Assembly (NCBI GenBank): GCA_903932865.1
Contig: CAIZHQ010000025.1
Coordinates: 1 to 64,000, forward strand
From: an uncultured Burkholderiales bacterium
GTDB taxonomy: Bacteria; Pseudomonadota; Gammaproteobacteria; Burkholderiales; Burkholderiaceae_C
Length of the DNA: 64,000 nt
Direction of reading: 5' to 3'
Below the pieces are notes generated by a model, which was not told the origin of the DNA, searched no databases, and saw nothing but the letters and a program-made list of their open reading frames with translations. Position numbers and translations under genes: made by a program. This document shows positions 1-64,000 of this stretch, in pieces. Each line of letters begins with the position of its first letter. Position 1 is the stretch's first letter.

Positions 1-1176
1 ATCCCCAAAGCGGTCTATGCCGACTGGGACGCCAAAGTGGCCGGAAAAGCCCGCGAAGCCAAGTGGAACAAGGCCTTTGCCGCTTACAAAGCCGCCCATC
101 CGGCGCTGGCCAAAGAGTTTGTGCGCCGCATGAAGGGCGACCTGCCCAAGAACTTCAACCAAGTGGCGTTTGACGCCGTCGTGGCCGCCCACACCAAAGG
201 CGAGACCGTGGCCAGCCGCAAGGCCAGCCAGCTGGCGCTGGAAGCCTTCACCGCCGCCTTGCCCGAAATGCTGGGCGGCTCGGCCGACTTGACCGGCTCG
301 AATCTGACCAACACCAAGAGCACCCCTGCTTTCCGCGTGGACTTGGCCGGTGACGTGGTGAAGACGGCTGAAGGCCAGATCGGTCGCCATATCAACTACG
401 GCGTGCGCGAATTCGGCATGGCCGCCATCATGAACGGCGTGGCCCTGCACGGCGGCTACATCCCCTACGGCGGCACCTTCCTCACTTTCTCTGACTACTC
501 GCGCAACGCCATCCGCATGGCCGCGCTGATGAAGCAGCGCGTGATCCATGTGTTCACGCACGACTCCATCGGCTTGGGCGAAGACGGCCCGACCCACCAG
601 TCCATCGAGCACGCTGCCAGCCTGCGCCTGATCCCCGGTCTGGATGTGTGGCGCCCTGCCGACACGGCCGAAACCACCGTGGCCTGGGCCGTTGCTTTGC
701 AAAACGCGCACCGCCCCTCGGCCCTGCTGCTCAGCCGCCAGAACCTGACTTACTCGCCCAAGAGCGATCTGGGCGACATCAGCCGCGGCGCTTATGTGCT
801 GGCAGAGCCGAGCGAAGTGGGCATGAAGAAGACCCACGGCGTGATCATCGCCACCGGCTCTGAGGTGCAACTGGCCATGGCCGCACAAAAGCTGCTGGCC
901 GAACGCAAGATCGGTGTGCGCGTGGTCTCCATGCCCAGCACCAATGTGTTTGACCGCCAAGACACCGAATACAAACAAAGCGTGCTGCCTGAAGGCTTGC
1001 CCCGCGTGGCGGTCGAAATGGGCGCCACCGACGGCTGGTGGAAATACGGCTGCGCCGCCGTGGTCGGCATCGACACCTACGGCGAGTCGGCCCCGGCCCC
1101 GGTGCTGTTCAAACACTTCGGCTTTACCGCCGAAAATGTGGCCGACACGGTCCACGCTGCGCTGCTCAAGGCCTGA
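1..1176 (+). CDS. tkt: Transketolase, C-terminal part (5' end outside window)
   Basis: Frame open from base 1 (IPKAVYADWDAKVAGK...); motifs LGGSADLTGSNLT, GVREFGMAAIMNG, THDSIGLGEDGPTHQSIEH are transketolase. Confidence 0.97.
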   Translation: MPKAVYADWDAKVAGKAREAKWNKAFAAYKAAHPALAKEFVRRMKGDLPKNFNQVAFDAVVAAHTKGETVASRKASQLALEAFTAALPEMLGGSADLTGSNLTNTKSTPAFRVDLAGDVVKTAEGQIGRHINYGVREFGMAAIMNGVALHGGYIPYGGTFLTFSDYSRNAIRMAALMKQRVIHVFTHDSIGLGEDGPTHQSIEHAASLRLIPGLDVWRPADTAETTVAWAVALQNAHRPSALLLSRQNLTYSPKSDLGDISRGAYVLAEPSEVGMKKTHGVIIATGSEVQLAMAAQKLLAERKIGVRVVSMPSTNVFDRQDTEYKQSVLPEGLPRVAVEMGATDGWWKYGCAAVVGIDTYGESAPAPVLFKHFGFTAENVADTVHAALLKA

Positions 1177-1318
1177 ACAGGCCCGCCGGATGAACCCCTT
1201 CAGCGCCATGGGTTTGCCCCAGCGCTGAGGCTCCGTTCAGGAATCAGCCCCATGCAAGGGTGTTGGTTTCCAATCCGGTTACGTCACCGATTCGTAACTT
1301 TCATCTGAGGCTCTCACC

Positions 1319-2326
1319 ATGACCATCAAGTTGGGCATCAACGGATTCGGCCGCATCGGCCGCCTGGCGCTGCGCGCCGCCCTCAAGCACGGTTTCAATG
1401 ACATCCAAATTTTGGGCATCAACGACCCCAAGCCCGCTGACTACCTGGCCTACATGCTCAAGTACGACAGCGTCCACGGCCGCTTTGATGGCACGGTGGA
1501 CTTCACGGAAGACACCCTGATCGTCAATGGCAAAAAGATCAAACTCTCGCACGAGCGCGATGCGCACAACCTGCGCTGGGGTCAGATGGGCGTGGACACG
1601 GTGCTCGAGTGCACAGGTCACTACCTGACCGAACCCACCAGCCAGATGCACATCGCCGCTGGTGCCAAGAAGGTCGTGATCTCGGCCCCGTCCAAAGACA
1701 CCATCCCCATGTTCGTTTATGGCGTGAACCACAAAAAATACGCAGGCGAAGCCATCGTGTCGAATGCGTCATGCACCACCAACTGCCTGGCCCCCGTGGT
1801 CAAAGTGCTGAACGACAAATGGGGCATCAAGCGCGGCCTGATGACCACCGTGCACGCTGCGACTGCCAGCCAGATGACCGTGGACAGCTCATCGCGCAAA
1901 GACTGGCGCGGTGGCCGCGGCATTTTGGAAAACATCATCCCCAGCAGCACCGGTGCGGCCAAGGCCGTGGGCGTGGTGATCCCCGAGATCAAGGGCAAGA
2001 TCACCGGGATGGCGTTCCGTGTGCCCACGTCGGACGTGTCGGTGATTGACCTGACGGTGGAACTGAACAGCGACGCCAGCTATGCGGACATTTGCGCCGA
2101 GATGAAAGCGCAAAGCGAAGGGGCGCTACTGGGCGTGCTGGGCTACACCGACGAAAAAGTGGTCTCCACCGACTTCCGTGGTGAGTCCTGCGCCAGCGTG
2201 TTCGATGCGACTGCCGGCATTGCGCTGGACAAGCGCTTCGTCAAAATCGTCGCCTGGTACGACAACGAATGGGGTTATGCCAAACAGTGCCTGGAGATGG
2301 TGCGGGTGGTGGCCAAGAAGAAGTGA
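1319..2326 (+). CDS. gap: Type I glyceraldehyde-3-phosphate dehydrogenase (copy 1)
   Basis: [22 protein letters not shown] active site, WYDNEWGYA. Confidence 0.97.
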
Positions 2327-2360
2327 GGTTTGGCTGAGCCGGTCGCAGGTGCCTGCGGCA

Positions 2361-2442
2361 GACTCAGATGCCGATGCCCCGCCAGGGCTCAGAGGCGCTT
2401 CGCTTTGCCACATCGCCCAGGCGGAGCAACGGCATCTGAGTC
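2361..2442 (+). other. Long imperfect hairpin in gap 3' region
   Basis: Outer arms GACTCAGATGCCG (2361-2373) / CGGCATCTGAGTC (2430-2442), perfect 13 bp; inner arms CCGCCAGGGC (2379-2388) / GCCCAGGCGG (2415-2424), one mismatch; symmetric 5-nt internal loop. Confidence 0.75.
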
Positions 2443-2457
2443 ATGGTGTTTCTGCTC

Positions 2458-2479
2458 AAAGCGCATTCGGGCGCTTTTA
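2458..2479 (+). terminator. Probable intrinsic terminator downstream of gap
   Basis: AAAGCGC-ATTCGG-GCGCTTTTAT stem-loop with short T tract. Confidence 0.5.
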
Positions 2480-2621
2480 TATTTGAAACCGCTCTCTTAC
2501 CATCAATTTGGCCCGATCACTTTGGAGTGTTGGCTTGTGGGTCTGCGGCGCAGAGTGCGGTGATGACGAGGGTGCGGGTTGGGTGGGACTATGGGCGGTC
2601 GGAGTGATACTGGCGTGAACT

Positions 2622-2891
2622 TCAGCGGTGCGTCGCAACTTTGGGCGTCCGTTGTAACGGCACCTGAGAATTCGTCGCCTGAAGGCGCTCGGCCAGCCAG
2701 ACCTTGATCACGGACTGCCTCGTCACCCCCAGTTTGCTGGCTTCGCGGTCCAGCGAGTCAACCATCCATGTTGGGAAATCAACATTCACCCGCTTGTGCT
2801 CCTGCAGCACGCGCCTGGCTTTGGAGATGTCCAAAGAAGCTGTGATGTCGGCACCATCATCAAACTGTTGCTCGAACTTTTTAGCTTTCAT
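2622..2891 (-). CDS. brnA: BrnA-like antitoxin (CopG/RHH-type)
   Basis: KRVNVDFPTWMVDSLDREASKLGVTRQSVIKVWLAERL RHH signature; start overlaps end of the brnT frame. Confidence 0.85.
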   Translation of the reverse strand: MKAKKFEQQFDDGADITASLDISKARRVLQEHKRVNVDFPTWMVDSLDREASKLGVTRQSVIKVWLAERLQATNSQVPLQRTPKVATHR

Positions 2892-3144
2892 AAAGTACCA
2901 CCTCTTCTGTGCGTGCGCGACGCACTGATATCAATCGGATATTGGCTCCCCGGTAGGTGATAACTGCCGACCAATGCTTCCCATCCATGACGCCAATCAC
3001 CAGATAACGCGGTTCGTCATCTGTTTATGCCGGAATTTCCAACAACATCGGATCGTTCCAGAGCACCTGAGCTTGGACGAAATCAACGCCATGCTTGGTG
3101 CGATTGGCATCACTTTTCGCGGTATCAAACTCAAAGGACATCAT
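2881..3144 (-). pseudogene. brnT: BrnT-family toxin with in-frame TAA
   Basis: Same frame reads MMSFEFDTAKSDANRTKHGVDFVQAQVLWNDPMLLEIPA-*-TDDEPRYLVIGVMDGKHWSAVITYRGANIRLISVRRARTEEVVLYES*; stop at 3025-3027 only. Confidence 0.85.
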
Positions 3145-3302
3145 GGTATAGAAAATATACCTTAATTGGCATCCGCGTGCAAATCGACGTGAGCTTGTGT
3201 CTCTCACCAGTTCCTGTGCACTCAACGCTTTTCAGATGCACGCAACTGCAGCGAACAACATAAAACCAAGCCTCGCACCCACACGCAATCAGGTGAAAAG
3301 CC

Positions 3303-3590
3303 TCAACGCGCCGCCCGAATCCAATCCGCCGCCTTCTCCGCGATCATGATCGTCGGTGCGTTGGTGTTGCCGCTCACGATGCGCGGCATGACCGACGCGT
3401 CCACCACGCGCAGGCCCGGCACACCGTGCACGCGCAGTTGCGCGTCCACCACCGCCATGCCGTCTTGCCCCATGCGGCAGGTGCCCACCGGGTGGTAAAC
3501 CGTGTCGGCGTTTTGGCGAATCCAGTGTTCGAGTTGTTCGTCGCTGCGCGCATCGGCAGACGCTGCCCACTCTTTGCCATACGCAGCCAA
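3303..3590 (-). pseudogene. C-terminal fragment of GMC oxidoreductase
   Basis: 95-aa ORF matching the C-terminus of the 4735-6363 product ([38 protein letters not shown]...), lacking the FAD N-terminus. Confidence 0.85.
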
Positions 3591-3632
3591 GGCGGGTTGG
3601 GCCAGGATGCGCTGGGCTTGGCGAACCCCGTC
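3314..3632. repeat. Direct duplication, copy A (3' end of GMC oxidoreductase gene)
   Basis: Nearly identical to 4785-5103 by eye (about a dozen substitutions, no indels seen). Confidence 0.9.
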
Positions 3633-3861
3633 ACGCGACCGACTGGCTTGCTGCGGTCCGGATGCGTCGGGTTATGAGCTTCTCCACACCTAGTGCCACC
3701 AAGAAGCCGCCTCCAGTGCAGGCGATTGCTTCGGCGCTCCAATTCAACATGAAAAGTCCAACCGCACTTGAAACGACGCCAATTAGCACGTAAAGCCAAA
3801 GCAACCAGACCGGTTGAAGCCGAAGGTCTCGCACAAGTAGTTGATCGTGTTTGGAGAGCAT
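3631..3861 (-). CDS. Small membrane protein whose 3' end touches the duplication junction
   Basis: Two hydrophobic stretches ([36 protein letters not shown]). Confidence 0.4.
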
Positions 3862-3936
3862 GAGAGGGCAAAGTTGGTTAGTTCATGCGGCCCAAGTCGT
3901 TGGAATATCGGCGCTTGGGGTGAGGGTGCTAAGCGC

Positions 3937-4284
3937 TTATGCGGCAACACGCTTGGTTGTGGCTTGCTTGGTGTGGCTCGTCAAATCACCGGTTGCCCGA
4001 GGCCTGCGAACCAGCCTGATCTCCAACTTGCACCCCAAGGCATCGGCGTACTTGGTCAGCGTTGCCAGCGATGGCGAGTGCTTGCCACTGCCAGATTCCA
4101 TACGAGCCACGGCAGATTGGGTAGTACCGATTTTTTCAGCCACCTGAGCTTGGGTGAGACCTTGAGACGAGCGGGCCTTCAAGAACTCATCCAACAGAGA
4201 AAATTCATCGCTCAGCTTGTCAAACTCTGCTTTGACAGCGGCATCGGCCAGTGCCTTGGCACGCAGTTGTTTATGCGTCAACAT
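3937..4284 (-). CDS. XRE-family antitoxin
   Basis: HTH GLTQAQVAEKIGTTQSAVARMESGSGKHSPSLATLTKYADALG; overlaps upstream toxin gene. Confidence 0.85.
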   Translation of the reverse strand: MLTHKQLRAKALADAAVKAEFDKLSDEFSLLDEFLKARSSQGLTQAQVAEKIGTTQSAVARMESGSGKHSPSLATLTKYADALGCKLEIRLVRRPRATGDLTSHTKQATTKRVAA

Positions 4285-4603
4285 CTTTCCACTCCTTCAT
4301 TCGCTTGCGTGCAAGCGCCAATTCTTTGGGCGGTGTTTTGTCGGTCTTCTTTACGAACTGATGGAGCATGACAATCTTGCGCTCCACCACCGTGCAGAAA
4401 AAAACGCGAACAATACCTTCGCGGGACTTCAACCGCAGCTCAAAGAGTCCCGAGTTCATGGCCCGCGTGTGCGGCATCCCCAAATTCGGGCCAAACTCCA
4501 TCATGCGATCCGTGCAATGAAAGTACCTTGCCAAGATGTCGGGCGGTAAAGCCAGCACATCAGCCTGCAACTTTTCATCGTGATACAAGATGCCCCACTT
4601 CAT
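4271..4603 (-). CDS. RelE/HigB-like (phage Gp49-type) toxin
   Basis: MKWGILYHDEKLQADVLALPPDILARYF...GLFELRLKSREGIVRVFFCTVVERKIVMLHQFVKKTDKTPPKELALARKRMKEWK. Confidence 0.85.
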   Translation of the reverse strand: MKWGILYHDEKLQADVLALPPDILARYFHCTDRMMEFGPNLGMPHTRAMNSGLFELRLKSREGIVRVFFCTVVERKIVMLHQFVKKTDKTPPKELALARKRMKEWKDVDA

Positions 4604-4734
4604 AAGATAAATATAGCATGTTTGAGATAATTTGTCGCTGAACTTTGCTGACGACACAAGCAGAAAAAAGCTCGGGAGAACTGAACGAGTGACTGCATCA
4701 TCGGTTGAGGGCAATCTTGCGCAAGCACAAGAAG

Positions 4735-6363
4735 CTACCCAGGAAAAGCCACAAGATCCCTAGAAGGGATTGATGTCTGGCTGCCCCGAATCCAATCCGC
4801 CGCCTTCTCCGCAATCATGATCGTCGGCGCGTTGGTGTTGCCGCTCACGATGCGCGGCATGACCGACGCGTCGACCACGCGCAGGCCGGGCACACCGTGC
4901 ACGCGCAACTGCGCGTCCACCACCGCCATGTTGTCTTGGCCCATGCGGCAGGTGCCCACCGGGTGGTAGACCGTGTCGGCGTTTTGGCGAATCCAGTGTT
5001 CGAGTTGTTCGTCGCTGTGCGCATCGGCAGACGCTGCCCACTCTTTGCCATACGCGGCCAAGGCGGGTTGGGCCAGGATGCGCTGGGCTTGGCGAACCCC
5101 GTCGCGCAAGCGTTGCAGATCTCGTGGGTCGCTCAAAAACTGGGGGTCAATTAGCGGTGCGCTGTTCGGGTGGGGGTCGGCCAATTGCACTCGGCCTCGG
5201 CTGTCGGGTTGCAGCAAACACACGTGCAAAGAGTAGCCATGCCCCAACGTGAGTTGGCGGCCGTGGTCCACCAGTTTGGCGACGACAAAGTGCAGTTGAA
5301 TGTCCGGGTTCGCCTCGTCAGGTCGGCTTTTGTAAAAGGCACCGCCTTCTGCGAAATTGGTGGTGAGCGGCCCTGTTCGATGCTGCCGCCAGGCCCACAG
5401 GGCTTGCAAGGTCTGCCATGTACCCCGCAGTGACACCCCGATCAAATCGGTTTGCCCCGGCGCATCGGCCACCAGCACTGCGTCCGGATGGTCGTGCAGG
5501 TTTTCGCCTACGCCGGGCAAGTCGCGCAGCACCGCGATGCCCAGGCTTTGCAAATGCGCGGCAGGCCCGATGCCTGAGCGCATGAGGATGGCGGGGGACT
5601 GGAAAGCGCCTGCGCTCAAAATGATTTCGCGCCGAGCCGTCACGGTCTGGGCCTGGCCGCCCTGCACGGTGTGCACCTGCCGCGCCACGCCGTCCACCAA
5701 GCCAATGCGGTCCACCGTCACGCCGGTCATGACGTGCAAGTTGGGGCGGCCCCGGTTGGGCGTGAGGTAGGCCTTGGCGGCGCTGAAGCGCTCGCCCGCC
5801 TTTTGCGTGACTTGGTACAGGCCCACGCCTTCTTGTGTGGGGCCGTTGAAGTCGGTGGTAAGCGGCAAGCCCGCTTGCACACCCGCCTCCACAAAACGCT
5901 TGGCAAACGCATTGGGGCTTTGCAGATCGGCCACGTTCAAGGGGCCGTTTTGGCCATGCCACTCGTTGTGGATGCGCTCGTTGTGCTCGGCCTTCAAAAA
6001 GTAGGGCAAGACCTCGGCCCAAGACCACCCCGAACAACCTTGTTCAGACCAGTGGTCGTAATCGGCCTGTTGGCCCCGGATGTAGGCCATCGCATTTGTG
6101 GAGCTGGAGCCCCCCAAGGTGCGCCCACGCGGCTGAAAACCAATGCGGCCGTTCAAGCCGGGCTGCGGCACGGTGCTCAGGCCTTGCGAGACGATTTCGG
6201 TGCGCGCCATGAGGGCGATGCCCGCGGGGCAGTGGATCAACGCGCTGGTGTCGGGCGGTCCAGCTTCGATCAGGGCCACCTGCACAGCAGGGTCTTCGCT
6301 CAGGCGACTGGCCAGCACACAACCGGCCGAGCCACCCCCTACGATCACGTAGTCAAAGTCCAT
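4735..6363 (-). CDS. GMC-family FAD alcohol/choline dehydrogenase (AlkJ/BetA-like)
   Basis: [34 protein letters not shown], divergent from alkB. Confidence 0.9.
4785..5103. repeat. Direct duplication, copy B (inside the full-length GMC oxidoreductase)
   Basis: See copy A at 3314-3632. Confidence 0.9.
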
Positions 6364-6578
6364 GAGATCCCCCCGTTCAAATGTTTTGTGCGTCCAATAT
6401 AAGGGCTCCAGCGTTTCGCGGCGTGTCTTGTCTGCATCAGGGTTTTTCCCAGCAAACCCCTCGTCATGGTGACATCTTGTTGGCCCAAACACCCCTCACA
6501 ATGGCACCAGATTTGGAGGCAAGTTATGCGGACCGTCGTTGAGTTTATTGGCCCAAAACGCCTCAGCAGGCCTCAGCC

Positions 6579-7730
6579 GTGAACAGTCAAAGCATCCCAC
6601 TCGAAGAGGCTTGGCAAGACAAGCGCTGGTGGTGGCTGCTCAGCCCCGCCATCCCGCTGGCTTTCACGGGCTCATTGCTGGCCTTCGTCTGGAAAGGCCA
6701 ATGGGGGTGCATGCTGCTGGCCCCGCTGGTCATCCATGTGTTGTTGCCGGTGCTCGACCGCGTGTTGGGCGAGGACTTCAGCAACCCACCCGAATCGGCG
6801 GTGGCGCAACTCGAACAGGATGTGTTTTACCGCGCCATGGTGTGGGCCTATGTGCCCCTGCAAATGATCGGCACGGTGTTGGGCGCTTGGATTGCGGCGA
6901 CTCAGCCACTGCCCTGGTTTGGATATGCCGCCTTGGTGTTGACGGTGGGGGCCATCAACGGTATTGGCATCGGCACCGCGCATGAACTGGGCCACAAAAA
7001 GGAGGCGGTGGACCGGTGGCTGTCCAAGATTGCTTTGGCCCCCAGTGCATATGGTCACTTTTTTGTGGAACACAACCGGGGCCACCACAAACGCGTGGCC
7101 ACACCCGAAGACCCGGCGAGTGCGCGCATGGGCGAGAGCTTCTGGGCTTTTTTGCCACGTTCTGTGTGGGGCAGCTGGCAATCGGCCTGGGCGCTGGAGC
7201 AAGAACGTTTGAACCAACAAGGCATGCGCGTTTGGCACCCCCAAAACCACAACCTCCAAGCATGGAGCTTGAGCTTGCTGCTTTTCGGCGCTCTGGTGTC
7301 GTGGCTGGGTTGGGCTGTGTTGCCCTTTTTGGTTTTACAAAGTGTCTACGCGGCCTCCATGCTGGAGGTGGTGAACTACGTGGAGCATTACGGTTTGCTG
7401 CGACAACGTGATGCGTCCGGGCGCTACGTGCGTTGCGAGCCCGAGCACTCTTGGAACAGCAACCACTTGGTGGGCAACCTCTTGCTGTACCAGCTGCAAA
7501 GGCATTCAGACCACCACGCCCACCCCAGTCGGCGCTACCAGGCGCTGCGGCATTTCGAGTCTGCACCGCAATTGCCCGCAGGTTACGCCACCATGATCAC
7601 GGTGGCGTATCTGCCGCCTCTGTGGTTTGCTTGGATGGACTCGCGCGTGATGGCCCACTATGGCCGAGACCTGCGCTTGGTGAATGTGCAAGCGTCGGCC
7701 CGACTCAAACTCATGCAACGCTGGGGCTGA
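6579..7730 (+). CDS. alkB: Alkane 1-monooxygenase (AlkB-type membrane di-iron)
   Basis: His boxes HELGHK, EHNRGHH, NYVEHYGL, LQRHSDHHAHP; multiple TM segments; GTG start. Confidence 0.9.
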   Translation: MNSQSIPLEEAWQDKRWWWLLSPAIPLAFTGSLLAFVWKGQWGCMLLAPLVIHVLLPVLDRVLGEDFSNPPESAVAQLEQDVFYRAMVWAYVPLQMIGTVLGAWIAATQPLPWFGYAALVLTVGAINGIGIGTAHELGHKKEAVDRWLSKIALAPSAYGHFFVEHNRGHHKRVATPEDPASARMGESFWAFLPRSVWGSWQSAWALEQERLNQQGMRVWHPQNHNLQAWSLSLLLFGALVSWLGWAVLPFLVLQSVYAASMLEVVNYVEHYGLLRQRDASGRYVRCEPEHSWNSNHLVGNLLLYQLQRHSDHHAHPSRRYQALRHFESAPQLPAGYATMITVAYLPPLWFAWMDSRVMAHYGRDLRLVNVQASARLKLMQRWG

Positions 7731-7760
7731 TCGCTGCTCCTGATCCAGTTTTGGGGGCCG

Positions 7761-8573
7761 TCATTTCTCCACAAAAGCCAGCACCGCCTCCAGCATGCAC
7801 CGCACATGCGGCTGCACCCCCGCAGCCACCACGGGCAAATAGTCAAAGGGCCAGCTTTCTTGCATGTAGCTGCTTTGCGTCATCTCCAGCTGCACCGCGT
7901 GCACGCCTTGCGCTGGGTTGCCGTATTGGCGGGTGATGTGCCCGCCTTTGAAGCGGCCGTTGAGTACGGCCGTGTAGCCGGTGGCTTGCTGGCCAATGGC
8001 CAGCAGCTGTTCGGCCAAGGATGGTTCGCAACTGGCGCCGTTGGCCGTGCCCAGATTCAGGTCGGGCAATTTGCCTTCGAAAAATCGGGGTAATACCGAG
8101 CGGATCGAGTGCGCGTCCCACAAGGCGGCCACGCCATGAACGGCTTTGAGACGGGCCAACTCTTGTGCCAGTTGCGCGTGGTACGGCTGCCAGATGGCGT
8201 CGCGCCGTTGGGAGATTTCAGCCTCGTCCGGCACATCAGCTGCATCGCGATACAGCGGCTGGTCGTCAAACAAGTCCACCGGGCACAGGCCGGTCACGCT
8301 TTGCCCAGGGTACAGGCTGGCACCATCGGGCGGGCGGTTCAGGTCAATCACAAAGCGTGAATGCGTGGCCACCAGCACCGAGGCCCCCAGTGCATCGGCA
8401 AAGTCATACAGCCGCTCCAGGTGCCAGTCGGTGTCGGGCACGCGCCGGGCTTCGTCGGTCAGGCGTGCGGCCAATGCAGGCGGCACATGCGTGCCCACAT
8501 GCGGCATCGAAATCAGCAAAGGGCGCGAGCCCTGGCGAAAACGAAAAGGCGGTTCGGTGGTGTGAAAAGTCAT
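7761..8573 (-). CDS. hutG: N-formylglutamate deformylase
   Basis: [53 protein letters not shown]; position in hut cluster. Confidence 0.92.
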
Positions 8574-9880
8574 GGCTGAAGAGGTCTCAAGGGTGGATGT
8601 TCGGGCAAGGGGCGCATTCGGTGCAAGGCCATGCCATCGACCGCCAAGCGCCCCTGCCGCACCACGCTGCAGGCCGGGCGCTGGCCCAGCCAATAGGCGA
8701 GTTCTGCCACATCGCCTAAAGGCCACAGCACAAAATGGGCGGGGCAACCGACCGCAATGCGCCCGTGCGTGGCCTGCAAGCCCAGCGCCTGCGCGGCATG
8801 GCGCGTCACACCCGCCAAGGCCTCAGGCACTGTGAGTCGAAACAAGGTACACGCCATGTTGACCATCAGCAGCAAACTCAAGGCAGGGGACGTGCCCGGG
8901 TTGTGGTCGGTGGACACGGCCATGGGCACGCCCGCTGCGCGCAGTGCGGCAATCGGTGGCATGTGGGTGTCGCGCAGGGTGAAGTAAGCGCCGGGCAAAA
9001 GCACCGCCACGGTGCCCGCTTGCCGCATGGCGGCGATGCCTTCGGCGCTCAGGTGTTCGATGTGGTCGCACGACAGCGCGCCGAAACGTGCCGCCAGCGC
9101 CGAGCCGCCCATGTCCGACAACTGCTCGGCATGCAACTTGACCGGCAAGTCCAACGCTTGCGCCGCCTGAAAAACCTGCTCGGTCTGCGCCAGCGTGAAG
9201 CCGATGGTTTCGCAAAACACGTCCACCGCGTCCACCAGGCCTTCGGCCGCCAGCGCGGGCAGCATCTCTTCACACACGAGCCGGATGTAATCGTCACTGC
9301 GTCCGGCGTATTCGGGCGGCAGCGCGTGCGCCCCCAAAAACGTGGTGCGCACCGTCACGCCAAACACCTCGCCCAGACGACGGGCCACGCGCAGCTGTTT
9401 GCGTTCGTGCTCCAAGCTCAGGCCATAGCCCGATTTGATCTCGATGGCGCAAACGCCTTCGGCCAGCAAGGCTTGCAAACGGGGCACAGCGGCGTCGAAC
9501 AATTCTGCTTCGCTGGCCAGACGGGTGGCCTTGACGCTCGACACAATGCCGCCCCCGGCACGCGCCACCTCTTCGTAGCTGGCACCGGCCAGGCGCATGG
9601 CAAATTCGTTGGCGCGTTGGCCGCCATACACCAGGTGGGTGTGGCAGTCGACCAGGCCCGGGGTCACCAAGGCGCCTCGACCATCGCGCCGGGGCAGATG
9701 CCGGTAAGCATCTGGCAAATCGGCGTGCGCGCCCACCCAGGCAATGGCCCCTTGCTCGACCACGATGGCCGCGTCAGGCACGCCTGAAGCACCAGCGCCC
9801 AAGGCCTCAGGGGCCAGGTGCAGGGGGTGCCAGACGCCGTCGGCGCTGGGCAAGGCAGCCAAGTTGAAACCGTCGGTCAT
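8570..9880 (-). CDS. hutI: Imidazolonepropionase
   Basis: [53 protein letters not shown]. Confidence 0.95.
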
Positions 9881-9897
9881 GGTCAGCCTCGCCGCAT

Positions 9898-11607
9898 TCA
9901 CTTGATCATGGGCAGCTTCAGCCCCTGCTTTTTGGCCGTGGCCACGGCCAGCTCGTAACCGGCATCGGCATGGCGCATCACGCCCGAGCCGCTGTCGTTC
10001 ACCAGCACACGCGCCAGCCGCTCGGCCGCCGCGTCGGTGCCATCGGCCACGATGACCATGCCCGAGTGCTGCGAATAACCCATGCCCACGCCACCGCCGT
10101 GGTGCAGGCTGACCCAGCTGGCGCCGCCTGCGGTGTTGAGCAAGGCGTTCAGCAGCGGCCAGTCGCTCACGGCGTCTGTCCCGTCTTTCATGGCTTCGGT
10201 TTCGCGGTTGGGACTGGCCACCGAGCCGGTGTCCAGGTGGTCGCGGCCGATCACGATGGGGGCTTTGAGTTCGCCGGTGCGCACCATCTCGTTGAAGGCC
10301 AGTCCGGCCAGGTGCCGCTCGCCCAAACCCAGCCAGCAAATGCGCGCAGGCAGTCCCTGAAAGCGGATGCGCTCACGCGCCATGTCCAGCCAGCGGTGGG
10401 TGTGTGTGTTGTTCGGAAACAGTTCCTTGATCTTGGCGTCGGTTTTGTAGATGTCTTCGGGGTCACCCGACAAGGCCACCCAGCGGAACGGGCCCTTGCC
10501 TTCGCAGAACATGGGGCGGATGTAGGCGGGCACAAAGCCCGGGAAATCAAACGCGTTTTTCACGCCATGGTCAAACGCCACTTGGCGGATGTTGTTGCCG
10601 TAATCCACCGTGGGGATGCCCATGGCTTGAAAGTCCAGCATGGCTTGCACCTGGGTGGCGCAGCCTTGCGACGCTTCGGCCTTCAGGCGGGCGTGTTGGG
10701 CGGGGTCGTGTTGGGCGGCTTTCCACTGTGCCACGGTCCAGCCCGGGGGCAGGTAGCCGTTGATCAGGTCGTGCGCCGAAGTCTGGTCGGTCACCAGGTC
10801 GGGGCGCATGCCGCCCGCCTGGGCGCGTCGCACCAGCTCGGGCAGGATGTCGGCCGCATTGCCCAGCAGGGCAATCGAGATCGCCTCTTTGGCGGCGGTG
10901 TGGTGCGCGATCAAGGCCAGCGCGTCGTCCAGGTCTTTGGCTTGCTTGTCCACATAGCGGGTGCGCAAGCGGAAGTCGATGCTGCTTTGCTGGCATTCGA
11001 TGTTGAGAGAACAAGCGCCTGCCAGCGTGGCCGCCAAGGGTTGTGCGCCGCCCATGCCGCCCAAACCGGCCGTCAAAATCCAGCGCCCGGTCCAGTCGTT
11101 GTGGTAGTGCTGGCGACCGGCTTCGACAAAGGTCTCGAACGTGCCTTGCACGATGCCTTGGGTGCCGATGTAAATCCACGAGCCGGCCGTCATCTGCCCG
11201 TACATGAACAGGCCCTTGCGGTCGAGTTCGTTGAAGTGCTCCCAATTGGCCCACTTGGGTACCAGGTTGGAGTTGGCGATCAGCACACGCGGCGCATTGG
11301 CGTGCGTCTTGAACACGCCCACCGGCTTGCCCGACTGGATGAGCAAGGACTCGTCTTCGTTCAGGTCTTTGAGCGAGGCCAAAATTTGGTCAAAGCACGC
11401 CCAGTCGCGCGCAGCGCGGCCAATGCCGCCGTAGACCACCAGGCTTTGTGGGTTCTCGGCCACTTCGGGGTCGAGGTTGTTTTGCACCATGCGGTAGGCG
11501 GCTTCGGTGACCCAGTTCTTGCAGGTCAGCGTGCTGCCGCGTGGGGCACGCACCACGCGGGTGGGGTCCAGGCGAGGGTCGATGCCGGAGTCGGTGGAGA
11601 GGGTCAT
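9898..11607 (-). CDS. hutU: Urocanate hydratase
   Basis: [57 protein letters not shown]. Confidence 0.97.
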
Positions 11608-11648
11608 GTGGGCTCCTTGTGGGTGAAAAATGGGTGTCTAAAAGTCTT

Positions 11649-13193
11649 TCAGCGCACGCCGGGCAAATCAAGGGCCGAGCCGCTTTGCAGCAAGGCCCCG
11701 CTCTTGACCATGTCGATGGCCGCATGCAGGTCGGGCTGGATGTGGCGGTCGTCGTCCAGGCGCGCCACGCGTGTACGCAGCAAAGCCATGGCGGCGGCCA
11801 AAGGCGCGCTGGTGTGCAGCGGCGCATGAAAATCGCAGCCTTGGGCAGCGGCCATCCATTCAATGCCGATCACGGCCATGGCGTTGTCGGCCATGGGCAG
11901 CAGGCGACGGGCACCGTGCGCGGCCATGGACACATGGTCTTCTTGGTTGGCCGAGGTGGGGATGGAGTCGACACTGGCCGGGTAGGCGCGTTGCTTGTTT
12001 TCTGACACCAAGGCGGCCGCTGTGACCTGCGGGATCATGAAGCCTGAGTTCAAACCAGGCTTGGGTGTGAGAAAAGCGGGCAAGCCCGACAGCGCCGGGT
12101 CCACCAACATGGCGATGCGGCGCTCGGCCAAAGAGCCGATTTCGCAAATGGCCATGGCGATCATGTCGGCGGCAAAGGCCACGGGTTCGGCGTGGAAGTT
12201 ACCGCCAGACAAAGATTCATCGGTGTCGCTGAAGATCAGTGGGTTGTCGGACACGCCATTGGCTTCGGTTTCCAGCAACTGCGCGGCGTTGTGCAGCACA
12301 TCCAGGCAAGCGCCCATGACCTGCGGCTGGCAGCGCAGGCAATACGGGTCTTGCACGCGCTCGTCGCCTTGCAGGTGCGAGGCACGGATGGCGCTGCCGC
12401 TGAGCAATTGGCGCAGGGCCTCGGCGGTGGCGATCTGTCCCCGGTGCTTGCGCAGGCGGTGGATGCGGGCGTCAAAAGGCGCGTCCGACCCCTTGGCCGC
12501 ATCGGTGGCCAAAGCGCCGGTGAGCAGGGCCGACTGGAACAGGCGCTCGGCCTCGAACAAACCCGCCAAGGCGTTGGCGGTGGAAAACTGCGTGCCGTTG
12601 AGCAGGGCTAAACCTTCTTTGGGCCCCAGCGCCACCGGGGCCAGGCCCACGCTGGCCAATGCTTGCACGGCGGGCATGCGGCCTTGGGGGGTGTCGGCAT
12701 CGCCCACGCCGATCATCACCGCTGTCATGTGGGCCAGCGGTGCCAGATCGCCCGAAGCGCCCACCGAGCCCTGACCGGGCACCACCGGGATGATGCCTTG
12801 GGCCAGCATGGCTTCGAGCAAGGCCAGCGTGGCCGGGCGAATGCCCGAAGCACCTTGGGCCAAGCTGGCGATTTTCAAAGCCATCATGAGCCGGGTGATG
12901 GCCACCGGTGTGGCCTCGCCCACACCCGCCGCGTGCGAGAGCACGATGTTGCGTTGCAAGGTCTCCAGGTCTTCGGCCGGAATGCGCACGCTGGCCAGCT
13001 TGCCAAAGCCGGTGTTGATGCCGTACACCGGCGCGCCCTTGGCCACAATGCGGGCCACGCTGTTGGTACTGGCCTGCACGGCGGCGGCGCAGGCTGAGTC
13101 CAACGTGGGTGTGGCGCCCCGGTAAATGGCGCACCAGTCGGCCAAAGGCACCTGGCCGGGAATGAGTTTCAAAAATGGGGGCGTCATGCGCAT
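11649..13193 (-). CDS. hutH: Histidine ammonia-lyase
   Basis: [15 protein letters not shown] (MIO motif ASG), [11 protein letters not shown]. Confidence 0.97.
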
Positions 13194-13236
13194 GGCTTAT
13201 TCAGCAAACAAGGGGTGAGCTGCAGGGTGAAGGGCA

Positions 13237-14031
13237 TCAGGTCGAGATCGGGTTGCCGCTGGCGCTGTAGCGGCTGCCCAGGCGGTAGCGGCTGGCGGGG
13301 TGCAGGCAGCGCACCAAGGTCACGGGTACGCCCTGCGTCCAGGTGCGGCGGGTCAAGAGCAAACAAGGCTCGGCCGCGTCCATGTGCAGGCGTTGGGCTT
13401 GCTCGGTGGTGGGCAGCACCGCATCGACCACATGCTCGATTTCGTCAAAAGGCACAGTGCGCACCAGAAACTCAGAAGGCTGCTGCTGGGTGAAGTCTTG
13501 CTGGGCAAAATCGGGCACCACTTTTGGGTTGACAAAGCGGTCTTCCAGTTGGATGGGCACGCCATCTTCCAGGTGCACGCACACCGAATGGAACACCGAT
13601 TCGCCCGTGCGCACGTTCAGCGCGGCCGCCACTTCCAGGGTGGCGGCGACACGCTCGACCACCAGCATTTCGCAGGCGTAGTCGTGACCGCGTTGGCGAA
13701 TCTCGCTGGCCAGATTGACGATTTGCAGCAAGGTCGATTGCGGTTTTTGCTCGGCCACGAAACTGCCCACACCGGCCACGCGCACGATGCGCCCTTGGCC
13801 TACCAGTTCGCGCAAGGCCCGGTTCACGGTCATGCGCGACATGCCAAATTGCGCGACCAGCTCGTGCTCTGAAGGCAGGCGGTCACCTGCACGCAAGCTG
13901 CCGTCCTGGATTTTGCGGGCGATGTGGTCCTTCACCTGCTGGAAAAGGGCCACGGGCTCGCCCGTCAGGGTTTGGGGCCTACGGGCGGTGCGGTGTCGCT
14001 GATTGATGGCGGACGTTGCAGTGCGGGTCAT
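13237..14031 (-). CDS. hutC: GntR/HutC-family histidine utilisation repressor
   Basis: N-terminal wHTH GDRLPSEHELVAQFGMSRMTVNRALRELVGQGRIVRVAGVGSFVAEQ and UTRA domain. Start could alternatively be 14052. Confidence 0.92.
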   Translation of the reverse strand: MTRTATSAINQRHRTARRPQTLTGEPVALFQQVKDHIARKIQDGSLRAGDRLPSEHELVAQFGMSRMTVNRALRELVGQGRIVRVAGVGSFVAEQKPQSTLLQIVNLASEIRQRGHDYACEMLVVERVAATLEVAAALNVRTGESVFHSVCVHLEDGVPIQLEDRFVNPKVVPDFAQQDFTQQQPSEFLVRTVPFDEIEHVVDAVLPTTEQAQRLHMDAAEPCLLLTRRTWTQGVPVTLVRCLHPASRYRLGSRYSASGNPIST

Positions 14032-14079
14032 GAGGGAGTCTTCAAAGCGCAAAAACCGGGGTGTCCAAGTGCGATGCGC

Positions 14080-14862
14080 TCAATGCCTGTCCGTGGCCAT
14101 GGCTTCGGCCCGGATTTCTTCGGTCAGCTGCGCCTTCAAGGCCATGAACTCGGGCGAGGTCTTGATCGTGTAATGGCGGGGGTGCGGAAAGTCCACCGCC
14201 AACTCGGTCTTGATGCGGCCGGGGCGGGCACTGAACACCGCCACGCGGTTGGCCATGAAAATCGCCTCGTCGATGTCGTGCGTGACGAACAGCACGGTTT
14301 TTTGCGCCGACTCCCAAATGCCCAACAGCAGCTCTTGCATCAGCACGCGGGTCTGGTTGTCCAGTGCGCCAAAGGGCTCGTCCATCAACAAAATTTTGGG
14401 GTCGTTGGCCAGCGCCCGCGCAATGGCCGTGCGCTGCTGCATGCCGCCTGACAATTGTTTGGGGAAGTGCTGTTCAAACCCGCGCAGGCCCACTTTGGCG
14501 ATGAAGTCATCGGAGCGTTCTTTTTGTTCGTGCTCGGGCATGCCGCGTTCGCGCAGGCCAAAGCGGATGTTTTGCTCCACGGTCAGCCAGGGGAACAGCG
14601 TGTAACTCTGGAACACCATGCCTCGATCGGCACCCGGGCCTTGCACTGGCACGCCGTCCAGCAGCACCTGGCCGGTGGTGGGCTGATCGAGCCCCGCCAC
14701 GATCCGCAGCAAGGTCGATTTGCCGCAACCCGAAGGGCCGAGGATGGTGACGAAATCGTTTTCGCGCACCTCGAAATTCACCGGGGTGAGGGCCTGCGTG
14801 GCTTGTCCTTTGGGCGAGGTGAAGACGCGCGAGACGCCTTGGATTGACAGTTGGCTGCTCAC
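14080..14862 (-). CDS. NitT/TauT-family ABC transporter ATP-binding protein
   Basis: GPSGCGKSTLLRIVAGL, LSGGMQQRTAIARALANDPKILLMDEPFGALD. Confidence 0.93.
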   Translation of the reverse strand: MSSQLSIQGVSRVFTSPKGQATQALTPVNFEVRENDFVTILGPSGCGKSTLLRIVAGLDQPTTGQVLLDGVPVQGPGADRGMVFQSYTLFPWLTVEQNIRFGLRERGMPEHEQKERSDDFIAKVGLRGFEQHFPKQLSGGMQQRTAIARALANDPKILLMDEPFGALDNQTRVLMQELLLGIWESAQKTVLFVTHDIDEAIFMANRVAVFSARPGRIKTELAVDFPHPRHYTIKTSPEFMALKAQLTEEIRAEAMATDRH

Positions 14863-15692
14863 AGTGAACTCCAGGCAAACAGGCGGCGGTTGAGTGCCTT
14901 GAAGGCAAAGTCCGATACCAAGCCAATCAGGCCGATGACGATGATGCCAAAGATGATCTGGCCGGTGTTGAGCAGCGCCTGGCTGTCGGTGATCATGTGG
15001 CCAATGCCCGACGATGAACCGATCAATTCGGCCACGATCACATAGGTCCAGGCCCAGCCCAGCACCAGACGCAAAATTTCGGCGATCTCGGGTGCGGCAC
15101 CCGGAATCAACACACGATTGACGATGCCCGAAGGCGTGGCACCCAGGGTGTAGGCGGCTTCGACCAGGTCACGCCGCGCTGCGCCCACGCACACCGCCAC
15201 CATCAGCACGATCTGGAACACCGAGCCGATGAAAATCACCAACACTTTTTGCAGCTCGCCAATGCCCGCCCACAAAATCAGCAAGGGGATGAAGGCCGAG
15301 GCGGGCAAATAGCGGCAAAAGGACACAAAGGGTTCCAGGAAGGCCTCTACCCCTTTGTGCGCGCCCATCGCAATGCCCAGCGGCACGGCGATCAGGCTGG
15401 CCAAAATGAAGCCGGCCAGCACCCGCCAAATCGTCATGGCGATGTCGTGGGAAAAATTGAATTCGGTGAACAAGAGGATGGCCTCTTGCACCATGGTCAC
15501 CGGGCTGGCCAAAAAGGTGGGCGAGACATAACCGCCCAGCGTGAAAAACGCCCATGCGGCAAAAAACAGAATGAAAAAACCGATGCCCAGCAACCACCGC
15601 GACTGCGCGCGCACCGGCTCCAGCGGGGCCAGTGCGCGGCGGCGTGGCCGCACAGCGATCGATGGGTTCGAAGTCGGGTGTGCGCTGGCCAT
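14859..15692 (-). CDS. NitT/TauT-family ABC transporter permease
   Basis: BPD_transp_1-like TM protein; SAFIPLLILWAGIGELQKVLVIFIGSVFQIVLM. Confidence 0.9.
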   Translation of the reverse strand: MASAHPTSNPSIAVRPRRRALAPLEPVRAQSRWLLGIGFFILFFAAWAFFTLGGYVSPTFLASPVTMVQEAILLFTEFNFSHDIAMTIWRVLAGFILASLIAVPLGIAMGAHKGVEAFLEPFVSFCRYLPASAFIPLLILWAGIGELQKVLVIFIGSVFQIVLMVAVCVGAARRDLVEAAYTLGATPSGIVNRVLIPGAAPEIAEILRLVLGWAWTYVIVAELIGSSSGIGHMITDSQALLNTGQIIFGIIVIGLIGLVSDFAFKALNRRLFAWSSL

Positions 15693-15696
15693 GGCT

Positions 15697-16662
15697 TTAC
15701 TTGATGAAGCTGGTGTCAAACATGGCGTTGAAGTCGGTGGGTGCCCTGCGGATCACACCGGCTTCCAGCAAGATGGCGGCAGCGTCCTTCATGAAGCTTT
15801 GCAATTCACCAGCAAAGAACTTCTGGTTGGCCGCTTTGTCTTGCCAGCGCAGGAAGGACGATGATTTGGCAAAAGCCTCGCCGGTTTGCCTCACGGCTGC
15901 GCCCATGATCTCGTTGGATTTGACCGGGTCGGTCTTGATCATCTCCAGCGCATCAAAGTACGCGTTGGCCAGGCTTTGCGCGGCCTTGGGGTTGGCCTTG
16001 AGCCAATCAGGGGCGCAGCCTACCGTGTCCATGACCATGGGGTAGTCAAGTGTGGTGGCCAAAATCTTGCCGGCCTGGGGGTTGCTGCGCACGGTGGACA
16101 AATAGGGCTCGTAGGTCATGGCCGCATCGTTCTGGCCGGCCACAAAGGACTGGGCCGCCGCCTGGGGTGACAAGGTGACAAGCTTGACGTCTTTCATGCT
16201 CATGCCGTTTTTGTTGAGCATCCAAGCCAAGCCGAAATAGGGCGCCGTACCGGGCGCATCCACGCCAATGCTTTTGCCCTTGAGGTCAGCAAAATTGTTG
16301 ATGTTGCCGCGCACGGCAATGCCATCGGCCCCAAACGACTTGTCGAGCTGAAAGATCTGAACGATGGGCACGCCATTGGTGTTCCAAGCCACATGCGTTT
16401 CCACCGTGGTGGCGGCGCACTGGATGGCTTTGGAGGCCAGGGCCAGGTGGCGGTCTTTCTGGGGAATCATTTTGATGTCGACCTCCAGACCGTGTTTTTT
16501 GAACAAACCTGCTTTGTCGGCCAGGGTCAGCGGAGCAAAGCCCGTCCATCCCGACATGCCCAGGGCCAGTTTGACCTCCTGGGCTTGTGTGTGAAATGAC
16601 AGGCTGGCCGTGAGCGCACCGGCCAGGATCAGCGAGGCGAATTTGACGTTTGATTTGCGCAT
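15697..16662 (-). CDS. NMT1/SsuA-like ABC substrate-binding protein
   Basis: Signal peptide; KLALGMSGWTGFAPLTLADKAGLFKKHGLEVDIKMIPQ. Confidence 0.9.
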   Translation of the reverse strand: MRKSNVKFASLILAGALTASLSFHTQAQEVKLALGMSGWTGFAPLTLADKAGLFKKHGLEVDIKMIPQKDRHLALASKAIQCAATTVETHVAWNTNGVPIVQIFQLDKSFGADGIAVRGNINNFADLKGKSIGVDAPGTAPYFGLAWMLNKNGMSMKDVKLVTLSPQAAAQSFVAGQNDAAMTYEPYLSTVRSNPQAGKILATTLDYPMVMDTVGCAPDWLKANPKAAQSLANAYFDALEMIKTDPVKSNEIMGAAVRQTGEAFAKSSSFLRWQDKAANQKFFAGELQSFMKDAAAILLEAGVIRRAPTDFNAMFDTSFIK

Positions 16663-16756
16663 GAAGGAACTCCTTTTTGTTGATCAAGCCCGCTTGACAT
16701 GGCCGCAAACGGCACCGACAAGCAGGCAAAAAGCCACCACCACCACCCCGTTCAAC

Positions 16757-16768
16757 TTGTATAGACAG
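16757..16768. promoter_or_regulatory. HutC-type operator 1
   Basis: TTGTATAGACAG contains GTATAGAC, matching the HutC-subfamily core GT-N-TA-N-AC; followed by GATGGTGC. Confidence 0.6.
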
Positions 16769-16890
16769 GATGGTGCCAAAAGAAAAAGCTGCCCGCGTGC
16801 AGGAAACAACATCTCTCCCAACATCCGCACCAGCAATGAGCATTATGAGGTTCTCAGCCCCAAAAGGCATCGGGAATTGCACCATCTTGC

Positions 16891-16902
16891 TGTCTATACA
16901 AA
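16891..16902. promoter_or_regulatory. HutC-type operator 2 (inverted)
   Basis: TGTCTATACAA, reverse complement of site 1, also flanked by GCACCATC. Confidence 0.6.
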
Positions 16903-16947
16903 TAGGTGTTAAGAGTGGCCATTGCACACAGCAAGGCGTGTGCCAGT

Positions 16948-17751
16948 TCACACCGCGTAACCGGGTGACACCTTGTCGGCCAGGCGCAGCATGGCCGGCC
17001 ATTCTTTCCAGCCCAGCGGGCTGCGCCCCTCGGGGTATTCGCGCAGCGCGGCCTGGTTGAAGCCCAAGCGGCTGATTTGCTCGGCCACACCGTCCGGCGG
17101 AAAGTTCAATTCTTGCCCGCAGGCCATCGCGTCCAGCTGGGCCTGGCAGGCTTTTTCAAGGTGCCACATGCTGCTGAAAGCTTCGGCCACCGTGTAGCCC
17201 ACCACCAGCGTGCCGTGGTTGCGCAAGACCATGACCATGTGGTTGCCCAGATCGCTGGCCAGGCGCTCGCGCTCTTGCAGATTCACAGCCAAGCCCTCTG
17301 ACTCGTGGTACGCCACTTTGCCGTGGAACATCATGGCGTGCTGGCTCAGCGGCAGCAGGCCGCACTTGAGCATCGAGATCGCCATGCCGGCACGGGTGTG
17401 CAAATGCAGCACGCAATGGGCATCGTCGCGCGCCGTGTGAATGGCGCTGTGGATCACGAATCCGGCACGGTGCACGTCGTGCGGGCTGTCGTCCACCTTG
17501 TTGCCATCGCTGTCGATCTTGACCAGGCTCGACGCCGTGATTTCGTCAAAAGACCAGCCAAAGGGGTTGATCAGGTAATGCTGTGTGCCCGGCACCCTGA
17601 GCGAAATGTGGGTGTAAATCAGGTCGGTCCAGCCGTGGTGCGCCACCAACCGGTAGCAAGCGGCCAGGTCAATCCGGGCCTGCCACTCTTGGGGCGACAT
17701 GTGGGCGGGCGCTGGGCCGCGGGTGGCGTGCAGATCGGTCAGTGGTGTCAC
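16948..17751 (-). CDS. Class II aldolase/adducin-family protein
   Basis: GWTDLIYTHISLRVPG, DAHCVLHLHTRAGMAIS, VLRNHGTLVVG. Confidence 0.9.
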   Translation of the reverse strand: MTPLTDLHATRGPAPAHMSPQEWQARIDLAACYRLVAHHGWTDLIYTHISLRVPGTQHYLINPFGWSFDEITASSLVKIDSDGNKVDDSPHDVHRAGFVIHSAIHTARDDAHCVLHLHTRAGMAISMLKCGLLPLSQHAMMFHGKVAYHESEGLAVNLQERERLASDLGNHMVMVLRNHGTLVVGYTVAEAFSSMWHLEKACQAQLDAMACGQELNFPPDGVAEQISRLGFNQAALREYPEGRSPLGWKEWPAMLRLADKVSPGYAV

Positions 17752-17862
17752 GTTGGGGCTCCGGAAAAAACGCGGGCTGCGCTCAAGCGAAAAGGCTATT
17801 TCACTGTATCAGGCAAGGCAGTGAAAGCTGAGCCACAAGTGACCACCTGCGGCAAAGAGCGC

Positions 17863-18606
17863 TCAGCGCAGCGGGGCCTGGCGCAGCAAAACAATGTTGC
17901 GGTAGCCCAGGCGGATCAGGCCTTCCTCCTGAAAATGCCGCAGCTGCTGGTTCACCCGCTGACGCGAGGCAGAGGCGGCTTGGGCCAGGTCGGACTGGCT
18001 CACGCGCAGCATCACGCCATCGGGCACGGCCACGCTGTTGAATTTGGCAATGCGCTCTAATGTGGCCCACACGCGTTGCTCGAGGCTGTGCATGCTTTGA
18101 TCGGCCAGCGTGTCCAACAGATGATTGATGCGCAGGCCGAGGATGCGCAGCAAATCCACCGCCACCACCGGATCGCGGGTGATCAGGTCAACCAAGCGGT
18201 TGCGCTCGATGTGCAGTACCTGCGTGGTGCCCACGGCCACCAGATCGGCAGGGTAGGTGGTTTCTGCGAACACCGAGCTCAAGCCCGAAATTTCGCCAGG
18301 CAGCATCCAGCGCAGCAAGTGCTCTTCGCCTTCCGGGGTGGTCACGCTCACGCGCAAACGCCCTTTGACCAGCAGCAAGGCGGTCGACGTGGCTTGGCCC
18401 CGGCTGAGCACCACTTGTCCTTCGGTCCATTCGCGCAGCACGCCCACGCTGTGCAAGGCTTTGGCGGAGCGGGCCGTCAATGCGGCGTTCTCTGCCCAAA
18501 CTTTGGTGAACACGTCGGCATCGAGCGCTTTGTATGCTGGCTGGCGCACTGTGCGCTGCTTGGTATTGAAAGGACGGATGGGCGGCAAAGGCATGGTGTC
18601 TTTCAT
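17863..18606 (-). CDS. Crp/Fnr-family transcriptional regulator
   Basis: cNMP-binding-like N-terminus and HTH VSQSDLAQAASASRQRVNQQLRHFQEEGLI. Confidence 0.9.
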   Translation of the reverse strand: MKDTMPLPPIRPFNTKQRTVRQPAYKALDADVFTKVWAENAALTARSAKALHSVGVLREWTEGQVVLSRGQATSTALLLVKGRLRVSVTTPEGEEHLLRWMLPGEISGLSSVFAETTYPADLVAVGTTQVLHIERNRLVDLITRDPVVAVDLLRILGLRINHLLDTLADQSMHSLEQRVWATLERIAKFNSVAVPDGVMLRVSQSDLAQAASASRQRVNQQLRHFQEEGLIRLGYRNIVLLRQAPLR

Positions 18607-18642
18607 TCTGCGGCGAAAAGTTTTTTTGAGTGCTTTCCCCTA

Positions 18643-18664
18643 AATTGTCACATCAGAAACAATT
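18643..18664. promoter_or_regulatory. Palindromic operator candidate between the Crp/Fnr gene and tauA-like gene
   Basis: AATTGT-N10-ACAATT perfect inverted repeat in the divergent intergenic region. Confidence 0.6.
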
Positions 18665-18740
18665 CGTGGCCTCTGGGGGCCATTAAATCTGGGCACCGAG
18701 CTTGACGGTGATCAAGTCAAAGAACCCCACTGGAGACGAC

Positions 18741-19739
18741 ATGAAATTTTCTGCCCCCGCCTTTGTTCGCACCACACTGGGTGCCATCGCCCTGACTTGG
18801 GGTGCCAGCGCCATGGCGCAGTCCGTGGTGCGCTTTCAGGACTATCCCGGCACCGGCAATTTGATGGTGCGTGTGGCCCAAGAACAAGGCTTTTGCCAGC
18901 AAGCGGGCATTCGCTGCGAACTGAGAACAATCCCCGGAGCGCCGCTCGGCATGCAGACCATGCTCTCCGGTGACATCGAAGTGTTTTTTGGCCCCATCGA
19001 AGTGGCCGCTGCTGCGGTGGCCCGCAAGGCGCCCATCTCCATCATCGCCGCAGGTTTCACCGATCCGATATTTTTCATGGCCGCAGGTGCAAAAACCGAA
19101 TTGGAGACCGAAAAAGAAGGCTATCCCGGCGTGGTCAAGTCCTTCAAGGGCAAGAAAATTGGCGTGACTCAGCGCGGCTCGGGTGCCGAATTTCAAGTCA
19201 TCGACATGCTGGCAGATGTGGGCCTGACTGCGAACGACGTGACCTTTGTGGCCGTGGGCGCGCCCGACACGGCCTTTCCTGCACTCACACGCGGCCAGGT
19301 CGACCTGATCATGACCTTCTCGCCTACCGATGGCATGTGCGAGGTGCTCAAGGCCTGCCGTGTTGTGGTGGATCCCCGCAAAGGTCAAGGACCCAAGAGC
19401 TTGCTGGCCACCCGTGGCGGCTCCGGCACCATGGCGGTGAAGGCCGAGTGGGCAGCGGCCAATCCGCAAACGGTGGCCGCCATCCGAAGGACGCTGGAGT
19501 TGTCGGAGGCGTTCATCGCCAACCCGGCCAACTTCGGCCGCACGCTGGAGATCCTGCGCAAGACCTTTGCCCTGCAATTGCCCAACGCAGAACAGATCGC
19601 CGAAGTGGCGCTGCGCAACACCATCAGCAACTTCAAGGCCCGTGGCACCGTGCCCGCCATGCAGGCGGTGGCCAATGCCATGACCGAAAACAAGCTGTTG
19701 CCCGGCAGAGTAGAAATGGCCCCCGCAGTATTGCCTTGA
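18741..19739 (+). CDS. NitT/TauT-family ABC substrate-binding protein (TauA position)
   Basis: Signal peptide MKFSAPAFVRTTLGAIALTWGASAMAQ; NMT1-like fold sequence. Confidence 0.88.
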   Translation: MKFSAPAFVRTTLGAIALTWGASAMAQSVVRFQDYPGTGNLMVRVAQEQGFCQQAGIRCELRTIPGAPLGMQTMLSGDIEVFFGPIEVAAAAVARKAPISIIAAGFTDPIFFMAAGAKTELETEKEGYPGVVKSFKGKKIGVTQRGSGAEFQVIDMLADVGLTANDVTFVAVGAPDTAFPALTRGQVDLIMTFSPTDGMCEVLKACRVVVDPRKGQGPKSLLATRGGSGTMAVKAEWAAANPQTVAAIRRTLELSEAFIANPANFGRTLEILRKTFALQLPNAEQIAEVALRNTISNFKARGTVPAMQAVANAMTENKLLPGRVEMAPAVLP

Positions 19740-19773
19740 ACTTCGGACATCGCGGTATTTTCAGGAACTCTTC

Positions 19774-20538
19774 ATGATCGACGCACAGCGCATCGACCTG
19801 AGCTTTGACGGCACCAACCTGGTGTTGCAGGGCGTGGACCTGCACGTTAAGGCGGGGGAGTTTGTCGCGCTCGCAGGGCCGAGTGGCTGCGGCAAAACCA
19901 CCTTGCTCAACCTGTGCGCGGGGCTGGTGGATGTGCCTGCAGGTCAGCGGCTGCTGGTCGCGGGCGAACAGCCGGCGCTCGGCAGCCAGGCTGTGGCTTA
20001 CATGTTGGCACGCGACAGCCTGTTTCCCTGGCTCAATGCACTGGACAACGCCGCCTTTGGCCTGAAGGTGCGGGGTGTGCCCATCGCACAGGCCCGGGAA
20101 AGGGCCGCGGTGATGCTCAAGCAGGTGGGGCTGGGCGGCTCCGAATACCACCTGCCCAAAGCCCTGTCTCATGGCATGCGCCAGCGCGTGGCACTGGCGC
20201 GCACCTTTGCCATGCCCTCGCCCCTGTTGCTGATGGACGAGCCCTTTGGGGCATTGGATGCGCAAACCAAGCTGCAGCTGCAAGACCTGCTGCTGCAGCT
20301 TTGCCAAGATGGCAACCGAACGGTGCTGTTTGTGACACACGACTTGTCTGAAGCGGTGGCCCTGGCCGACCGGGTGATGGTGATGTCCTCGCGTCCGGGG
20401 CGCATCGTGGCCGATGTGCAGGTGCCGCTGGCGCGTCCGCGCTCCATCCGTGAGCTGCAAACCAGCGATGACTTCCGCCGCACCTACACCCAAGTCTGGA
20501 AACATCTCGAAGAAGGGTGGGTGCACCATGAAGGCTGA
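19774..20538 (+). CDS. ABC transporter ATP-binding protein (TauB position)
   Basis: GPSGCGKTTLLNLCAGL, LSHGMRQRVALARTFAMPSPLLLMDEPFGALD. Confidence 0.92.
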   Translation: MIDAQRIDLSFDGTNLVLQGVDLHVKAGEFVALAGPSGCGKTTLLNLCAGLVDVPAGQRLLVAGEQPALGSQAVAYMLARDSLFPWLNALDNAAFGLKVRGVPIAQARERAAVMLKQVGLGGSEYHLPKALSHGMRQRVALARTFAMPSPLLLMDEPFGALDAQTKLQLQDLLLQLCQDGNRTVLFVTHDLSEAVALADRVMVMSSRPGRIVADVQVPLARPRSIRELQTSDDFRRTYTQVWKHLEEGWVHHEG

Positions 20539-21283
20539 AACACTTCGCACGCTGGCGCAACATGTGCTGTTTGTCTGCGTGTTTCTGGGTCTGTGGGAGT
20601 GGGGTGCCCGAGCCGGTTGGGTGGACCCGAGTTTCATGGGCAGCCCACTTGGCATCATCACGTTCACGCTGGAAAACCTTGCCAACGCCCGCTTGTGGGG
20701 CGATTTGGGCTACACGCTGCTGGCCGTGTTCGCGTCTTTTGTCATTGGCTCGGTCGCCGCCATGGTCACGGGCCTGGCCTTTGTCACCTGGCCCAAGTTC
20801 GAGGCTTTTTGCGACCCCTACATTTCGGCCTTCAATGTGCTGCCGCGCATCGCCCTGGTGCCCTTGTTCATTTTGTGGTTTGGCTTAGGCGTCGGCTCCA
20901 AGATCGCGCTGGGGGTTTCGCTGACCTTCTTCATCGTGCTGTCCAGCACGGTGGCGGGTATTCGGGGCGTCAGCCAAGACCATGTGACGCTCACCCGCAC
21001 CCTGGGTGCCAGCAGTCGGCAGATGTTTTTCTCAGTCACCTTGCCGGGCGCTGTTCCTGTGCTTTTCTCGGGGTTGCGCCTGGGCGTGATCTACGCCTTG
21101 CTGGGCGTGGTGGGCGCAGAAGTCATTGCTTCCGAACGCGGCCTCGGGCAGCAACTGGCTTATCTGGGATCCACATTCAACGTCAACGGCGTGTGGTCGC
21201 TGCTGTTTGATTTGGCACTCATCGGGGTGCTGATCATGAAGCTGATGAACTGGATCGAACGCCGCTTGCTGCACTGGCAATGA
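20528..21283 (+). CDS. ABC transporter permease (TauC position)
   Basis: BPD_transp-type TM protein; ALVPLFILWFGLGVGSKIALG. Confidence 0.9.
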   Translation: MKAETLRTLAQHVLFVCVFLGLWEWGARAGWVDPSFMGSPLGIITFTLENLANARLWGDLGYTLLAVFASFVIGSVAAMVTGLAFVTWPKFEAFCDPYISAFNVLPRIALVPLFILWFGLGVGSKIALGVSLTFFIVLSSTVAGIRGVSQDHVTLTRTLGASSRQMFFSVTLPGAVPVLFSGLRLGVIYALLGVVGAEVIASERGLGQQLAYLGSTFNVNGVWSLLFDLALIGVLIMKLMNWIERRLLHWQ

Positions 21284-21317
21284 ATTCAGTGTGCCAAAAA
21301 AAATTTAGGAGAGAAAA

Positions 21318-22367
21318 ATGAAATTTCGCCACATCCAGGTGGACCCGATGACGCCCACCATCGGCGGCATGATCAGCGGCGTTGACCTGAACACCACCCG
21401 TTCCGAAGACGTTTACGAAGAGATCAAGCAAGCGCTGTGGCAACACGGCGTGGTGTTTTTCCGCAAACAGGCTTTGAAGCCCGAGGCCTACATTCGCTTG
21501 GGGGCCAATTTTGGTGAAATGGAGCAACACGAGTTCTTCCCGCACATCGAAGGGCATCCGCAAATCCAGTTGATCTCCAACCAGGGCCACGAAGCCCCTG
21601 AGACCGATCGCTGGCACACCGACGTGACCTTCCGCAAGAAACCCAACATGGTATCCATCTTGCGCATCACCGATCTGCCCCCGTCGGGGGGTGACACGAT
21701 GTGGATGCACGGTGGCGCTGCGTATGACGCGCTCAACCCTGGCATGCAACAGATGCTGGAGGGCCTGCAGGCCGACCACGATTTGCCTTGGCACTTTCGC
21801 CGCATCAACGCCAACGAACGTCTGGCACAGCGTGCCTCGGCCAAGAGCGGCATGATGGTGCAGGCCAGTGCACAAGAGTGCAAGATGATCGAGAACACCC
21901 CCACGGTGACGCACCCGGCCGTGATCACCCACCCCTACAACGGCCGCAAGATTTTGTTCGTCAACTCGATCTGGACCAAGCGCTTGCTGGGGATGCACAT
22001 GGACCTGTCCGAGGCGGTGCTGAACATGCTGTATGAGTGGGTCAAAAAGCCCGAATTCATGGTGCGCTTTCGCTGGGAAAAAGACTCGCTGGCCATGTGG
22101 GACAACTGCGCCACGCAGCACTATGCGGTGTTTGACTACGCGCCGCACTACCGCGCAGGCCAGCGCATGACCTGCGGCAGCTTTGTGCCCACGCTCAACC
22201 CCGGTGCTGCCGCCCCGGCAGGGCAGCCTTCGGTGATGCGCCAGTTGCTGGACACCACCCGCATGCAAGCGGCCAGCCCGCGTGAGCAACAAGCGGTGGA
22301 AGCCATCTTCAGCGCCCTCGAAAGCGTGGACCTGAACGCGGTGGCCAGTGCCGCCCAGCGACGTTGA
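21318..22367 (+). CDS. TauD/TfdA-family 2-oxoglutarate/Fe(II) dioxygenase with C-terminal extension
   Basis: WHTDVTF (H-x-D), LPPSGGDTMWMHGGAAYDAL, distal TQHYAVFDY and Arg region; about 50-aa extension after the catalytic core. Confidence 0.93.
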   Translation: MKFRHIQVDPMTPTIGGMISGVDLNTTRSEDVYEEIKQALWQHGVVFFRKQALKPEAYIRLGANFGEMEQHEFFPHIEGHPQIQLISNQGHEAPETDRWHTDVTFRKKPNMVSILRITDLPPSGGDTMWMHGGAAYDALNPGMQQMLEGLQADHDLPWHFRRINANERLAQRASAKSGMMVQASAQECKMIENTPTVTHPAVITHPYNGRKILFVNSIWTKRLLGMHMDLSEAVLNMLYEWVKKPEFMVRFRWEKDSLAMWDNCATQHYAVFDYAPHYRAGQRMTCGSFVPTLNPGAAAPAGQPSVMRQLLDTTRMQAASPREQQAVEAIFSALESVDLNAVASAAQRR

Positions 22368-22385
22368 ACCCCCGCTGAACCCGGA

Positions 22386-23891
22386 ATGCAAGCCCTCATG
22401 AGTTCCAGCAACCCCATCGATCTGGCCGACCACGACCTGGCCGCTTTGCAGGAGGCCCGCGACTTGCTGGGCCGCGCCCGGCAAGCCGCTGCCACGCTGG
22501 CGCTGTGGACGCCCGAAGAGGGTAAACGTGTGGCCAAAGCAGTGGCCGCCGCCTTGCTGCCGCGCGCCGAGTTTTATGCCGAATGGGCTGTGCGCGAAAG
22601 CCGCATCGGCAAAGTGGCCGACAAGATCGCCAAGAACCAGATTGCTTGCACCCTCACGCCCACGGCTTGGGACAACGTGGCGCTGGGCGGTGTGCGCCGC
22701 AACGATGCATTGCGCATCGTCGAAATCGGCCGCCCTGCGGGGGTGGTGGTGGGTTTATCCAACTCCACCTCGCCGGTGGCCACCATCATCTTCAAGACCA
22801 TCATGTGCCTGATGACGCGCAACGCGCTGGTCATCTCGCCGCACCCGGTGGCGCTGGGTTGCTGCACCGCCGTGACGCAAGAATTGCAAGCGGCCATCGA
22901 AGCCGCAGGTGGTCCGGTCCATGCGGTACAAATTCTGACGCGCCCCACGGTCGAGGCCACTGGCGCCCTCATGCGCGACAGCCGCACTGACGTGATTTTG
23001 GCCACGGGTGGCACGCCCATGGTGCGCGCCGCTTATGGCTCGGGCAACCCCGCCATTGGCGTGGGTTCGGGCAATGTGCCGATTTATGTGGACGCCAGCG
23101 CCGACATCGAGGCGGCTGCCGCCCAGATTGTCAACGCCAAGAATTTCGACCACGGCAGCCCCTGCTCAGCCCCTTCGGTGCTGATGCTGCACGCCAGCAT
23201 CGCCGCGCAGATGCAGCAAGCATTGGCCCGACAGGGTGCGCATGTGTGCACCGACGCAGAGGCACTGCAAATTCAAAACCACGCCTTTCCTGGTGGCAAG
23301 TTCAACGGCAAAGTGGTGGGCCGCCCGGCATTTGAGATTGCCCATGCCGCCGGTGTACAGGTGCCGGTCGATTGTCAGGCGCTGGTCTGCCCCATCGCCC
23401 AGCCGCAAGCGGGCCATGTGTTGCTGAAAGAAAAGCTCTCGCCCATCTTGGGCTGCGTGGTGGTGCCGGGCATGGACCAGGCCATTGAGATGGCGCGCCT
23501 GATGCTGCAGCACAGCGGCGCAGGCCACACCTCGGGCATCCACACCGCCAACGCTGAGCAAGCGGTGGTCTGGGGTGCGGCACTCGACTATTACCGCGTG
23601 GTCGTGAACGGCTCCACGGTGCACGACAGCACCGGCGCCAACACTGGCTTGCCCTACACCTTCACCATCGGCACCGGTTACGCGGGCAAAAGCTCGGTGG
23701 ACTGCAACGTCGGGCCCGAGCTGCTGGTCAACTGGAAGCGCGTGGCCTTTCCGCTGCCGGGTGGCTGGGCTGGGGCCATGGCTTCGGGCGCGGCTTTGCC
23801 CGCCAGCCCAGGCACCACATCCACCCTCACGCCTGAACTCCAGGCCACCGTCCTGCGCATCGTGCAGGAAGAACTCGAACACCTTCGCTGA
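22386..23891 (+). CDS. Acylating-type (CoA-dependent) aldehyde dehydrogenase of BMC type, with C-terminal encapsulation-peptide-like helix
   Basis: PduP/EutE/AdhE-like: STSPVATIIFKTI, ILATGGTPMVRAAYGSGNPAIGVGSGNVP, KNFDHGSPCSAPS (Cys); tail ALPASPGTTSTLTPELQATVLRIVQEELEHLR. Confidence 0.9.
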   Translation: MQALMSSSNPIDLADHDLAALQEARDLLGRARQAAATLALWTPEEGKRVAKAVAAALLPRAEFYAEWAVRESRIGKVADKIAKNQIACTLTPTAWDNVALGGVRRNDALRIVEIGRPAGVVVGLSNSTSPVATIIFKTIMCLMTRNALVISPHPVALGCCTAVTQELQAAIEAAGGPVHAVQILTRPTVEATGALMRDSRTDVILATGGTPMVRAAYGSGNPAIGVGSGNVPIYVDASADIEAAAAQIVNAKNFDHGSPCSAPSVLMLHASIAAQMQQALARQGAHVCTDAEALQIQNHAFPGGKFNGKVVGRPAFEIAHAAGVQVPVDCQALVCPIAQPQAGHVLLKEKLSPILGCVVVPGMDQAIEMARLMLQHSGAGHTSGIHTANAEQAVVWGAALDYYRVVVNGSTVHDSTGANTGLPYTFTIGTGYAGKSSVDCNVGPELLVNWKRVAFPLPGGWAGAMASGAALPASPGTTSTLTPELQATVLRIVQEELEHLR

Positions 23892-23900
23892 AAGCCCGAT

Positions 23901-24515
23901 ATGTCCACTTTGCGCAGCTACATTTTTCTGGACCGCTTGCAGCCACAGCTCATGTGTTTGCTCGGCTCCACAGCCCGTGGTTTTCTGCCGCGCCACAACG
24001 ACGCGGCCATGGTCATCGAAGTGGCCCCCGGCATGGACATCGAGTGGTTGACCGACATCGCGCTCAAGCACGACGATGTCAAGCCCGGCAACCTGGTGGT
24101 CGAGCGGCAGTTCGGTTATTTGGAATTTCACGGCCAGTCTTCCTCGTCGGTCAAGTCGGCGGGCGCGGCCGTTTTGGATGCCATGGGTGTCAGCGAGAAA
24201 AGCGTGCTCAAGCCCGAAATTCTGGCCTCCAAGGTGATTGACCGGGTCGACGGTTACCACGCGTTTTTGATCAACCGCAGCAAGGCCGGCAGCATGCTCT
24301 TGCCCGGCGAGTCGCTCTACATCATGGAGATGACCACCTCGTCTTATGCGCTGCTGGTGGCAAACGAAGCTGAAAAAGCGGCGAACGTCAAGTTGGTGGA
24401 TTGCCGTTTCATGGGCCCTGCCGGGCGGCTGTACCTGTCGGGCACACCGTCTGATGTCCGCACTGCCGCTGAGGTGGCCGAGGCCGTGATCCGCGATGCC
24501 GCAGGTGCCGCATGA
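23901..24515 (+). CDS. BMC-T (tandem BMC domain) shell protein 1
   Basis: SYIFLDRLQPQLMCLLGSTARGFLP..AMVIEVAPGMDI..LTDIALK..GNLVVERQFGYLEFH; homologous by eye to 26133-26798. Confidence 0.88.
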   Translation: MSTLRSYIFLDRLQPQLMCLLGSTARGFLPRHNDAAMVIEVAPGMDIEWLTDIALKHDDVKPGNLVVERQFGYLEFHGQSSSSVKSAGAAVLDAMGVSEKSVLKPEILASKVIDRVDGYHAFLINRSKAGSMLLPGESLYIMEMTTSSYALLVANEAEKAANVKLVDCRFMGPAGRLYLSGTPSDVRTAAEVAEAVIRDAAGAA

Positions 24516-25471
24516 GCACAGATGCTTTGCGCGAACAAATTCGGGCGCAGGTGCGCACGGCTTTGAGCGGCAGCAAAGCCGCGGGCGCAGACACATCGGT
24601 GGCATCGGTGACCGCGCTGATGCAGCGCTTTGAAGCCGGTTATGCCGCTGTGAATGCCGAAGCGATCGTGGCCTGCTTTGCCCCCGATGTGGTGTGGACC
24701 TTGCCCGATTCGCGTGTGCTCCGTGGCCGCGCGGCATGCCTGGCGTTCTTGAAGGAACGCTTTGCCAGCCCCGCAGGCCCCCAATTTTCGGATTCGCACT
24801 TGAATGTGCTGGGCCAGACGGTGGTGCAAAACTACAAAGTGAGCGTGCCCCTGCCCGGTGGCAAGGCGCTCACGCTGGACGGCACCGACGTGTACCAAAT
24901 TCGCGATGGCCTGATCGCCGTCAAAGACGCTTATTGGAAGCAGATTGGCGCGCCCAAGCCTGCAACAGCGGCAACGGCTGCTGCGCCAGCGACTGCGCCT
25001 CAGGGCGTGGTGGTGCCCTTGCGTGTGGGCACTGCGGCACAGGTACAGGCCCTGACCGATTTGTTCAAGCGTTTGGCCGCCAGCCCGGCACTGCTGCAAG
25101 CGGCGCAATCGGGCCTGCTGCGTTTTGACATGCGGGTGGACGAGGCTGCGGTCAAGGCGGTGGCCGCTGCTGGGCCTGCTGCACCCGTGACGTCGGCCAT
25201 GGCCTCCACCACAGCCACCGACCCGGCGGCCTGCTGTTCGTCGTGCAAAGCAGGCAAGGCCTGCGAGTGCAAGGGCGACACCTGCGCGCTGCACGATCAC
25301 CCAGCTGAAGACATACCCGAACTCAAGGGCGTGATCGGCGAAAAACTGCTCAAAACCTTGCCGCCGAGCGTCAAAACCGTTCGGCTGCACCCCAAGGCGG
25401 TCATGACCCCCTTGGGCAAAGAAGCCCTGCGCAAGCGCGGCATCACCATTGACCGAGGAACTACACCATGA
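24512..25471 (+). CDS. BMC-locus protein: N-terminal encapsulation-peptide-like helix, SnoaL/NTF2-like domain, Cys-rich segment, C-terminal tail
   Basis: MSTDALREQIRAQVRTALSG; SVTALMQRFEAGYAAVNAEAIVACFAPDVVWTLPDS...; CCSSCKAGKACECKGDTC; VRLHPKAVMTPLGKEALRKRGITID. Confidence 0.75.
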   Translation: MSTDALREQIRAQVRTALSGSKAAGADTSVASVTALMQRFEAGYAAVNAEAIVACFAPDVVWTLPDSRVLRGRAACLAFLKERFASPAGPQFSDSHLNVLGQTVVQNYKVSVPLPGGKALTLDGTDVYQIRDGLIAVKDAYWKQIGAPKPATAATAAAPATAPQGVVVPLRVGTAAQVQALTDLFKRLAASPALLQAAQSGLLRFDMRVDEAAVKAVAAAGPAAPVTSAMASTTATDPAACCSSCKAGKACECKGDTCALHDHPAEDIPELKGVIGEKLLKTLPPSVKTVRLHPKAVMTPLGKEALRKRGITIDRGTTP

Positions 25472-25737
25472 AAACAGGAACCGTGATCGGCCGCATCGTG
25501 GCCAGCAAACGTCTGCCCGAGTTGCCCGCGGGCGCCTTGCTGGAGGTGCAGCTGGACTACCCCAAGGACGTGGTGGTCTGCTACGACCCCATGGGCTGCG
25601 GCATTGGCGAGCGCGTGATGATCACCATTGGCGCACCTGCGGCCTGGTGGTTCGCCCCGGCCCACCCGCGTGTGGTGGCCGATGCACTCATCATCGCCTC
25701 GCTCGACAACTACGACACCCCAACGCCGATGCGTTGA
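25468..25737 (+). CDS. BMC-P pentameric vertex protein (EutN/CcmL family)
   Basis: MKTGTVIGRIVASKRLPELPAGALLEVQL..MGCGIGERVMITIGAPAAW. Confidence 0.92.
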   Translation: MKTGTVIGRIVASKRLPELPAGALLEVQLDYPKDVVVCYDPMGCGIGERVMITIGAPAAWWFAPAHPRVVADALIIASLDNYDTPTPMR

Positions 25738-25830
25738 CCTCATGACGGCCCATGCGTTGAAACTTTTCCCTTCACCCTTTCCCTCAACCCCTTTCATCAA
25801 CCCTTTTTTTAACCCCTCAAGGAGACTCTC

Positions 25831-26103
25831 ATGTCACAAGCCATCGGAATGATCGAAACCAAAGGTTATGTTGCTGCTTTCGCGGCCGCTGACGCCATGG
25901 TCAAAGCCGCCAACGTCAACATCGTTGGCAAAAAAGAAGTCGGTGGCGGCCTGGTCGCCATCATCGTTTCGGGCGACGTGGGTGCCGTCAAGGCTGCCAC
26001 CGAAGCCGGTGCAGAAGCCGCAGGCGCGATCGGTGAAGTGGTGTCTTGCCACGTCATCCCACGTCCACACGCTGACGTGACCAAAGCCTTTGACGGCAAG
26101 TGA
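25831..26103 (+). CDS. BMC-H hexameric shell protein (EutM/PduA/CcmK family)
   Basis: [71 protein letters not shown]. Confidence 0.97.
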
Positions 26104-26132
26104 TCGCAGGCTGTTGCAGATAAGGAGGCCGC

Positions 26133-26798
26133 ATGGCCACAACTAAAAAAACCGCAGCGCCTGCCAAGCCGGCCGCTGAGCTTCGGGTTTACCTGACGCT
26201 CACCGACCTGCAGCCCCAGTTCTCCTCGTGGATGAGTTCGCCTCTGGGTGCACGCGGCTACGTGGCGATGCAAGGCACCCACGCGCTGCTGGTGGAGATC
26301 GCCCCCGGGCTGTCCATCCAGCGCGTGATTGACTTGGCTCTGAAGGCCGAGCCCACGCTGGAGCCGGGCATTTTGGCGGTCGAGCGGCAGTTTGGCGTGC
26401 TGGAGTTGCACAGCAACGACGGCGCGGCGCTCAAGCGTGCCGGCCAGGTCATCCTGGACTGGATGGGGGCCAAGGCCGAAGACCAGTTGCGCCCGCATCT
26501 GCTGTACAGCGACATTCTGGAAAACGTGACCGATCAGCACGCCGTGCTGATGAACCGCACGCGCCAAGCCAGCATGGTGCTGCCCGGCGACCACATGTTG
26601 CTGATGGAAGTGGCCCCGGCCCTGTTTGGCGCCCACATCGCCAACGAAGCCGAGAAAGTTGCCCCCGACCTCACCTTGGTCGAGTGCAGCATGATCGGGG
26701 CCAGCGGCCGCATGTACCTCACAGGCAGCATGGCCTCGCTCGAAAAAGCCAAGGCGCATGTGGAGCAACTGCTGTCGGAGATCCCCGGACGCGGTTGA
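26133..26798 (+). CDS. BMC-T (tandem BMC domain) shell protein 2
   Basis: LRVYLTLTDLQPQFSSWMSSPLGARGYVAMQGTHALLVEIAPGLSIQRVIDLALK..VERQFGVLELHS. Confidence 0.87.
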   Translation: MATTKKTAAPAKPAAELRVYLTLTDLQPQFSSWMSSPLGARGYVAMQGTHALLVEIAPGLSIQRVIDLALKAEPTLEPGILAVERQFGVLELHSNDGAALKRAGQVILDWMGAKAEDQLRPHLLYSDILENVTDQHAVLMNRTRQASMVLPGDHMLLMEVAPALFGAHIANEAEKVAPDLTLVECSMIGASGRMYLTGSMASLEKAKAHVEQLLSEIPGRG

Positions 26799-27096
26799 TC
26801 GCTTCGGTTCTGCACCAGCCAGACCGCACATCGCTGAACACAGCATTCTGAGTGTGCTGTGCTTCAAATTTGCATCCACTGAGTTGTCGAGTCAGAGGCT
26901 GGGCGCCCACTGTGCTTCGCAAGCTGGGCGAAACATATACTCGAAAAGATGGCAACCCCGGACGTTGCTTGGGGTGTTATGTGCTGTGGGTACCCGTTTG
27001 ACCCTCATCACTTTCGCTGGCCAAAAGGCTTCGCCCGTGATGTCTTTATTCAAAAAATTTGAAGCCACCCCTGGGGTCAAGCACCCGGGTTGAGGA

Positions 27097-27833
27097 ATGC
27101 CCATGCAAGAGTGGATCTACCCTGTTGGGGTTGTTTTAGCAGGCTATACCGTACTGGGTTTGACAGGCTTTGGTTCGGCCATGGTGATCGTGCCTTTATT
27201 GGCCATGAATTGGCCCTTGCCCGAGGTGGTGGCGTTGACCTTGTTGATGGATGTGCCCGCTTCGGCATTTCACAGTTGGCTCAACTCGAGTCAAGTTCAG
27301 TGGCGCGAGCTGCGCCGCCTCTTGCCCGGACTGGTGATCGGAACGGCAGCGGGTTTGTCGTTAACGCCACACATGGAGTCGCGCTGGCCCTTGCTGGTGC
27401 TGGGCTTGTATGTGGCAGCGGTGGGCCTGAAAACCTTGCGTGCGCAAACAGCTGAGCAGCACCGGCCAGCCAAGGGCTGGGCTGTGCCTGTGGGCATGGT
27501 GATTGGGCTGGTGGAAATGCTGTTTGGCACCGCAGGACCACTGGTGGTGGCATGGCTCAGCCGTCGCTTGGCCGATGCACAGCAAATACGGGCCAGCACA
27601 CCCATGATCATTGCCGTAGCCGCCACCACCGTGTTGGCAGGCATGGCCCTGGAAGGCCGGCTGACCAGTGATTCGCTCTGGCAGCGCTGGAGCGGCCTCA
27701 TCGGCGTGGCCCTTTGGGGCGTGTGGTCAGGCCACCGTCTGGCGCACCATGTGCCCATGGCGCACTGCGCCAGATGATTTGCGCCTTGTTGGTGGTCAGT
27801 GGTTTGCTGCTGGCACTGGGCGCATTGCGTTGA
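27097..27833 (+). CDS. TSUP-family (TauE/SafE, sulfite-exporter-like) permease; apparent frameshift near 3' end (main ORF 27097-27777)
   Basis: GLTGFGSAMVIVPLLA, multiple TM; -1 frame continues ALRQMICALLVVSGLLLALGALR* to 27833. Confidence 0.8.
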
Positions 27834-28052
27834 TGGATGCGGGCCCTCTGGCTCGCACACGGTAGACCCGCACGGTGCTGCCAGGCCAGAACATGCTGCT
27901 GAGGCAAGTGGCTCCGCCTCGCACTTCTCCCCAGCCCTGACCCGCTCAGTGCGTCCGATGACGGACAGCCTGGTGACATGCCTGTCGGTGGTTTCATCGG
28001 ACAATGCGCACACCACAACTGAGCGAGCGGGCGACCGCGCCGGGCCAAAGGA

Positions 28053-29477
28053 TTGAAGACCATGACAGAGATGCAAGCGATGGACATCGGCCTGGTGGGC
28101 CTGGGTGTGATGGGTGAAAACCTGGCCCTGAACTTGGAGCGCAACGGGTTTTCGGTCAGCGGGTTTGACCTGGACGCTGCCCGCCGCGAGAACTTCACGG
28201 TGCGCACGCAGGGCCTGCGGGCACAAGCCGCGTCGTCGCTGCCCGAGCTGGTGGCCAGCCTGCAGGTGCCCCGGCGCATCTGGATGATGGTGCCCGCCGG
28301 TGCGGCGGTGGACCAGGTGCTGGCGCAGCTGCACCCTTTGTTGTCGGCAGGCGATGTGCTCATTGACGGTGGCAACACGCTGTACACCGACACCCAGCGC
28401 CGCATCGCTGCGCTGCAGGACTCGGGCATTTTGTATGTGGGCGCGGGGGTCAGCGGCGGTGAAGAAGGCGCTTTGCGTGGCCCGGCGCTCATGCCTGGTG
28501 GCTCGCCCGAAGCCTGGCCGCTGATCCAGCCCCTGATGCAAGCCATGGCGGCCAAGGCCGAAGACGGGCAGCCGTGCTGCCAGTGGATGGGGCCGGGTGG
28601 GGCGGGCCACTTCGTGAAAATGGTGCACAACGGCATTGAATACGCCGACATGCAAATGATCTGCGAAGCCTACGCGCTGATGCAAAGTCTGCGCATGGCC
28701 CCGGCCGACATGGCCGCCGAATTCGAACGATGGAACGATGGCGAATTGGGCAGCTACCTGATCGACATCACCGCACAGATTTTGGCCACGACCGACCCCG
28801 AAACGGGTGCGCCCCTGGTCGATGTGATTCTGGACACGGCCGAGCAAAAAGGCACGGGCAAATGGGCCAGCCAGATCGCGCTGGATCTGGGCGTTGCCGC
28901 CCCCACCATTGCCGAAGCGGTGTTCGCCCGCACCCTGAGCGCCATCAAGACCGAACGCGTGGCCGCTTCGCACCTGTTATCGGGGCCGAGCACCGTTACG
29001 GCGCCCGAACGCGGTGCCATGTTGGGCAAGCTGCGCCGGGCCTTGCTGGCCGCCAAAATTTGCGCCTATGCCCAGGGCTTTGCCCTGTTGCGCGCTGCCG
29101 ACCGCGAACACCACTGGCACCTGCCCATGGCCCAGGTCGCCTCGGTCTGGCGTGCAGGCTGCATCATCCGCGCGCACTTGCTCGAAGACATTCGCCGGGC
29201 CTACCAAAACCAAGCCGACCTGCCCAACCTGCTGATCGACCCGCACTTTGTCCGCGTCATGGCCGACTGTCAACAAGACCTGCGCGAAGTGGTGGCCATG
29301 GCGGCGCTCAGCGGCGTGGCCGTGCCCGCCTTCATGAGCGCTCTGAGCTATTACGACGCCTACCGCGCGGCCCGTTTGCCTGCCAACTTGCTGCAAGCCC
29401 AGCGCGATTACTTTGGCGCCCACACGTACCAGCGCACCGACCGAGCGGGGAAGTTTCACACCCGTTGGGGGGAGTGA
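28053..29477 (+). CDS. gnd: 6-phosphogluconate dehydrogenase, decarboxylating
   Basis: IGLVGLGVMGENLALNLERNG, GAGVSGGEEGALRGPALMPGGS, KMVHNGIEYADMQ. Confidence 0.95.
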   Translation: MKTMTEMQAMDIGLVGLGVMGENLALNLERNGFSVSGFDLDAARRENFTVRTQGLRAQAASSLPELVASLQVPRRIWMMVPAGAAVDQVLAQLHPLLSAGDVLIDGGNTLYTDTQRRIAALQDSGILYVGAGVSGGEEGALRGPALMPGGSPEAWPLIQPLMQAMAAKAEDGQPCCQWMGPGGAGHFVKMVHNGIEYADMQMICEAYALMQSLRMAPADMAAEFERWNDGELGSYLIDITAQILATTDPETGAPLVDVILDTAEQKGTGKWASQIALDLGVAAPTIAEAVFARTLSAIKTERVAASHLLSGPSTVTAPERGAMLGKLRRALLAAKICAYAQGFALLRAADREHHWHLPMAQVASVWRAGCIIRAHLLEDIRRAYQNQADLPNLLIDPHFVRVMADCQQDLREVVAMAALSGVAVPAFMSALSYYDAYRAARLPANLLQAQRDYFGAHTYQRTDRAGKFHTRWGE

Positions 29478-29518
29478 CCACCAACCCGCATGCGTTGGCA
29501 TCGGGATGACTGAGGGGG

Positions 29519-30793
29519 TCAAACCACAGGGATGGCATCCCAACACGTTGTGTAATTGGGCGATTTGCGCTCTTGCCGCATCTGCCAACCCTTGAACGCG
29601 CCTTGGGTAGACACCTTTACTGTTCCGCGACCATAGCGCTGGTTCAGTTTGTCCAGCGCTTGCATCAGGTTGGCGTTGCTGGTGGTTTCGGGCTCCAGCA
29701 GATCGCCTTGCCTGCGCGTGACCGGACTGATCTCGCTGAGCATGATCCCGGCCTTCTTGTATTGGTAGTCGGGCTTGAACATGCGCTCGCACAACTCACT
29801 GGCCCATCGGTTGACTTCCAAGCTGTCGTGGGTCGGGTAGGGCAGTGGCACGGCCAGGCTGGGCATGTATTGCGGTAACTCTTTGCGAAACCGGTTCGTT
29901 TGCAAGAAGACCTGGATCACCGCAGCGTGGCTGTTTTGCGCACGCAGCTTGGCGCAGGCATTGGCCGCAAATGTGGACAGCGCGTCCTTGAGCACGTCCA
30001 ACGCGGTGACCATGTTGCCGAACGATCGGCTGCAGATGATCTGCTGCCGATCGGGTTGGATTTCTTGCAGCTCTATGCAGGGCACCTCCTGCAACTCGCG
30101 CTGGGTCTTTTCCATCACCACACCGAACTCGGCCCTCAAGGTCGGCACATGGGCCACGCGCAGGTCTTGCACGGTGCGTACGCCGTGTCTGGCCAGCTTT
30201 TGTGTGAGTTGGCGTCCAACCCCCCAGACTTCTTCTACCGAAATGTGTGCGAGCAACTGGGTTTTTTGCGCGGGGCTCAACGCGTTGTAGTTGAAGACGC
30301 CTTTGGAACGTGGGTGCTTCTTGGCCACATGGTTGGCGAGTTTGGCCAAGGTCTTGGTGGGGCCAATGCCCACGCAGACCGGCATGCCCGTCCACATGCC
30401 AATGCGTTCGCGCATGGCGTAACTGACGTCGCGCAGCTGGGGGGTGCCCGTCAGATCCACAAAGCATTCATCGATGGAATACACCTCGCTGCGGTGCGAA
30501 AACTCGCTCAGGATGTTCATGACCCGGTTCGACATGTCGGCATACAAGGCGTAGTTGCTGCTCATGGCCAGGATGCCGTGTTGCTCGGCCAGTGCCGTGC
30601 ACTCAAACCAGGGGGCGCCCATCTTCACGCCCAAAGCTTTGGCCTCGTTGGAGCGGGACACCACGCAACCGTCGTTGTTGGACAGCACCACCATCGGCAC
30701 ATGCGTCAGGTCGGGCCGGAAAATCCGCTCGCAGCTGACGTAGAAATTGTTGCAATCCACAAGCGCGAGGGCTTGTACCTTCGGCGGGGCCAT
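29519..30793 (-). CDS. umuC: Error-prone DNA polymerase V subunit UmuC
   Basis: ALVDCNNFYVSCERIFRPDL, VVLSNNDGCVVSRSNEAKALG, YSIDECFVDLTG. Confidence 0.95.
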   Translation of the reverse strand: MAPPKVQALALVDCNNFYVSCERIFRPDLTHVPMVVLSNNDGCVVSRSNEAKALGVKMGAPWFECTALAEQHGILAMSSNYALYADMSNRVMNILSEFSHRSEVYSIDECFVDLTGTPQLRDVSYAMRERIGMWTGMPVCVGIGPTKTLAKLANHVAKKHPRSKGVFNYNALSPAQKTQLLAHISVEEVWGVGRQLTQKLARHGVRTVQDLRVAHVPTLRAEFGVVMEKTQRELQEVPCIELQEIQPDRQQIICSRSFGNMVTALDVLKDALSTFAANACAKLRAQNSHAAVIQVFLQTNRFRKELPQYMPSLAVPLPYPTHDSLEVNRWASELCERMFKPDYQYKKAGIMLSEISPVTRRQGDLLEPETTSNANLMQALDKLNQRYGRGTVKVSTQGAFKGWQMRQERKSPNYTTCWDAIPVV

Positions 30794-30796
30794 GGC

Positions 30797-31237
30797 TCAG
30801 TACAGCTTGTGCAGGTTGCGCGTCACCACGCCCCAGATCACCAGCTCCTCGCCTTCCTTGACCACGATGGGTGGGTACAGCGGGTTCTCCGCGATCAGCT
30901 TGACCACACCGCCTCTGCGGTACAGGCGTTTGACGGTGTAGTCGTTGTTCAGCACCGCCAGCACAATGTTGCCGTGCTTGGCTTCGATGGAGCGGTCCAC
31001 CAACAGCTCGTCGCCCTCATAGATGCCGATGCCACTCATCGAGTCGCCTTTGACCCGGAAGATGAAGGTGGCTTCTTTGTTGCGGATCAGGTGCTCGTTC
31101 AGGTCAATGCGCTTGCGTGTGTGGTCCGCTGCAGGCGATGGAAAACCGGCCACCACGGGCCAAGTGCAGACATCCAGCCAGACGGGGGTGTCTGGCACAA
31201 ACACTGGGGAAAGCGAAGAATCAAGAGGAGAAGACAT
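30797..31237 (-). CDS. umuD: UmuD-like S24 peptidase
   Basis: FIFRVKGDSMSGIGIYEGDELLVDRS; AVLNNDYTVKRLYRR. Confidence 0.93.
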   Translation of the reverse strand: MSSPLDSSLSPVFVPDTPVWLDVCTWPVVAGFPSPAADHTRKRIDLNEHLIRNKEATFIFRVKGDSMSGIGIYEGDELLVDRSIEAKHGNIVLAVLNNDYTVKRLYRRGGVVKLIAENPLYPPIVVKEGEELVIWGVVTRNLHKLY

Positions 31238-31247
31238 CGCTTGAATA

Positions 31248-31267
31248 TACTGGATAAATAACCAGTC
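31248..31267. promoter_or_regulatory. LexA/SOS box upstream of umuD
   Basis: TACTGGATAAATAACCAGTC (TACTG-N10-CAGT). Confidence 0.75.
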
Positions 31268-31308
31268 TTTCAAGTTGCCATATTGGGCACGGCGAGTGAA
31301 CTTTGGCT

Positions 31309-31944
31309 TCAGATTCGGGGCGCTGGACAGGCCACCAGCGCCGGCATGTGCTGCCAACTCATCAGCTCTGCAGCCTGGGGGGCATCGGCACTCAGCCAGG
31401 CATCGTGCAGCGCCGGTGCGATGACAACGGGGGTGCGTTTTTCATCGCCGGGCTTGTGAAACTGCTGCATCACCGGGTGCGTGTCGGCATTGACCGTGAG
31501 CATCGAAAAACTCACCACCCGCTCACCCGAGGCCGGGTCTGTCCAGCGGTCCCACAGGCAGGCGATGCCGAACGGATCGCCACTGGCCAGCGCGATTTTC
31601 CAGCGCACGGCCTTGCCAGACTCGTAGCTGGGCTCATAGAAGTTGTCGACCAACACCAAGCCAAACTGCCGCTGCCGCCACGCGGTGCGGTAGCTGGGTT
31701 TTTCTGCGGCGGTCTCGCTGCGGGCGTTGTAGGTGTGGCGACTGATCTTGTCGTCCTTGGCCCATGCCGGGATCAGGCCAAATCGGGCCAAACCGCAAGC
31801 GACCCGACCCGTCTGGTGACTCTTGACCACGATGGGGGAGACAAACCCGGGGTAGGACTCCTCGGGGAAGCCTGCAGGCAGTTCAACGCCAAGCTTTTCC
31901 TTCACCCATGGGGCGCGTTGAGTGGGGGTGAAGTTGGTGCACAC
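31309..31944 (-). CDS. SOS response-associated peptidase (SRAP/YedK/HMCES-like)
   Basis: MCTNFTP (catalytic Cys2), GLIPAWAKD, YNARSETAAEKPSYR, VDNFYEP. Confidence 0.92.
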   Translation of the reverse strand: MCTNFTPTQRAPWVKEKLGVELPAGFPEESYPGFVSPIVVKSHQTGRVACGLARFGLIPAWAKDDKISRHTYNARSETAAEKPSYRTAWRQRQFGLVLVDNFYEPSYESGKAVRWKIALASGDPFGIACLWDRWTDPASGERVVSFSMLTVNADTHPVMQQFHKPGDEKRTPVVIAPALHDAWLSADAPQAAELMSWQHMPALVACPAPRI

Positions 31945-32176
31945 AGGCGCAGTTTATCGCTGCCATGAGGCACGATGACCACCGCTGATGGGCCGTCTTT
32001 GCGTCCAGCGCAAGTGGTCATCTCGTGCCCATCTTGTGCGATACACCGTGGGCCATGAGGACAGTGTGGCGCTGACGGTCAAAAGTTCTTCTGCGGCGTT
32101 TCGCACCCCGTTACAAAACCAGAACAATCCCATGTGATGCGCACGACATGTAACAAAGTTTCATAAATTCGCATAG

Positions 32177-33253
<1,077 letters not shown>

Positions 33254-33329
33254 CCTCCCGCTGCCAGACACCCTACAGGGCGAGTTGGTTGAAACGCCAA
33301 CCCGTGAAGATTCGAGCGAACCGCAGGCC

Positions 33330-34304
33330 TCAGCCTTGGCTGAGCAGCTGCGCAAAGCGGCCCAAATCCACATTGCCGCCACTCACGATGATGCCCACGC
33401 GCTGACCTTGAAGCTGCTCCCTGGCCTGAATGGCCGCCGCCAGTGACAAACAACCCGTGGGCTCGACCACCATCTTCATGCGTTCGGCATAAAAACGCAT
33501 GGTCTGCACCAGCTGCGCATCGGTCACGGTGTGCACCCCATCCACCAAGCGGCGGATGATTTCGAAGGTGATTTCGCCGACCATGGGTGTTTGCGCGCCA
33601 TCGGCGATCGTCACCGGGGTGGCAATGCGCACGCGCTGGCCCTGTTGCAAGGACTGTTGTACATCGTTGCCCGCTTCGGGCTCCACGCCGTAAATTTTGC
33701 AGGCGGGTGACAAGGCCTTGGCTGACAAAGCGCTGCCACTGAGCAGGCCACCACCGCCCAGACACACGAACAGGGCGTCGAGCTCGCCCACTTCCTGAAA
33801 CAACTCCAGCGCCGCCGTGCCCTGGCCGCTCAGCACGTCCGGGTGGTCAAACGGCGGGATGAAGCGCATGCCGTGCTCGGCGGCCAGGCCTTGGGCAATG
33901 GCCAGCGCATCGTCGGTGTAGCGGTCGTAACCCACCACAGTCGCGCCATAGCCGCGGGTGGCCGCCAGTTTGGCGGGTGAGGCATCGTGCGGCATGACGA
34001 TGGTGGCCGGGATGTCCAGAATCTGCGCCGACAAGGCCACGGCCTGCGCGTGGTTGCCCGATGAATAAGCCACCACGCCGGCGCGGCGCTCGGCGGGCGT
34101 CAGCCGCGACAGGGCATTGAAGCCGCCCCGGAACTTGAAGGCCCCCATGCGCTGCAAGTTTTCGCACTTGATGAACGCTTGCGTGCCCAGTTGCGCGTTG
34201 AGCGTGCGCGACTGCAGCACCGGCGTGCGGTGGGCATGGCCTTGCAGCCGCGCGGCGGCGGCCAGGACGTCATCAAAAGTGGGTAGGGCGCTGGCATCGT
34301 GCAT
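33330..34304 (-). CDS. PLP-dependent threonine dehydratase/serine racemase-like protein
   Basis: KCENLQRMGAFKFRGGFNAL, SSGNHAQAVAL, CLGGGGLLSG. Confidence 0.92.
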   Translation of the reverse strand: MHDASALPTFDDVLAAAARLQGHAHRTPVLQSRTLNAQLGTQAFIKCENLQRMGAFKFRGGFNALSRLTPAERRAGVVAYSSGNHAQAVALSAQILDIPATIVMPHDASPAKLAATRGYGATVVGYDRYTDDALAIAQGLAAEHGMRFIPPFDHPDVLSGQGTAALELFQEVGELDALFVCLGGGGLLSGSALSAKALSPACKIYGVEPEAGNDVQQSLQQGQRVRIATPVTIADGAQTPMVGEITFEIIRRLVDGVHTVTDAQLVQTMRFYAERMKMVVEPTGCLSLAAAIQAREQLQGQRVGIIVSGGNVDLGRFAQLLSQG

Positions 34305-34421
34305 CGGTGATCCCTGAATGGTGGCGGCAAAGACTGCATGGTGACATGACTGGCAGTTTGAAATGCTCCGGCTTGCCACTTGCGAGACAAAGCCTGCGTC
34401 AGGCGCTGGCTAACATCGGTC

Positions 34422-36317
34422 ATGCACCTGACTGTTTCATCCCCCGTTCAAAGCTTGGCCGACATCCACCGCATCGAGGCCACACCCTTGTCCCAGGCCG
34501 TGCCTTGGGCCAGCACCTATGCCCTGATCCGTGCCAGTGCTGAGGTTCATGCCGAGCAAGCGGCGCTGACCTTTTTGCACACCGGCCAGCCCGGCGGTGC
34601 GTCCACCACCTGGACTTACCGCAGCTTGCTCCAAGGCATCCACCAAACCGCCAATTTGCTGCACCAGCTGGGTGTGGGCCCTGAAGACGCCGTGGGGGTT
34701 CTGTTGCCCGGCGGCCTGGCCTACCATCTGGCGCTTTGGGGCGGCGAAGCGGCAGGCATCGTGCAGCCGCTCAACCCCTTGCTCAGCGAAGAAAAATTGC
34801 TGTCGCTGCTGCGGGCCAGCAACGCCAAAGTGCTGATCGCGCATGGTGCTGAAGACGACAGCCAGCTGCGGGCCAAAGCCTTGCGCCTGCAAACCCAATT
34901 GCCCGGTTTGAAGGCGGTGCTGCTGGTGGATCCGGACGGAGCTCCACTTCAAGATGGCGACGCGCTGCCTGATGGCACCCATGACTTCCACGCCTTGCGG
35001 GCCACGCAAGTGTCCGAGCACCTGGTCAGCCAACGAATTTTTCAGCGCGAGGACATCGCGGCTTACTTTCACACAGGCGGCACCACCGGGGCGCCCAAAC
35101 TGGCCAGGCACAGCCATGGCGCGCAGGTCTTCACCGCTTGGGCCAATGCCAGCATGCAAGGATTTCGGTCGAGCGATGTGACCATCAACGGTTACCCGCT
35201 GTTCCATGTGGCAGGTGTGTTGCCCGGAGCTTTGTGCTCGCTGGCCGTCGGCATGCATGTGATCATCCCGACCGAGGCCTTGTTTCGCAACCGCGAGGTG
35301 GTGCAAAACTATTGGCGGCTGGTGGCCCAACACCGCTGCACGCTGATGTCGGGCGTGCCCACAGTGCTGGCTGCATTGGCGGGCGTGCCGCTGCAGGGGG
35401 CCGACATATCCACACTGCGTGCGGTGCGCACAGGCGCTGCACCGCTGCCGCCTGAGCTGGCGCAACGCTTTGAACAAGCGTTTGGCTTGCACATCAACGA
35501 GAGCTTGGGCATGACCGAAACCGCTGGCCTGAGCACCGTGGCCCCGCCGGACCTGAGTGCGCCCGCAGGTTGTGTGGGTTGGCCATTGCCGCATGCGCGT
35601 GTGCGCATCGTCGCGTTGAACAGCGATGACCAGGCCACATCGCACACCCTGCCCGCAGGCGAAAAGGGCATGGTGCTCTACCAAGGGCCAAATTTGTTTT
35701 CTGGTTATCTGGATGCCGCAGAGACGGCCCGCAGTTTCACGCCCGACGGCTGGCTCATCACGGGCGATGTGGGTTTCATCGACACGCAAGGCCGCCTGCA
35801 CCTGTCGGGCCGGGCCAAGGACCTGATCATCCGCAGCGGCCACAACATTGACCCCAAAGTGATTGAAGACGCCTTGGGGGCACATCCGGCGGTGGCCTTG
35901 TGCGCGGCAGTCGGTGCGCCAGACGCCTACGCGGGCGAGGTGCCTGTGGCCTTTGCCACCCTCAAACCCGGCAGCCAGGTGAGCGAAGCCGAGTTGCTCG
36001 CTTTCACGGCCGAGCGCGTTGACGAAGGCCCCGCCAAACCCAAATTGATCACGGTGCTGAACGCCATGCCGGTGACCAACGTGGGCAAAATTTACAAACC
36101 GCAATTGCGCACGCTGGCCACCGCAGCGGTGGCGCAGAGACTGATCCACAACACCTTAGCGCCCTTGCAACTCGAACCTGCGCAATGGCCGCAGGTGCAA
36201 GCGGCAGGCGATGCACCGGTGGAGGTGGACGCCCGCGCCACACCTGTTGTCGCTTGGAACACGCTCAAGCCCCTGCTGGACGCTTTGCCCGTGAAGCTGG
36301 TGTTGCACGCCCCCTGA
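34422..36317 (+). CDS. AMP-binding acyl-CoA synthetase/ligase
   Basis: HTGGTTGAPKLARHSHGA, ESLGMTETAG, GWLITGDVGFID, GRAKDLIIRSGHNI. Confidence 0.92.
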   Translation: MHLTVSSPVQSLADIHRIEATPLSQAVPWASTYALIRASAEVHAEQAALTFLHTGQPGGASTTWTYRSLLQGIHQTANLLHQLGVGPEDAVGVLLPGGLAYHLALWGGEAAGIVQPLNPLLSEEKLLSLLRASNAKVLIAHGAEDDSQLRAKALRLQTQLPGLKAVLLVDPDGAPLQDGDALPDGTHDFHALRATQVSEHLVSQRIFQREDIAAYFHTGGTTGAPKLARHSHGAQVFTAWANASMQGFRSSDVTINGYPLFHVAGVLPGALCSLAVGMHVIIPTEALFRNREVVQNYWRLVAQHRCTLMSGVPTVLAALAGVPLQGADISTLRAVRTGAAPLPPELAQRFEQAFGLHINESLGMTETAGLSTVAPPDLSAPAGCVGWPLPHARVRIVALNSDDQATSHTLPAGEKGMVLYQGPNLFSGYLDAAETARSFTPDGWLITGDVGFIDTQGRLHLSGRAKDLIIRSGHNIDPKVIEDALGAHPAVALCAAVGAPDAYAGEVPVAFATLKPGSQVSEAELLAFTAERVDEGPAKPKLITVLNAMPVTNVGKIYKPQLRTLATAAVAQRLIHNTLAPLQLEPAQWPQVQAAGDAPVEVDARATPVVAWNTLKPLLDALPVKLVLHAP

Positions 36318-36330
36318 GGGGCTGCTCTGA

Positions 36331-39255
36331 TCAGCTCAGATGTTTGCCGATGATCCCGGCCAGCTCGAACATGGTGGCGCTGTCCTTGCCAAACACCGCC
36401 TGCAGCTTGCCATCGGCTTTGATGGAGCGCTTATCCGCTGGGTCCTGCAGGTTGTTGGCCTTGATGTAGTCCCAAATTTTCTTAACCACCTCGGTGCGGG
36501 CGTAGGTCCCGTCGCCAATCACCGCCATCAAGGCCGGGCTGGGTTTGAGTGTGCCCACGGCGGCTTTGCGCGGCGCTTTGGGCGCAGCGGTCTTGGCGGC
36601 TTTTTTGGCCGCGGGGGCTTTGGCGGTTTTGACAGCGGTTTTTGTGGCTGCTGATTTGCCGAAAGGCGTCTTTTTGGCGGCCGTTTTGCGTGGCGGATAT
36701 TTCTTGCCACCTTCGCGCTGCTCAAACTCAAACGTCACTTTGCCCTCTTCGGGGTTCCAGGCCAACATGGCCTTGAAGCTGCGGCGCGTGCGGTTGCTCA
36801 CGAACTTGTCGAGCACATCGGTTTTGCCCGAAGTCAGCAATTTGACGACCTGCTCGCGCGCCACCGGTTGCTGCAAGATGAGTTTGCCGGTCTTGAAGTC
36901 GCAACTCGGTGTGGGCTGTTCGTTCGTCGGCACGGCTTTGCTGCACACGTAGTTGCTGCCGTGTTCGTGCACCGGACTGCCGCACTTGGGACAAGCGCCC
37001 AAGGCTTCGTCGGTGAACTCGACGATCTCGCCGCTCTCTTCGTTTTTCTTGTCGTCACCGAAATCGAACTCGAGTTTCCAATTTTTCTCTTCTTCGTTGT
37101 ACTTGAGCGCCATCTCGGCCACAAAGGGCCAACCGGCTTTGGACCGGAATCCGTCGAGGGGGCCAATCTTCTTGTCGCGCATGAATTGCTCGACTTCGGC
37201 AGGCTCGAAGGTACGGCCAGCAGGCGTCTTGCCAAACGAAAAACCGCAGCCTTCACTGGCGCCATCGACACCCGTGCAGGTGTACCTGCGGTAGTTTTCT
37301 TTCACCACGCCACCACAGGTGGGGCAAGGCGTGGTGACGGTGGCGTAGTCACCGGGTACGGTGTCGCGGTCGTACTCTTTGGCTTTTTTGACGATGTGCT
37401 CGGTCATGGCCGCGATCTCGGCCATGAAGGTGGCACGGCTGAGCTTGCCTTGCTCCATCTGCGCCAACTTGTATTCCCACTCGCCAGTGAGTTCGGGCTT
37501 GGAGAGTTCTTCGACCTGCAAGCCGCGCAGCAGCGTCATGAGTTGGAAAGCTTTGGCCGTTGGGATCATCTCGCGGCCTTCGCGCAGCATGTATTTTTCG
37601 TTGATCAGACCTTCAATCGTGGCGGCGCGGGTGGCGGGTGTACCCAAGCCTTTTTCTTGCATTGCTTCGCGCAGCTCGTCGTCGTCGACCATCTTGCCCG
37701 CGCCTTCCATGGCGCCCAGCAGCGTGGCTTCGGAGTAGCGGGCCGGCGGGCGGGTCTTCAGGCCTTTGGCTTCGACCGAGTCCACCCCCACTTGTTCACC
37801 TGGCTGCACCGGCACCAGGTTCTGGCCCTTGTCACCGTCTTTGGCATCTTCCACCTCTTCGGCGGCTTCCTTGCCATAAATGGCCAACCAGCCGGGTTTG
37901 ACCAGCACCTTGCCCACCGTCTTGAAGCTGTGGCCTGCGGCCACGCTGATGCGGGTGGTGACCTGGTATTCGGCGCTGGGGAAGAACACCGCCATGAAGC
38001 GGCGCACCACCAGGTCATACAGCTTTTGCTCGGCATCGGACAGGCCGCTGGGCGCCTGCAGCGTGGGGATGATGGCGAAGTGGTCCGAGACTTTTTTGTT
38101 GTCGAACACGCGCGGGATCTTGCGCACGTAGTTGTTGTTTAGAGCGGTGAGCGCATGCGGGGCCAGGTGACGCATGCCGCTGTCGGCCAGCATCTCGAAG
38201 GTTTCTTTCGCCACGGGCACGTAGTCTTCAGGAAGGTGGCGCGAGTCGGTACGCGGGTAGGTCAGGGCCTTGTGGCGTTCGTATAGGCTTTGTGCCAGGG
38301 CCAGCGTGGTCTTGGCCGAGAAGCCAAACTTGCCGTTGGCTTCGCGCTGCAGGCTGGTCAAGTCAAACAGGCCGGGGCTCGCCTGCGTGGTGGGCGTGGC
38401 CTCTTCCGTCACGCTGGCGGTTTGGCCGCGCACAGCATCGACGATAGCCTGCGCCTGGGCAGCTGTCCATTGGCGGTCGGCTTTCTTTTCGGCGTCTTCT
38501 TCTTTCTTCCACTTTGGATCGAACCATTTGCCAGGGTATGTTCCGGCGGCGGCGGCGAACTCGGCGTGAATTTCCCAATAGTCGCGGCTGATGAATTTGC
38601 GGATTTGCTCTTCACGCTCGACCACCACGGCCAACGTAGGGGTTTGCACCCGGCCCACAGTGGTCAAAAAGAAGCCGCCATCGCGCGAGTTGAACGCGGT
38701 CATGGCGCGGGTGCCGTTGATGCCCACCAGCCAATCGGCTTCAGAGCGGCTGCGGGCGGCGTCGGCCAGCCCCTGCATCTGCTGATTACTGCGCAGGCTG
38801 CCAAAGCCATCGCGGATCGCTTGTGGCGTCATGGACTGCAACCACAGGCGCTGCACGGGCTTGTCCAGGCTCTTGGCGCCGCCTGCGTACTGCTCGATCA
38901 GGCGGAAGATCAATTCGCCCTCACGCCCCGCGTCACAGGCGTTGATCAGGGCGTTCACGTCCTTGCGCTTGGCCTGTTTGACCACAGCGCTCAAACGGCT
39001 CTTGGTTTTGTCCACTGGCTTCAAGTCAAAGTGCGGCGGGATCACCGGCAAATTGGCAAAGCTCCATTTGCCGCGTTTGACGTCATATTGCTCGGGGGCC
39101 TGGATTTCCACCAAGTGCCCCACCGCGCTGGTCACGACGTAGGTGTCGTTTTCAAAGTGGTCGTCGTGTTTCTCGAACTTTCCCGAGGTCGGGGTCAAGG
39201 CTTTGACGATGTCTTGAGCCACCGAAGGCTTCTCTGCAATTACCAGTGTCTTCAT
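36331..39255 (-). CDS. topB: DNA topoisomerase III with Zn-ribbon and C-terminal Lys/Ala linker plus SWIB domain
   Basis: MKTLVIAEKPSVAQDI, GVNGTRAMTAF-like region, Cys-rich repeats; tail SPALMAVIGDGTYARTEVVKKIWDYIKANNLQDPADKRSIKADGKLQAVFG..MFELAGIIGKHL is SWIB-like. Confidence 0.94.
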   Translation of the reverse strand: MKTLVIAEKPSVAQDIVKALTPTSGKFEKHDDHFENDTYVVTSAVGHLVEIQAPEQYDVKRGKWSFANLPVIPPHFDLKPVDKTKSRLSAVVKQAKRKDVNALINACDAGREGELIFRLIEQYAGGAKSLDKPVQRLWLQSMTPQAIRDGFGSLRSNQQMQGLADAARSRSEADWLVGINGTRAMTAFNSRDGGFFLTTVGRVQTPTLAVVVEREEQIRKFISRDYWEIHAEFAAAAGTYPGKWFDPKWKKEEDAEKKADRQWTAAQAQAIVDAVRGQTASVTEEATPTTQASPGLFDLTSLQREANGKFGFSAKTTLALAQSLYERHKALTYPRTDSRHLPEDYVPVAKETFEMLADSGMRHLAPHALTALNNNYVRKIPRVFDNKKVSDHFAIIPTLQAPSGLSDAEQKLYDLVVRRFMAVFFPSAEYQVTTRISVAAGHSFKTVGKVLVKPGWLAIYGKEAAEEVEDAKDGDKGQNLVPVQPGEQVGVDSVEAKGLKTRPPARYSEATLLGAMEGAGKMVDDDELREAMQEKGLGTPATRAATIEGLINEKYMLREGREMIPTAKAFQLMTLLRGLQVEELSKPELTGEWEYKLAQMEQGKLSRATFMAEIAAMTEHIVKKAKEYDRDTVPGDYATVTTPCPTCGGVVKENYRRYTCTGVDGASEGCGFSFGKTPAGRTFEPAEVEQFMRDKKIGPLDGFRSKAGWPFVAEMALKYNEEEKNWKLEFDFGDDKKNEESGEIVEFTDEALGACPKCGSPVHEHGSNYVCSKAVPTNEQPTPSCDFKTGKLILQQPVAREQVVKLLTSGKTDVLDKFVSNRTRRSFKAMLAWNPEEGKVTFEFEQREGGKKYPPRKTAAKKTPFGKSAATKTAVKTAKAPAAKKAAKTAAPKAPRKAAVGTLKPSPALMAVIGDGTYARTEVVKKIWDYIKANNLQDPADKRSIKADGKLQAVFGKDSATMFELAGIIGKHLS

Positions 39256-39350
39256 GTCATTACAATCCGTTGTCTCGCGTGTGCGCACGCGCCCGGGCAC
39301 GCGCTCACGCACGCGCCCACATGAATTCACCATAACAAATTTTTAACGCT

Positions 39351-40010
39351 GTGGCCAAAACATCTGTTTCCCCCTCCAGCCGCTCGGACACCCGTGCCAG
39401 CGGCAAACGCATTCAGGTGCGGCGCTCCGGTGTGCACGGCAAAGGCGTTTTTGCCCTGCAAGACCTGGCCGAAGGCGAGACTTTGATCGAGTACGTGGGT
39501 GAGGTCATCAGCTGGGACGAGGCGCAAGACCGCCACCCGCACGACCCCCAAGACCCGAACCACACCTTCTACTTTCATGTGAACGAAGACCGGGTGATCG
39601 ATGCGCTGCACGGCGGCAACTCCTCGCGCTGGATCAACCACAGCTGCGCGCCCAACTGCGAAGCCGATGAAGACAACGACCGCATTTTCATCAAGGCCAT
39701 TCGCAACATCAAAGCGGGCGAAGAGCTGAACTACGACTATGGCCTGATCATCGACGAGCCCTACACCAAGAAGCTCAAGGCCGAATACCCTTGCTGGTGC
39801 GGCAGCGCCCATTGCCGGGGCACGCTGCTTTCGCCCAAAGAGCGCAAGGACACGCCCAAAACCCCAAACCAGAAAAAGGCCAAGGCCGATGCCAAGGCCA
39901 AGGCCAAGGTGAAGTCCAAAGCCAAGGCCAAAGACAAAAAGAAAGCCACCCAGGTGGCCAAAGCCGGCAAACCCGCCAAGGCGGACAAGACCCCGGGCCA
40001 GAAAAAATAG
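39351..40010 (+). CDS. SET-domain lysine methyltransferase-like protein with Lys/Ala-rich histone H1-like tail
   Basis: RRSGVHGKGVFALQDLAEGETLIEYVGEVI, RWINHSCAPNCEA, GEELNYDYG, CWCGSAHCRGTL post-SET Cys; KAKAKVKSKAKAKDKKK tail; GTG start. Confidence 0.93.
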   Translation: MAKTSVSPSSRSDTRASGKRIQVRRSGVHGKGVFALQDLAEGETLIEYVGEVISWDEAQDRHPHDPQDPNHTFYFHVNEDRVIDALHGGNSSRWINHSCAPNCEADEDNDRIFIKAIRNIKAGEELNYDYGLIIDEPYTKKLKAEYPCWCGSAHCRGTLLSPKERKDTPKTPNQKKAKADAKAKAKVKSKAKAKDKKKATQVAKAGKPAKADKTPGQKK

Positions 40011-40089
40011 GCGCTGCAGCTGCCTGCAAAGGCCTTGTTGGCCCCCTGCTGGCATTCGGTGCGCAAGAACGCCCTCACCACGATGCCCC

Positions 40090-40851
40090 ATGATCCCGCC
40101 CACCGCTTGGCCCGCTGAAACGGTTTGGGAGCAGGTTTACCCCCTGTTGCCCGATTTCACCGTCGAGGTATTGCCCGAGATCGACTCGAGCAACAGCGAA
40201 CTCATGCGTCGGACCCGCGCAGGCCAGCATGAGCCGACCTTGTTGGTGGCCGAACGCCAAACCGCAGGGCGTGGCCGCATGGGCCGGGTCTGGCAAAGCC
40301 AGCCGGGCGACTCATTGACCTTTTCGCTCAGTATGCCGTTGTCGCCCCAGGACTGGTCAGGACTGTCTTTGGCTGTGGGCCTGAGTCTGGCCGAAAGCCT
40401 GCACCCCGATGTGGGTCTGAAGTGGCCCAACGATTTGTGGTTTCAAGACCGCAAGCTCGGCGGCATCCTGGTCGAGGCTGCCAGCATGGGCGGTCGCAGC
40501 CAGGTCGTGGTGGGCGTGGGCCTGAACATCCGGCCGTGCGACGCACAGGGTCTGAACACACCGCCAGCGGCCCTCACCGAGTTGTGGCCTGAGCTCACGG
40601 CCCCGGTCGCCCTGTCAAGGGTGGCATTGCCCCTTATTCAGACCCTGTTGGCTTTTGAAGCCAACGGTTTTGCCCCTTTGCAAAGCCGTTTTGACGCCCG
40701 CGATGTGCTCAAGGGCCGACGTGTGTTCACCAGCGATGGCCAGCAAGGCGTGGCGCTGGGGGTGGGCCTTGGGGGTGCGTTACGATGGCAAACCGAACTC
40801 GGCGTGCAGGACATCCACAACGCTGAGATCAGCGTACGCCCCTTGACCTGA
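40090..40851 (+). CDS. birA: Biotin--[acetyl-CoA-carboxylase] ligase
   Basis: DSSNSELMRR, AERQTAGRGRMGRVWQSQPGDSLTFSL, KWPNDLW, KLGGILVE. Confidence 0.93.
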   Translation: MIPPTAWPAETVWEQVYPLLPDFTVEVLPEIDSSNSELMRRTRAGQHEPTLLVAERQTAGRGRMGRVWQSQPGDSLTFSLSMPLSPQDWSGLSLAVGLSLAESLHPDVGLKWPNDLWFQDRKLGGILVEAASMGGRSQVVVGVGLNIRPCDAQGLNTPPAALTELWPELTAPVALSRVALPLIQTLLAFEANGFAPLQSRFDARDVLKGRRVFTSDGQQGVALGVGLGGALRWQTELGVQDIHNAEISVRPLT

Positions 40852-40865
40852 CGGGACACTGCAAG

Positions 40866-41180
40866 ATGTTGAAATTTTGGCTGGTGCTTTTGCTGGTGCT
40901 CAATGCCGCCGTGCTGGCGTGGCAATGGGATGCGTTTGCGCGCTGGGGTCATGGACCCCACCAGCAGCGCGAAGCCGATCGGCTTCAGCAACAAGTGCGG
41001 CCCGAAGCCCTGAAGTTCGAGGTCATGCCGCCTGCTTCGGCAACAACGCCCCCCCCACCTGCCTTGCCAGACGCCAACGCACTGCCCCCAACAGCCGATG
41101 CCAGCGCCCCGGATACCGCCAGCCCAGCGCCTGCATTGTCCGCGCCCGGCTCGTCGGCCCCACAGGCGACACCCCGATGA
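40866..41180 (+). CDS. Small single-TM Pro/Ala-rich protein
   Basis: N-terminal TM LKFWLVLLLVLNAAVLAWQW, low-complexity tail; between birA and a GST gene. Confidence 0.6.
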   Translation: MLKFWLVLLLVLNAAVLAWQWDAFARWGHGPHQQREADRLQQQVRPEALKFEVMPPASATTPPPPALPDANALPPTADASAPDTASPAPALSAPGSSAPQATPR

Positions 41181-41204
41181 CCTTTTATTTCCGGAGATGA
41201 AACC

Positions 41205-41864
41205 ATGAGTCTGAAACTCTACTTTGCCCCAGGCGCCTGTTCATTTGTGCCCCACGTGTTGCTGGAGATGAGTGGTGCCGAGTTCGAGCCCAGCATGGTC
41301 AAACTGCACAAGGGTGAACAAAACAGCGCCGAATACCAAGCCATCAACCCGCGCGCTCAAGTACCCGTGTTGGTGAATGCGGGTCAGCCGATCACGCAAA
41401 TTCTGGCCATCGTGCTGCACCTCGATCAAATTTTTCCGCAGATGGGCTTTTTGCCAACCGAGCCCATGGCCCGCGCCCAAGCGCTGTCCACGCTGGCCTG
41501 GATGAACAACACGGTGCACCCCACATTCACGCACATCTTCATGCCGCAAAAGTTCTCGGACCAGCCTGAGGTGCAGGCCGCCCTCAAGCCTTACAACACG
41601 CAGCTCTTTCGCAGCATGCTGGGTGAGCTGCAAGGCCTAGTTCAAGCCGCCGCCGGCAAAGGCCAGCCTTGGCTCAGCGGTGAGCGTTTTGGCCCACTCG
41701 ACGCCTACAGCCTCACGCTCACCCGCTGGGGCACCCTCGCGGGCATCGCACCCGAGGCGCATCCCGCCCTGTGGGACTTTGTTCAAAAGGTCGCGGCAGA
41801 GCCTGCTGTGGCCCGCGTGATGGCCCGTGAGCGCTTGCAATTGAACATGGGCACACCCGTCTGA
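41205..41864 (+). CDS. Glutathione S-transferase family protein
   Basis: MSLKLYFAPGACSFVPHVLLEMSGAEFEP, INPRAQVPVLV. Confidence 0.92.
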   Translation: MSLKLYFAPGACSFVPHVLLEMSGAEFEPSMVKLHKGEQNSAEYQAINPRAQVPVLVNAGQPITQILAIVLHLDQIFPQMGFLPTEPMARAQALSTLAWMNNTVHPTFTHIFMPQKFSDQPEVQAALKPYNTQLFRSMLGELQGLVQAAAGKGQPWLSGERFGPLDAYSLTLTRWGTLAGIAPEAHPALWDFVQKVAAEPAVARVMARERLQLNMGTPV

Positions 41865-41901
41865 ACCCAACCCATCGCGCGCCCCCCTGACGCCGGTTAA
41901 C

Positions 41902-43362
41902 TCAGGTCATCCTAAAGCGCAAAGTAAAGCACGCACCGGGCCAAGTTTGGCTCGGGTGGGCCATGTCGATGCTGACCGTTGCACCGTGCTGCTGGGCAAT
42001 GCCCTTGACGATGGGCAGGCCCAGACCGGAGCCGTCCACATTGGTGCCCAGGGCGCGGTAAAAGGGCTGGAACACCAAATCGCGCTCGGGCAAGGGAATG
42101 CCAGGCCCGTTGTCTTCGACCTGCATCACCAACGCCTTGCTGTAGGGGTCGACCAGCACCCGCACCGTGATCACACCTTGACGCTCGGGCGTGCTGGGCG
42201 TGTAGTGGATGGCGTTTTCCACCAAGTTGCGCACCATTTCCTTGAGCAGCGTGGGATTGCCCTGCACCTGTGCGCCCGGTGTGCCCACGGCCACCCCTTC
42301 ATAGCCCAGGTCCAGCCCCTTGTCCATGGCGCTTGCCAGACAGTCTTGCAGCACGTCGCTGCTCAGGGCCGCCATGTCGCACGATTGCAAGGGCAAGTGG
42401 GTGCCGCCGCCTTCTGCGCGGGCCAGTGACAACAACTGGTTCACTGTGTGCGTGGCCTGTACGCTGGCGCGACCGATTTGCTGCAATGACGTTTTCAGGT
42501 CTTCTTCGCTCGAGCCCGAGCGTTGCGCCAAATCCGCCTGCATGCGCAAACCGGCCAAGGGGGTTTTCAGTTGGTGTGCGGCGTCGGCCAAAAAACGCTT
42601 TTGCGTGGCGATCGAGTCTTTCAGGCGCTCCAGCAAATCGTTGACGGACACCACCAGAGGGGCTACTTCCATCGGCACCGCTTTGTCGTCCAGTGGGCTC
42701 AGATCGTCTGGTTTGCGCTCACGGATGCGTTCTTCCAGTTGTTTCAGGGGCTTGATGCCGCGCACCAGGGCCAGCCACACCAAGAGCACCGCCAGCGGCA
42801 GCAAAGCAAACTGGGGCAGCATCACGCCCTTGATGATCTCTGCGGCCAACACTGAACGTTTTTCGCGTGTCTCAGCCACTTGCACCAGGGCAGGTGGTGT
42901 GCCCATGGCGTCCAGACGGATCCAGGTGTAGGCCACGCGCACGTCCAGACCCCGCATTTCGTCGTCCCGAATGTGCACTTGGTAACTGCTGCCCCTGACC
43001 TGGTTGGGTTTGGGCAAGGGCAGGTCGCGGTCGCCGCTCAGATGCTCGCCGCGGCCGCCCAGCACCTGGTAGTACACCAGATCGGTTTCGTCGGCGCGCA
43101 GCAGCTCGCTGGCCGGTTGCGGCAGGCTGAACTGCACCTCTTGATCGGGGCCCATGCGGACCTGTTGTGCCAGGGCTTGCACGTTGTAGACCAGGGCCCG
43201 ATCGAAGGGCTTGTTGGCCAGGCCTTGGGCCACCAACCAAGTCAGCGCCAGACTGATGGGCCACAGCAAGAGCAGCGGCGTCAGCATCCAGTCGAGGATT
43301 TCGCCAAACAGAGAGCGTTGCTCGCGCTTGAAGACCCGTATGTTCCAGCCCTTGGATTTCAT
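41902..43362 (-). CDS. Sensor histidine kinase (TctE/QseC-like)
   Basis: DAAHQLKTPLAGLRMQADLA H-box; VENAIHYTP; DNGPGIP; GSGLGLPIVKGI. Confidence 0.93.
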   Translation of the reverse strand: MKSKGWNIRVFKREQRSLFGEILDWMLTPLLLLWPISLALTWLVAQGLANKPFDRALVYNVQALAQQVRMGPDQEVQFSLPQPASELLRADETDLVYYQVLGGRGEHLSGDRDLPLPKPNQVRGSSYQVHIRDDEMRGLDVRVAYTWIRLDAMGTPPALVQVAETREKRSVLAAEIIKGVMLPQFALLPLAVLLVWLALVRGIKPLKQLEERIRERKPDDLSPLDDKAVPMEVAPLVVSVNDLLERLKDSIATQKRFLADAAHQLKTPLAGLRMQADLAQRSGSSEEDLKTSLQQIGRASVQATHTVNQLLSLARAEGGGTHLPLQSCDMAALSSDVLQDCLASAMDKGLDLGYEGVAVGTPGAQVQGNPTLLKEMVRNLVENAIHYTPSTPERQGVITVRVLVDPYSKALVMQVEDNGPGIPLPERDLVFQPFYRALGTNVDGSGLGLPIVKGIAQQHGATVSIDMAHPSQTWPGACFTLRFRMT

Positions 43363-43397
43363 GGCTTCAGGGTTGGATGCGTGCAGGAGTCCAGGCC

Positions 43398-44072
43398 TTA
43401 ACCCGGGATCTTTTCGAGGCAGTAACCCAGTCCGCGCACCGTGGCGATGCGGATGGGGCCTTTTTCGATTTTCTTGCGCAAGCGGTGGATGTACACCTCG
43501 ATCGCATTGTTGCTGACCTCTTCGCCCCACTCGCACAGGCGCTCGACCAACTGGTCTTTGCTGACCAAGCGCCCTGCGCGTTGCAGCAACACTTCCAGCA
43601 GGCCCAATTCACGGGCCGACAGATCGACCATCTTGCCGTCGATGGTGGCCACGCGACCGGACTGGTCGTACACCAGCGGACCGTGCTTGATCAGCGAGGT
43701 GGCACCGCCCATGCCACGGCGGGTGAGGGCGCGCACACGGGCTTCAAGCTCTTGCAGGCTGAAGGGTTTGGCCATGTAATCGTCGGCCCCGTAGTCCAGA
43801 CCTTTGACGCGCTCTTCCACGCTGTCGGCGGCGGTGAGGATCAAGACCGGCAGGGTCGAACCACGGGCGCGCAGCCGCTTGAGCACCTCGAGGCCATGCA
43901 TTTTGGGCAAGCCCAAGTCCAGGATCAGCAAATCAAATTCGCTGTTGGTCATCAAGGCCGCATCGGCCTCGCTGCCACTGGCCACGTGGTCCACTGCGGC
44001 GCCCGCGCTGCGCAAAGTGCGCAACAAACCGTCCGCAAGCACTTGATCGTCTTCCGCTATCAGAATGCGCAT
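43398..44072 (-). CDS. OmpR-type response regulator (TctD/QseB-like)
   Basis: MRILIAEDDQVLADGL, LLILDLGLPKMHGLEVLKRLR, C-terminal wHTH. Confidence 0.94.
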   Translation of the reverse strand: MRILIAEDDQVLADGLLRTLRSAGAAVDHVASGSEADAALMTNSEFDLLILDLGLPKMHGLEVLKRLRARGSTLPVLILTAADSVEERVKGLDYGADDYMAKPFSLQELEARVRALTRRGMGGATSLIKHGPLVYDQSGRVATIDGKMVDLSARELGLLEVLLQRAGRLVSKDQLVERLCEWGEEVSNNAIEVYIHRLRKKIEKGPIRIATVRGLGYCLEKIPG

Positions 44073-44174
44073 GGCTGTCTCCTGTTGTTGTGGCTGCGGC
44101 CCTTGGCCGTCTCTGTGCTGTCTGATTCTAGTGTCAGCTTGGTGCCTTGCACGGTGCTGAATGCAGGCGTCCCA

Positions 44175-44699
44175 TCAATGGGCATAGGCTTCTAGCCCCA
44201 AAGCCACCACCGTGGCCACGTCTTGGCCCACCGCTTCGCGGAACTCGGCCTCGGCCTGGGCCACAGCGTCCTTGAAGGCTTGCAACCAAGCCAGGCCGAC
44301 CGGCGTGAACACCACGCGCCGAGCGCGCGCATCCAAAGGGTCTGGCTCGCGCTGCACCAAGCCCCAGGCCGCGCATTGGTCCACCAAATCGCCCATGGCC
44401 TGCTTGCTCATGCCCGCTGCGCGGGCCAAGTCGGTCAAGCGCGAGCCTTTCAGGCCCAAATGCCGGGTGATGTGCACATGCGCCGCGCTGATTTGGTCAC
44501 GCGAGGCCAAATTGGCCAAGGCCAAGGGCACCCCTTCGTTGCCCGCCATCAGGTGCAGCACCCGTTCGTCAAAGCGGCGCATGGCATGGCCCAGCAGGCG
44601 GCCCAAATGGGTTTGCCGCCAACGGTCGTCCTCGATGACCGGCCTGTCGGCAGGGCTGTTTTCTGAGTCTGAAAGGGCAGGATTGGGGGTCTGGATCAT
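44175..44699 (-). CDS. MarR-family transcriptional regulator
   Basis: RLTDLARAAGMSKQAMGDLVDQCAAWGLVQREPDPLDARARRVVFT. Confidence 0.85.
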   Translation of the reverse strand: MIQTPNPALSDSENSPADRPVIEDDRWRQTHLGRLLGHAMRRFDERVLHLMAGNEGVPLALANLASRDQISAAHVHITRHLGLKGSRLTDLARAAGMSKQAMGDLVDQCAAWGLVQREPDPLDARARRVVFTPVGLAWLQAFKDAVAQAEAEFREAVGQDVATVVALGLEAYAH

Positions 44700-44764
44700 G
44701 GCTGCAAATGATAAGGCAAACTGACCAAAAATAGTGTTTACAGGTTTATACAGTTCATTTACAG

Positions 44765-44784
44765 TACTGTTCACGCATCCAGTA
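44765..44784. promoter_or_regulatory. LexA/SOS box upstream of recA
   Basis: TACTGTTCACGCATCCAGTA (TACTG-N10-CAGTA). Confidence 0.85.
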
Positions 44785-44842
44785 AACAGCACATCACTGC
44801 TGAACCCGGTGCCCCAACCCATTGATATTCAAGGAGATTCCC

Positions 44843-45880
<1,038 letters not shown>

Positions 45881-45904
45881 GAGGCCAGTGACGGGAGACA
45901 AAGC

Positions 45905-46360
45905 TTGAACAAGCCCGGTTTCCAGCCCTCGCTCAAAGGTCGCGCCTTGCGGCTTTTGAGCCAGCGCGAGCACTCCCGCACCGAACTGGAACGCAAACTG
46001 GCACAGCACGAAGAGGTGCCCGGCGAACTGGCCAAAGCGCTCGACGAGCTGCAGGCACGAGACTTCATCAACGATGGGCGGGCGGTTGACTCGCTGGTCA
46101 ACCGCCGTGCGGGCAAGCTCGGCAGTGCCCGCATCAAACAAGAGCTGGCCCTCAGGGGCCTGTCAGGCGAGGCGGTGGCCGAGGCGCTGGCGGGCCTCAA
46201 GGACACCGAATTGAGCCGCGCCCAAGAAGTGTGGCGCAAGAAATTTGGCAGCCTGCCGCAGGACCCTCAGACCCGCGCGAAACACATGCGCTTTTTGCTC
46301 ACACGCGGCTTCAGTGCTGAGGTCGTGCGGCAGGTGGTGCAGGGCGCTGGGCAAGATTGA
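45905..46360 (+). CDS. recX: Regulatory protein RecX
   Basis: ALRLLSQREHSRTELERKL, adjacent to recA; TTG start. Confidence 0.93.
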   Translation: MNKPGFQPSLKGRALRLLSQREHSRTELERKLAQHEEVPGELAKALDELQARDFINDGRAVDSLVNRRAGKLGSARIKQELALRGLSGEAVAEALAGLKDTELSRAQEVWRKKFGSLPQDPQTRAKHMRFLLTRGFSAEVVRQVVQGAGQD

Positions 46361-46435
46361 TGGAGCATTCGCAGAGCTTGCAGCAGCCCAGAAAGACCAA
46401 CCGCATGGGGGAGCCGTGTGCGGCGCCAACGAAAA

Positions 46436-46927
46436 TCAGGCTGCAGCCACAAAACTACCTGACTTGCCCCCGTGCTTTTCCAGCAGCTTCACATCGGTGA
46501 TGGTCATGCCCCGGTCCACGGCTTTGCACATGTCATAGATCGTGAGCAGGGCGACTTGCACGGCGGTGAGGGCTTCCATTTCAACGCCAGTTTGGCCGTT
46601 CACTTCGGCGGTGGCGGTGCACACCACGCTGCAAGGGGCCGACAAGACTTCAAACTCGACCGCGACCCGCGTCAGGCCAATGGGGTGACACAGGGGAATC
46701 AGGTCGCTGGTTTTTTTGGCCCCCTGAATGCCCGCGATGCGGGCAATGCCCAGCACATCTCCTTTTTTGGCCGTGCCCGACGCGATCAGTGCCAAGGTGG
46801 AGGCCAGCATCACGATACGGCCGGTGGCCACTGCCACACGCCGTGTGCTGGCCTTGTGGCCCACATCCACCATGTGGGCTTGGCCTTGGGCATCGAAGTG
46901 GGTCAGGGCGTCGTTAGAGGAGCTCAT
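46436..46927 (-). CDS. moaC: Cyclic pyranopterin monophosphate synthase
   Basis: [51 protein letters not shown]. Confidence 0.96.
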
Positions 46928-47007
46928 GGCAAGACGGGCAAAAAGGGTTTACAGAAAATTGACAAGATGCGGGCATCATACGGGGCTAGAGAAGGGCTGG
47001 AGCCGCT

Positions 47008-48594
47008 TTGAAACACAAATTCCGACAACGATTTTTACCATTTGTGGTTGCCGCTGCACTGGTCAACCCCGCAGCGCACGCCCAAAGCACAGGTTTGCCG
47101 GGGCTGGGCGATGGCGAGGGCATCTCGCTGGGGGCAGAGCGGCAGCTGGGAGACCGCATTGCCCGAGAACTCTACCGTGACCCCGATTACCTGGAAGACC
47201 CCGTGCTCGATGAGTACATCCAACTGTTGTGGGCCCCGCTGATCCGGGCTGCAGCGGCTCGGGGAGAATTGTCGACCGAGTTGCAAGAGCGTTTTGCGTG
47301 GAGAATTTTGTTGGGGCGAGACCGCTCGGTCAACGCCTTTGCCTTGCCGGGCGGCTACCTCGGGGTGCACTTGGGCCTGATCGCGGTGGTGGGCTCGCAC
47401 GACGAGCTGGCCTCGGTGCTGGCACACGAATTGAGCCACGTCAGCCAGCGCCACATTGCGCGCGGCATGAGCGAACAGGCCCGCTCCACGCCCTTGCTGA
47501 TTGGGGCCATGATTTTGGGCGCCTTGGCCGCCAGCAAAAACCCGCAAACCGCCCAGGCCCTGATTGTGGGCGGGCAGGCTGCGGCCATCCAGTCGCAGCT
47601 GAGCTATTCACGCGACATGGAGCGCGAGGCCGATCGCGTGGGCTACGGCATCCTGGTCGATGCAGGCTACGACCCGCGGGGCTTTGTCGGCATGTTCGGC
47701 AAGCTGCAGCAAGCCGCGGGTCTGAACGACAACGGGGCGTTTCCTTACTTGCGCAGTCACCCTTTGACCAGCGAGCGTATCGCCGACATGCAGGCCCGTC
47801 AGCAATTGCTGACATTGAGCACCAAGCTTGGGGCTGACATGGCGCAAGCCCTGTTGTCGGCCCGTGCGCGGGTCTTGTCGCAAAACACCCCCGATGCGCT
47901 CAAGGCCTGGACTCAGGAGGCCGAGCAACCCTCGCCTCAGGACGGTCCGACCCAACGGGCGGGCAAGCTCTATGCCGGCACGCTGGCCTATCTGCAGCAA
48001 AGAAACATGGACGCTGCCGAGCGCAGTCTGCAGGCGTTGCGCGAATTGGTGAAAAAGTCAGTGCCCACAGACCCTCCCGTCCCCCAGCCCTTGGCTTCAT
48101 CAGCAGCGCTGTCGGTGGGGCGCTGGCTGAGCCTGCTGTCGGCCGAAGTGGCCATGAAGCAAGACCGCTACGAAGCCGCGCTGCAGCACTTGCTGCCCGG
48201 TGGAGCGATGCCCGAGCTGGCGCGCCCGGAGCTGATGGCTGTTGCGCAAGCCGCGCAGCGCATGCCCCAGCCTGCGTTGCAGGCGGACATCACGCGGCAA
48301 CTTCGTCAGCGGGTGTTTGTCGCCCCCCACGATGCCCAAGCCTGGAACGTGTTGGCCAGTTTGTTGTTCACGCAAGGTCAGACCTTGGCGGGCTTGCGTG
48401 CCGAGGCCGAGGCCCAAGTCGCCCGGCTCGATTGGGAAGGCGCGCTCGACCGCTTTCGGGCGGCGCAGGAGCTGGCCAAGCGCAGTCAGCTGAAAGCGGC
48501 AGACCACATCGAAGCCTCGATCGTGGACACCCGTTTGCGCGAAGTTCAAGCCCGTTGGCGTGAAGTACAAGCGCAGTTTCCGACTTCCCGTTGA
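47008..48594 (+). CDS. M48-family periplasmic metalloprotease (BepA-like)
   Basis: Signal peptide; ASVLAHELSHVSQRH (HExxH), TPR-like C-terminus. Confidence 0.9.
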   Translation: MKHKFRQRFLPFVVAAALVNPAAHAQSTGLPGLGDGEGISLGAERQLGDRIARELYRDPDYLEDPVLDEYIQLLWAPLIRAAAARGELSTELQERFAWRILLGRDRSVNAFALPGGYLGVHLGLIAVVGSHDELASVLAHELSHVSQRHIARGMSEQARSTPLLIGAMILGALAASKNPQTAQALIVGGQAAAIQSQLSYSRDMEREADRVGYGILVDAGYDPRGFVGMFGKLQQAAGLNDNGAFPYLRSHPLTSERIADMQARQQLLTLSTKLGADMAQALLSARARVLSQNTPDALKAWTQEAEQPSPQDGPTQRAGKLYAGTLAYLQQRNMDAAERSLQALRELVKKSVPTDPPVPQPLASSAALSVGRWLSLLSAEVAMKQDRYEAALQHLLPGGAMPELARPELMAVAQAAQRMPQPALQADITRQLRQRVFVAPHDAQAWNVLASLLFTQGQTLAGLRAEAEAQVARLDWEGALDRFRAAQELAKRSQLKAADHIEASIVDTRLREVQARWREVQAQFPTSR

Positions 48595-48676
48595 GCCCGG
48601 TAGACTGAATCACCCTGGAGGCAGCACTGGTGATGGCTTCAGAGGCTATGATCGCCCTCCCTGCACAAGACACACC

Positions 48677-49138
48677 ATGGCCGGAATCCACATCACCGAC
48701 ATTGAAGCTGCCATCAACCACTGGCGCATCAAAAACCCCTCACCCGATGGGGTGTCGCTGCCGCCTGAGTTGCGCGCGCTGGCCGAGGTCTATGGGCTGA
48801 TGGTGTATGCGAAGCAGGACCTGGCCGACGAGTTCAGCCTGCCCCTGGCTGCGGCCGAGGCTTGGCAAGACTGGTACGCCACCACCCCCGACACGCCCTG
48901 CATTGCCATTTGCTCCACCAGCCAGGGCGACGAAACCTGCAAAGGCTGTGGCCGCAGCTTCGAAGAGGTGCAGTTGTGGACCGAAATGACCCCGGGTGAA
49001 AAACGCGGCATCTGGCACCGCATCACCATGGAGGGCAACTCTTGGCGCTTTAACCGCTATGCCGAACGCGCCGCCGAGAACCGGCGCTGGGCCAAGGCTG
49101 CGGCAGATGCACAGGTGCCGCTCGACCTCAAGCCCTGA
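48677..49138 (+). CDS. DUF3717/DUF1289-like fusion protein
   Basis: IHITDIEAAINHWR N-terminus; TPCIAICSTSQGDETCKGCGRSFEEV Cys motif. Confidence 0.75.
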   Translation: MAGIHITDIEAAINHWRIKNPSPDGVSLPPELRALAEVYGLMVYAKQDLADEFSLPLAAAEAWQDWYATTPDTPCIAICSTSQGDETCKGCGRSFEEVQLWTEMTPGEKRGIWHRITMEGNSWRFNRYAERAAENRRWAKAAADAQVPLDLKP

Positions 49139-49144
49139 CCGGGC

Positions 49145-50095
49145 TTAAACCACCGCGCCCGAGTTTTCGTCGCTCGGGTCGTTGTCTTTCTTGATGGGCT
49201 TGACCATGTCTTCGCGGCTGATGCCCAGCCACATGGCGACGGCAGCACCCACAAACACCGACGAATAAATGCCAAAGCAAATGCCAATCGTCAGCGCCAT
49301 GGCGAAGTAGTGCAGGGTCTCGCCGCCAAACAGCAGCATAGACAACACCATGATCTGGGTCGAGCCGTGGGTGATGATGGTGCGGCTGATGGTGGAGGTG
49401 ATCGCGTTGTCAATGATCTCGACCGTGTTCATCTTGCGGTAACGGCGGAAGTTCTCACGAATCCGGTCAAAAATCACCACCGACTCGTTCACCGAATAAC
49501 CCAGCACCGCCAGCACCGCCGCCAGCACCGCCAGCGAAAACTCCCACTGGAAGAAGGCAAAAAAGCCCAGGATGATGATCACATCGTGCAAGTTGGCAAT
49601 GATGGCCGAGACGGCGAATTTCCATTCGAAGCGGATGGCCAGATACAGCATGATGCCGCCCACCACAAAGGCCAATGCCTTCAGGCCGTCTTCGACCAGC
49701 TCGTCACCCACTTGCGGGCCTACAAACTCGGTGCGGCGCAGCGTGACATCCGGGTCATTGGCTTTGAGCGCTGTCAAAACCTTTTCGCTTTGCTGTGCCG
49801 AGCTCACGCCTTTTTGCGCAGGCAGTCGGATCAACACTTCGCGTGCGGAACCGAAGTTTTGCACCTGCACTTCTGAAAAGCCCAGCGTGGCCACGGTGCC
49901 ACGCACCTTTTGCAGGTCTGCGGGCTGGCTGTAGCTCACTTCCATCAAAGTGCCGCCCGTGAACTCCACCGACAGGTGCAGGCCTCGGCTGAACAGGAAA
50001 AACACCGCCAAAGCGAAAGTGATGAAGGACACCGCGTTCAGCACCAACGCGTGGCGCATGAACGGGATGTCTTTTCTGATTTTGAACAATTCCAT
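49145..50095 (-). CDS. secF: Protein translocase subunit SecF
   Basis: DIPFMRHALV, SVNESVVIFDRIRENFR, TRTIITHGSTQIMVL-like region. Confidence 0.96.
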   Translation of the reverse strand: MELFKIRKDIPFMRHALVLNAVSFITFALAVFFLFSRGLHLSVEFTGGTLMEVSYSQPADLQKVRGTVATLGFSEVQVQNFGSAREVLIRLPAQKGVSSAQQSEKVLTALKANDPDVTLRRTEFVGPQVGDELVEDGLKALAFVVGGIMLYLAIRFEWKFAVSAIIANLHDVIIILGFFAFFQWEFSLAVLAAVLAVLGYSVNESVVIFDRIRENFRRYRKMNTVEIIDNAITSTISRTIITHGSTQIMVLSMLLFGGETLHYFAMALTIGICFGIYSSVFVGAAVAMWLGISREDMVKPIKKDNDPSDENSGAVV

Positions 50096-50107
50096 GGTCT
50101 TTTCCCC

Positions 50108-51988
50108 TTAGTCGGCTTTCACCGCAGTGCCAGCCTCGGGCCGCCAGACGGTGCCGATCGACACCGATTTGAGTTTCTTTTGTCCGCCGTACCAGAGATT
50201 GACCAGGCCACGCGAGAAAAGCACAGCCGAAAACATGCTGGTCAAAATGCCGATGCAGTGCACCACCGCAAAGCCGCGCACCGGTCCGGAGCCAAAGGCC
50301 AGCAATGCGATGCCCGCAATCAAGGTGGTGATGTTGGAGTCAAAAATTGTGGACCAAGCGCGGTCGTAGCCCGCATGGATGGCCGCTTGCGGGCTGGCCC
50401 CGTTGCGCAGCTCTTCACGCACACGCTCATTGATCAACACGTTCGAGTCGATCGCCATGCCCAAAGCCAGCGCCATCGCGGCCATGCCGGGCAGGGTCAG
50501 CGTGGCTTGCAGCATCGACAAAATGGCCACCAGCAGCAGCAAATTGACCCCCAGCGCGATGCCGGAGAACAAACCGAACATGGCGTAATAAACCACCATG
50601 AAGGCCACGATCACCAGGAAACCCCAGGTCACGCTGTTGAAGCCCTTGGCGATGTTTTCGGCACCCAGGCTGGGGCCAATGGTGCGCTCTTCGATGATCT
50701 CCATCGGCGCGGCCAATGAACCTGCGCGCAGCAGCAGCGCCGTGTCGGTGGCCTCTGCCGTGGTCATGCGGCCCGAAATCTGCACGCGACCGCCGCCAAT
50801 TTCGGCGCGGATCACGGGGGCCGTGACCACTTCGCCCTTGCCTTTTTCAAACAGGATGATGGCCATGCGCTTGCCCACGCTCTCGCGTGTCACATCCTTG
50901 AAGATGCGGGCGCCCTTGGCGTCCAGCGTCAGGTTGACCACGGGCTCTTGGGTCTGGCTGTCAAAGCCAGGTTGGGCGTCGGTCAGGTTGTCACCCGTGA
51001 GCACCACCTGCTTTTTGACGATCAGGGGGCGGCCATCGCGCTCCATGTAGCGCTCGGTGCCGAAGGGCACCAGGCCGCCGGCTTGCTCAGCCGCACGCGC
51101 TTCGGTGCTTTCGTCGACCATGCGCACCTCAAGGGTGGCGGTGCGGCCCAGAATGTCTTTCGCCTTGGCCGTGTCCTGCACGCCAGGCAACTGCACCACG
51201 ATGCGGTCCAGGCCCTGTTGCTGAATCACCGGCTCGGCCACGCCCAGCTCGTTGATCCGGTTGTGCAGCGTGGTGATGTTTTGCTTGAGTGCCTGCTCTT
51301 GCACCTTGCGGGCGGCTTCGGGCTTGATGCTCACCACCAGGCTGAAGTCGGCACCATTGTTCACTTCGCGCGATTGCAGATCGGCAAACTGGTCGGTGAT
51401 CAAGCGCTTGGCAACGTCTTGCTGCTGCGCATCGCGCACGCGGATTTCGATGTTCTGGCCATTGCGTGAAATGCCACCATGGCGAATGTCTTTTTCGCGC
51501 ATCGTGCTGCGCAAGTCTCCAGTGAGGGATTCCAGCCGCTGGGTCAGCGCCGCCTGCATGTCGACCTGCAGCATGAAGTGCACGCCACCGCGCAAATCCA
51601 GGCCCAAGTACATGGGCGAAGCGTGCAAGGCGGTCAGCCAAGCGGGTGAGCGCGAGACCAGATTCAAAGCGACCACGAATTGCGGGTCTGTGGCATCGGG
51701 AATCAGGGCCTTCTGAATGGCATCCTTGGCCTTGAGTTGCTGGTCGGTGTTGTCGAACCGGGCGCGGATCGAAGTACTTTCGAGCAACACACTTTTGGGC
51801 GTGGTGCCGGCTGACTTGAGCGCGTCTTCGACCTTTTGCAGGGTGGACGTGTCCACTTTGATGGTGGCCTTGGCCGATGACACCTGAACCGCAGGGGCCT
51901 CACCAAAAAAATTGGGGAGGGTGTAGACCACCCCCAGCAGCAATGCGACGACCAGGATCACGTACTTCCAGACCGGATAACGGTTCAT
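50108..51988 (-). CDS. secD: Protein translocase subunit SecD
   Basis: MNRYPVWKYVILVVALLLGVVYTLPN, LGLDLRGGVHFMLQVD, IDSNVLINERVREELRNG. Confidence 0.97.
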   Translation of the reverse strand: MNRYPVWKYVILVVALLLGVVYTLPNFFGEAPAVQVSSAKATIKVDTSTLQKVEDALKSAGTTPKSVLLESTSIRARFDNTDQQLKAKDAIQKALIPDATDPQFVVALNLVSRSPAWLTALHASPMYLGLDLRGGVHFMLQVDMQAALTQRLESLTGDLRSTMREKDIRHGGISRNGQNIEIRVRDAQQQDVAKRLITDQFADLQSREVNNGADFSLVVSIKPEAARKVQEQALKQNITTLHNRINELGVAEPVIQQQGLDRIVVQLPGVQDTAKAKDILGRTATLEVRMVDESTEARAAEQAGGLVPFGTERYMERDGRPLIVKKQVVLTGDNLTDAQPGFDSQTQEPVVNLTLDAKGARIFKDVTRESVGKRMAIILFEKGKGEVVTAPVIRAEIGGGRVQISGRMTTAEATDTALLLRAGSLAAPMEIIEERTIGPSLGAENIAKGFNSVTWGFLVIVAFMVVYYAMFGLFSGIALGVNLLLLVAILSMLQATLTLPGMAAMALALGMAIDSNVLINERVREELRNGASPQAAIHAGYDRAWSTIFDSNITTLIAGIALLAFGSGPVRGFAVVHCIGILTSMFSAVLFSRGLVNLWYGGQKKLKSVSIGTVWRPEAGTAVKAD

Positions 51989-52058
51989 AAAGACTCGCGT
52001 AAAGAATATAAAAAGGGGGCCTTGACAGCCAAGACCCCATAGACAAAGCCAGAAAGAA

Positions 52059-52391
52059 TTACTTCAAAGTGCCTTTGGGCAGCACTTGCACCACGGCGCT
52101 GCGCTGCATCTGCACTTCCACGCCAGTGGCCAGCTCGATGCCCACATAGGCGTCGCCCAGCTTGCTCACTTTGCCAATAAAGCCGCCAGCGGTCACCACT
52201 TCGTCGCCCTTGGCCAGCGCATCGATCATGGCGCGGTGCTCTTTTTGCTTCTTCATTTGGGGACGAATCATCACGAAATACAGCACCACAAACATCAGCA
52301 GCAGCGGCAGCATGCTCATCAAAGTGGACTGCATGTCGCCACCAGAGGCGGCGGCAGGAGCGGTTTGGGCAAAAGCAGAAGAAATGAACAT
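52059..52391 (-). CDS. yajC: Preprotein translocase subunit YajC
   Basis: [46 protein letters not shown]. Confidence 0.95.
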
Positions 52392-52565
52392 GGGAACTCC
52401 ACTGAAAGTCAAATTCGGGTTGTGCGGGTGACGCTTTTGCGTCCTGCGGGCGAAGCCGCCATTGTATGCGGCGCTATGATCACTTCCAAAAGCCCCGTCT
52501 GCACAGGGTCAGGCCCTCAAATCGCCCCTCTCAAGTGCCCGCCAGACCCTCCAAAGGAGACCGAT

Positions 52566-53207
52566 ATGCCTGCTGACCACGCCCAATCACACGGCCATGA
52601 CCATGACCACGAGCACAGCGCCTTGGGCGAGATGGACCTGCGCGTGCGCGCCTTGGAAACCCTGCTGACGCAAAAAGGCTACCTCGACCCTGCCGCCGTC
52701 GACCGCATCATTGAAACCTACGAGGTGCATGTGGGCCCGCACAACGGCGCCAAAGTGGTGGCGCGCGCCTGGGCCGACCCCACTTTTAGGGACTGGCTGC
52801 TGAAGGACGCCACCGCCGCCATCGCCTCGATGGACTACACCGGCCGCCAAGGCGAGCACATGGTGGCCGTGCCCAACACCCCCGACACGCACAACATGGT
52901 GGTCTGCACCCTGTGCAGCTGCTACCCCTGGCCCGTTTTGGGCCTGCCCCCGGTTTGGTACAAAAGCGCCGCTTACCGCTCGCGCGCCGTCATCGAGCCG
53001 CGTGCCGTGCTGGCCGATTTTGGTGTCACACTGCCCGAGGACCAAAACATCCGCGTCTGGGATTCCACCGCCGAAGTGCGTTATTTGGTGTTGCCCGAAC
53101 GGCCCGCAGGCACCGAAGGCTGGAGCCAGGAGCAACTGGCAGCAGTGGTGACCCGCGACGCCATGATCGGCACCGGCTTGGCCTTGAATCCACAGGTGGC
53201 GGCATGA
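52566..53207 (+). CDS. nthA: Nitrile hydratase alpha subunit (Co-type motif)
   Basis: [31 protein letters not shown]; His-rich N-terminus. Confidence 0.95.
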
Positions 53208-53881
53208 ACGGCTTGCACGACATGGGCGGCCTGCAAGGTTATGGCCCGGTTCACATCGAAGCCAACGAACCGCTGTTTCATGGCGAGTGGGAGCGCCGCG
53301 CGCTGGGCGTGACGGTGGCCATGGGCGCCAGCGGCCTGTGGAACATCGATCTGGCCCGCTCGGCCCGCGAATCCCTGCCTCCGCTGGACTACGTGCAAGG
53401 CCCGTACTACGCCATCTGGACCAAGGCGCTGCAAAAGCTGCTGATCGAGCGCGGCCTGATCACCGAGCAGGAACTGACCCAATGCCAGCCCATCACGCCC
53501 CCGGTGGCCGGTGTGCGTGTGCTGCAAGCCGCCCAAGTTGACGCGGCTTTGGCCAAAGGCAGCCCAACCGACCGCCCCAGCACCCAAGCACCGCGCTTTG
53601 CCCTGGGCCAGCGCGTGCGCGCCCTGAACCTCAACCCCCAAGGCCACACCCGCTTGCCGCGTTATGTGCGCGGCCATGTGGGCACCGTGGTGCTGCATCA
53701 CGGCAGCCACGTTTTGCCCGACCAGCATGTGAACAAGATGCTGCCGCCTTTTGATGGCACGGCCGAGCACCTGTACACCGTGGTGTTTGATGGCACCGAA
53801 CTGTGGGGCCCCCAGGCCGAAGCCGGGCACCAGGTGAGCGTGGACGCCTGGGAGTCTTATCTGGAAGCGGTCCCCTCTTGA
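53204..53881 (+). CDS. nthB: Nitrile hydratase beta subunit
   Basis: [45 protein letters not shown]. Confidence 0.94.
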
Positions 53882-53892
53882 TCGCCGCCCTC

Positions 53893-54294
53893 ATGAACAC
53901 CGCCATCCAAGACCTGAACGACCTGGCCCGCGCCTGCGGCGACGGCTTTCCCATGCCCGCCACCGCCAACAACGGCGCCGTTTTTGAAGAACCCTGGCAA
54001 GCCCACGCCTTTGCCATGACCTTGCAGCTGCACGACAAAGGCGTCTTCACCTGGCCCGAATGGGCCGCTGCCTTGACCCACGAAATTCGTGCGGGCCAAG
54101 TGCGCGGTGAGGCCAACGACGGCAGTCTGTATTACACGCACTGGCTCAACGCACTGGAACAACTGGTGATCGAACGCCAACTGGGCACGCCCGATGAAAT
54201 CCATGATTTGGAACATGCGTGGGCCGACGCCGCCGAGCGCACGCCGCACGGCCAGCCCATCGTGCTGGATGTCGAAGAAAGAGGCGCCATTTGA
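53893..54294 (+). CDS. Nitrile hydratase accessory/activator protein
   Basis: FEEPWQAHAFAMTLQLHDKGVFTWPEWAAALTHEI; directly after nthB. Confidence 0.85.
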   Translation: MNTAIQDLNDLARACGDGFPMPATANNGAVFEEPWQAHAFAMTLQLHDKGVFTWPEWAAALTHEIRAGQVRGEANDGSLYYTHWLNALEQLVIERQLGTPDEIHDLEHAWADAAERTPHGQPIVLDVEERGAI

Positions 54295-55169
54295 ACCTGC
54301 GTTTGTGGGCCATGTTGGCCTTGTTGGTCAGCTTGGTGTCTTTGGCGGTTGGCACCTCGTTTGCCAAAAGCCTGTTCCCTGCTTTGGGCGCTGAGGGCAC
54401 CACCACTTACCGTTTGGTCTTTGCCACCGTGATGCTGATGGCCGTGTTCAGGCCTTGGCGTCGCAAGTGGGTTTGGGCCGACGCTTTGCCCCTAGGCCTT
54501 TACGGCGTCACGCTGGGCGTGATGAACCTGTTGTTTTACAGCGCCATCAAGACCATCCCCTTTGGCGTGGCGATCGCCATCGAGTTCATTGGTCCGCTGG
54601 GTGTGGCCGTCTGGACTTCCAAAAAAGCCAGCGACTGGCTCTGGGTGTCGCTGGCCATCGTGGGCCTGGCGCTGCTGCTGCCTTTGCCCGGGGGCGATGC
54701 GGCCACAGCGCTCGACCCCTTGGGCATGTTTTTCGCGTTCACAGCGGGCATTTGTTGGGCGCTTTACATCGTGTTCGGCCAGCGCGTAGCGCTGCGCTAT
54801 GGGGCCATGGCCACGCCCATGGGCTTGCTCGCTGCCGCCTTGGTGGTGGCCCCGGTGGGCATTTTTCATGCGGGCGCCGCCTTGCTCGACCCGCGCTGGC
54901 TGGTCGCGGGGCTGGCGGTGGCTTTGCTGTCGAGCGCCATCCCCTATGCACTGGAGATGTTCTCGCTGAACCACCTGCCCAAAAACACCTTCAGCATTTT
55001 GCTCAGCCTGGAGCCCGCCGTGGGCGCACTGGCGGGCTGGCTGGTGCTGTCCGAACACCTGACGCTGCTGCAAGGGGTGGCCATTGCGCTGGTGATGACC
55101 GCCTCCATGGGGACGGCCTGGTCGGCGGGTCAGGACAGGCGGGTCACACCCGGCAGCGGGCAAGCGTAA
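54291..55169 (+). CDS. EamA-family transporter (RhtA-like)
   Basis: About 10 TM; SLEPAVGALAGWLVLSEHLTLLQGVAIALVM. Confidence 0.88.
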   Translation: MNLRLWAMLALLVSLVSLAVGTSFAKSLFPALGAEGTTTYRLVFATVMLMAVFRPWRRKWVWADALPLGLYGVTLGVMNLLFYSAIKTIPFGVAIAIEFIGPLGVAVWTSKKASDWLWVSLAIVGLALLLPLPGGDAATALDPLGMFFAFTAGICWALYIVFGQRVALRYGAMATPMGLLAAALVVAPVGIFHAGAALLDPRWLVAGLAVALLSSAIPYALEMFSLNHLPKNTFSILLSLEPAVGALAGWLVLSEHLTLLQGVAIALVMTASMGTAWSAGQDRRVTPGSGQA

Positions 55170-56092
55170 ATCGCGTTGCGCACCGCTGCAATGGCTTCGT
55201 AGCGGGTGTAGCTGCGCCGCCAGGCCAATACCACGCGGCGCGTGGGTGGCTTGCCGCCCGCCGGGTCGACGATGGGCAAGTAGCGAACGGGCGATTCGTG
55301 CCGCCCGCCCGAGCGCTTGTGCACGGGCTTGAGATCGGGCACCGACATGCGCGGCACCAGGGTCACGCCCATGCCTGCGGCCACCATGTGTTTGATGGTC
55401 TCCAGCGATGAGCCTTCAAAAGTCTTGCGGATGCCATCGGTCTGGCTCGCATAGCGCGCAAATTCGGGGCACACCTCCAGCACGTGGTCGCGAAAGCAGT
55501 GGCCCGTGCCCAGCAGCAGCATGGTCTCGTTTTTCAGTTGTTCGGGCGTGATGAACGCCTCTTTGGCCAGCGGATGGTTCAGTGGCAGGGCTGCCATGAA
55601 GGTCTCGTCGTACAGCGGCGCAATGGCCAGGCCCGACTCGGGGAAAGGCTCGGCCAAGATGGCGCAATCAAGCTCACCCGTGCGCAGCATCTCCAGCAAA
55701 CGCACGGTGAAGTTCTCCTGCAGCATCAACGGCATTTGCGGGATGTCGGTGATGATTTGGCGTACCAGATCGGGCAGCAAATACGGCCCGATGGTGTAGA
55801 TCACGCCCAGCCGCATGGTGGTGGCCAGCGGGTCTTTGCCGCGCTTGGCGATCTCCTTGATCTCGGCAGCCTGCTCCAGCACGCTTTGCGCTTGGCGCAC
55901 GATTTCTTCACCCAAGGAGGTGACCGAGACTTCGCTGGCGCTGCGTTCAAACAGCTTGACCTCCAGCTCCTCTTCGAGCTTTTTGATGGCCAGTGACAGT
56001 GTGGGTTGCGACACAAAGCAGGCCTCGGCCGCTTTGCCAAAATGCTTTTCGCGGGCCACAGCCACGATGTATTTGAGTTCGGTCAGGGTCAT
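55130..56092 (-). CDS. oxyR: LysR-family peroxide regulator OxyR
   Basis: LKYIVAVAREKHFGKAAEACFVSQPTLS; redox Cys pair GTGHCFRDHVLEVC with 9-residue spacing as in OxyR. Confidence 0.93.
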   Translation of the reverse strand: MTLTELKYIVAVAREKHFGKAAEACFVSQPTLSLAIKKLEEELEVKLFERSASEVSVTSLGEEIVRQAQSVLEQAAEIKEIAKRGKDPLATTMRLGVIYTIGPYLLPDLVRQIITDIPQMPLMLQENFTVRLLEMLRTGELDCAILAEPFPESGLAIAPLYDETFMAALPLNHPLAKEAFITPEQLKNETMLLLGTGHCFRDHVLEVCPEFARYASQTDGIRKTFEGSSLETIKHMVAAGMGVTLVPRMSVPDLKPVHKRSGGRHESPVRYLPIVDPAGGKPPTRRVVLAWRRSYTRYEAIAAVRNAIYACPLPGVTRLS

Positions 56093-56107
56093 GGGGGTAT
56101 TGGAACA

Positions 56108-58177
56108 TCAAGCCTTGAGGTACTCGGATTTGCCGCCCAACCAGCGACCAATGTGCCGCTCGGCCAGTTGCGGGTGCTGGTCCAGCATGGGCGGTGCCAG
56201 CGCCCGCGCCCAGTCCAGCAAATGGCTGTCGGTCTCCAGGTCGGCAAAGCGCAGCATAGGCGCCCCCGATTGGCGTGCCCCCAAAAACTCTCCGGGCCCC
56301 CTAATTTCCAAGTCTCGCCGGGCGATCTCGAAACCATCGTTCGTCTCCACCATGGCACGCAGGCGCTCGCGGGCGGTTTCGCTCAGGCGCCCACCTTCGG
56401 GCGTGCCGTACAGCAGCACACAGGCCGACGCCGCCGCGCCACGCCCCACCCGGCCGCGCAGTTGGTGCAACTGACTCAGGCCAAAACGCTCGGCGTGCTC
56501 GATCACCATGAGCGAGGCATTGGGCACGTCCACCCCCACCTCGATCACAGTGGTGCTGACCAGCACACCCATCACGCCTGCGGTGAAGAGTTCCATCACC
56601 GCCTTTTTCTCGGCCACCGGCATGCGCGAATGCAACAGCCCCACCATCACGCCCGGCAACGCCTCGCTCAAGTCGGCATGGGTCGCGGTGGCGTTGGTCA
56701 GGTCCAGGGCCTCGCTTTCTTCAATGAGCGGGCAGACCCAATAGACCTGTCGGCCTTGCTGAATTTGGGCGCCAATGCGCTCGACCACCTCGTGGCGGCG
56801 GTGGTCTGACACCACCCGGGTCACGATGGGCGTGCGCCCGGGTGGCAGCTCGTCAATGACCGATACATCCAGATCGGCGTAATAGCTCATGGCCAGCGTG
56901 CGCGGAATGGGCGTGGCCGTCATCATCAGCATGTGCGGCTCCATGCCGGGGGCCTGCATCTTGCCGCGCAAGGCCAGGCGCTGCGCCACGCCAAATCGGT
57001 GCTGCTCGTCAATGACCGCCAGCCCCAAGCACTTGAACTTGACATGCTCCTGAATCACCGCGTGCGTGCCCACCACCAGCGCGGCCTCGCCCGACTCGAT
57101 CAAGGCCAGCATTTCTGCGCGTTCTTTCTTCTTTTGGCTGCCAATCAGCCAGGCCACTTTCACGCCCAAGGGCTCCAGCCAGCCCACCAATTTTGCAAAG
57201 TGCTGGGTGGCCAAAATCTCGGTCGGCGCCATCAGGGCGCATTGCCAGCCCGCATCAATCCCCACCATGGCCGCGAGCGCGGCCACCACCGTTTTGCCCG
57301 CGCCCACATCGCCTTGCAGCAGGCGGTGCATGGGCACTGGGCGGCTCAGGTCTTGCGCAATTTCGCGGCCCACGCGCTGCTGGGCATTCGTCAGGCCAAA
57401 GGGCAGGGCGGCCAGCAACTGGTCGTGCGAAGCGCCACGCTTCATCTTCAAAGCCGGGGCCCGCAACAAATCCCGCTCACGCTTGGCCGTGAGCTGCGAT
57501 AGCTGCTGTGCCAGCAACTCCTCGCATTTGAGGCGAATCCAGGCCGGGTGGCTGCGGTCCTCTAGAGCGGCCAGCGACACATCGGGCGTGGGGTGGTGCA
57601 AAAACTGCAGCGCATCGCGCAGCGACCAGGCCCCACGCGGATCGGGCCATGCGATGCCCGCAGGCATCGTTTCACTCAAGTCGGCATGGTTCAGTCCGGT
57701 GATCACGGCCCGGCGCAAATACGCCTGCGCCAGCCCGGCCACGGTGGGGTAAACCGGCGTCAGCGCCTCGGCCAAGTGGCCGCCCGCCGCCTTGAAGGTC
57801 GGGTGCATCATGGTCAGGCCCATGAAGCCGCCCTTGACCTCGCCCCGCGCCCGAATGCGGTTGCCCACCGCCAGCGCCTTTTGGTGCGAGGGGTAGAAGC
57901 TGAAAAACCGCATCACGCACGTGTCCGAACCGTCGTCCACCGTCACCAACAACTGGCGGCGCGGGCGCATGGTGATCTCGCAAGCCGTCACCGTCGCCTC
58001 GATCTGCGCGGTATCGCCCTCACGCGCATCGCGCAGCTTGACGATGCGGGTCTCGTCTTCGTAGCGCAGCGGCAGGTGCAGCGCCAGATCAATGTCGCGC
58101 TTGAGCCCAAGCTTGATCAACGCCTTTTGAGGGGCGCTGAGCGTCTTGGCGGCAGGCGAGGGGGCTTTGGCTGGCAT
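56108..58177 (-). CDS. recG: ATP-dependent DNA helicase RecG
   Basis: LLQGDVGAGKTVVAALA, DEQHRFGVAQR, MTATPIPRTLAM, QLRGRVGRG. Confidence 0.97.
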   Translation of the reverse strand: MPAKAPSPAAKTLSAPQKALIKLGLKRDIDLALHLPLRYEDETRIVKLRDAREGDTAQIEATVTACEITMRPRRQLLVTVDDGSDTCVMRFFSFYPSHQKALAVGNRIRARGEVKGGFMGLTMMHPTFKAAGGHLAEALTPVYPTVAGLAQAYLRRAVITGLNHADLSETMPAGIAWPDPRGAWSLRDALQFLHHPTPDVSLAALEDRSHPAWIRLKCEELLAQQLSQLTAKRERDLLRAPALKMKRGASHDQLLAALPFGLTNAQQRVGREIAQDLSRPVPMHRLLQGDVGAGKTVVAALAAMVGIDAGWQCALMAPTEILATQHFAKLVGWLEPLGVKVAWLIGSQKKKERAEMLALIESGEAALVVGTHAVIQEHVKFKCLGLAVIDEQHRFGVAQRLALRGKMQAPGMEPHMLMMTATPIPRTLAMSYYADLDVSVIDELPPGRTPIVTRVVSDHRRHEVVERIGAQIQQGRQVYWVCPLIEESEALDLTNATATHADLSEALPGVMVGLLHSRMPVAEKKAVMELFTAGVMGVLVSTTVIEVGVDVPNASLMVIEHAERFGLSQLHQLRGRVGRGAAASACVLLYGTPEGGRLSETARERLRAMVETNDGFEIARRDLEIRGPGEFLGARQSGAPMLRFADLETDSHLLDWARALAPPMLDQHPQLAERHIGRWLGGKSEYLKA

Positions 58178-58192
58178 GGTCTGATTGTGCCG

Positions 58193-58879
58193 TTAGACGG
58201 CATTCTTCAGGCCATCCAAATAAGACAAGACGGCCGCAAGTCCTTCGGGGCTCTCCATGAGCGTGATCGGGATGCCGTTCAGGGCGTTGTTGTGACTGCA
58301 CAGCCATTGCTGCCGGGTTAGCGCATCGCCATCCACCAGAATGTCCAGCGAACGGTGCAATTGCACCAACAGCAGTGCCAACTCCCCCTCTTTGGACAGC
58401 GGATCAATCCCACGGCTGGCGTTGGCAATGAGATCCATGGTCAGCTCAGTCAGGCCCATCATGCGGGCAAGAGCCGCATTTGACAGCCGCAGCTCTTGCG
58501 CGGCTTGCATTGTGGCTTTGCTGAGCACCATGAACGGATCTTGGCCGGTGGACAGCACGCTGGCACGGCGCTGGCGTCGCGCTGCGGGCGATGGGGCCAA
58601 AGCCAAATCCTGCAGCTTGCGCCCCACTTTGTCGTCGGCGGCCAAGGCGTTGAAATCTGCCTGCAGCCCAAGCACCGCCAGCACGCGCAGATAAGTGCCC
58701 AAAGTGGCACCCGCATCGCCGGCTTCGACCTTGTAGACCGAAGTGCGCGACATGCCTGCCCGCTGCGCCACCACGGCCGTGCTCAATTTGCGGCGCAAAC
58801 GCGCCAGCCGCAGGCGCTCGCCCAAGGCGGTGAGCAGCATTTGCTCTTGGGGGAAAACAATGGGGGGCTTGCTAGACAT
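58193..58879 (-). CDS. Xre HTH fused to Xre/MbcA/ParS-type antitoxin domain (orphan)
   Basis: N-terminal HTH RLARLRRKLSTAVVAQRAGMSRTSVYKVEAG; C-terminal QWLCSHNNALNGIPITLMESPEGLAAVLSYLDGL resembles the MbcA/ParS toxin-binding domain. Confidence 0.75.
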   Translation of the reverse strand: MSSKPPIVFPQEQMLLTALGERLRLARLRRKLSTAVVAQRAGMSRTSVYKVEAGDAGATLGTYLRVLAVLGLQADFNALAADDKVGRKLQDLALAPSPAARRQRRASVLSTGQDPFMVLSKATMQAAQELRLSNAALARMMGLTELTMDLIANASRGIDPLSKEGELALLLVQLHRSLDILVDGDALTRQQWLCSHNNALNGIPITLMESPEGLAAVLSYLDGLKNAV

Positions 58880-58888
58880 TTCGCCATT

Positions 58889-58916
58889 ATGGACAAAAAT
58901 AATAAATTTTGTCCAT
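58889..58916. promoter_or_regulatory. Palindromic operator upstream of the Xre-MbcA-like gene
   Basis: ATGGACAAAA-N8-TTTTGTCCAT perfect 10-bp arms, 9 bp upstream of the start codon. Confidence 0.65.
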
Positions 58917-58992
58917 TTTGGAAAGGAATTAAGCCCCGCCGCTATTTCATTGAGAGCAACGCTCTGCGGGCGGGGAACATCGATATTTGATC

Positions 58993-59080
58993 CATAAAAG
59001 CCCCCATGTTGTCAAAACCATTTTTTGGCGACATGACAGGGCTGACGTGTACTAAACAAGAACATGAGGGTGCTTTTATG
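58993..59080. repeat. Imperfect long-spaced inverted repeat
   Basis: CATAAAAGCCCCCATGTT (58993-59010) versus AACATGAGGGTGCTTTTATG (59061-59080). Confidence 0.6.
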
Positions 59081-59100
59081 TTCGAAAAATTGAATTTTTG

Positions 59101-59123
59101 CGACACGTTTGCTTGACGTGTCG
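59101..59123. repeat. Short inverted repeat
   Basis: CGACACG-TTTGCTTGA-CGTGTCG. Confidence 0.6.
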
Positions 59124-59156
59124 ATCTTGAAAACAGACTATGAGCTTTTGCTTGTG

Positions 59157-59177
59157 TTTATCTCATATTGAGATAAA
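59157..59177. promoter_or_regulatory. higBA operator candidate
   Basis: TTTATCTCA-TAT-TGAGATAAA perfect palindrome, 8 bp before higB ATG. Confidence 0.75.
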
Positions 59178-59185
59178 ATGAACCC

Positions 59186-59473
59186 ATGAAAATCATCAGC
59201 AACAGTGCCCTGCGGGCCTTCGCTGCCGATCATCCTCAGGCCGAAGCCCCCTTGCAGGGATGGCGGCGGGTGATTGAAAAGAACAGTTTTGCAAACTGGG
59301 CCGAGCTCAAAGCCGCCTTCAATGCAGTTGACAAGGTGAACGAGTTAGCGGTGTTTGATATCGGCGGGAACAAGTACCGCCTGGTGGCTTACATCAGGTT
59401 CGAAAAGCAGATCTTGTATATCAAGGCAGTATTGACCCACCGGGAATACGACAAAGGAGCATGGAAATCATGA
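59186..59473 (+). CDS. higB: HigB-family toxin
   Basis: MKIISNSALRAF..HPQAEAPLQGWRRVIEKNSFANWAELKAAFNAVDKV..FDIGGNKYRLVAYIRFEKQILYIKAVLTHREYDKGAW. Confidence 0.92.
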   Translation: MKIISNSALRAFAADHPQAEAPLQGWRRVIEKNSFANWAELKAAFNAVDKVNELAVFDIGGNKYRLVAYIRFEKQILYIKAVLTHREYDKGAWKS

Positions 59474-59883
59474 ATGCAGCCATCGACGTGAAGCACCTTC
59501 TTCCAGTCTGGGACCAGTTCCGTGCCGCAACTGACATCACCCCCATTAGAGATGAAGCCCACTACGGGCGCATGACCGAGATGCTCCAAGCCCTGCTGGA
59601 TGAAACCCAAGGCGAAGAAAAGCATCCCGCGATGGGCTTGGTCGACATCGTGGGCGATCTGATCGAGGACTATGAAGCCAAGCATCACCCTCTGCCCGAA
59701 GTCACGGGTGTGCAAGCGCTTAAATTTCTGATGGAACAACACGGCCTGAAGCAAAGCGATCTGAGCGAGATCGGCAGTCAGGGTGTCGTGTCCGAAATCC
59801 TTACGGGCAAGCGAGAACTCAACATTCGCCAAGTGCGTGCGCTCAGCGAACGGTTTGGCGTTTCTGCTGCGACCTTTGTGTAA
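59470..59883 (+). CDS. higA: HigA-family antitoxin
   Basis: ALKFLMEQHGLKQSDLSEIGSQGVVSEILTGKRELNIRQVRALSERFGVSAATFV; overlaps higB. Confidence 0.9.
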   Translation: MNAAIDVKHLLPVWDQFRAATDITPIRDEAHYGRMTEMLQALLDETQGEEKHPAMGLVDIVGDLIEDYEAKHHPLPEVTGVQALKFLMEQHGLKQSDLSEIGSQGVVSEILTGKRELNIRQVRALSERFGVSAATFV

Positions 59884-59979
59884 AGGGTGTGGAACTTGGG
59901 CAATGCCGCGCTATGAAGGCCAAAGGAAACCTTCGGACGCTGTAGGCGCCGCCCACACGCAGGGCCAGCGATGCACCCG

Positions 59980-60327
59980 TCAACCCGCACCGCTTTGCAG
60001 CCCAAAAACAATGCTCATGGGCCTGCTGCCCTTGTGTGACTGGTAGCGCACCCGGCCGTGGTACGTGAACGGTGCGGCCTTGCCGACGGCCAGCTTGGTG
60101 TCGCGCACAAAGAGGTGGATGTCGATGCCTAAAGCGGAGTGGCGGATGATTTCGTCGCCGCGTTTGCTGGTCGGGTCGGTGGCGTTTTGGCTTTGCCAGT
60201 GAAAGTGCGTGTCATCGATCCAGTGGTCCATGTACTTGTGCTCGTCAGCCCGGCCTTGTTTGTTGAGCGTGACCAGCAGGATGTGCGCCTTTTTCTGGGC
60301 CAGCACCACATGGCCAATTGAGAACAT
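59980..60327 (-). pseudogene. DUF3427-like C-terminal fragment of a DEAD/DEAH helicase
   Basis: ILLVTLNKQGRADEHKYMDHWIDDTHFHWQSQNATDP..IHLFVRDTKLAVGKAAPFTYHGRVRYQSHKGSRPMSIVFGL without helicase domains upstream. Confidence 0.65.
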
Positions 60328-60430
60328 TGCCTTGCTAACTTAGGTGGTTGAGCATCAAGCTGGCATCCCTGAATCATCATCAATCCGTTTAAGATCATCT
60401 CAATTTAGAAATAAGTACTTTAGGTAACGC

Positions 60431-62419
60431 GTGCAATATTCCAATCGTTCCTTCTATTCGGCAGACATCAAGCAATTTGTGACATCAGAACCTAACTTGG
60501 TGCTGGGTGTCTTGACTGAGAACAGTGGTTTTTCCATCGAGACGACCCAGCGCGATGCATGGCGGTCACAGATACAAATTCTTCAGAAAGAACTGAAATC
60601 GCTCACAGGCCGCGGCGCAGTTTTCTTGGAGTTCATCGTGCCGCGTTTGGGCAAACGCATCGACGTACTAGTTTTGATCGATCACACTATTTTTGTCATC
60701 GAGTTCAAGGTGGGGGAGTCGTCTTTCAACCGTGCTGCAGTAGATCAGGTTTGGGACTACGCGCTTGACCTCAAAAACTTTCACGAAACCAGCCATCACT
60801 GCGTGATTGCTCCCATCTTGATTGCTACGCAAACACAAGGCACACGCGGTCAGATCGTCACCAGCCACCACAACGACGGTGTGCTTTTCCCGATCAACAC
60901 ATCCCCCGCCTTCTTGGCCGCCACCATCGAAGAGGTGTTGGCCTTTTCGTCGGGCGCCCATCTGGACGCCTCTGTTTGGGCCAGCGGGCGTTACCGTCCC
61001 ACTCCCACCATCATCGAAGCCGCGTCCGCGCTTTACGGCAACCACTCGGTGGCTGAACTCTCTCGCAATGATGCAGGTGAGAAAAACTTGGCGCAAACCT
61101 CGGTTGCCATTGCGCAACTGATCCAAGACTCAAAAGAACGGAAGCAAAAGGCCATTTGTTTTGTGACGGGTGTTCCCGGTGCGGGCAAGACATTGGTCGG
61201 CTTGGATATTGCCACTAAGCACATGGACGCCAAAAGCGAGTTGCACAGCGTATACCTGTCGGGCAATGGCCCTTTGGTGGCCATTCTGCGAGAGGCCTTG
61301 GTGCGCGATGAAGTGGCCCGAAAGAAAGCCGTGGGCCAAAAGCTGCGCAAGGGTGAAGCCAGAAAAGCCGTTGAAGCCTTCATTCAAAACGTCCACCATT
61401 TCCGCGATGCGTATTTGTCGGACGAGCGGCCACCTGTGGATCACGTGGTGATCTTTGACGAAGCGCAACGCGCGTGGACGCTGGAACAAACCACCCAGTT
61501 CATGGCACGCAAAAAGGGCTATCCGGATTTCAATCGGTCTGAACCCGACTTCTTGATTTCTTGTCTTGACCGTCACCCCGACTGGGCGGTGGTCGTGTGT
61601 TTGGTGGGCGGTGGTCAAGAGATCAACACGGGTGAGGCCGGCATTGGCGAGTGGCTCAAGGCCATCCATGAGCACTACCCCGATTGGGCGGTGCACATCT
61701 CGCCACATCTGCAAGACTCGGAATACGGGGCGGCCGAAGCGCTGACACAACTGAAGTCGCGTGACAACGTTCACCACAACGACGATCTGCATTTGTCGGT
61801 GTCCATGCGCTCCTTCCGCGCAGAGCATGTTTCAACCTTCGTGAAGCACTTGCTGGACCGTCGCACCGATTTGGCCCAAGCCATGTTCCAAGATGTGCAA
61901 GCGCGCTACCCGATCGTGGTGACCCGCGATTTGGAAAAGGCCAAGCGCTGGCTGCGCGACAAAGCACGGGGCAGCGAACGTTTCGGCATGGTGGTTTCCT
62001 CGCAAGCGGTTCGCCTGCGCCCCCACGCCATCGATGTCCGTTCTCCCATGGACCCCATCCATTGGTTTTTGGACGATCGCGATGACGTTCGGTCTTCTTT
62101 TTATTTGGAAGACGTGGCCACCGAGTTTCACGTTCAAGGTCTTGAACTCGACTGGGCTTGTGTCGTTTGGGATGCCGACTTGCGCTTTGGGGAAGCCGAC
62201 TGGGAATACCGCTCGTTTGTGGGCAACAAATGGCAAAAAATACACCTGGCGCATCGACAGATGTATTTGAAAAATGCCTATCGGGTCTTGCTTACCCGCG
62301 CTCGGCAAGGCATGGTGATCGTGATCCCGCCCGGCGATCCCGAGGACCCCACCAGAGACCCGTCTTTTTACGATCCCATTTTTGGTTATTTGACTTCGAT
62401 TGGTATCGATGCCATCTAA
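60431..62419 (+). CDS. DUF2075/Schlafen-group-like helicase with N-terminal PD-(D/E)XK-like nuclease domain
   Basis: FLEFIVPRLGKRIDVLVLIDHTIFVIEFKVG (E..D..EFK); Walker A FVTGVPGAGKTLVGLD; VVIFDEAQRAW; FHVQGLELDWACVVWD. Confidence 0.85.
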   Translation: MQYSNRSFYSADIKQFVTSEPNLVLGVLTENSGFSIETTQRDAWRSQIQILQKELKSLTGRGAVFLEFIVPRLGKRIDVLVLIDHTIFVIEFKVGESSFNRAAVDQVWDYALDLKNFHETSHHCVIAPILIATQTQGTRGQIVTSHHNDGVLFPINTSPAFLAATIEEVLAFSSGAHLDASVWASGRYRPTPTIIEAASALYGNHSVAELSRNDAGEKNLAQTSVAIAQLIQDSKERKQKAICFVTGVPGAGKTLVGLDIATKHMDAKSELHSVYLSGNGPLVAILREALVRDEVARKKAVGQKLRKGEARKAVEAFIQNVHHFRDAYLSDERPPVDHVVIFDEAQRAWTLEQTTQFMARKKGYPDFNRSEPDFLISCLDRHPDWAVVVCLVGGGQEINTGEAGIGEWLKAIHEHYPDWAVHISPHLQDSEYGAAEALTQLKSRDNVHHNDDLHLSVSMRSFRAEHVSTFVKHLLDRRTDLAQAMFQDVQARYPIVVTRDLEKAKRWLRDKARGSERFGMVVSSQAVRLRPHAIDVRSPMDPIHWFLDDRDDVRSSFYLEDVATEFHVQGLELDWACVVWDADLRFGEADWEYRSFVGNKWQKIHLAHRQMYLKNAYRVLLTRARQGMVIVIPPGDPEDPTRDPSFYDPIFGYLTSIGIDAI

Positions 62420-62472
62420 GCGAAATTGCGGAATTCATGAGCCCATTGTGGTTTCTAGGATTTGTCGTGGTT

Positions 62473-62919
62473 TCAGATCCCTTCGTCCCACGGGATCGGT
62501 TTGGCTTGTCTGCGCAAATCGTTGGGGCGGGTGTTTTGCCGGAAGGTGTCGGGTGGCCTGATGCACTCTTCAGGCGAGACCCAATACACCGTCCAGTCGC
62601 CATACAGCTTGCCGTCAAAGCACAGCAGGTCGCCGTTGATGGCCAAGTCCATGAGCGTGTCGTGGGTGCCTGTGAACAGTTGGGCATCTGTGGGGCTGAC
62701 GAATTCCATATTCACCGAACAGGCGTAGGTGGTGTGAAAGTACCTGAGCGGTCCAATGGCTGGGCCATCAAAGCCCCAGCCGTGCATTGCTTGGTTGGGC
62801 GTGTCGCGGCCATGAAACAAGCCCAGATACAAGCCGGGCTTGCTGGGGCGAACGCCATAAACAGGCGTGGTGCTGGGGTTGGTTGCGGGGTTCATGCTGC
62901 CTCCATGTGAGTGAGGCAA
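62473..62919 (-). CDS. Hypothetical protein
   Basis: 148-aa ORF with internally plausible composition (GLYLGLFHGRDTPNQAMHGWGFDGPAIGPLRYFHTTY); no family recognised. Confidence 0.5.
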   Translation of the reverse strand: MPHSHGGSMNPATNPSTTPVYGVRPSKPGLYLGLFHGRDTPNQAMHGWGFDGPAIGPLRYFHTTYACSVNMEFVSPTDAQLFTGTHDTLMDLAINGDLLCFDGKLYGDWTVYWVSPEECIRPPDTFRQNTRPNDLRRQAKPIPWDEGI

Positions 62920-63072
62920 TCAGCTTAAGAAATGGGGGCGACTTTGTGAACCAGGGCTTTGCCTGGGGTGCGGTGGGTTGTTCATTTGGCTCGGTGGTTG
63001 AGGGCTATAACCACGACCTGTGTGACCTCATTGGCATAACATGCCCTTCCTGTTTCAAGAAGGAGCTCTCCC

Positions 63073-63246
63073 ATGCCCACTCGAAATATCGTGCTGATTG
63101 ATCACCAAGCTGCGCTGGTCGAGCAGCTGTTCCAAAGTGGCCGCTATCAAAATGCCAGTGAGGTTGTGCGCGAGGGGCTGCGCATGGTGGAGCAACGAGA
63201 AGCTGAACACGGCGTGTGCCACCCCCATCAACCCTCAAGCCGCTGA
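63073..63246 (+). CDS. ParD-like antitoxin, short or truncated, no ParE partner
   Basis: MPTRNIVLIDHQAALVEQLFQSGRYQNASEVVREGLRMVEQREAEHGVCHPHQPSSR*; tail diverges from ParD expectation. Confidence 0.7.
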   Translation: MPTRNIVLIDHQAALVEQLFQSGRYQNASEVVREGLRMVEQREAEHGVCHPHQPSSR

Positions 63247-63261
63247 ACATCGACCAACTGG

Positions 63262-64000
63262 CTACGCCTGCTGACTCTGAAAATGAGCTCCCTTCAAGAG
63301 CACTTTGCCTTGTCTCCCGGCTTGTGCCGAGTGCGCGATGGCTTCTAGGACGTCGCTCAATTCATAAACTTTTTCCACGCTCATGCGCAGCACGTTTTGC
63401 GCGGCCAATGCCATCAAGGCGGGGTAGACGGTCTTGGCTTTTTGTCGGTTGTCGGGGTGGCTGAACCAGTTGGCCAGCCAGAAGCCTTGAACGTTGATAT
63501 TCCGAAAAATCAGGTCGTGCGCAGAGATGCTGCAGGGCTCACCGCTCAGCAGCCCATAAAGAACCAGACGGCCTTGAGGACTCAAGCTGGCGGCCAATGC
63601 CTGAGAGGCTTTGCCGCCAATCGCGTCCAGGCCCAAGACCACGGGCTCGCCCTGGGTGATTTGGTGCACGCTGTGCTGGAGTGAATCAGGGTCTTGGCCG
63701 TCATGCACCAACCAATGACCGCCCTCGTCAGACGCCACCGCCTCAGGTCGGCGCACCACATTGATCAACGGGATGCCCAAGTGCGCAGCCAGCTGCCGAG
63801 TGCATTGACCCACGGCTGAGTTGGCCGCATTTTGAATGACCCATTGATCGGGCTGGAGGGTGACTTGGTGCTGCAAGAGCACCCAAGCCGTTGCCGGGTT
63901 GGCAGCGAGCATGGCTTGCTGCAACACGTTGGCATCGGACGGCACCGGGACCAGCGAGCGTCTTTGCACCACCAGTTCATCGGACCAAACGCCAAAAACG
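63262..64000 (-). CDS. MDR-family zinc-type alcohol dehydrogenase/quinone reductase-like protein (5' end outside window)
   Basis: NPATAWVLLQHQVTLQPDQWVIQNAANSAVGQCTRQLAAHLG, VYELSDVLEAIAHSAQAGRQGKVLL; frame open to window end. Confidence 0.85.
   Translation of the reverse strand, partial: VFGVWSDELVVQRRSLVPVPSDANVLQQAMLAANPATAWVLLQHQVTLQPDQWVIQNAANSAVGQCTRQLAAHLGIPLINVVRRPEAVASDEGGHWLVHDGQDPDSLQHSVHQITQGEPVVLGLDAIGGKASQALAASLSPQGRLVLYGLLSGEPCSISAHDLIFRNINVQGFWLANWFSHPDNRQKAKTVYPALMALAAQNVLRMSVEKVYELSDVLEAIAHSAQAGRQGKVLLKGAHFQSQQA

Follow-up and report, generated by a model that had tools for sequence, protein, structure and literature searches.

Encapsulation peptides are terminal helices carried on poorly conserved, disordered linkers; they bind grooves that lie between the shell tiles and can also associate with one another (PMC12339742, PMC11157265). 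An extension of another kind is found in the ARO BMC of the Actinobacteria, where a ring-cleaving 2-aminophenol dioxygenase (pfam02900) is posited as the signature enzyme, is paired with an aldehyde dehydrogenase, and has an N-terminal extension that is not predicted to be helical and is present only in BMC-encoding strains (PMC10470539). The ARO aldehyde dehydrogenase does not depend on CoA and lacks an encapsulation peptide. The MIC-type metabolosomes (PMC8217296, PMC4207490) have an incomplete core: the locus encodes an aldehyde dehydrogenase and a shell, but neither a PTAC nor an alcohol dehydrogenase is recognised in it. For MIC3, CcmP-like BMC-T proteins are reported, and no signature enzyme is named for MIC2-7 in the published text. 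Neither taurine nor the word dioxygenase is mentioned in the main text of the BMC catalogue (PMC8217296), and a literature search yielded no paper linking TauD to a BMC as cargo.

The locus described here lies in a 64,000-nucleotide stretch of DNA from an uncultured freshwater Burkholderiales bacterium (the window). As in ARO, a dioxygenase that is a candidate signature enzyme is paired with an aldehyde dehydrogenase (AldDH), and its extension is restricted to BMC-associated members of the family. However, the enzyme is a Fe/2-oxoglutarate TauD-family oxygenase rather than a 2-aminophenol dioxygenase, its extension is C-terminal and predicted to be helical, and the AldDH belongs to the acylating type and carries a normal encapsulation peptide. 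There is no aminophenol dioxygenase of the ARO type among the locus genes examined, and the PF02668 protein is the only dioxygenase among them. The locus is also like the MIC types in that it has an AldDH and shell genes and no PTAC or alcohol dehydrogenase among the genes examined at 16948-27777, and it may already figure among the MIC types with its signature enzyme unrecognised.

Gene organization of the locus

TauD (21318-22367; a 349 aa open reading frame) is the first gene of a compact run, all on the forward strand, with the order TauD-AldDH-BMC-T-adaptor-BMC-P-BMC-H-BMC-T. The CoA-acylating AldDH (22386-23891) is EutE/AdhE/SauS-like, with scores for NCBIfam PRK13805 and EutH_ACDH that are below the equivalog cut-offs, and comparison of C-termini places an encapsulation-peptide-like helix, TPELQATVLRIVQEELEHLR (23829-23888), at its end, preceded by a linker. 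It is followed by a CcmP-like, tandem-domain BMC-T shell protein (23901-24515; PF00936 E 2.5e-8; beta_CO2some_P E 1.1e-63, below cut-off), an adaptor-like protein with a SnoaL-like domain (24512-25471; PF12680 E 4.8e-16), a BMC-P pentamer shell protein of the EutN/CcmL type (25468-25737; PF03319 E 9e-13), a BMC-H hexamer shell protein (25831-26103; PF00936 E 7e-26 at 25840-26067), and a second CcmP-like BMC-T shell protein (26133-26798; beta_CO2some_P E 1.4e-48, below cut-off). With BMC-H and BMC-P genes and a BMC-type AldDH, this is a metabolosome-type locus.

The adaptor has an N-terminal encapsulation-peptide-like helix, DALREQIRAQVRTALSG, and a C-terminal motif, VMTPLGKEALRKRGI, both of which are common to its equivalents in related BMC loci. 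Encapsulation-type helices are at the same termini of the AldDH and the adaptor in the related loci read, so that two proteins of the locus other than TauD already carry ordinary peptides of the encapsulation type. The SnoaL-like domain lies between the adaptor helix and the C-terminal TPLxxxALRxRGI motif; the shorter counterparts encoded by L048, L086, and L134 lack this domain, and in L033, L037, and L041 the adaptor match is limited to the C-terminal half.

Upstream of TauD is an ABC transporter (18702-21283, forward strand; TIGR01728 SsuA_fam E 6e-18, below cut-off) that is kept in most BMC-TauD loci and is presumed to import the substrate. It is composed of an SsuA-like binding protein (18702-19739), an ATPase (19774-20538) and a permease (20414-21283). 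Divergent from it is a Crp/Fnr-type regulator (17863-18606, reverse strand; PF00027, PF13545) that is kept in the Limnohabitans loci. A TauE/SafE-type sulfite exporter (27097-27777) follows the BMC operon, and because it is detected in only two related loci (L021 and L024) it lends weak support to sulfite production. Two other loci have peculiarities of their own: in L025 the second BMC-T gene is ~5 kb further downstream than elsewhere, suggesting an insertion within the BMC operon, and L038, a BMC contig resembling those of Limnohabitans, was assigned to an Akkermansia muciniphila MAG, in which it is probably a contaminant.

The dioxygenase and its C-terminal extension

The catalytic domain of TauD (residues 1-287; 21318-22178) matches Pfam PF02668 with an E value of 1.8e-59. 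The Fe ligands H100, D102, and H268 and the 2-oxoglutarate arginine R279, together with R283, are in invariant columns of the homologue alignments; their roles are those established for TauD. Judged by the PF02668 match, the HxD...H ligands and the 2-oxoglutarate arginine, the protein is a TauD/TfdA Fe(II)/2-oxoglutarate dioxygenase. It is 35-37% identical to the E. coli and Pseudomonas putida TauDs (1gqw, 3pvj) and has the same fold and the same Fe and 2-oxoglutarate ligands, although these enzymes are without a C-terminal extension. Window residues H71 and R283 align with H70 and R270 of the two TauDs, the roles of which we likewise assume to be the established ones. The pocket differs by alignment, with F74, T96, and W219 at the positions of Y73, N95, and F206, and the score against the taurine dioxygenase equivalog NF007104 (255.9 bits) falls short of the cut-off of 313; for these reasons taurine is not assumed to be the substrate.

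The AF2 model used here is of a monomer, was built with more diverse homologues from viral contigs, and has a mean pLDDT of 81. An earlier model from 20 close sequences (mean pLDDT 44) was set aside, its catalytic domain being unusable. In the model used, pLDDT is mostly >90 across the catalytic domain, the last element of which is the strand at 280-286. Foldseek matches include TauD structures 3pvj, 6edh, and 1os7, and the best fold matches are 275-281 residues long. The closest PDB sequence is E. coli TauD (1gqw, 283 aa), the alignment of which covers window residues 5-286 only, in agreement with the statement in the original prediction that E. coli TauD ends soon after the RATILGD strand; none of the TauD-family sequence matches in the PDB reaches beyond window residue ~297.

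What follows the domain is exactly the C-terminal sequence that had been read earlier, ...RMTCGSFVPTLNP-GAAAPAGQPS-VMRQLLDTTRMQAASPREQQAVEAIFSALESVDLNAVASAAQRR. An extension had been placed from 22198 onwards; it is indeed there, but 22198 is inside the codon for N294, and the conserved tail proper is at 22233-22364 (residues 306-349, forward strand), which we propose as an encapsulation tag. Between domain and tail is a low-confidence, probably disordered linker (residues 288-305; 22179-22232, forward strand) that varies in length and sequence, and in which residues 296-305 have a pLDDT below 50. In the tail, of ~44 aa, AF2 predicts helices at 306-309, 313-318, 321-335, and 339-348 with pLDDT values of ~50-70, the two main ones being those of 15 residues (321-335) and 10 residues (339-348), and the shared motif is SPxExxAVxAIFxALxxxDLxxVAxxA. 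The hydrophobic i+3/4 spacing described in the original prediction is found at V327-I330-F331-L334-V337. The amphipathic helix of that prediction fares less evenly, in that a helix is predicted but its amphipathicity is weakly supported, with a hydrophobic moment for the window protein at p ~0.2 against shuffles. The moment of the 15-residue helix is at p 0.01-0.04 in L086 and L089, and most accepted-type encapsulation peptides of these loci have a moment no better than that of the window helix; the measure is uninformative as a test of amphipathicity at such lengths.

The tail is conserved and the linker is much less so. Among close relatives the linker is 17-23 aa long with a dN/dS of 0.15, the tail has a dN/dS of 0.08-0.09 and no indels, and the catalytic domain has a dN/dS of 0.045. 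Linker lengths differ by up to tens of residues among L086-L089 and L048, and the linker is unalignable in L048 and L086. Tail-tail pairwise scores between divergent BMC-linked TauDs are above those of all shuffles (2000/2000; z 10.8-15.5), and BLASTP aligns the window and L086 tails with 47% identity over 34 residues (E 8e-10), so that tail similarity is above chance. The predicted arrangement of a domain, a low-confidence linker and terminal helices, seen in the AF2 model and the alignments, is that of encapsulation peptides. There are differences nonetheless: the peptides of PduP, PduD, and EutE-type AldDH have one amphipathic helix of 15-20 residues, whereas the TauD tail has two main helices and does not resemble in sequence the AldDH peptides of related loci, which are REEIRRhhhEEL-like.

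Distribution of the tail

If the extension is a targeting tag it should be restricted to BMC loci, as the original prediction recognised, and this is how it is distributed: counting only proteins with a readable C-terminus, the tail is present in 36 of the 37 BMC-linked homologues and in 0/33 of those with no shell gene found nearby, five of the latter being judged on loci of only ~2.6-3.9 kb. The extension is thus not common outside BMC loci, and presence in BMC-linked proteins with absence from their cytosolic relatives is what one expects of an encapsulation peptide. Extra residues (20-42) do occur in some of the 33, with a sequence unrelated to the tail, and two further paralogues from the same genome (L118 and L119, omitted from the tree) are tailless too. 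Close Limnohabitans relatives make up most of the 36, so it is the divergent branches that carry the independent weight. On two such branches the tail is kept at 47-58% identity in the catalytic domain, in L086-L089 and in L048, an alphaproteobacterial locus.

A scan of 84,980 species genomes yielded 34 loci; wherever the sequence extends sufficiently beyond TauD there are shell genes and, L046 excepted, the tail. Among 401 genomes of the family there is a gap between the BMC-type TauDs (E <1e-98) and the others (E >1e-66), with the BMC-free L085 falling in the upper group; regions of up to 20 kb around the TauDs of both groups were searched with the locus proteins. In the window's genus (90 genomes), TauD is present in 29, BMC-P (PF03319) in 30, and both in 28. 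The gene in the single TauD-only genome (G1220) is on a contig apparently cut within the operon (cf. L020), and the two BMC-P-only genomes are 82%-complete assemblies, with a different BMC-P in G1232. The tail alone has no match on plasmids, and in 201 family genomes its matches are the TauDs of the BMC loci in the window and G294 and two further, weak hits (E 0.01-0.05) that are probably due to chance. A class-wide search found no additional TauD of the BMC clade.

The BMC-linked TauDs form essentially one clade, with two label changes on the tree. The sole exception among the 37 is L046 (4350-4588), a BMC-locus TauD 68% identical to that of the window with a degenerate tail, in which the main tail helix is replaced by unrelated sequence and the last ~12 residues, ...VELDLDQVVAYARRR, are kept. 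A frameshift was considered and is unlikely because the end stays in frame with the family motif DLxxVxxxARR. L085, the one tailless counter-example inside the BMC clade, has a catalytic domain 58% identical to the window's and ends ...CGDFEPSA at 293 aa. It is placed beside the Limnohabitans branch, with a long-branch flag; the branch that comprises L048, L085, and the remaining members has support of 97/81, and the exact position of L085 has 86/60. Its genome (99% complete) has no PF00936 match in a search that recovers the family in E. coli and Synechococcus controls, and the tail is thus lost in a BMC-free genome. The idea that BMC genes are elsewhere in that genome was rejected on the same genome-wide search. 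There is no second tailless TauD copy in the genus of G478.

Possible roles of TauD and its tail

The same shell set, with BMC-T proteins 57-63% identical to those of the window, is found in an order whose assignment to the Alphaproteobacteria we regard as probable (L090, L135-L143), and in most of these loci TauD is replaced by a kinase-like gene and a class III PLP enzyme upstream of the AldDH. With this pair at the TauD position before the AldDH, the slot looks like that of an aldehyde generator, and by analogy TauD would occupy the aldehyde-generator position. The gene set resembles an amino-alcohol kinase/phospho-lyase route to an aldehyde; kinase and PLP phospho-lyase pairs make aldehydes from amino alcohols. 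In L134, which has the same shell set, neither TauD nor the kinase/PLP pair is near the AldDH, and the next gene product after the shell proteins is a FAD-dependent dehydrogenase/glycine-cleavage T-type protein. A comparable Crp-ABC-TauD cassette with no BMC is found in L099; the TauD there is tailless and is followed by an aldehyde dehydrogenase of the non-acylating type. Together, the alphaproteobacterial loci and L099 suggest that the tail and the shell belong with the form of the pathway that is acylating and compartmentalised. L092-L093 also have comparable Crp-ABC transporter-TauD cassettes with no BMC.

We think it probable, at roughly 70%, that TauD is BMC cargo, likely the aldehyde-generating signature enzyme, and that the linker-plus-helix tail is a docking element. 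The Fe(II)/2-oxoglutarate domain would use O2 and 2-oxoglutarate to oxidise a substrate brought in by the transporter, which is probably a sulfonate or a sulfate ester, and would release an aldehyde inside the compartment. The adjoining AldDH, retained there through the encapsulation peptide at its C-terminus, would then trap the aldehyde as an acyl-CoA before it leaks. The TauD tail would bring the enzyme into the forming cargo/shell assembly and may dock on the shell, the AldDH or the adaptor. The enzyme family, the SsuA-like transporter and the conservation of H71/R283 speak for sulfonate/sulfate-ester chemistry. The original prediction had the dioxygenase as cargo with a possible BMC targeting tag; the distribution of the tail does track the BMC, and from it we infer physical encapsulation.

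The tail may instead bind the AldDH or the adaptor and not the shell, giving a metabolon inside or at the compartment. The tail differs in sequence and length from the peptides that the AldDH and the adaptor carry in these loci, which would fit such a partner, as would the mutual association of encapsulation peptides that drives cargo co-assembly (PMC12339742). We consider this version unlikely, although nothing decisive speaks against it, and with TauD still as cargo it shades into the explanation preferred above. A role for the tail in oligomerisation or stability of this TauD branch, for instance at a dimer or tetramer interface and with no part in targeting, would be compatible with the monomeric AF2 model and with conservation at a dN/dS of ~0.08-0.09. 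However, the linker is of low confidence and variable length, L085 of the same clade manages without the tail in a BMC-free genome, and solved TauD-family enzymes are without such an element, all of which make this role improbable.

Least plausible to us is that TauD is a cytosolic neighbour feeding aldehyde to the compartment, with the tail a lineage-specific appendage that tracks the locus by ancestry. That the BMC-linked TauDs are essentially one clade, and that independent gains are therefore not seen, is in keeping with common ancestry, but the tail stays under constraint across beta- and alphaproteobacterial branches in which the linker diverges, and the BMC-free clade member L085 lacks it; we give this account very little credence.

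Many metabolosomes of the BMC catalogue have an aldehyde dehydrogenase but no known aldehyde-making enzyme (PMC8217296), and the cargo reading supplies a testable candidate, an O2- and 2-oxoglutarate-dependent enzyme. Because there is a BMC-free relative without the tail, the tail also provides a natural experiment, controlled for phylogeny, on the requirements of an encapsulation tag. We see about an even chance that the locus represents a new metabolosome class of aerobic freshwater bacteria, in which an in-shell Fe(II)/2-oxoglutarate signature dioxygenase would release an aldehyde in an O2-dependent reaction (e.g. from a sulfonate), the tag would be a two-helix element unlike the single-helix peptide, and the shell set would be reused with a kinase and PLP module in other lineages. 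If TauD is indeed cargo, this would be a second oxygenase-driven compartment after ARO, with implications for the passage of O2, succinate/CO2, and possibly sulfite through the shell.
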